A stretch of 32,619 nucleotides of DNA from Nitrospira sp. (lineage in GTDB: Bacteria; Nitrospirota; Nitrospiria; Nitrospirales; Nitrospiraceae), in NCBI GenBank assembly GCA_030444405.1, contig JARFPM010000024.1, forward strand, positions 1 to 32,619, written 5' to 3'. Shown here one piece after another: positions 1-32,619 of this stretch; the stretch's first letter is position 1; the number at the start of each line of letters is the position of its first letter. The notes beneath the pieces were generated by a model, which was not told the DNA's origin, searched no databases, and worked only from the letters and a program-made list of their open reading frames with translations. A program made the translations under genes and the position numbers.

Positions 1-2
1 TT

Positions 3-650
3 GTCCTGTCGGCGATTGCGCTGTGTTCATTGTTGGCTCCATGGAACGCGGCTCACGCCTCGCTGGTGCAGTATTCTTTCACCGGTACGGTCGGGAGTGT
101 CAGCGGAGCGCTGAAGCCGACGATGCCGTCGGGATCCTCGATGTGGGGAACATTCTCGTTTGACAATGCGACAACGCCCACTGGGACCGGCAGGTATATG
201 GGGGCCATACAGAGTTTCTCGCTTCACTTTGGGAGCTATTCAGTCAGTCTCGATCCGGCGGGTGATACGAACGCCATCCGTATTGTCGATAATGCTTCCG
301 GTGATCTATGGCGTCTTAGAACCTCTGTCATGGGGAATAGTATCAATGGTAACGGGGGGCCATACTCACCGGCGGACTTTCGCATGGATTTAGAAGATGA
401 GGATGGTTTGGCGATCACCGGGACGTCACCGCTTCAGAATCCTCCAAGTTTAGGCGATCTCACGTCGAACCAATGGCGGCTGGTCTTTGAGAATGTCAAT
501 AATGGAAGAACAGTCAGGGTTCAAGGTCTATTCAATAGCGTGACGGCGGTACCATTGCCAGCTGCAGTGCTGCTGTTCGGCGCGGGGCTCATTTCCTTGG
601 TGGGTCTGGGTGCGGGAGGGTTGAGAAATCTTCGCGGGGCCAAGGCTTAA
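3..650 (+). CDS. VPLPA-CTERM (PEP-CTERM-like) sorted surface protein, 5' end outside window
   Basis: The reading frame is open from base 3, so the start lies upstream. The first visible residues (VLSAIALCSLLAPWNAAHA) look like the end of a Sec signal peptide. The body is a Gly/Ser/Asn-rich secreted domain of unknown function. The C-terminus has the tripartite exosortase sorting signal: the motif VPLPAA, a hydrophobic segment (VLLFGAGLISLVGLG) and a short basic tail (RNLRGAKA). In this family an exosortase cleaves at the motif and the protein is transferred to the surface or into the EPS matrix. The exosortase gene follows directly, so this is a likely substrate. The internal TTG at 30 is probably not the start, because the signal peptide continues upstream of it. 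Function beyond sorting is unknown. Confidence 0.85.
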   Translation, partial: VLSAIALCSLLAPWNAAHASLVQYSFTGTVGSVSGALKPTMPSGSSMWGTFSFDNATTPTGTGRYMGAIQSFSLHFGSYSVSLDPAGDTNAIRIVDNASGDLWRLRTSVMGNSINGNGGPYSPADFRMDLEDEDGLAITGTSPLQNPPSLGDLTSNQWRLVFENVNNGRTVRVQGLFNSVTAVPLPAAVLLFGAGLISLVGLGAGGLRNLRGAKA

Positions 651-675
651 TCACGAACCTCGTTTCTGACGACTG

Positions 676-716
676 GGGCTTGATACCCCGAGATGGGTAT
701 CAGGCCCGTTCTTTCT
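676..716 (+). terminator. Rho-independent terminator after the VPLPA-CTERM gene
   Basis: A 13-bp stem with one G-T wobble pairs GGGCTTGATACCC (676-688) with GGGTATCAGGCCC (695-707) across a 6-nt loop. The T-rich tract GTTCTTTCT follows. It lies 26 bp after the stop codon and separates the sorted protein from the exosortase operon. Confidence 0.75.
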
Positions 717-832
717 CCGAAATCAATCGACAGGTTGCAGGTTCCCATAGATAATCAGGTTTCGCCCCGCTCTTCCGGACCGACTTAGCTCGTTTGACTC
801 ATTCCTCATCATCGTGTGAGTGACTCTGTCGT

Positions 833-2407
833 ATGACTAGCAACCGCTCTCTTCTCTTCACCTCAGTCCTAGTCGTAGCGCTATTGGGCTACATGTATGC
901 GGACAGTCTTGTCTTTTTGTTCAGCCGCTGGTTGGGCACTGAAGATTATAGCCACGGAATCTTTGTGCCGTTCATTAGTGGGTATTTGATTTGGCAGTCC
1001 CGGCACCGTCTCAGCCAGGCTTCGAAGGAGAAGTCGTGGTGGGGCCTTGCTGTGATTGCGTTGGGGCTTGTTCTCTATGTGATCGGGGAATTGTCCACAC
1101 TGTTCGTCATCCTTCACGTCTCCTTGTGGGTCGTACTTGTTGGTTTGGCCATTGCGTTGCTCGGGGTTCGTGGGGCTAGGGCCATTGCTTTTCCTCTTGG
1201 GTACCTGCTCACCGCCATCCCTCTACCAATGTTCTTCTACGCGAATCTGTCGAGCAAGCTTCAACTGTGGTCCTCATCGCTTGGAGTTGGTTGTTTGCAG
1301 CTCGTCGGCGTGATGGCCTTTCGTGAAGGTAATGTTATCGATCTGGGGCCGGTACAACTCCAAGTTGTCGAGGCCTGTAGTGGGATTCGATACCTGCTCC
1401 CACTGACTTCTCTCGCACTGCTCTGCGCCTATCTCTTCAAGGACAAGATGTGGAAGCGAGTGGTCATGGTCCTTTCGTCGATTCCGATCTCGATCATGAT
1501 TAACGGACTGCGCATCGGCATGATCGGGGTGCTGGTCGAACTCTATGGGAAAGGTGCCGCGGAAGGCTTTTATCATTTCTTTGAAGGCTGGGTCATTTTC
1601 ATGGTGAGTTTCGGGCTGTTGATCGCAGAAATGGCGCTATTAGCAAGAATAGGGGAGGTGAAGTCGCAAGGGTCCGTTTTTGACCGATTGACCTGGAAAG
1701 ATCAATCGGAAGATAGCGCCCATCAAACCGTGCGCATGGTTCCATGCCGAATCCAAACGACTTCGGGTCGGGCCTATCTGTGTAGCGTAGCCCTGCTCGC
1801 ACCATTTACTCTTTTCTCGACAGTGGTTGTGGATCGTGAAGAACGTCCTCCCCCGCGAGCGGCGTTCGTCGATTTCCCGATGCAGATCGGCGGTTGGCAA
1901 GGAGCGCCCTTTCCTCTCGAACAACAATACATCGACGCACTTCGCTTCGACGATTACGTGCTCGCTGACTATCGATCCGACAAGGAACAGCCGGTGAATT
2001 TCTATGCGGCCTACTATCGATCACAAAAGAAAGGACAGTCGGCTCATTCGCCTCAAAGCTGTTTGCCGGGTGGAGGATGGGAGATCGCGTCCCTGACCCA
2101 AAGGGAACTACCGATGTCGCAAGGGATGATGCAGTCGCTAAGGGTCAATCGGGCGGTCATTCAGAAGGGGGATCAGAAGCAAATCGTCTTGTACTGGTTT
2201 AAGCAACGCGATCGATATCTCACAAATGAATACCTGGTCAAGTTCTACTTACTATGGGATGCCTTTTCTCGACAACGGACTGACGGAGCTCTCGTGAGAC
2301 TGGCCTCGCTGGTTGGTCCGGGTGAATCCGAGTCCACAGTTGACCAACGTCTTCAGGAGTTCGCGGTTGCAGCCGGGCAAGAACTGACGAGGTTCGTGCC
2401 AGACTGA
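833..2407 (+). CDS. Exosortase with fused C-terminal EpsI domain (probably XrtD / VPLPA-CTERM type)
   Basis: Inner-membrane transpeptidase-like enzyme that recognises PEP/VPLPA-CTERM tails. The N-terminal ~285 residues are polytopic, with the family start pattern DYSHGIFVPFISGYLIW. The exosortase catalytic triad is visible: Cys182 in VEACSGIR, Arg227 in NGLRIGMIG and His248 in GFYHFFEGW. After a linker and one more hydrophobic segment (~315-330), residues ~335-524 form an EpsI domain with the hallmark HSPQSCLPGGGWEI. In many species EpsI is a separate gene; here it is fused, giving 524 aa. The neighbouring substrate ends in VPLPA, which favours the XrtD subfamily, but assigning the subclass needs an HMM comparison. 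It starts the EPS operon; the RBS upstream of the ATG is weak. Confidence 0.88.
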   Translation: MTSNRSLLFTSVLVVALLGYMYADSLVFLFSRWLGTEDYSHGIFVPFISGYLIWQSRHRLSQASKEKSWWGLAVIALGLVLYVIGELSTLFVILHVSLWVVLVGLAIALLGVRGARAIAFPLGYLLTAIPLPMFFYANLSSKLQLWSSSLGVGCLQLVGVMAFREGNVIDLGPVQLQVVEACSGIRYLLPLTSLALLCAYLFKDKMWKRVVMVLSSIPISIMINGLRIGMIGVLVELYGKGAAEGFYHFFEGWVIFMVSFGLLIAEMALLARIGEVKSQGSVFDRLTWKDQSEDSAHQTVRMVPCRIQTTSGRAYLCSVALLAPFTLFSTVVVDREERPPPRAAFVDFPMQIGGWQGAPFPLEQQYIDALRFDDYVLADYRSDKEQPVNFYAAYYRSQKKGQSAHSPQSCLPGGGWEIASLTQRELPMSQGMMQSLRVNRAVIQKGDQKQIVLYWFKQRDRYLTNEYLVKFYLLWDAFSRQRTDGALVRLASLVGPGESESTVDQRLQEFAVAAGQELTRFVPD

Positions 2408-2439
2408 ACCTCTAGGATTGAGGTTTTGAGAGCATATTT

Positions 2440-4074
2440 ATGGTGAACGAGCTGTTCTTTAGTTCCATGACCGCCTTGCTTGTGTGCATGGCGCTGATCC
2501 CGCTCTTGCGGCTCATAGCAGAGCGGTTTCAGATCATGGATCTGCCTGGAGGTCGGAAAGTTCATGAACATCCGGTTCCACGGATTGGCGGGGTTGCTTT
2601 TGCCGTCGGCGCCTGTGCGTCGATTGCCTGGTGGGGCGAGAAAGATGCAGTCACGCTGTCGGTTCTGCTGGGCAGTGTGATCATTGTGGCGTTCGGGGTC
2701 TGGGATGACCGTGTTGATCTTGGCTATCGAAGCAAACTCGTTGGCCAGCTGCTCGCCGCCCTTGCCGTTGTGTTGGGCGGGGATATCTGGTTTACCACGC
2801 TTCCTTTTCTCCCTGATGTGGAGGTGCCGGCTTGGGCTGGGATGTGTGTGACCGTTGTGTTTCTTGTCGGCGTGTCCAACGCCGTCAATCTGACGGACGG
2901 GTTGGATGGGTTGGCTGGTGGTCTGTCGTTCCTTACTCTATCCGGGATTGCCTATTTGGCCTATCTCTCCAATGACTCAACTGTCTTGTTGTTGACGGTT
3001 CCCTTTTTGGGAGGACTCTTGGGTTTCTTGCGTTACAACACCTACCCGGCTCGCATTTTTATGGGAGATGGTGGCAGTCAATTGTTGGGATTCATCATGG
3101 GCGTGCTTGCCGTTCTGTTGACGGATTCGTCACGGGGTCCGTTCACTCCGAGCCTCGCACTCTTCTTGTTGGGGTTGCCGTTTCTGGACACGCTCGGCGT
3201 GACAGGACAACGGTTGGCAGAAGGTCGTTCTCCGTTTATCGGCGACCGTGCGCACATCCACCATAAACTGCTTCGCTTTGGATTCACGCATTATGAGGCC
3301 GTGACCGTCATCTACGTGATCCAGGCAGGCATGTTGGGCTTGGCCTATGTGCTGCGATGGCAGTCCGACACATTGATCCTGCCGCTCTATCTCCTGATTG
3401 CAGGATCGGTCTTGATGCTGTTCATCGCAGCAGGGCGAGGACTTCTTCCCAATCTTACGGCTCAGGGTGGTCATTTCCTCTCTAATGTGGCCGTGAGGCG
3501 TTTGATGAGTGGTCCGTGGCTGACGGATCTGCCCATGCAGTTTCTGGCCGTGACGGTGCCATGTTTTCTCATTGCGCTGGTGTTTGTTCCATCGAACGTG
3601 CCGACCGATGTCGGGTACCTCTCGATCATCATCTTCGGGATTGTGTTACTGGGCCTCTCGTTCTCTCCTCGGGTTGCGCCGTACTTTGTTCGCGGTGGGC
3701 TCTACGTCGGGACGACCTTTCTCCTCTATGTCTGTGAAGGGTCACGATATCGATCCATGTCCGCTGTCGCGCTGGTCCACAACGTATTTTTTGTCGTGGT
3801 TGCCGTCATGGTCTTATTGAGTCTCCGGTTCAATGAGGAGAACCGCTTTCAAACCACACCGCTCGACTATCTGATGGTGTTCTTGGCGGTGACCTTTCCG
3901 CTGCTTCCCGAAGTGAGCGCCGATATTGCGCATCTGGGCGTCTTCGCCGCCAAATTGATGGTGCTCTTCTTTTCGTTTGAGTTGCTGCTCCATGCCTTTG
4001 CCAACCGCGTCCGGCAGCTCGGCCTTGTGTCGCTCTGGATTCTGTTCGGACTCGGAATTCGGATTTTGTTGTAG
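2440..4074 (+). CDS. Undecaprenyl-phosphate sugar-1-phosphate transferase (WecA/MraY family) with extra membrane domain
   Basis: Transfers a HexNAc-1-phosphate from a UDP-sugar to undecaprenyl phosphate, the first membrane step of a repeat-unit polysaccharide. The family motifs are visible in order: DLPGGRKVHEHPVPRIGG, DDRVDLGYRSKL, NLTDGLDGLAGG, NTYPARIFMGDGGSQLLGF and the cytosolic histidine motif DRAHIHHKLL. These fill about the first 290 residues. The enzyme normally ends near residue 350. Here about 190 more residues with several hydrophobic segments follow, of unknown role. It sits 32 bp after the exosortase and presumably primes the EPS made by this locus. The exact sugar cannot be read from the sequence. 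Confidence 0.85.
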   Translation: MVNELFFSSMTALLVCMALIPLLRLIAERFQIMDLPGGRKVHEHPVPRIGGVAFAVGACASIAWWGEKDAVTLSVLLGSVIIVAFGVWDDRVDLGYRSKLVGQLLAALAVVLGGDIWFTTLPFLPDVEVPAWAGMCVTVVFLVGVSNAVNLTDGLDGLAGGLSFLTLSGIAYLAYLSNDSTVLLLTVPFLGGLLGFLRYNTYPARIFMGDGGSQLLGFIMGVLAVLLTDSSRGPFTPSLALFLLGLPFLDTLGVTGQRLAEGRSPFIGDRAHIHHKLLRFGFTHYEAVTVIYVIQAGMLGLAYVLRWQSDTLILPLYLLIAGSVLMLFIAAGRGLLPNLTAQGGHFLSNVAVRRLMSGPWLTDLPMQFLAVTVPCFLIALVFVPSNVPTDVGYLSIIIFGIVLLGLSFSPRVAPYFVRGGLYVGTTFLLYVCEGSRYRSMSAVALVHNVFFVVVAVMVLLSLRFNEENRFQTTPLDYLMVFLAVTFPLLPEVSADIAHLGVFAAKLMVLFFSFELLLHAFANRVRQLGLVSLWILFGLGIRILL

Positions 4075-4148
4075 CGAAACGGGTTACGTAATAGCCTAGG
4101 CCCATGACCGTACCATTTCAGCACAGCAGCAGTGGGGAGATGTCCTGC

Positions 4149-6536
4149 ATGCGCGTGACGAGCGGTATCGCTCTTCTGGCGGTCGTCACATTGACGGCGT
4201 GCGGTGGTCCTGAGGAAAGGAAGGCGAAGTACTTTGCCAGGGCAAATGAGTACATTGAGGCGGCCAACTATCCCAAGGCACGAGTCGCACTGAGAAATGT
4301 GCTGAAGATCGATCCCAAAGATGCGGAGGCCTATTACCTCTTTGCTCAAGTTGAGGAAAAGGAGAAGAACTGGCGCAATGCTGTTCAGCTGTATCAGGAA
4401 GCTGTCCGCCTGGTTCCTGATCATACAGCCGCCCTCATTACTCTAGCTAAGTACTATCTTGAAGCGAGACTGACGGAGCATGTGGTGGAAGCAGCGAACA
4501 CGGTGCTGAAAAAAGATCCTCACCATCCGCAGGCCAGTGCGCTGAAGATTGCGGCGCAGGCCGTGATTGAAGAGGCCATTCCTTCGGTGATTCCCAAAGC
4601 GGAGGCACTCGCGAAGGAGTTTCCAACAGAACCGGATGTCGCCATCCTGCTCGCGACATTGTATAGCCAACAAGGGCGCTATCGGGAGGCGGAGACGACC
4701 TTGAGGCGTGCACTTGAGGCCCATCCGAGGGACTTGGATCTCCTGAATAATTTGAACAGGATCTTGACGCAGGCCAACAATATGGCCGGTGCCGAGGCTG
4801 TCATGCGGCGGATGGTCGAGGTTGACCCGACATCCTTTGATCATCGGGTGAGACTTGCCCGCTTCTATGTTGGGCAGGGAGCACAGAATAAAGCGGAATC
4901 TGTGTTGCGGGAGGCGGTCGTGTTGGATCCAAACAGCGAGCAGCGCCGTCTGATGCTCGCAGAGTTTTTTGTGAACACAAAAGATGTGGTCTCTGCTGAA
5001 CAGGCGCTGCTTGATGCGGCGGCGCAAATCCCGCATTCGACCCACATCCAGCTCGGGCTCGGTGCGTTCTATAGAAAGAGCGGACAGGACATCAAGGCTC
5101 GTGAGCGCTATGCCCTATTGGTCGAAGAGTACAAAGATAAACCTGTCGGCCTGGAAGCTAAAGTCAAATTGGCGGAGATGGATTTTGTGGAGGGGAAGCA
5201 GGCTGACGCCGAACGTCAAGTGCAGGAGGTGTTGAAGGACAATCCCCGTTCCTCGGACGGCTTGATTCTTACAGGACGAATGGCTTTGGCCAGAAGAAAC
5301 GGAAAAGATGCGGTGCAGGCATTTCGCACCGTCCTGCACGATCAGCCGGAGTTGGCCACCGTCCACTATCTCCTCGGTCAGGCCTATCAGCTGACCGGCG
5401 ACACCAATCTTGCGAAAGACAGTCTAGAGCGAGCGGTGGCTCTGTATCCAGACCAGGTGGATGCGAAACGGTCTCTCGCCGTTCTTGAGAGCAAGAGCGG
5501 CCGCTACCAGCAGGCTCGTGCACGGCTCGACGATTTGCTGAAACAGCGTCCCGATGATGTCACCGCTCTCGACATGCTGATGACGTTGGACCTGGTGACG
5601 AAGAACTGGCAAGGGGCTGAACAGACGTTGACGCGGCTTCGTCAGGTATCAACCGGTAATAATTCTGTGGCCTTGTTAGCTGAAGGGAGGTTTTATGAGG
5701 CCCAGCGGCGTCTGAGCGAGGCGAGGCGAGCCTACGAGCGTGCGACGGCACTGGCTCCTAACGAACCAGAGCCGCTGTTGTCTCTCGTGAAGGTGGAAGT
5801 GGCTCTCGGACAAGCCCTACAGTCCAGAACTCGCCTGGAATCCCTTCTTGCTTCCCGCAAGGACCATCCATTTGCACATGGATTGCTCGGGGAGGTCTTG
5901 TCTCTCACACAAGAGCATGAAGAGGCCGCGCGTCACTATCGAGAAGCTGCGCGACTGAATCCTAAGTGGATCACGCCCTGGCTCAACTGGGCCACGTTGT
6001 CATTGTCCCTGAAGAAACCGGATGTGGCCGTACAGGTTCTACATGAGGGGCTCAAGGCCAATCCGGATAGTGAAGAGTTGCATATGCTGTTGGCCTCCGC
6101 GTACTCGGACCAAGGACAGATCGATCTCGCTATGGCCGCGTATGAGGCGACTTTGCGGCTGAATCCTCGAAACTTGCTGGCGGCGAATAATCTGGCTGTC
6201 TTGCTCGTAGATCACAAAGGCGACCCATCAAGCTTACAAAAAGCGTTTGCCCTCAGCCGTGATTTTGAGAAAGAGGCGCCGCATCCTCTCTTTATCGATA
6301 CGCTCGGCTGGGTACGATTCAAAATGGGGCAACAGGAAGAGGCGATTCGGTTGATGAAAGATGCCGTCGCCAAATCACCTGACATTTCTGTCCTGAATTA
6401 TCATCTTGGGATGGCCTTCTTTCAGTCCGGTAAACGCGTCGAAGCTCGTACCTACCTGTCGAAGGCTCTCAAGAGTTCTGATCAATTCGAAGGGCGACGA
6501 GAGGCAGAGCAAACCCTCGCGCAGATAAGGGGGTAA
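4149..6536 (+). CDS. prsT: TPR-repeat lipoprotein of the PEP-CTERM/EPS system (PrsT type)
   Basis: Large periplasmic TPR lipoprotein of exosortase loci, thought to act as a scaffold for EPS assembly or protein sorting. I chose the ATG at 4149: GGGGAG lies at 4134-4139, and this start puts MRVTSGIALLAVVTLTAC, a classical lipobox with the modified Cys at residue 18, at the N-terminus. The ATG at 4104 is also open but would bury the signal. Nearly the whole remaining ~775 residues are tandem TPR units (patterns such as AEAYYLFAQVEEKEKNWRNA and ELHMLLASAYSDQGQ). Length and lipobox fit the PrsT family, which is usually about 800-900 aa. The next gene starts 9 bp downstream. Confidence 0.87.
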   Translation: MRVTSGIALLAVVTLTACGGPEERKAKYFARANEYIEAANYPKARVALRNVLKIDPKDAEAYYLFAQVEEKEKNWRNAVQLYQEAVRLVPDHTAALITLAKYYLEARLTEHVVEAANTVLKKDPHHPQASALKIAAQAVIEEAIPSVIPKAEALAKEFPTEPDVAILLATLYSQQGRYREAETTLRRALEAHPRDLDLLNNLNRILTQANNMAGAEAVMRRMVEVDPTSFDHRVRLARFYVGQGAQNKAESVLREAVVLDPNSEQRRLMLAEFFVNTKDVVSAEQALLDAAAQIPHSTHIQLGLGAFYRKSGQDIKARERYALLVEEYKDKPVGLEAKVKLAEMDFVEGKQADAERQVQEVLKDNPRSSDGLILTGRMALARRNGKDAVQAFRTVLHDQPELATVHYLLGQAYQLTGDTNLAKDSLERAVALYPDQVDAKRSLAVLESKSGRYQQARARLDDLLKQRPDDVTALDMLMTLDLVTKNWQGAEQTLTRLRQVSTGNNSVALLAEGRFYEAQRRLSEARRAYERATALAPNEPEPLLSLVKVEVALGQALQSRTRLESLLASRKDHPFAHGLLGEVLSLTQEHEEAARHYREAARLNPKWITPWLNWATLSLSLKKPDVAVQVLHEGLKANPDSEELHMLLASAYSDQGQIDLAMAAYEATLRLNPRNLLAANNLAVLLVDHKGDPSSLQKAFALSRDFEKEAPHPLFIDTLGWVRFKMGQQEEAIRLMKDAVAKSPDISVLNYHLGMAFFQSGKRVEARTYLSKALKSSDQFEGRREAEQTLAQIRG

Positions 6537-6545
6537 GGAGAATCA

Positions 6546-7148
6546 ATGTCTCGATCTGTTCGATTGGTGATGAGCGGGGTGCTCATGGCGATGGCCGTAA
6601 CGGTATCTTGCCTGCCTGTTCACGGGAGCGATACTGTGACAGTCGCACTGGCGTCGCAAGTCGATCCGGGATATCGCCTAGGTGCGGAAGATGTCATGCT
6701 GGTGTCTGTGTGGAAAGACGAACAGCTGACGCGAGAAGTCGTCGTCCGTCCAGACGGGATGTTTTCCTTTCCTCTTGTCGGCGATATCCAAGCTGAAGAT
6801 CGAACGGTCGAGGACATTCGTAGCGATCTTGTGAAGCGTCTGACAAAGTATATTCCGAATCCCAATGTTTCCGTGGCGGTCACAAAGGTCGTCAGCTACA
6901 AGGTCTACGTCGTCGGGCGAGTGAACAAGCCGGGTGAGTACTTGATCGGCCATTACACCGACGTGCTGCAGGCGCTCAGTCTTGCCGGTGGACTGACTCC
7001 GTTTGCTGCGGAAAACGATATCAAGGTCATGCGGCGAGTGAGGGGAGAACAATATGCCATTCCCTTTCGCTACGGAGATCTCCGGAAAGGCAGGGACTTG
7101 GAGCAGAATATCATTCTCCAGCGCGGTGACGTCGTCATGGTGCCCTGA
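6546..7148 (+). CDS. Short polysaccharide export protein (Wza-like, Poly_export + SLBB)
   Basis: Outer-membrane/periplasmic component for EPS export. The strong RBS AAGGAG ends 5 bp before the ATG. The N-terminus is a signal sequence; a Cys at residue 22 (VTVSC) could be a lipobox, though a weak one. Residues ~38-115 match the polysaccharide export domain (YRLGAEDVMLVSVWKDE, VVRPDGMFSFPLVGDI). Residues ~118-200 form one SLBB domain (YKVYVVGRVNKPGEY, LQALSLAGGLTPFA). At 200 aa it is about half the length of E. coli Wza and fits the short form found in exosortase loci. It probably works with the chain-length protein encoded two genes downstream. Confidence 0.9.
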   Translation: MSRSVRLVMSGVLMAMAVTVSCLPVHGSDTVTVALASQVDPGYRLGAEDVMLVSVWKDEQLTREVVVRPDGMFSFPLVGDIQAEDRTVEDIRSDLVKRLTKYIPNPNVSVAVTKVVSYKVYVVGRVNKPGEYLIGHYTDVLQALSLAGGLTPFAAENDIKVMRRVRGEQYAIPFRYGDLRKGRDLEQNIILQRGDVVMVP

Positions 7149-7159
7149 CCGTCACCCTC

Positions 7160-8380
7160 ATGCACCCGAGCGGCAAGCGGAGAGACCGGGGTTGGCAAAC
7201 CGTCTACGTTCTTTTCGTGGCGGTGATCGTCGCGCCTGACGTCGCCTCACGAAGCGAGGCAGCCGAATGGTCGCTCTCGCCATCACTCGGGGCTAAAGGG
7301 GTTTTTAACAGCAATTTGCTGTTGACCCCTTTGCCTCACGACGAGACCTACGGCTATTGGGTTACTCCCGCGGCAGAGTTTGCCGGCAAGACCGAACGCC
7401 TGGAGGTCAGCAGCCGGATCGCCGCGGATTTCGCTTCATATTTCGGGGGAGAGGAAAGGCGGTTCACCAACATTTTTGTCCCTCTATCATTACGGTATGG
7501 GACTGAGAAGGATCTCATCGGCTTCACGGGTGGCTTTGTCCGCGACAATACACTGATGGGTGAATTGCAGGCGACCGGAGTCGTTCTGCAATTTACGCAG
7601 CGGGATCAATGGACTGCGAATCCGACCTGGACAAGAAAGTTGACCGAAAGGTTTTCGTTTCGATCCGGGCTGCAGTTCACGGATACCACCTATGAGGGCG
7701 GTCTTCAGTCCAGTTTGGTCGATTATCGTTTGCTTGGCGGTTCGGGGGGGCTGCTCTATCAACTTACTGAGCAGGATCAGATCGAACTATCCGGTTCATA
7801 CATGGACTTTCGAACAACCAACACGGCGTCCCCGTTTCGTGCAAATTTCCCGGGGGCGAGCGTGAGTTTCACGCATGCGTTTACAGAGTCCGTGACCGGA
7901 ACAGTATACGGTGGTCCCAGGTTCCTGTACTCCGACTCGCCGACGGCGAGCGGCAATATCACGACTCGCGATACTGTATGGATCGGTGGAGCAAGCATCA
8001 CAAGAAACTTTGAGCGGGCCGCACTGCAGGCGTCGGTCTCTCGCGATCTTGTTCCCAGTGGATTCGGTTTAATCATCGAAACGAACCGAGGCGAAGTGTC
8101 CGGTTCGTACAGTATTTCGGAAACCGTTGTCTGCTCCCTTAATGTAGTCGGAGTCCTTACTTCAGGAAAAACGCAGCCAGCTCTGGGAGGAACCTTTCCT
8201 GATCGGCGCTATGTCAGTGCCACTCCAAAAATCTCTTGGAAGTTTCTCGAATGGTGGCAGGCCGAATTGTCATATATGTATCGATGGCAAGATGTTGATA
8301 CCGCCGTAGATTCAGCGCAGTCTCACGCGACGACATTCATGGTGACCTATTATCCACCTAAACTCGCATTCTCTCGCTGA
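7160..8380 (+). CDS. Outer-membrane beta-barrel protein of the EPS/PEP-CTERM locus
   Basis: A basic N-terminus (MHPSGKRRDRGW) and a hydrophobic stretch ending near SRSEA form a signal peptide. The rest alternates polar and hydrophobic residues with many aromatic girdle positions (RYGTEKDLIGFTGGFVRDN, DQIELSGSYMDFRTTN), as in 12-18 stranded barrels. The C-terminal strand FMVTYYPP supports membrane insertion. A beta-barrel protein regularly sits between the export protein and the chain-length gene in exosortase loci and may be the EPS outer-membrane channel. The assignment rests on position and pattern, not on an identified catalytic motif. Gaps to both neighbours are under 12 bp. Confidence 0.75.
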   Translation: MHPSGKRRDRGWQTVYVLFVAVIVAPDVASRSEAAEWSLSPSLGAKGVFNSNLLLTPLPHDETYGYWVTPAAEFAGKTERLEVSSRIAADFASYFGGEERRFTNIFVPLSLRYGTEKDLIGFTGGFVRDNTLMGELQATGVVLQFTQRDQWTANPTWTRKLTERFSFRSGLQFTDTTYEGGLQSSLVDYRLLGGSGGLLYQLTEQDQIELSGSYMDFRTTNTASPFRANFPGASVSFTHAFTESVTGTVYGGPRFLYSDSPTASGNITTRDTVWIGGASITRNFERAALQASVSRDLVPSGFGLIIETNRGEVSGSYSISETVVCSLNVVGVLTSGKTQPALGGTFPDRRYVSATPKISWKFLEWWQAELSYMYRWQDVDTAVDSAQSHATTFMVTYYPPKLAFSR

Positions 8381-8384
8381 CGCT

Positions 8385-10157
8385 ATGGCACAGACACACG
8401 CTTCATCACTGGCATCCGAGCGAACCATGAATTTGAAGGACTATATCGCGGCCTTTCATCGACGTCGCAAACTTGTCCTCCTGACCGGTCTGGGTCTATT
8501 GAGCGCGTCTCTGACGTTGGCATTTCTCTGGCCGCCGACCTATAAGTCGACGGCTACCATCTTGATTGAGGAGCAGGAGATTCCATCCGACCTCGTACGA
8601 TCGACCATCACCAGTTATGCCGATCAACGGATAGAGACCATCAAGCAACAGGTGATGAGCCGTACGACCCTCTGGAAAGTGGTCGAGCAATTCAATCTCT
8701 ACCAAGATCAGCGGAAGAACAGCCCGGCAGAGGAAATCGTAAAACGCTTCGTGAAGGACATCGAGGTCGAAGTGATCAGTGCCGACGTCGTGGATAAGCG
8801 CACGCAGCATGCGACCAAGGCGACCATTGCCTTTACGGTGGCGTATCAAAACCGCTCTCCTGAATTGGCTCAGCAAGTGGCGAATGAACTGACGAGCTTG
8901 TTTTTGGGAGAAAACTTGAAGAGCCGTGAACGCCAAGCTCAGGAAACCACCTCATTCCTTCAGCAAGAAGCGGAAAATCTGGCTCGGCACATCAGCGAGA
9001 TCGATGAAAAGGTTGCAGCGTTTAAACAGCGAGCCAACGGAGCGCTTCCGGAGTTGATGCCGCTGAATCAGCAGTTGATGAACCAGGCCGAACGCGAATT
9101 GATGGACATCGACCAGCAGGTCCGAAGCCTTGAAGAACGCAAAGCCTATCTCGAAGGGGAATTGGCGACGATCAAACCGAATACGCCGATCTTATCCGTG
9201 ACAGGCGAACGCATTTTGGATTCAACCGAGCGTCTACGAGCACTCCGCGCTGAATATGCGGGCGCCGCGGCCAATCTGTCCGCGGATCATCCCGACATGA
9301 TCAAGATGAAGCAGGAAATCGAGGCATTGGAAAGGGAGACCGGACAACTCCCTGATGCAGAGGAAGCGTCGAAGCGACTCATCGATGCTCGAGCAGCGCT
9401 GGTCGCCGACTTAGAACGGTTGGGGAACGAGCATCCCGACGTTCTGCGGGCCCGGAGAAAAATCTCCGCGCTTGAGGAGGAGGTGCATCGGCTCAGAGCC
9501 GTTCCGAGTAAGACTATCAATCAGCGGCCAGAAAACCCTGCATATATCAACCTCCAGGCACAGTTGAATTCAGCGACCTCTTCGTTAGACGCATTGCGAA
9601 AGACCCGTCTGGATATCAAACATCGACTGCAAGAGTATGCCAAACGGCTGGAAAAGGGGCCAGAGATTGAACCGGAGTACCTGGTTCTGACAAGGGATCG
9701 AGATACATCGGGGCAAAAATATCAGGACATTCGATCAAGGTTGTTGGAGGCGAAGGTGGCGGAAGGCTTGGAGGTTCAGCGAAAGGGGGAGCGCTTTTCG
9801 CTGATCGATCCACCCAGTCTTCCTGAGAAGCCCTATAAGCCGAATCGTTTGGCCATCCTCCTTCTCGGTTTCATTCTTGCCGTAGGCGGCGGAGCCGGCT
9901 TAGGAGCTGCAGCCGAGTCGCTCGACCATTCAATCAGAACGCCCGATCAGATCGTCGCCTTGACGCAGTATTTTCCCTTGGCGGTGATTCCCTTTATGCC
10001 GAATGAAGAAGACGTATCGCACGCGAGGTTGCGACGGCGAGTCGTTCAAACCGCTGGAATCGGCGCCTTTGCAACGGCTCTCTTATTATTGCATGTGTTT
10101 GTCGTCCCTTTAGACGTGCTCTGGTTTACCGCATTGAGACGGTTTGGCATGGAGTAA
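8385..10157 (+). CDS. Wzz/GumC-type polysaccharide chain-length determinant
   Basis: Inner-membrane co-polymerase that sets EPS chain length and bridges to the exporter. One TM segment lies near residues 30-50 (LVLLTGLGLLSASLTLAFLW), followed by the Wzz domain (PPTYKSTATILIEEQ). A long coiled-coil periplasmic region (~170-450, e.g. ERELMDIDQQVRSLEERKAY) comes next. Then comes the Pro-rich motif before the second TM (IDPPSLPEKPYKPNR, ~473-486). A third hydrophobic segment lies near 556-580. The upstream stop is only 4 bp before the ATG, so coupling is likely. A second in-frame ATG at 8427 (MNLKDYIAAFHRRRK) is the more usual start for the family and is a real alternative; neither has a strong RBS. 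Confidence 0.88.
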   Translation: MAQTHASSLASERTMNLKDYIAAFHRRRKLVLLTGLGLLSASLTLAFLWPPTYKSTATILIEEQEIPSDLVRSTITSYADQRIETIKQQVMSRTTLWKVVEQFNLYQDQRKNSPAEEIVKRFVKDIEVEVISADVVDKRTQHATKATIAFTVAYQNRSPELAQQVANELTSLFLGENLKSRERQAQETTSFLQQEAENLARHISEIDEKVAAFKQRANGALPELMPLNQQLMNQAERELMDIDQQVRSLEERKAYLEGELATIKPNTPILSVTGERILDSTERLRALRAEYAGAAANLSADHPDMIKMKQEIEALERETGQLPDAEEASKRLIDARAALVADLERLGNEHPDVLRARRKISALEEEVHRLRAVPSKTINQRPENPAYINLQAQLNSATSSLDALRKTRLDIKHRLQEYAKRLEKGPEIEPEYLVLTRDRDTSGQKYQDIRSRLLEAKVAEGLEVQRKGERFSLIDPPSLPEKPYKPNRLAILLLGFILAVGGGAGLGAAAESLDHSIRTPDQIVALTQYFPLAVIPFMPNEEDVSHARLRRRVVQTAGIGAFATALLLLHVFVVPLDVLWFTALRRFGME

Positions 10158-10172
10158 CTTAGAAGGGAAACC

Positions 10173-10997
10173 ATGGATCGTATTCGTACCGCACTTGAAC
10201 TGTATAAGGATTTCAAAGGCTCCTCGTCCCAAGGGGAGAGCCAGAAACGGGCTGCCCAGTCGGTGCCGCCGCCGATCACCTATACACGAACCAGATCGCT
10301 GAGCATTCCGCATACTGTTCTACACGGGCATCGAGTCATGGCGGCTCATAGGAAAGGACCGTTCGTCGATGCGTACAAGATTCTTCGAACACAGGTCACG
10401 CAGCGACTGCGAGAGAACGGATGGAATGTGGTCGGTGTAACGAGCCCGGGTTATGGTGAGGGGAAGACGCTGACTGCCGTCAATTTGGCCGTGAGTCTTG
10501 CCATGGAAACGACCCAAACGGTGCTTCTCGTCGATTCGGATTTGCAGGACCCCACGGTGCATCAAGTGTTCGGCTTGAAAGACTGTCTTGGCCTCGCCGA
10601 CTATTTGCTGGACGATCAGCCAGTCGAGGATCTGCTCCTTCACCCCGGCATCGGGCGGTTCGTTTTGCTGCCGGGGGGGCGGGCGATCTCAAACTCCACC
10701 GAAATTTTAACCTCGCCCAAAATGGTGGCCCTCGTGGAGGAGTTGAAGCATCGGTATCCCTCTCGAGTCGTCATATTCGACCTCCCACCATTGCTTCATA
10801 CGGCGGATGTCTTGGCATTTTCCCCTTACACGGACGCGCTTCTTATGGTGGTTGAGGAGGGGAAGACGACGGGTGAAGAGCTGCAGCGGGCCTTGGCGCT
10901 GGTCAAGAATTCACGTCCTGTTTTGGGAACGGTGTTAAACAAGGCCGGTCGATCGTCTCTGACTCTTGCACAGATGAAGACCATGTTGGCGACCTAG
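10173..10997 (+). CDS. CpsD/CapB-family P-loop kinase of the EPS locus
   Basis: BY-kinase-like partner of the chain-length protein encoded just upstream. Walker A is GYGEGKT (93-99), Walker A' is LLVDSDLQDP with the DxD at 120-122, and Walker B is VVIFDLPP with Asp203. The gene is preceded by AAGGGAA at a good distance. True autokinases carry a C-terminal tyrosine cluster; this protein ends LTLAQMKTMLAT with no such cluster. It may therefore be regulated differently or act only as an ATP-dependent switch. The 274-aa length fits the family associated with exosortase loci. Confidence 0.87.
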   Translation: MDRIRTALELYKDFKGSSSQGESQKRAAQSVPPPITYTRTRSLSIPHTVLHGHRVMAAHRKGPFVDAYKILRTQVTQRLRENGWNVVGVTSPGYGEGKTLTAVNLAVSLAMETTQTVLLVDSDLQDPTVHQVFGLKDCLGLADYLLDDQPVEDLLLHPGIGRFVLLPGGRAISNSTEILTSPKMVALVEELKHRYPSRVVIFDLPPLLHTADVLAFSPYTDALLMVVEEGKTTGEELQRALALVKNSRPVLGTVLNKAGRSSLTLAQMKTMLAT

Positions 10998-11028
10998 CTT
11001 CCTATGTCGGCCATCGAGTGGCGTACCC

Positions 11029-12435
11029 ATGTACGAAGGATACTATCAGTTCAAGGCTAAGCCGTTTGCGCTCTTGCCGGATAGCAGCTTTCTCTACCCA
11101 GGTTCAGAGCATCAGGCTGCCTACAGTCTACTGGAGTACGGGATTCTGACTCAGGCGCCCTTTATGGTGCTCACGGGTGATCCCGGCATGGGGAAAACAT
11201 CCCTGCTTCAGAAGCTCATCGCTGAGCATGGAAGTAGGCACAAAATTGGGCTGGTCACCAATGCCCGTTACGACATCGAGCAACTCTTACCGTGGATTCT
11301 GTTGTCCCTTGGGTTAAGTACTAAGCGGCTTGATCCAATCGAAGCCTACCATCTCTTTTCAGAGTTTCTGTCTCAGGAAGCGAAACGTTTGCGACGGGTC
11401 ATTCTCATCATTGACGAGGCTCAAAGTCTGGGGGCTGAGCTGCTCGAAGAACTGCGGCTGTTGTCCAACATGAACGACGGCAAGACCTTGAAGCTGCAGA
11501 TCATTCTCTCAGGCCAACCTGATCTACATGCGCTGCTCCAGCGCATCGATATGACTCAATTCGCACAGCGGATCGTTGTCGACTATCATCTAAAACCACT
11601 CTCTGAAAGCGATACTGCCAATTGTATTCGCCATCGAATACGAGTTGCCGGTGGACAGCCGTCCCTCTTTACGAACAAGGCCTGTGCACTGGTGCATCGA
11701 TTGAGCCGAGGGAATCCGCGACTGATCAATCAGGTCTCGGATATCGCCTTGACCTATGGATACGCCGAACAAGCGAGAATCATTACCTCCAAGTTGGTGG
11801 CCCAAGCAGCGCTTGATCGAAGCAAGGGAGGAATTCTTCCCCTGGCCGCGAAAGAGGAGTTGGTCGGACTTGCAGCGGCTCCGGAAGATCCCGCGGAACT
11901 GGATGATCCTATTCCGAGTCCAGGGCCGACCATACTGTCCGCAGAATCGGTCCAAGACTATCCGTTGAGCTCTCCAGAAGAGGACTATTCAAGAGCGATG
12001 GCGCTAAAGGAGGAAGGCCGATTGAAAGAAGCAGTGGAGTTATTTCATTCGGCGGCCAGGGACAAGTCCATGTGGCTCAAAGCCTATTCACAAGTCGGAT
12101 TGTGCTACGTCAAGATGAAAGAGCATCATGCCGCGATACAGGCATTTCGCACTGCACTGGACGATCCCACGGCCCTGCAGCAAGATCTCCTTGACGTGCT
12201 CTATGTATTGGGGCGCAGTCTCGAGTCCGTCGGGAAGGCAGGCCAAGCGATGGAAGTCTATCATCGCATCAATCATTCGACCCCAACGTTTAGAGATGTT
12301 GCGACTCGGTTGCGAGAGTTGCAGCAGACCCCGAAGCAGCCGAGTCATGAAGGGAAATCCATCACAGATAAGCACTCGTGGTTCAGTGGGGTGATGAGTA
12401 ATGTCCAGCGTTTTCTCATCGGCAGCCAGAAGTAG
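11029..12435 (+). CDS. ExeA/GspA-type AAA ATPase with fused C-terminal TPR module
   Basis: Putative secretion ATPase regularly found at the end of exosortase/EPS operons. The N-terminus MYEGYYQFKAKPFALLPD is the ExeA-type start. Walker A is GDPGMGKT (50-57), Walker B is VILIIDEAQ (Asp129-Glu130), and sensor-like RGNPRLINQVSD follows. After about residue 265 a charged, Pro-rich linker leads to TPR repeats (~318-435, AMALKEEGRLKEAVELF, YSQVGLCYVKMKEHHAAIQAF). This tail aligns residue by residue with the separate TPR gene at 12660, so the module has been duplicated. It ends in a short tail without a sorting signal. It is the last gene of the tightly spaced run. Confidence 0.85.
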   Translation: MYEGYYQFKAKPFALLPDSSFLYPGSEHQAAYSLLEYGILTQAPFMVLTGDPGMGKTSLLQKLIAEHGSRHKIGLVTNARYDIEQLLPWILLSLGLSTKRLDPIEAYHLFSEFLSQEAKRLRRVILIIDEAQSLGAELLEELRLLSNMNDGKTLKLQIILSGQPDLHALLQRIDMTQFAQRIVVDYHLKPLSESDTANCIRHRIRVAGGQPSLFTNKACALVHRLSRGNPRLINQVSDIALTYGYAEQARIITSKLVAQAALDRSKGGILPLAAKEELVGLAAAPEDPAELDDPIPSPGPTILSAESVQDYPLSSPEEDYSRAMALKEEGRLKEAVELFHSAARDKSMWLKAYSQVGLCYVKMKEHHAAIQAFRTALDDPTALQQDLLDVLYVLGRSLESVGKAGQAMEVYHRINHSTPTFRDVATRLRELQQTPKQPSHEGKSITDKHSWFSGVMSNVQRFLIGSQK

Positions 12436-12659
12436 ACATTCCTGTACATCCGGTCTTTCCCATTTCATTGTGTTCCAGTCGGGTCAACCAGAGATTGGAG
12501 TATCACGGTAAACACTATGACAGGGTACAGCCTGTTGATGAATCATAGGGGACTATTCCAACAGCTCTAGGTAGTTTTTCTTTTCTTTCTATCTATGCGG
12601 TGCAATTTCTGCTTTGATTTATCGGTGCCATCGGTAGTTGTGAGGAGTGCAAGAAAATC
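12436..12659. other. Intergenic gap in the EPS locus
   Basis: 224 bp without a credible gene. An A/T-rich, pyrimidine-rich stretch (GTTTTTCTTTTCTTTC, near 12573-12590) stands out from the GC-rich neighbourhood and could be the leader of the following TPR gene. I see no clear hairpin terminator or -35/-10 pair. Confidence 0.4.
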
Positions 12660-13088
12660 ATGTCGGATTCGATGAGAGACTTGTCCGGCCCTGAAGTGAG
12701 CCCAGCGGAGCGCTATGAGCGGGGGCTCGCGCTAAAAAAGGCCGGTCTGCACAAGGCTGCAATCGACCAGTTTGAAATGGCAGCAGTGGACCTACCCTTG
12801 GCCGTCAAAGCCTATGCTCAGATTGGGCTCTGTTATAAATTGTCCGGCCGCTACGAAGAAGCGGTTACGGCGTTTCAGAAAGCCCTCAAGGCTACACCGG
12901 CGTCCTCGAAGGAAACCGTTCAGATTCTCTATGTGCTAGGCCGCACGCTGGAATCATTGGGTCGGGTCACGGAAACGCTGGAAGCCTATCGCTGGATCAG
13001 GCGTGAGGAGGCGGCCTATCGTGATGTGGCTGAGCGTATCGAACAGCTCAGCTCTCGCCGTCAGACAGTGGCCGCCAAAAGAGGCTAG
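12660..13088 (+). CDS. Small TPR protein, paralogue of the ATPase C-terminal module
   Basis: A soluble protein of 142 aa with about three TPR units (RGLALKKAGLHKAAIDQFEMA, YAQIGLCYKLSGRYEEAVTAF, LYVLGRTLESLGRVTETLEAY). There is no signal peptide or membrane segment. GAGGAG at 12642-12647 supports the ATG at 12660, with a slightly long spacer. The pattern Y-x-Q-x-GLCY, LYVLGR-x-LES-x-G and YRDVA-x-R matches the tail of the preceding ATPase. This indicates a duplication, with this copy possibly competing for or sharing the same binding partner. The 224-bp gap suggests its own promoter. Confidence 0.8.
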   Translation: MSDSMRDLSGPEVSPAERYERGLALKKAGLHKAAIDQFEMAAVDLPLAVKAYAQIGLCYKLSGRYEEAVTAFQKALKATPASSKETVQILYVLGRTLESLGRVTETLEAYRWIRREEAAYRDVAERIEQLSSRRQTVAAKRG

Positions 13089-13101
13089 TTTGAGACAGCT
13101 G

Positions 13102-13305
13102 CTACATGGACAACGAGGAGGCTCGCAACTCGTATTCGAACCCCCGCCGCCGCAAGCTGATTAATTCTCGGCGACTGAGTTCATCTACCAGCGAGAACAC
13201 CTGATTCCAAGTGAACTCGGGAAGATAAGACAGAAGTTCTTCAAGCTGGATCTGTCGCCGCTCTTGGACGATGGCCAGTAATTTCGCCGAAGCCTGTTGA
13301 GTCAT
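13102..13305 (-). CDS. Small winged-helix-like protein, translationally coupled to the PsiE-like gene
   Basis: 67 aa (MTQQASAKLLAIVQERRQIQ...). I chose the ATG at 13305 because GGGAGA lies 6 bp upstream and the start overlaps the stop of the upstream gene as ATGA. The residues read as a helix-turn-helix/winged-helix pattern (IQLEELLSYLPEFTWNQVF, LVDELSRRELISLRRRG), which resembles small DNA-binding wings, but no named family is recognised. The coupling to a PsiE-like membrane protein suggests co-expression. A regulatory role is inference only. Confidence 0.7.
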   Translation of the reverse strand: MTQQASAKLLAIVQERRQIQLEELLSYLPEFTWNQVFSLVDELSRRELISLRRRGFEYELRASSLSM

Positions 13306-13820
13306 TGTATTTCTCCCTGCTCGCACAGATCATTGTGCATGATATCATTAGCCCCCGTCCTCAAGGCCGGACTCCACCGAACGGCCATGACCCGAACGAT
13401 TCCTAAGACCAGCAAAATTCCGCAGAGTACCGTCAGCGCTTGCCAATCTCCTCCTTTGAACCATTGGGAAATCACCTCCGTCAGCATGACGACGAGGATC
13501 GTATCCACGATGAATGTCACCTTGACGCGCCCCTCCCGGAAGTAGGCGACGGTTGTCTTGAACAACTCGACGAGCGCCAGTAGCATGAGCGTGTTGACGA
13601 TGACCTGACGCAGCACAACTTCGGCCGAATGATCGACGATCAACCGAATGTCCCAAAACGTCTTCAGTGCACCTCCGCTGAGGCCGGTTAGGAGTGTCAG
13701 AATGACCAGACTGAGTACTCCTTTTATAGCCCAGTTCCATACCTCTAGAGGATCGAGATGAGAGACCCGACGCCATAGAATCCCGCCATCAAACGGACGA
13801 ACCCCTTCGAGATCTGGCAT
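13302..13820 (-). CDS. PsiE-like integral membrane protein
   Basis: 172 aa with four clear hydrophobic segments (GVLSLVILTLLTGL, VIVNTLMLLALVELF, FIVDTILVVMLTEVI, LTVLCGILLVLGIVRVMAV). Spacing and motifs such as VELFKTTVAYF and GRVKVTFIVDT fit the phosphate-starvation-inducible PsiE family, whose biochemical role is unknown. AAGGAAGGA precedes the ATG at 13820. The gene diverges from sixA and shares a 136-bp promoter region with it. It overlaps the small downstream gene by 4 bp. Confidence 0.75.
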   Translation of the reverse strand: MPDLEGVRPFDGGILWRRVSHLDPLEVWNWAIKGVLSLVILTLLTGLSGGALKTFWDIRLIVDHSAEVVLRQVIVNTLMLLALVELFKTTVAYFREGRVKVTFIVDTILVVMLTEVISQWFKGGDWQALTVLCGILLVLGIVRVMAVRWSPALRTGANDIMHNDLCEQGEIQ

Positions 13821-13902
13821 AGCGTCCTTCCTTTCCGTTGTGTCTGAGTATGAGGATATCGAGCCATCGTTCCGGAGTGGTCACGAACAGGTAAAACTTG
13901 TG

Positions 13903-13931
13903 TTAACTGCAAGGTTTCGGTGTGGTAGGCT
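13903..13931 (+). promoter_or_regulatory. Possible promoter of sixA
   Basis: TTAACT and TAGGCT are separated by 17 bp, 26 bp before the sixA start codon. Both boxes are imperfect, so this is a suggestion only. Confidence 0.3.
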
Positions 13932-13956
13932 CATTCTCAACATAATAGGGGGGATC

Positions 13957-14490
13957 ATGGACTGTATTCTGATTCGCCATGGCATCGCAGTAGAACCAGA
14001 CGAGTGGGAAGGAACAGAAGAAAATCGCCCGCTTACGGAGAAAGGCAAGAAACGTGTCAAGCAGGGTGCTCTAGGGCTCGCCGCACTTGACTGTAAGCCG
14101 ACCCACCTGCTCACGAGCCCGTTTGTTCGGGCGTATGATACGGCGAGGCTGCTACGTACGATCGTCTGTCCGGCTCTGAAGGTCGAGACACGGGAAGAGT
14201 TGGCTGTCGGAGCGAAGCCCGAACAACTTGTTGCACATCTCAGCACGCTCCCGTCCGACTCGGTGGTGGTGTGTGTCGGTCATGAGCCTCAGCTTGGTGA
14301 GGTAGTGGGCCTGCTGCTCTGTGGGAAAGCCCTTCCCAATTTTCCTTTCAAGAAGGCCGGGGTTGCGTGCATTGAGGCAGAGGGCATCATCAGGCCTAGC
14401 CACGGGCGACTGCGCTGGTGGTTCCCACCGATGCAGCTGCGGATCTTGGGCAAGCGAACACGGACAAAGAAACAGGCTGAACCGTCTTAG
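13957..14490 (+). CDS. sixA: Phosphohistidine phosphatase SixA (histidine phosphatase superfamily)
   Basis: Cytosolic phosphatase that removes phosphate from phosphohistidine, for example on HPt domains. The start at 13957 follows AGGGGG and puts the catalytic motif at the N-terminus: MDCILIRHGIA with RHG at 7-9. The second catalytic His is His109 in VCVGHEPQLG. Other family elements are RPLTEKGKKRVKQGA and LTSPFVRAYDTARLL. At 177 aa it is a little longer than E. coli SixA, with a basic tail (GKRTRTKKQAEPS). Its stop codon overlaps the stop of the convergent kinase gene by 3 bp. Confidence 0.85.
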   Translation: MDCILIRHGIAVEPDEWEGTEENRPLTEKGKKRVKQGALGLAALDCKPTHLLTSPFVRAYDTARLLRTIVCPALKVETREELAVGAKPEQLVAHLSTLPSDSVVVCVGHEPQLGEVVGLLLCGKALPNFPFKKAGVACIEAEGIIRPSHGRLRWWFPPMQLRILGKRTRTKKQAEPS

Positions 14491-15209
14491 GAACGGGCTG
14501 CTTCCGTGTCGATGGTAGACTTATGGTTCTGCAGTACTGGGAGGATATATCCTCGGAGCTCGTCCTGGATCTCCTCGGGGGATTTCCTCGCATCGACGAC
14601 ATTGAACCGAAATTCGATCGCCATCTTATCAAACTCTTCGATCAGCAGGGATTGATACTTTTTGAAGCTGTCATAAAGATCGGTTCCGAGCCGGAGATCC
14701 ATGCCGGATTCCCAGTAGTTCATTCCGGTGGTCTCGATGACTCGAAGCGCCAGCGTTTCCACATCGATACGGAGGTAACACACGAGGTCCGGAATCAACG
14801 CAAACCCGAACACGTCACGGATCCATTTCCGGTCGGCGCTCCGCACAAAATCGCGGGCGAAGGCCGTATAGATATAGCGATCCGCCAAGACGACGAACCC
14901 TGATCGAAGAGCCGGAATGATCTGATGTTCGAGGCGATCAGCGAAATCCGTAGCATAGAGGAGACTGAGCGACCAACGGTCAAGAATATTGCCGGCCTTC
15001 GCCACCTCTATCGTCTTGGACATGAGATTGGAGCGAGTCCAACCCGTCGTCATCACCCCGTAGCCCTGGACCTCCAGCCATTCCTGCAACATCTCAATGT
15101 GAGTTGTCCGCCCGACTCCGTCGGTTCCTTCGATGGCGATCAACTTGCCTTTCAGGTCACTCGGATCTAGGTATTTCAAACCGTCGCCAAAAAAGCGTGC
15201 GTCGGCCAT
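14487..15209 (-). CDS. Thymidylate-kinase-like P-loop protein with Lys-to-Arg in Walker A
   Basis: Second of two tandem paralogues. The P-loop reads GTDGVGRTT: the usual lysine is replaced by Arg34 (counted from the ATG at 15209). The rest of the fold is kept: LADRYIYTAFARDFVR (DRY motif) and LLYATDFADRLEHQIIPAL. GAGG precedes the ATG at 15209; an in-frame GTG at 15236 is an alternative. Either start lies inside the 3' end of the upstream kinase gene (53 or 80 bp overlap), so translation is probably coupled. Loss of the P-loop Lys usually lowers phosphate binding, so it may be a weak or regulatory partner of the upstream protein. The substrate is unknown. Confidence 0.72.
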   Translation of the reverse strand: MADARFFGDGLKYLDPSDLKGKLIAIEGTDGVGRTTHIEMLQEWLEVQGYGVMTTGWTRSNLMSKTIEVAKAGNILDRWSLSLLYATDFADRLEHQIIPALRSGFVVLADRYIYTAFARDFVRSADRKWIRDVFGFALIPDLVCYLRIDVETLALRVIETTGMNYWESGMDLRLGTDLYDSFKKYQSLLIEEFDKMAIEFRFNVVDARKSPEEIQDELRGYILPVLQNHKSTIDTEAARS

Positions 15210-15906
15210 AGGTGCCTCGTCTTGGTTTATAGCCACGGAGCGCCTCTTCCACGAGCGCCCGCATTTGCTCTTGCTGAGTCTCGATCTCCAGCGTCGCGTC
15301 CATCGTCAAGAGGCCGCATTCATCGACAATCTTGTCGTACTCCGCAAGGATCCGTGATTGAAAGAGGCGGAAACTTTCAGTGACGTCAGGACTCAGGTCC
15401 ATGTCCATGCCGGCTTCATAGTACTTGAACTGGCCGCGAGTGCCTCGCAGGAGTCGGGAGATGGCGATTTCAATGGGGACTTTGAAATAAAACGCCATAT
15501 CAGGCTTGATCGCAAACGCATAGAGTTTCCGAACCCACTCGTTCGCCACGCCACGTACGACGTCGCGTGCAAACGCCGTGTACATGTAGCGGTCGGCTAG
15601 GACAATCATTCCGGCTTTCAAGGGAGGGAGAATTTGATGATACAGGCGGCTGGCAAAGTCCGTTGCATGCAACAAGCTGAACGTCGTGGGGGTGAGGCTC
15701 TTCGACTTTTTCCCTCGTTTGGTGGTTTCCTTCACAAGCTCCGAGGAATTCCATTCGGTAAAGAACACCTTGTGGCCTTTGGACTCCAGCCACTTATGTA
15801 GCAGTTGCAGTTGGGTGCTTTTGCCCGACCCATCGATGCCTTCGACGATGATCAGCTTTCCCGGATGAGGATGAGGGGCTGTCCTGAGTATGAGGGATTC
15901 GGTCAT
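15157..15906 (-). CDS. tmk: Thymidylate kinase-like protein (tandem copy 1)
   Basis: Phosphorylates a nucleoside monophosphate, by family dTMP to dTDP. The ATG at 15906 overlaps the stop of the upstream ppx/gppA gene as ATGA, so I prefer it over the longer open frame. The Walker A motif is intact (EGIDGSGKST). The DRY motif is in LADRYMYTAFARDVVRG, and LLHATDFASRLYHQILPPL is the counterpart of the family's LLFAADR segment. At ~250 aa it is longer than usual (~210). The residues after DRY differ from canonical dTMP kinases, which have an AYQ motif there, so substrate specificity is uncertain. It forms an operon with ppx/gppA and the paralogue downstream. Confidence 0.75.
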   Translation of the reverse strand: MTESLILRTAPHPHPGKLIIVEGIDGSGKSTQLQLLHKWLESKGHKVFFTEWNSSELVKETTKRGKKSKSLTPTTFSLLHATDFASRLYHQILPPLKAGMIVLADRYMYTAFARDVVRGVANEWVRKLYAFAIKPDMAFYFKVPIEIAISRLLRGTRGQFKYYEAGMDMDLSPDVTESFRLFQSRILAEYDKIVDECGLLTMDATLEIETQQEQMRALVEEALRGYKPRRGTYGRRTLFWRRFEIPRSE

Positions 15907-17456
15907 GATTTCTTGGTTTCCAGCGGCACTCCGGAAAACTGAACCCGTCGGCGGAATACCTGCTCGAAGAGGTCGGCTCTGCTCTTCGCGGCCCACAACT
16001 CCATCTCTGCGTCCCCGGTCAGGTGAACTTCGATCGTGATCTGTTTGCCAAACTTGACGTTCACAGCCTGAACAAGCGAGAAATGGGTTCGATCGAGTCC
16101 GTCGGCGATCCGTAACAACGAGGCAAGGATCTTGACCACGCGTTGCAAGCGTGGTGTCAGGCGGTCGAACTCCTCGTGCTTCAGTGCTGGTACGGCCCGC
16201 CGGTGGTAGCGGGCGACAGTGGCGACAACATCGACGTCCTCGGCCGTCAATCCCCCTAAGTCGCTATGTTTAATCAGGTAGTACGCATGCTTGTGATGCT
16301 GTCTCGGATTGATGAGGTAACCCACATCATGCAAGATGGCTGCATACTCCAGCCAGGTGCGTTCTTGATGTCCTAAATGATGTTCCTGTTTGGTTTGATC
16401 AAAGAGACGCAGCGCTAAGCTTGCGACGTGCAGTGAATGCACCTCGGGTGATTGGCAGCGTCGAGCAAGGCCGATCACGTTGCGACGACGAACGTCGGGA
16501 ATATCATGTTCGGCTTTCAGCCTCTCTCGGTGCCGTACGATAAAATCGTAGATCACACCTTCGCGAATGGCCTTGTCGCACAGCGTGATTGCGTGAAGAC
16601 CCGATAGCTCCAACAGACACCGGAGTACCACGGTAGCCGGCAACAGCGTATCGACACGCTTGGGGTCTAGACCGGGAATCGCCAAACGAGCCTTTATCGA
16701 TGATTTCGCCAATTCCGCTTCGAGAGACCGAATATCCCTCAGGAGAATTGTCGCAAGATTATGCTGTGGCAACGGTCGTCCGGTTTGACGGAGATGAACG
16801 ACTTCACCGACATTCCCGGCCATCCCGGAAGTGGCGATCAGTGAATGAAACTTCTTCATCTTGAATGATCCAAATGCATCGCGTAGGTGGGTGAACACGG
16901 CATTACTCAGGGCATGCATCATGGACTCAGATGGTGGAGTTTGGGGGAGGAATTGCTCAGCTAAACGGATCGCTCCAAGTTTCAGACTCTTGCCGTGGAT
17001 CAGGCCTTCTCGATTTCCTGCGATCAACTCCACGGAGCCGCCCCCGATATCGACCACCAATGTCGGTCCGTCCGGGAGGGCGATACTGTTTTTGACCCCC
17101 AAGAAAATCAGCCGGGCTTCTTCTGTCCCACTGATCACCCGTACCTTCAGTCCCGTCTGCTCCATGATCAAGGCGACAAAATCACCGCCGTTTTGAGCTT
17201 CTCGCACGGCACTCGTCGCGACGGCGACGATCCGTTCGAATCCCTTGTTGCGGGCGAGCGTGACCAACGTTTTGAGGACTTCCAGTGCTCGGGCCATGGC
17301 CTCGTCCGAGAGCCGCCTGGTGGCAAACACGCCGTTGCCCAGCCGCGTCATGTCCTTAAAACGATCGAGTACCTTGAAACTGGCGTCGGGGAGAATCTCA
17401 GCCAGCACCATATGAATCGAGTTGGTCCCAATGTCGATAACGGCGAGCTTAGACAC
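15903..17456 (-). CDS. ppx: Exopolyphosphatase / guanosine pentaphosphatase (Ppx/GppA) with HD domain
   Basis: Hydrolyses polyphosphate or pppGpp. The start is GTG at 17456 with AGGGA a few bases upstream. Residues ~1-300 form the actin-like ASKHA fold with the two phosphate loops AVIDIGTNSIHMVLAEI and LVVDIGGGSVELIAG. The C-terminal half carries an HD-type domain (LHVASLALRLF, AAILHDVGYLINPRQHHKHAYYLI). At 517 aa it matches the long Ppx form. It heads an operon with two kinase-like genes (4-bp overlap). SixA, converging from the far side, is another phosphate-handling enzyme. Choosing between Ppx and GppA activity is not possible from sequence alone. Confidence 0.88.
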   Translation of the reverse strand: MSKLAVIDIGTNSIHMVLAEILPDASFKVLDRFKDMTRLGNGVFATRRLSDEAMARALEVLKTLVTLARNKGFERIVAVATSAVREAQNGGDFVALIMEQTGLKVRVISGTEEARLIFLGVKNSIALPDGPTLVVDIGGGSVELIAGNREGLIHGKSLKLGAIRLAEQFLPQTPPSESMMHALSNAVFTHLRDAFGSFKMKKFHSLIATSGMAGNVGEVVHLRQTGRPLPQHNLATILLRDIRSLEAELAKSSIKARLAIPGLDPKRVDTLLPATVVLRCLLELSGLHAITLCDKAIREGVIYDFIVRHRERLKAEHDIPDVRRRNVIGLARRCQSPEVHSLHVASLALRLFDQTKQEHHLGHQERTWLEYAAILHDVGYLINPRQHHKHAYYLIKHSDLGGLTAEDVDVVATVARYHRRAVPALKHEEFDRLTPRLQRVVKILASLLRIADGLDRTHFSLVQAVNVKFGKQITIEVHLTGDAEMELWAAKSRADLFEQVFRRRVQFSGVPLETKKS

Positions 17457-17487
17457 AGAAATTCCCTACGATTGGCGAATCGATCGA

Positions 17488-17516
17488 CCTTAATGAAAGA
17501 GCAGGCAGCCTGTCAA
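17488..17516 (-). promoter_or_regulatory. Possible promoter of the ppx-kinase operon
   Basis: On the - strand a perfect -35 TTGACA (17516-17511) is followed after 17 bp by TTAAGG, a poor -10. It lies about 32 bp before the GTG start. The -35 is convincing and the -10 is not. Confidence 0.35.
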
Positions 17517-17587
17517 CAATCGAAGTGTAAACTGTGCGTGACAGGCACAGACCAGGTGGTGAGCATCGCGGAGTGGGACGCTTCTAA

Positions 17588-18160
17588 TTATTTGACGACG
17601 AAATGGACGCTCCGGTTTCTCTGCCCGCATTCGCCGGAATGTTCAAAACACAGTGGGCGATCTTTCCCGTAGCTTGTTGTCCGGACATCGATGGAGAGCC
17701 CCAGTTCCTGAAGGTAGGATTTGACATTCCTGGCTCGACGTTCCCCCAGGACGAGATTGTATGCTGATGTGCCGAATTCATCACCGCGCCCTTCCAGGAG
17801 GAGGCCAGCCACCCGGTCCTGTTGTAATTGCTTGGCATCGGCCTCCAAGACGCGCATCGCGTCAGCCCGGATTGTATCCCGATCAAAATCAAACAGGACG
17901 TCGCTCAATGTCCCATTGGCGAGGCCGGTGTCGTTACGAGACAAGAGCTCTGATTGCATGGCCTGGCTTGTCCGCGAATCGGTCAGTTGCCCGTCCTCAG
18001 GAGAAATCTCTTTGATCGGGGGTTCCTTGATCAGTTCTTCTTGTGCCGGCCCCTCTTGGCCCGATTCCGATCCCCACCACCCTTTTACTGCGCAACCCTC
18101 TACAAAGAGAACGGCAATGACGAACATGCACAGCGCCATGACACCGCCTACCTGTCTCAT
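17588..18160 (-). CDS. pal: Peptidoglycan-associated lipoprotein (Pal/OmpA family)
   Basis: Outer-membrane lipoprotein that binds peptidoglycan through an OmpA C-terminal domain. AGAGGAGG precedes the ATG. The N-terminus MRQVGGVMALCMFVIAVLFVEGC has a lipobox (VEGC), and a Pro/Glu-rich linker follows. The OmpA-like domain spans ~85-190: DVLFDFDRDTIRADAM, LLEGRGDEFGTSAYNLVLG (the family's EGH-x-DxxG position is EGRGDEFG here), ERRARNVKSYL, TSYGKDRPLCFEHSG and NRSVHFVV. The EGH His is replaced by Arg. It lies 33 bp after the fusion gene on the same strand. No tol genes are in the window, so it may be a Pal-like protein rather than the Tol-Pal member. Confidence 0.85.
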   Translation of the reverse strand: MRQVGGVMALCMFVIAVLFVEGCAVKGWWGSESGQEGPAQEELIKEPPIKEISPEDGQLTDSRTSQAMQSELLSRNDTGLANGTLSDVLFDFDRDTIRADAMRVLEADAKQLQQDRVAGLLLEGRGDEFGTSAYNLVLGERRARNVKSYLQELGLSIDVRTTSYGKDRPLCFEHSGECGQRNRSVHFVVK

Positions 18161-18193
18161 AGATCCTCCTCTGAGTGAAGGACAAAGCGAGCG

Positions 18194-21874
<3,681 letters not shown>

Positions 21875-22014
21875 AGGGCCAACCTAGCATCGTGGCCGGA
21901 ACAGCGTCAACGGAGCCGCGGGGAGAGCGCAATCTATCCGGGACCCTATCTTTTGGTTCTTCTGGCCGTGGTTATGGTTATAAGTTGTGGTAGTCTAAAT
22001 GAAGAAGGGAACGA

Positions 22015-23457
22015 ATGAGAGACATCGGCCCATACTCCAATTACCGTTTGACTGTGCGACTTGAACTTGCGAATAAACCCGGGATCTTTGCCAGAGTGGC
22101 GGCGCTGTTGGCGGAAGAGCAGGCCAATCTCGGCGCCGTCGATCTCGTGTCGGCGACAAAGACGCGCATGGTTCGGGACATCACCTTCGACGTTCAAAAC
22201 GAGGAGCACGGCGAAAAAGTTCTTGCTCGTTTGGGCGAGTTGCCGGATGTCCTCGTGCTCTCGGCGTCCGATCGTATTTTCCTCCTCCATCTCGGAGGCA
22301 AAATTCGGGTGGGAAGCAAGTTCCCGATCAGCACCAGAAATGTGCTCTCAATGGTGTATACCCCGGGAGTCGGTCGTGTTGCTCAGGCGATCGCGAAAGA
22401 CAAGTCCAAAGTCTATACCTTTACGAGCAAGAGCAATAGCGTCGCGGTCGTCTCGGACGGGTCCGCGGTGTTGGGGCTGGGCAATCTCGGTCCGGAGGCG
22501 GCCCTTCCTGTCATGGAAGGCAAGGTGATGCTCTTTAAAGAGCTGGCGAATATCGACGCGTGGCCGATCTGTGTGAATACGCAAGAGCCGGACGACATCG
22601 TGCGGATCGTCCAAGGGATCGCGCCTGGGTTCGGCGGGATCAATTTGGAAGACATTAGTGCGCCGCGCTGCTTCGAGATCGAGAAGAAACTTAAGCAATC
22701 GCTTGATATTCCCGTGATGCATGACGACCAGCATGGCACGGCCGTGGTCCTCCTGGCGGCGTTGACGAATGCGCTCAGGGTCACAGGCAAACAGCTGGAA
22801 CAGGTTCGAATTGTCGTCAATGGCCTCGGTGCTGCGGGAACCGCGTGCTGTCGAATTTTGCTGGCTGCCGGTGCGGCACATGTGCTGGGGTGCGACAAGG
22901 AGGGCATCATCCTGTATGGGGAAGCCGAGCAACTGCGAGCTTGCCGAACCGATCTTCGTGCCTGTTTGACGCGAGACAGTCCGAAAGGCACGTTGCGTGA
23001 TGCGCTGAAAGGCGCCGATGTATTCATCGGCCTGTCCGTCGGCAATGTGGTGACTGGCGACGATCTCGATCTGATGGTTCCGGATCGAATCGTCTTTGCG
23101 TTGGCCAACCCGGATCCGGAGGTTCCCCCCGAGCTGGGGACCGCTCATTGTGCGATCTTTGCGACCGGGCGATCGGATTATCCGAATCAGATCAACAATG
23201 CGCTTGCGTTTCCCGGGATCTTTCGGGGGGCGCTCGATGTTCAGGCCAGCCAGATCAACGAGGCCATGAAGTTGGCCGCAGCGGAGGCCATCGCCCACGT
23301 GATTCCGGAGAATACGTTGAGCGAGGACTACATCATCCCCAGCGTTTTCGACAAGGAAGTTGTCCCGCATGTCGCGCGGGCTGTCGCAGCCGCTGCGCGT
23401 GCCAGCGGAGTGGCCAGAAGACGGGCCAAGGCGGACGATCTCTCCATCCTTGAATAA
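22015..23457 (+). CDS. NAD(P)-dependent malic enzyme with N-terminal ACT domain
   Basis: Oxidatively decarboxylates malate to pyruvate, linking the TCA cycle to biosynthesis. AGGGAA precedes the ATG. Residues ~10-85 are an ACT domain (YRLTVRLELANKPGIFARVAAL), which suggests allosteric control by a small metabolite such as an amino acid. The catalytic part starts at ~100: MVYTPGVGRVAQAI, SDGSAVLGLGNLGPEAALPV, MLFKELANIDAWPI, the metal site GFGGINLEDISAPRCFEIE and DIPVMHDDQHGTA. The NAD-binding motif VVNGLGAAGTACC follows. At 480 aa it fits the small bacterial class plus an ACT domain. The cofactor choice (NAD or NADP) is not settled. Confidence 0.9.
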   Translation: MRDIGPYSNYRLTVRLELANKPGIFARVAALLAEEQANLGAVDLVSATKTRMVRDITFDVQNEEHGEKVLARLGELPDVLVLSASDRIFLLHLGGKIRVGSKFPISTRNVLSMVYTPGVGRVAQAIAKDKSKVYTFTSKSNSVAVVSDGSAVLGLGNLGPEAALPVMEGKVMLFKELANIDAWPICVNTQEPDDIVRIVQGIAPGFGGINLEDISAPRCFEIEKKLKQSLDIPVMHDDQHGTAVVLLAALTNALRVTGKQLEQVRIVVNGLGAAGTACCRILLAAGAAHVLGCDKEGIILYGEAEQLRACRTDLRACLTRDSPKGTLRDALKGADVFIGLSVGNVVTGDDLDLMVPDRIVFALANPDPEVPPELGTAHCAIFATGRSDYPNQINNALAFPGIFRGALDVQASQINEAMKLAAAEAIAHVIPENTLSEDYIIPSVFDKEVVPHVARAVAAAARASGVARRRAKADDLSILE

Positions 23458-23556
23458 GCGTCACATCCCTTCCGTGGGACATACAGTTTGCTGCAGCCTT
23501 CAGGCTGTCGTTGTGGCTGTGGTACAATACAACTTTCTGGAAGTCCGGGAGGGGGC

Positions 23557-24186
23557 ATGCCGTTTTCGACCGCGAAATTTATGAAATTCCGAAGCGGGAT
23601 GCAGAAACGCATCGGTTCACTGCGTTCAAAGACGGAAGACAGTCTGGAATGTGCTGTCGAGACGATGATGGAAGAACGTGTCGACGGGTTCTTCCAGGTG
23701 GAACAGGGACTCGAGGAAATCATCAAGTCCCTCGTGGAAATCGAGGATGAATTGGAGGCGATTCGAGATTTGGCCGGTGCCATGCGTTTGGAGTCCAGGC
23801 TGGAGTTCGTTGAAGAGCGGTGGGATGAATTCGACAGCGAAATTCGTGAACGCCCCCGACGGCGCCGTAAACGAGTCAGTCTCGCCGATATGCTCAAAGC
23901 CGCCGGTGGAAACGGACAGCTGTCAGAGAACCCACATGCTGTGAATAATGCGATGGATGCCTATGCCATTATGGGTGTGGAGTTCGGCAGCTCTCTCGCT
24001 GATGTCACCGCGTCGTTTCGAACCAAAGCGAAGCAGCTCCATCCTGACGCGAACAACGGCGATCGCACCTCTGAACCGGAACTCCGCCGCATGCTGGAAG
24101 CGTATCAGTTTCTGAAGGAATATCTTAGTCTCAGCAATACGGAACCCATGCCTCCGCCCGATCGCCCCTACAGCCCATCTGAGTGA
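23557..24186 (+). CDS. Coiled-coil protein with C-terminal J domain
   Basis: The ATG at 23557 follows GGGAGGGGG, so the longer open frame from 23488 is not used. Of 209 aa, residues ~25-100 are a charged helical region (EQGLEEIIKSLVEIEDELEAI), followed by a basic patch (RERPRRRRKR). Residues ~148-190 form a J domain with the conserved HPD tripeptide (AYAIMGVEFGSSLADVTASF, AKQLHPDANNG). A J domain at the C-terminus, not the N-terminus as in DnaJ, points to a co-chaperone that recruits DnaK to a specific client. The client is unknown. It is followed by rnd after about 13 bp. Confidence 0.8.
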   Translation: MPFSTAKFMKFRSGMQKRIGSLRSKTEDSLECAVETMMEERVDGFFQVEQGLEEIIKSLVEIEDELEAIRDLAGAMRLESRLEFVEERWDEFDSEIRERPRRRRKRVSLADMLKAAGGNGQLSENPHAVNNAMDAYAIMGVEFGSSLADVTASFRTKAKQLHPDANNGDRTSEPELRRMLEAYQFLKEYLSLSNTEPMPPPDRPYSPSE

Positions 24187-24199
24187 CGCACCGGTGACG

Positions 24200-25405
24200 A
24201 TGCCCATCCCACATCAGTACATTACGAGCGCACCCGCACTCAGCGAATTGTGCGAGCAACTGCGGGACAGCGCGCGCCTGGCGCTCGATACGGAATTCGT
24301 GGGCGAAGAGAGTTTTGTGCCGAAGTTGGAACTCATTCAAGTCGCGACCGAACACACTGCGGCCATTATCGATTTTCCGGCCGTTCTATCAGGGGGAGTT
24401 CTGGATGGGTTCTGGGAGATTGTCTGCGATTCGAGGATTCAGAAGGTCGTGCATGCGGGACGGCAAGACCTGGATCTCTTCGCCGTCCACGCCGGTCAAA
24501 TCCCAAAACCGTTCTTCGACACACAGATTGCCGCGGCTATGGTCGGCTTCGGCCCTCAGGTCGCCTATGCCAACCTTGTTCAACGGGTACATGGAAAGAA
24601 GCTGGACAAAGCACATACCTTTACGAATTGGTGTGCCCGCCCGTTGTCTCAAGATCAACTGGCCTACGCGCTGGAGGATGTGACCTTTTTGTTGGCCATC
24701 CACGACCATCTGCACAGCCGGCTGTCGAAACTAGGCAGGCTCCAGTGGGCTCATGAAGAGTTCTCTCGTCTTGAAGGTGTCGTGGGCGAGACTCGGCGCG
24801 AACCACAAGAACGCTATCAACGTATACGAGGATGGGATCAGCTGAAACCGAAATCGGCCGCGGTGCTTCGTGAACTTGCAGCCTGGCGTGAAGGGGAAGC
24901 GAAACGGAGAAATGTGCCTCGGAGCCGGGTGGTCCGGGATGAAGTGCTGCTTCAGCTGGCGCGTCATCCTCCACGACACCTGGATGAGTTGCGCAAAGTG
25001 AGAGGTCTCCATGCTTTAGAAATTGACCGCAACGGAGAGTCGATCCTTGCCGCGATTCAAACGGCGCTTGCGCTTCCACCCTCAGAGTGGCCGGTGCTCG
25101 CCAAAGAGCGAAAGCCTGAGCCGGAATCGAACGGACTTGTCGAGTTGCTTCAGGCGATTGTCAAGGCGCGCGCCTTGGAGGAAGAGATTGCACCGACTCT
25201 CTTGGCGACCACGGCCGACCTCCAGGAACTCGTCGATGCCAAGACAAATCGATCGACGCTGGATCTCCCACTCCTGAAGGGATGGAGACGAATCTTGGTG
25301 GGCGAGCTTCTGCTTGACGCGCTGGACGGGAAGGTCGCCTTCACCGTTGATCAACAGACACGGACGATTCGGTGGTCGCCGTCCGAGCAGACCACCGATC
25401 GCTGA
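24200..25405 (+). CDS. rnd: Ribonuclease D (DEDDy 3'-5' exonuclease, HRDC domain)
   Basis: Trims 3' ends of tRNA and other small RNAs. Exo I is LALDTEFVGE (Asp30 and Glu32 from the ATG), Exo II is VVHAGRQDLDLFAVHAG, and Exo III is YALEDVTFLLAIHDHL with the Tyr and Asp of the DEDDy class. An HRDC domain follows (~200-290, LRELAAWREGEAKRRNVPRSRV, LDELRKVRGLHALEI), then a C-terminal helical region. ATG 24200 and GTG 24194 are both possible starts, two codons apart, with no clear RBS; the gene is close behind the J-domain gene. The stop codon coincides with the edge of a dispersed repeat core copy. Confidence 0.9.
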   Translation: MPIPHQYITSAPALSELCEQLRDSARLALDTEFVGEESFVPKLELIQVATEHTAAIIDFPAVLSGGVLDGFWEIVCDSRIQKVVHAGRQDLDLFAVHAGQIPKPFFDTQIAAAMVGFGPQVAYANLVQRVHGKKLDKAHTFTNWCARPLSQDQLAYALEDVTFLLAIHDHLHSRLSKLGRLQWAHEEFSRLEGVVGETRREPQERYQRIRGWDQLKPKSAAVLRELAAWREGEAKRRNVPRSRVVRDEVLLQLARHPPRHLDELRKVRGLHALEIDRNGESILAAIQTALALPPSEWPVLAKERKPEPESNGLVELLQAIVKARALEEEIAPTLLATTADLQELVDAKTNRSTLDLPLLKGWRRILVGELLLDALDGKVAFTVDQQTRTIRWSPSEQTTDR

Positions 25406-25466
25406 GGCGCACGGCGCGATGAATAAAGAGCGCCGCGTCTGTGCGAGACGGTGAGCCGGCAGTGTC
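25405..25466. repeat. Core fragment of the dispersed palindromic repeat
   Basis: 62 bp starting at the last base of the rnd stop codon. It matches 26415-26484 nearly base for base (shared AGGCGCACGGCGCGATGAA and AGACGGTGAGCCGGCAGTG), with one 8-bp gap and a few substitutions. It lacks the terminal inverted repeats of the full element. It sits in the gap between convergent rnd and the ArsC-like gene. Confidence 0.8.
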
Positions 25467-25472
25467 CACGAC

Positions 25473-25823
25473 CTACAAGAATTTCTTGATCGAGTCCGCC
25501 GGTCTCGCCAGCATTGCCTGGTCGCCTTTCTCCACGATCGGCCGTTGAATAAGGTCGGGGTGTTTCACCATCAGGTCGAGGAGCTGATCGTCGGAGAGCT
25601 GCTTCTTCGCCAGGCCGAGTTCCTGATAGAGGTCCTCTTTGGTTCGAAGTACGTCTTCGGGAGAAAGACCCGCCTTCTTCAATAAACTTTTCAACTGTCC
25701 TTTGGTGAAGGGACGTTCGTAGTAGTTGATCGCCGTATAGGGTTTGCCGCTGTCCTTGAGCAGCTGTACGGCCTGTCGGCATGTGGTGCACGTCGGCTTT
25801 TGATAGATCGTAATGTCCGCCAT
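25473..25823 (-). CDS. ArsC/Spx-family thioredoxin-fold protein (arsenate reductase-like)
   Basis: 116 aa, the usual length for the family. AAGGAG lies 6 bp before the ATG. The N-terminus MADITIYQKPTCTTCRQAV has the strand and C12-TT-C15 motif. The conserved IVEKGDQAMLARP corresponds to the family's RPIVxxGxxA-x-(L/I)GRP segment. The CxxC form is more like YffB/Spx relatives than classical glutaredoxin-coupled arsenate reductase, and there are no ars genes around. Arsenate reduction is therefore unproven; a generic thiol-redox role is equally possible. Confidence 0.82.
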   Translation of the reverse strand: MADITIYQKPTCTTCRQAVQLLKDSGKPYTAINYYERPFTKGQLKSLLKKAGLSPEDVLRTKEDLYQELGLAKKQLSDDQLLDLMVKHPDLIQRPIVEKGDQAMLARPADSIKKFL

Positions 25824-25914
25824 GGTGACTCCTTGGTGAAAAGACGTGTCTTGACGAGTTTTTTCTGTCTATGATTAGATCGTGGTCGGTGGTGTTCTTG
25901 CAATAAGGTCCTGT

Positions 25915-26283
25915 ATGCCGTGGGTTGGAACCAGCTCCGCCGGTCAGTTCGCCTGTGCCACTGCCTCCCAGCGCACGCTGAAGGAGCTTCGTATCAAGCG
26001 CAAGGGCCAGCCGGTCTTTGTCGTTGGACATGTGCTCGCTCGCAAAGGGCAAGAAGCCACCTTTGAAGCCTTCAACGACCGGCTAGCCGTTGTGAAGTTC
26101 AGTGATGAGGGACTCGTGGGCTATGATCCGCGAGAGCTCCTCCTTCCAACTGAAATCGATGAGTATGGCGTTCCGTATTTTGAGATTCGGCCATGCCGAT
26201 CCTGCGGGATGCTCTTTCCCCTGACCATGGCAGAACGCGAGTCTGACCAGGAACCGGAACAGTGCCCAGATTGTACTGCCTGA
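25915..26283 (+). CDS. Hypothetical protein with C-terminal zinc ribbon
   Basis: No family recognised. I prefer the ATG at 25915 (MPWVGTSSAGQF, AAGG upstream) over the GTG at 25882. The 122-aa protein has a beta-rich middle part (GQPVFVVGHVLARKGQEAT, RLAVVKFSDEGLVGYDPREL). It ends in two Cys pairs, CRSC and CPDC, separated by about 20 residues, which form a likely zinc ribbon. It has no signal peptide. It diverges from the ArsC-like gene and its 3' end faces the palindromic repeat. Confidence 0.65.
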   Translation: MPWVGTSSAGQFACATASQRTLKELRIKRKGQPVFVVGHVLARKGQEATFEAFNDRLAVVKFSDEGLVGYDPRELLLPTEIDEYGVPYFEIRPCRSCGMLFPLTMAERESDQEPEQCPDCTA

Positions 26284-26376
26284 GCAGCTTGGCCTTCAGC
26301 AGCCCGTTGAGAAATTATTTTCATATTTAAGAGCACGTAGCCCTTCAGAGTGTACGGACTAAATGGGCGTAGCCTA

Positions 26377-26608
26377 CAGGATGCTCAAAAAGGCTGTCCA
26401 GCAAGGCCGCAGCAAGGCGCACGGCGCGATGAAGAAAGAGCGCCACGTTTGTGCGCGCCGGCGAGACGGTGAGCCGGCAGTGTCTTTGGAGAGGCGTATC
26501 CTTTCTCACCCGGCCCGCCCCGAGCTGCTTTTAGCAGCTCTTGCCCGGTGGTACGTTGAACCTCTGAGCGATGCGAGAACAAAGCTGGAAGTCTTTTTCA
26601 GCATCCTG
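26377..26608. repeat. 232-bp palindromic intergenic repeat (MITE-like)
   Basis: Left end 26377-26402 and right end 26584-26608 are imperfect inverted repeats of about 25 bp: CAGGATGCT at the left pairs with AGCATCCTG at the right, then A- and T-runs and GTCCAGC against GCTGGAA. Inside are a core shared with 25405-25466 and a perfect 8-bp hairpin (GAGCTGCT TTT AGCAGCTC, 26522-26540). No protein is encoded; a 133-codon open frame across it is chance. It fills the gap between convergent genes and starts 8 bp from the stop of the one at 26616. I recall similar elements in Nitrospira genomes; that is memory, not a search result. Confidence 0.8.
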
Positions 26609-26615
26609 ATAGATG

Positions 26616-27008
26616 TTAGTCGACAAAGGGCGCAACTTCCAATGCCTTTTTCAGCAGGCAATCTCCCGCAAAACCCTGTAACACCATCGGTAACATGGCC
26701 CCATCGATGGCGCGTACGGAGTGGATCCGGAATCCATCTGAAGACTTTTGCCCCTCCAGCTTGAGCGCATGACAGACTTCCAACTTTTTCCAGACCAAAT
26801 TTGACAGGATTTGATCGGAGGCTACAAGCTTCATGTCGGTGACTGATCCATCGATCGCGACCTTCGCAGGAACCCGTGTCTTGTCCTTAGGAAGCTCGCT
26901 GACGACGGCAAACGCGACAACACCCTCCTCTGCCACGGCGGATGAAGTTTTCACGACTCCCGTCAACACCATGAGAACACCGCACATGAAGATGGCTGTT
27001 TGTCTCAT
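26616..27008 (-). CDS. Small secreted hypothetical protein
   Basis: 130 aa with a clear Sec signal peptide (MRQTAIFMCGVLMVLTGVVKTSSAVA, cleavage probably before EEG). The mature part of ~104 aa contains two Cys (CHALKLEG near the middle, GDCLLKK near the end) that could form a disulfide. No family recognised. It diverges from citrate synthase across 164 bp. The RBS is weak (GAGA). Its stop is 8 bp from the palindromic repeat. Confidence 0.65.
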   Translation of the reverse strand: MRQTAIFMCGVLMVLTGVVKTSSAVAEEGVVAFAVVSELPKDKTRVPAKVAIDGSVTDMKLVASDQILSNLVWKKLEVCHALKLEGQKSSDGFRIHSVRAIDGAMLPMVLQGFAGDCLLKKALEVAPFVD

Positions 27009-27172
27009 TCACGTCTCTGTTCCATGCGCCGATATCATCCCTTCCTCATGGCACCGACCAGTTCACTACACGATTCAGTATGCCAAGCACCATTTTTCAT
27101 TGCAAGAACGGCACATGGCCATGGTAGGGTAGTGGCAAGGAAGCGGTGTATTCTTACTGGTGAGGTCACATC

Positions 27173-28306
27173 ATGCCCCATGATTTCATGCCGGGATTAG
27201 CCGGTGTCCCGGCCGCTACATCATCGATCAGCGATGTCGATGGTCAACGCGGCGTTCTGGAGTACCGCGGGATTCGAGTCGAAACGCTCTGTTCGAACTC
27301 ATCGTACCTGGAAACGGCGTATCTCCTTCTCTTCGGACATCTTCCGTCGACGAGCGAACTTCAACGATGGATCACGGACGTCACTCATCATCGGCGCATC
27401 AAGTTCCGCATCATCGATTTGCTGAAATGTTTGCCGGAGCACGGTCATCCCATGGATGCCCTCCAGGCAGCAGTGGCGGCACTCGGCATGTTTTATCCCG
27501 GCCGCAACGTCACGGACGTCACGAATAATTATTGGAGCGCAGTACGACTTGTCGCCAAATTGCCGACGATTGTAGCGGCATGGGCGAGACTTCGCCACGG
27601 TGACGATCCGATCGCACCCCGCGACGATCTTGGTTTCAGTGAGAACTTTTTGTACATGCTGACAGAGTCCGTGGCTCCGCCGGTGTGGTCTGAAGTTTTC
27701 GATGATTGCCTCATCCTCCATGCCGAACACACCATGAATGCCTCCACGTTTACGGGACTCGTCACGGCGTCAACCCTGGCCGATCCTTATACGGTTGTGG
27801 CTTCGTCAATCGGCGCTCTGAAAGGTCCCTTGCACGGCGGGGCAAACGAAGAAGTGGTGGTGATGTTGAGGGAGATCGGTACCCTAGGCAAGGCGCGGCC
27901 GTATGTTGAGCGCGCCTTGCAGAACAAGAAGAAACTGATGGGATTCGGCCACCGCGTCTACAAGGTCAAAGACCCTCGTGCCACGGTTCTTCAGGAACTC
28001 TGTCGCCGCCTGTTCAAAGAATGTGGTAGCTCGTCGCTGTATGACGTCGCATTGGAAGTGGAGTCAGTCGCCGGGGACATGCTGAAGGGTAAGGGGATCT
28101 ATCCCAACGTCGACTTCTACTCCGGCGTCATCTACGACAAAATGGGCATCGATGTGGACCTCTTTACTCCACTGTTTGCCATGTCGCGCGTGTCGGGGTG
28201 GTTGGCCCATTGGCTGGAGCAATTGCGAGAAAACAAGCTGTTCAGGCCCGATCAAATCTACTCCGGAGAACATAACCGTCCCTATGTGCCCATCGATCAA
28301 CGGTAA
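27173..28306 (+). CDS. gltA: Citrate synthase
   Basis: Condenses acetyl-CoA and oxaloacetate to citrate. GGTGAGGT precedes the ATG. Family motifs are clear: LILHAEHTMNASTF, GALKGPLHGGANEEVVVML with the catalytic His, GFGHRVYKVKDPRA, and the catalytic Asp in YPNVDFYSGVIYD. At 377 aa it is the short type found in Gram-positive and many other bacteria, not the ~430-aa E. coli type. 2-methylcitrate synthase has the same fold and cannot be excluded, but no prp genes are nearby. Confidence 0.93.
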   Translation: MPHDFMPGLAGVPAATSSISDVDGQRGVLEYRGIRVETLCSNSSYLETAYLLLFGHLPSTSELQRWITDVTHHRRIKFRIIDLLKCLPEHGHPMDALQAAVAALGMFYPGRNVTDVTNNYWSAVRLVAKLPTIVAAWARLRHGDDPIAPRDDLGFSENFLYMLTESVAPPVWSEVFDDCLILHAEHTMNASTFTGLVTASTLADPYTVVASSIGALKGPLHGGANEEVVVMLREIGTLGKARPYVERALQNKKKLMGFGHRVYKVKDPRATVLQELCRRLFKECGSSSLYDVALEVESVAGDMLKGKGIYPNVDFYSGVIYDKMGIDVDLFTPLFAMSRVSGWLAHWLEQLRENKLFRPDQIYSGEHNRPYVPIDQR

Positions 28307-28337
28307 TCCCTGTATTTACCAAAACCTTACCAAGCTC

Positions 28338-28365
28338 TTGACTTTCCCATCGGTCGATTTATCTA
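28338..28365 (+). promoter_or_regulatory. Sigma70-like promoter of the hsp20 gene
   Basis: TTGACT (28338-28343) and TATCTA (28360-28365) are separated by 16 bp, about 80 bp before the start codon. Good matches to both boxes. No CIRCE element or sigma32-type box was seen. Confidence 0.55.
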
Positions 28366-28443
28366 AGACCCAGACAGGTGAATCGGCGCCGAGTCAGTAG
28401 AGTTGATTAGATAATCACGAACGAAGACATGAAGGAGGTCGCG

Positions 28444-28893
28444 ATGACGCTTGTACGTTGGGATCCATTTCGGGAATTGGAAGAAGTTTCAGATCGGTTG
28501 AATCGCATGTTCGCGCGCCCAGCTGCGTCGCGCGCCAGCGGCAAAGAGACTATGATTGTGGCGGATTGGACGCCGTCGGTCGATATCAGTGAGACCGAAG
28601 GCGAGTATCAGATCAAGGCCGAGATTCCGGATGTGAAGAAGGAGGATGTAAAGGTCACGTTGGAGGATGGTGTGCTCACCATTCAAGGCGAGCGCAAGCA
28701 CGAGAAGGAAGAGAAGGGGAAGAAGTTTCATCGGATCGAGCGGTCCTATGGCAGTTTTGTCCGGACCTTCTCTTTGCCCGACGTGATTGACGAGGAGAAG
28801 GTAAAGGCGGAGTTCAAAGATGGGGTGCTTAACCTTCATCTGCCGAAGTCGGAGAAAGCGCAGCCAAAGGCCATCGAAGTCAAAGTGGCGTAA
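28444..28893 (+). CDS. Small heat-shock protein Hsp20 (alpha-crystallin family)
   Basis: ATP-independent holdase chaperone. AAGGAGGT at 28432-28439 places the start at ATG 28444, not at the ATG at 28429, which would overlap the RBS. The N-terminus MTLVRWDPFRELEEVSDRLN is typical for bacterial class A sHsps. The alpha-crystallin domain runs from ~42 to ~135 (WTPSVDISETEGEYQIKAEI, DVKVTLEDGVLTIQGER, FKDGVLNLHLPK). A short C-terminal tail contains KAIEVKV. 149 aa, normal length. It has its own promoter and terminator. Confidence 0.93.
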   Translation: MTLVRWDPFRELEEVSDRLNRMFARPAASRASGKETMIVADWTPSVDISETEGEYQIKAEIPDVKKEDVKVTLEDGVLTIQGERKHEKEEKGKKFHRIERSYGSFVRTFSLPDVIDEEKVKAEFKDGVLNLHLPKSEKAQPKAIEVKVA

Positions 28894-28917
28894 GTTGGTC
28901 TGAAATAGTATTCGAGA

Positions 28918-28953
28918 AGAAAGGCCCGCCGGTAAGGCGGGCCTTTCTGTTTT
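28918..28953 (+). terminator. Rho-independent terminator of hsp20
   Basis: A perfect 13-bp stem: AGAAAGGCCCGCC (28918-28930), loop GGTAA, GGCGGGCCTTTCT (28936-28948), followed by GTTTT. It lies 24 bp after the stop codon. Confidence 0.9.
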
Positions 28954-29147
28954 GAGCTTCCCACCTGACGCGCAGCTTCTCGTGACCGCTCATCGGGTCA
29001 TTCGGCACATCGACTATGATGGTCCAATCGGATCTACTCGACAGGGACATCTTGAGGGATTGCGTATTTGAGGAAAACGAGTAGAGTTGCACTCCGATCA
29101 TCCTAACTTTCCGGCGCCGACTATAGGCACATGCAGAGGAGGCGAAG

Positions 29148-29414
29148 ATGAAAACTCTAAGCTATTCACTGATGACGGTTGGAATGGTGCTGGCACTCGG
29201 TGGTGTAGTGGCTGTGTTCAACTTCGACCAGCCTTCGGACCCGTTTTCGTTGGCTTGGTGGATGATCGTCGGTGGATGGTGCCTAGCATTGACTGGGATG
29301 GGGATCGACGTCAGGTATTTGTTCAAGATCGCCAACCGCGAACCTGTGTACTTGTTCCAATCAGAGACGAATAGGGCTAAAGGAGTCGAGGGGGAAGTTA
29401 CTCGAATGCGATGA
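29148..29414 (+). CDS. Small two-TM membrane protein
   Basis: 88 aa. GAGGAGGCG lies just upstream of the ATG. Two hydrophobic segments are visible (SLMTVGMVLALGGVVAVF, LAWWMIVGGWCLALTGMGI), followed by a basic cytosolic tail (ETNRAKGVEGEVTRMR). No family recognised. It is followed by a good terminator, so it is probably expressed as a single unit. The 254 bp before it hold the hsp20 terminator and no other gene that I can support. Confidence 0.65.
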   Translation: MKTLSYSLMTVGMVLALGGVVAVFNFDQPSDPFSLAWWMIVGGWCLALTGMGIDVRYLFKIANREPVYLFQSETNRAKGVEGEVTRMR

Positions 29415-29493
29415 TCTGAAAAGGGGAGTCTCACTCTGGCTTTTATACTGAGACGAAATATCGCGACAGATTGTTTGATTCACCAGTTGTCGT

Positions 29494-29528
29494 GAAGGCC
29501 CGCCTAGTCAGGCGGGCCTTCTTATTTG
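29494..29528 (+). terminator. Rho-independent terminator after the small membrane protein
   Basis: An 11-bp perfect stem GAAGGCCCGCC (29494-29504), loop TAGTCA, GGCGGGCCTTC (29511-29521), followed by TTATTTG. The stem sequence is nearly the same as in the hsp20 terminator. Confidence 0.88.
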
Positions 29529-29592
29529 TTGATACTCCGCTCCTGTATCACTAATTCCCAGACTTCCTTGTTTAGGTATCTCACAGCAGGTA

Positions 29593-29764
29593 TCGCCGAC
29601 TGCAGACTAGCAGTGGCTTCCATTTCACTCGCCAAGCGGCCAAATACGTTGCCGTCGGCAAAATCGGCAAAGACCAAGTTGAAGACCACGCTCGCCGCAA
29701 GGGGATTGAACTTGGGATTATCGAACGCTGGCTCTCGCCAAATTTGAATTACGAGCCGGCCTAA
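29593..29764 (+). pseudogene. Remnant A of the metH 3' end (B12-dependent methionine synthase, activation domain tail)
   Basis: From about 29606 one frame (codons starting at 29639, 29642, ...) reads SGFHFTRQAAKYVAVGKI, then KDQVEDHARRKG and ERWLSPNLNYEPA before TAA at 29762. This matches the extreme C-terminus of MetH (family pattern YF-x-VGKI-x-RDQVEDYA-x-RKG ... E-x-WL-x-PNLGY). No start codon or the other ~1,150 residues are present, so it is a fragment. The stop codon overlaps the vapC stop on the other strand. The remaining part of the gap 29415-29760 holds only the terminator. Confidence 0.75.
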
Positions 29765-30162
29765 TCAGATTTGAATGACGAAAAGGGAATGGCGACGCGG
29801 AGTCCTTCTGTAGAGACGAAGGCATTGAAGTCGCGATCACGTGTGACAAGTGTCGCATGGTGATCGAGGCAACTTTGAGCGATGAGGGTATCGGCCAAAT
29901 TTGCTCGACGACCGGTTCTGATCGCTCTTGCTCGTAGTAATCCGGCACGTTCCCAGAAGCCTTCAGTAATCGAGAGGGTAGGGAGTTCCAGAATCGTCCG
30001 TCTCAATGTTGGTGAGAGATCGGGATCACTAAGAAGTTCTGCCACGGTTACCGGTGAAAGAACCCCGACCTGATCAATAAGAGCCTGGTCGATCATATCT
30101 ACATCGGGCCCCTCTTCGCCCTGCAGATAGGCGATAAGGGAACTCGTATCGAGGCACAGCAT
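29761..30162 (-). CDS. vapC: VapC-family PIN-domain ribonuclease toxin
   Basis: 133 aa. A metal-dependent RNase that cleaves specific RNAs and arrests growth unless bound by its antitoxin. The PIN acidic residues are in place: Asp5 (LDTSSLIAYL), Glu42 (VAELL), Asp91 (LADTLIAQ) and Asp109 (VTRDRDF). Its ATG overlaps the antitoxin stop as TAATG, so the pair is translated together. Its own stop overlaps a metH remnant on the opposite strand. Confidence 0.88.
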   Translation of the reverse strand: MLCLDTSSLIAYLQGEEGPDVDMIDQALIDQVGVLSPVTVAELLSDPDLSPTLRRTILELPTLSITEGFWERAGLLRARAIRTGRRANLADTLIAQSCLDHHATLVTRDRDFNAFVSTEGLRVAIPFSSFKSD

Positions 30163-30365
30163 TAGTCCAGCCGTAGTTCCGAAAGCTTGACGCCAAACTT
30201 GACTTTGCCGCGAAATCGCCGCAAGCGACCATAGGCACCTCCGGCAGCGACCAATTCAAGTCCTCTTCGTACGGTAGGGGTGACACCTTCGCCGCTTGCC
30301 GTGGTCGCACGCGCTAAGAGGTCGACCGGAACCTCTATGGTGAGTTTCTTGAGCTGTTTCGCCAT
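30162..30365 (-). CDS. vapB: VapB-family antitoxin
   Basis: 67 aa from the ATG at 30365, chosen because AAAGGAA lies 7-13 bp upstream; the longer frame to 30431 runs through the operator. The N-terminus MAKQLKKLTIEVPVDLLARA looks like a short ribbon-helix DNA-binding segment. The middle and C-terminus (TPTVRRGLELVAAGGAYGRL, GKVKF) match the DUF2191-type VapB antitoxins that wrap around PIN toxins. It overlaps vapC by 1 bp. Confidence 0.82.
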   Translation of the reverse strand: MAKQLKKLTIEVPVDLLARATTASGEGVTPTVRRGLELVAAGGAYGRLRRFRGKVKFGVKLSELRLD

Positions 30366-30426
30366 GATATCTGTTCCTTTCCGATACGAGCGTCTTGACC
30401 ACAGCACTCTATATACCATACGAGTT

Positions 30427-30444
30427 ACCATATGTACATACGGT
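30427..30444. promoter_or_regulatory. Palindromic operator upstream of vapBC
   Basis: ACCATATGTACATACGGT is an 18-bp inverted repeat with one mismatched pair, in an A/T-rich stretch 62 bp before vapB. A half-site-like ACCATACGAG lies next to it at 30416. The placement fits autoregulation by VapB or VapBC. Confidence 0.55.
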
Positions 30445-30506
30445 ATTTTTTGGTGGTTTTTGAGTAGGTGTGGTGAACGTTTTCCCGAAGCGTCACTCCG
30501 GCTCTG

Positions 30507-30640
30507 TCGCCGGATGCAGGCTAGTGGCTGCTTCTATTGCACTTATACGGACGCCAGGTATTTTGCCGTCGGCGCCACGACAAGGGCATGAGCCTCCGCG
30601 CGGTTGAACGGTGGCTTTGCCCAATCTCGACCGCAGGAAG
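30507..30640 (+). pseudogene. Remnant B of the metH 3' end
   Basis: A second, more decayed copy in the same orientation as remnant A. It shares TCGCCG..TGCAG.CTAG and TTGCCGTCGGC with it. One frame reads SGCFYCTYTDARYFAVG. After loss of about 30-35 nt and a frame change, another reads DKGMSLRAVERWL. The parts missing in between are those encoding KIGKDQVEDHA in remnant A. No start codon or intact frame. Confidence 0.68.
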
Positions 30641-31290
30641 AGGATTTTCTTCCTTGAAATTGTGCCAAAAGGTTCCGTGCACCTCCGGGACATTTAGAAA
30701 CGGTTGACCATCTCACGGTGGCGGATGCGGCAAGTTATTTTATGCGACAGCAACAGGAGCCTTTGGGCATGCGAACGGTAGTCTCTGATGGTTTCTCATG
30801 GTCTCCTTGTTCCGTGCGCCATGACAGAGCGTCCGCGATTTTTGATCAGGTGAATCCAGTCAGATACCGAATCTATTTGGATACATGTTCTCTATGGCAG
30901 CGACGCTTCCGCCTGAAGATGGGATTCTTATTGGTTCGGGAAGCGTCTCGTCGATCTCTCCCTATCACGATCGCGAGCGCGATGTCAGCAGTTTGAGCCG
31001 TTCGAGCACACCATGACGAGTGGTACCACGAAGTGAAGGATCAAACAAAGATATCTGGAATGAAACTGGCATTGCAATTAGCTCAGTCAATCCCAGGCCG
31101 GGCCAGACTGGACCGCCCTATCCAGTACCCCATCTCCTTGTGAGGCTCCGGCCTAGGCTGGCGAGTCCGGCGGTGATTCCTCCAGGATCACCGCCGGGTA
31201 TCGCTATGGGTATGAGGAAGGACACGACATGGCAGCAAGAGGATAGAGCTGAGGCGTGTTGCGTGAGAGGACCGTGTGCACTGCCCATCA
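30641..31290. other. Long non-coding stretch between metH remnant B and haoA
   Basis: About 650 bp without a gene I can support. Open frames here (30718-30996, and the 5' extension of the frame that leads into haoA) lack RBS and family motifs. Around 30870 one frame reads RIYLDTCSL, which resembles the first strand of PIN toxins and could be another remnant. A loose inverted repeat (GACGCTTCC 30902-30910, GGAAGCGTC 30939-30947) is present. The hairpin at 31167-31197 is listed separately. Confidence 0.45.
31167..31197 (+). promoter_or_regulatory. Strong hairpin in the haoA leader
   Basis: CCGGCGGTGAT (31167-31177) and ATCACCGCCGG (31187-31197) pair perfectly over 11 bp across a 9-nt loop. No T-run follows, so it is not a typical terminator. 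It lies about 115 bp before the haoA start and could be an mRNA leader structure or the end of an upstream transcript. Confidence 0.5.
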
Positions 31291-31310
31291 ACGGAGGGAG
31301 GAGAACTGTG

Positions 31311-32619
31311 ATGGTAAAAAACATGGTGAAGTATGCCCTGGTAGTCTGTGGCGTCTTGGTGGCTGCCCAGGCCCAGGCGAATTTCCCCACCGTGCCGAAG
31401 GAAACCTATGAGGCCCTCAAGATTGACCGGTCGGCCTCGCCCAAGGAACTGTACGAAGCGTTGCTCAAGCGCTACATGGATCCGGCGCCGCGTGGAAGAA
31501 GAGCACCCATGCCAATCTGGACAAGATCCGCAAGCTGACCCCGAAAGATGACACCTACTACAAGAAGGCCAAACTGGAAGCCGTCGAAGACAATCTGCGG
31601 TCGATGGGCAAGTTGGGCAAGGGCGAGAAGTTGAAAGAGGTCGGCTGTATCGACTGCCACGTCGATATCAACACCAAGAACAAGGCCGATCACCGGAAGG
31701 ACATCAGGATTGCCACCGCCGATACCTGCGGCGTGTGCCACTTGCAGGAGTTTGCCGAGCGGGAATCTGAGCGGGATACGATCAACTGGCCGAAAGATCA
31801 GTGGCCCAAGGGGCGTCCATCCCATGCGTTGGACTATAAGGCCAACGTGGAAGTGGAAGTGTATGCCGGGATGCCGCAGCGGGAAATCGCCGATGGCTGT
31901 ACGGGCTGTCACATCAATCAGAACAAGTGCGATACCTGCCATGCTCGGCACGACTTCAATGTGGCCGAATCGCGGAAGCCGGAAGTTTGCGCCCAGTGTC
32001 ACAGTGGCGCGGACCACAACAACTGGGAAGCGTACAATCTGTCCAAGCACGGGTTGAAGTATCAGCGCGACAAGGCACAGTGGAACTTCAATATTCCCAT
32101 TAAAGAGGCCATGGCCAAGGGAGCCGAGACGGCCCCCACGTGTCAATACTGCCACATGGAGTATCAAGGCAAGATTGCGCACAACGTCGTCCGGAAAGTG
32201 CGGTGGGCCAATTATCCCTTCGTGCCTGGGATCCGCGAGAACATCAAGACGGACTGGGCCGAGAAGCGGAATGATGCCTGGGTGAAGACCTGCACCAATT
32301 GTCACTCGGAAACCTATGCCCGAGCCTGGATGGAGTTCATGGACAATGGCACCTTCTCCGGCTTGGATAAGTACGATGAAGCGCATCATGTGGTCGAAGA
32401 GCAGTATAAGGCGGGGCTGTTGACCGGGCAGAAGACCAATCGCCCGGCCCCTCCGGCCCCGGAGACGGATGGCTTTGAAAAGTTCTTCCAGATCTATTGG
32501 TCGAAGGGGAACAATCCGGCGGCCAATGAGTTGCGACTGTTCGAGATGGCCGAAGACCACTTGGTGCAATTGCACGTCAGCTTGGCTCACCAGTACTGGG
32601 GCTACACCTACACGGTGGG
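31311..32619 (+). CDS. haoA: Octaheme hydroxylamine oxidoreductase HaoA, with internal deletion/frameshift; 3' end outside window
   Basis: Periplasmic multiheme enzyme of ammonia oxidation that oxidises hydroxylamine. GGAGGGAGGAG lies just before the start (GTG 31308 or ATG 31311). The signal peptide [23 protein letters not shown] is followed by the family N-terminus ([16 protein letters not shown]). After KRYMDPA (to 31487) the frame runs into a stop at 31536. The protein continues in another frame from 31490 ([16 protein letters not shown]) to the window end. Seven CxxCH sites follow: CIDCH, CGVCH, CTGCH, CDTCH, CAQCH, CQYCH and CTNCH. Compared from memory with Nitrosomonas HAO, about 55 residues and the first heme site are missing at the junction. 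The long antisense frame is a shadow. Confidence 0.9.

Follow-up and report, generated by a model that had tools for sequence, protein, structure and literature searches.

A composite palindromic repeat between convergent genes of Nitrospira sp.: a probable old copy of an IS5-type MITE carrying a structured module

Related repeats in other bacteria

Insertion sequences (IS) of the IS5 family and their miniature inverted-repeat transposable elements (MITEs) are the described systems closest to the repeat reported here, and two papers give the IS5 target duplication as Py-T-A-Pu (PMC5493358) and as YTAR (PMC10359306). The Nitrospira element resembles these YTAR-targeting elements in having the same ends as an IS of its own genome, a 4-bp YTAR duplication in its family and no transposase of its own, but it has only the ends in common with that IS (by eye), contains nested modules and abuts stop codons to an unusual degree. 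Another likeness is found in the ERIC sequences of enterobacteria, which are about 127 bp long and have a target different from YTAR. As portrayed in PMC10969869, ERIC is a repeated, mostly intergenic palindrome with tens to hundreds of copies, some of them at gene 3' ends, like the Nitrospira element, although it belongs to another lineage and is likened to ours by description, not by sequence. PMC10969869 also gives precedents in other bacteria both for repeats at gene 3' ends and for repeats that insert into each other, the latter being BOX, RUP and SPRITE of Streptococcus pneumoniae, some of them terminator-like; compared again by description and not by sequence, they differ from the Nitrospira module (MOD), which nests in the loops of its own copies. 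REP sequences with their TnpA-REP transposase are short extragenic hairpins in many copies, according to PMC6006769, whereas MOD has 71 nt and three stems, is not directly preceded by GT(A/G)G and was not seen adjacent to Y1 genes in 25 of 96 loci. Among the titles and abstract openings listed in a literature search, no publication deals with this Nitrospira repeat; Nitrospira moscoviensis occupies one table row of PMC12306157.

Composition of the palindrome at 26377-26608

The window analysed is a stretch of 32,619 nucleotides of a Nitrospira sp. contig. A sequence-only reading of it had described 26377-26608 as a palindromic, non-coding element with imperfect inverted ends, a shared core and an internal hairpin, possibly a non-autonomous mobile or structured repeat. 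The imperfect inverted ends of about 25 nt were borne out, and the element folds better than chance: 26377-26395 and 26590-26608 form arms of 19 nt with 89% complementarity, which the fold lengthens to about 25 nt, CAGGATGCTCAAAAAGGCTGTCCAGC pairing with GCTGGAAGTCTTTTTCAGCATCCTG. Shuffled sequences average -87.8 kcal/mol in minimum free energy, while the element itself reaches -111.7 (z -5.1; 0/200 shuffles equal it), and the opposite strand folds with a z of -4.55. The internal hairpin is present at 26522-26540 as GAGCTGCT-TTT-AGCAGCTC, and the shared core is real, since a 28-nt block at 26417-26444 is repeated with 1 mismatch at 25407-25434, where 0.00 such repeats were expected. A search of the genome to which the window belongs (G000, 3.46 Mb in 170 contigs) gave 52 matching pieces, so the element is not single-copy. 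The supposed lack of a transposase inside 26377-26608 agrees with our gene calls, which place no gene there and come from a simple, unbenchmarked codon-score script that may err at individual loci; there is also a mechanical ORF at 26363-26764, which overlaps the palindrome. Rfam gave no match at the gathering score within the window, and none up to E 5 in 26340-26640.

At least three repeats, all read on the forward strand, make up the 232 bp that the sequence-only reading had described as one element: a MITE core, a separate module with its own structure, and another insert that bears a hairpin. The left end of the core hairpin (26377-26402, CAGGATGCTCAAAAAGGCTGTCCAGC) covaries with the right end in a set of 72 distinct end pairs, and the right end, or right terminal inverted repeat (26584-26608, GCTGGAAGTCTTTTTCAGCATCCTG), resembles the ends of the IS5-family IS described below. 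Left and right arms of the core were placed at 26386-26416 and 26551-26599 by blastn of a short-form arm against the collected loci. Within the left arm lies MOD, a 71-nt module of three stems (26416-26486) that shows paired changes and matches covariance model R1 with 97.6 bits, being itself one of the 12 sequences from which R1 was built. The further insert (26491-26550) holds the 8-bp hairpin of 26522-26540 and is common to copies on contigs C99 (two), C42 and C146. Upstream, 26300-26376 is tentatively a degenerate outer arm (UP), beginning with CAGCCCGTTGAGAAATT, which has 4 mismatches in 17 to CAGGCTGTTGAAAAACT; it was recognised by eye against full copies, was not detected by the UP pattern used on family copies, and may belong to the composite as a fourth arm.

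The element is flanked by two convergent genes, the upstream one at 25915-26283 on the forward strand (ORF 25882-26283) and the downstream one at 26616-27008 on the reverse strand, with its stop codon at 26616-26618; neither has a Pfam match at E 0.001. A lone second MOD, also among the 12 sequences of R1, lies on the forward strand at 25406-25468, immediately behind the stop of ORF 24194-25405; another 4 nt separate it from where the opposite gene 25473-25823 has its stop.

Origin, target and placement of the core family

The plain form of the family is a core of ~124 bp made of left arm, right arm and pairing ends, to which many copies add a left outer arm of roughly 65-80 bp beginning with CAGGCTGCGGAAAAAC or similar; copies of ~200 bp with the outer arm are taken as the full element, and their ends read CAGG(C/A)TGCGGAAAAA. 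The end sequence CTTTTTCAGCATCCTG, allowing up to 2 mismatches, occurs 51 times in the own genome against 2 for a reversed control. Core matches were found in 34/39 genomes of the genus and order, own included, the counts per genome being lower bounds with at most about 22 candidates scored in each. Shorter stretches of ~139 bp between two outer-type ends CTAGCAGGCTGCGGAAAAAC were also seen, e.g., in G012 (C4 196186-196324); the ends CTAGCAGTCTGCTGAAAAAC of another such stretch, in G006 (C40 222041-222179), match those of the IS in loci L254 and L442.

Target duplication was assessed in 78 distinct copies, comprising 31 from the own genome, 35 core loci of relatives and 12 MOD loci of relative G016; copies identical in both 30-nt ends were counted once, those with no recognisable left end were left out, and the outer-arm pattern used also misses degenerate arms such as that of L057 (by eye). 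Identical 4-mers stood on both sides in 12/78 copies, against a shuffled mean of 4.3 (0/2000 shuffles as high), leaving 66/78 with no identical flanks. Where the left 4-mer was non-palindromic (n=65), 8 direct repeats were counted versus 1 reverse complement, and YTAR was found at 45/78 right ends but at 22/78 left ends. A 4-bp YTAR target duplication is thus shown for the core family. In the window copy the right end is followed by ATAG (26609-26612), at the place where other copies show YTAR, and its left counterpart is CCTA; the duplications that the sequence-only reading had named as a check exist in family copies, while the window copy does not have an intact one.

A transposase with matching ends, the other thing to be sought, was found in the own genome, where an IS on C169 (L253, 57838-59160, reaching the contig end) carries CAGGCTGCGGAAAAAC at both ends and has unequal flanks, TTAG and CTAG. 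Its transposase of 374 aa matches NCBIfam NF033581 'IS5 family' with 277 bits (cut-off 140), and Pfam DUF772 and DDE_Tnp_1. Relatives of this transposase were recovered at 17 loci from 10/39 genomes, compared with 34/39 genomes for the core; 16 of the loci hold at least one CAGGCTGCGGAAAAAC-type end (up to 2 mismatches), for which a single-end background rate was not computed, and 7 hold both, the latter having identical 4-bp flanks in 4/7 and unequal ones in 3/7. Full-length MITE copies have the same CAGGCTGCGGAAAAAC as their outer end, the right end alone being clear in the window copy, and MITE and IS have in common just the terminal ~16 bp (by eye). Because this same-genome IS5-family IS has matching ends, the core family is, as judged by sequence features, a lineage-specific IS5-type MITE showing the testable features of that class. 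The IS701 family was also considered as mobiliser and was not supported, PF13546 being found in 2/20 genomes, with the own genome not among them.

The orthologous site was located by a query joining both flanks and was fetched for 13 relatives, in 8 of which the convergent stop codons are separated by 11-18 nt with no element. Relative G016 has 17 nt there, including CAGGATG, which may be a scar or the state before insertion; G006 and G011 have another sequence whose last part resembles the right arm, and in G021 the site is taken by a long palindrome of a different kind. In G019 a plain core occupies the same point with neither MOD nor hairpin insert, so that the simplest order is core first and MOD plus hairpin insert later; loss of the two in G019 is the alternative. 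Taken together, the many copies, the family target duplications, the element-free sites and the IS with matching ends support a non-autonomous element that is at once mobile and structured.

We hold the following account, as a whole, to be quite probable. The window element would be an old copy of a MITE; to go by the common ends and target, an IS5-family DDE transposase would act in trans on its family. Its core sits between two convergent genes where most examined relatives have nothing, and MOD (71 nt) and the other hairpin probably entered that core afterwards. Insertions in the family are found for the most part at the 3' ends of genes, where many touch the stop codon; by their long hairpin and the T-runs on either strand, copies may terminate transcripts or make them more stable; and MOD would spread separately, by a hairpin-dependent route. 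Weighing against the account are the doubtful outer arm and missing intact duplication of the window copy, the unequal flanks of most family copies and of the C169 IS, the scarcity of YTAR at left ends, the shortness of the sequence common to MITE and IS, the narrower distribution of the transposase, and the differing contents of the site in G006, G011, G016 and G021.

The placement at gene ends is marked. The stop codon of an incoming gene lies within 1 nt of 34/48 right ends and, with the outer UP arm recognised, of 7/35 left ends, so the idea that the core's right end alone abuts stops was rejected. Gene 5' sides abut element ends in 0/29 and 0/42 cases, and 40 abutting ends were seen versus 7.7 expected with uniform placement in each gap; copies identical in the last 60 nt were counted once in the early comparison of stop adjacency. 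This adjacency likely arises because YTAR often contains a stop codon that the duplication keeps intact: as YTAR contains TAR, duplication at a stop would leave the gene whole. The excess of right ends at stops would be due to worn outer arms.

A rival explanation to which we give somewhat less than an even chance holds that selection maintains the copies as functional bidirectional transcription terminators or as stabilisers of 3' ends, and that mobility is just how they arose; it is compatible with the MITE account. It would explain the abutment on stop codons, and it agrees with a run of at least four Ts near the right end and an A run near the left end in 68/78 copies, and with their strong folding (median z -4.8 with 30 shuffles each; 74/78 below -2), which make it possible that core copies serve as bidirectional transcript ends. 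It is also favoured by the gap of the lone MOD (25406-25468), between convergent RNase D-like (24194-25405) and ArsC-like (25473-25823) genes, which different palindromes fill: beside the lone MOD of the window, the core in three of 13 relatives (G001, G019, G011) and an inverted core in two (G018, G012), with other or shorter sequence in the remaining ones and no MOD match at this place in any of the 13. Selection for the structure is further suggested by the core ends, which covary, with 54 both-side changes against 10.4 in shuffles among the 72 distinct end pairs. The window site, however, is element-free in most of the relatives, the target duplications show real insertion, and a terminator scan of 26200-26750 found no short-loop terminator in or around the window copy.

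The paired changes in both the core ends and the MOD stems have a second reading, which we regard as unlikely: arm-to-arm correction, i.e., template switching at quasi-palindromes, could alone make them, with no structural selection. Long palindromes are known to undergo such correction. It should nevertheless erase mismatches, and at position 10 (26386 and 26599 in the window) the core ends keep a C-C mismatch in 63/72 pairs among neighbours that change pairwise, for which inheritance from few founders is a possible cause. The core pattern itself could come from hairpin selection or from such inheritance. The 27 pairs of outer arm and right end give a weak signal of 8 against 4.5, with 14/1000 shuffles as high; position 10 is G-C in 25/27 of these pairs, suggesting the outer arm as the true terminal repeat.

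The nested three-stem module

The covariance model of MOD has three stems and was built from 12 own-genome copies. It finds at least 17 matches in the own genome (E up to 0.5, with 150 of 2051 candidates scored) and at least 34 in G016 (E up to 0.01), and MOD occurs in 12/39 genomes, own included. When 84 distinct sequences are aligned, 95.1% of cells are paired, with both-side change in 15/17 pairs, and the covariation score is 0.459 versus 0.155 in shuffles and at most 0.085 when slid, figures that come from an alignment fitted to the structure in which related copies count repeatedly. The first 12 sequences score 0.417 against 0.138 shuffled, with 2/5 measures overlapping the shuffles (further pair types, 164/500; both-side-change pairs, 8/500). 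A weak match, L048, was left out of alignment A1; it lies in what we take to be chaperone-gene-like sequence.

The flanks of 76 MOD copies were sorted by simple patterns, 10/86 matches (weak, partial or duplicate) being left out. The left arm of the core holds 23 copies, the right arm 11, loop B of another MOD 2 and loop C of another MOD 6; the 34 found elsewhere include degenerate arms, short matches, stand-alone copies and some missed nested ones. Whole modules within the loop of another MOD are seen in L137, L145, L059 (850-1350) and L159, as well as in L144. Considering the 69 copies of at least 60 nt, MOD mostly follows CGA (26) or TGA (16). Its boundaries are provisional, since a loss of about 4 bases seems to separate filled from empty forms in the arms, in loop C and at the C47 site.

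A pattern scan of a collection of 84,980 species gave 95 MOD stretches, and 78 of the 80 listed are labelled Nitrospira, Nitrospirae, Nitrospirota or Nitrospiraceae. The pattern also occurs in two metagenome-assembled genomes (L336, L382), one labelled Acidobacteria and one Chloroflexi, through wrong binning or transfer. In G030, from another family of the order, a shorter MOD-like repeat (L098, L107, L113) has a near-identical preceding flank, ...ACATGAG. MOD copies in G021 (L101, L168, L169) have a different common flank, GAGGCGAGG ... GGGTGATTTC, and apparently belong to another repeat family.

A tentative proposal, to which we give well under an even chance, is that MOD is itself a mobile DNA unit, probably single-stranded on insertion, which would enter after CGA or TGA in palindrome loops (its own included) and after stop codons, driven by a yet-unrecognised transposase. 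If so, the ever larger nested hairpins of Nitrospira would result from repeated insertion of MOD into itself.

A spread as REP or REPIN-type repeats by a Y1 (HUH) transposase (TnpA-REP, RAYT) would suit a short, hairpin-rich, multi-copy module that lies partly beside stop codons, and the own genome holds one Y1 gene; a Y1 match is present in 11/12 MOD-positive genomes, the exception being the marginal G026, and the CGA or TGA before most MODs recalls the CnGA foot that PMC6006769 reports for the atypical hairpins of Class 3 Y1 genes. We consider it quite improbable, as GT(A/G)G directly precedes MOD in 0/76 rows, 13/27 MOD-negative genomes hold a Y1 match too, which makes the co-occurrence weak, and the core shows, in place of REP features, ends like those of IS5 together with YTAR duplications. 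The MOD-model scan of 25 of the 96 Y1 loci had a best E of 0.34 and no convincing MOD, and Y1/RAYT was not supported as the mobiliser of MOD.

The sequence-only reading was right in kind, and the core represents a known type of element in a lineage-specific form; the self-nesting, covarying MOD is the part that deserves further work. The natural series of plain core, core with module and module within module gives natural material for studying the entry of structured repeats into hairpin loops. Nitrospira, which are important as oxidisers of nitrite, have these repeats at the 3' ends of many genes. If the copies end transcripts on both strands, an element derived from a parasite would be shaping gene boundaries across the genus.
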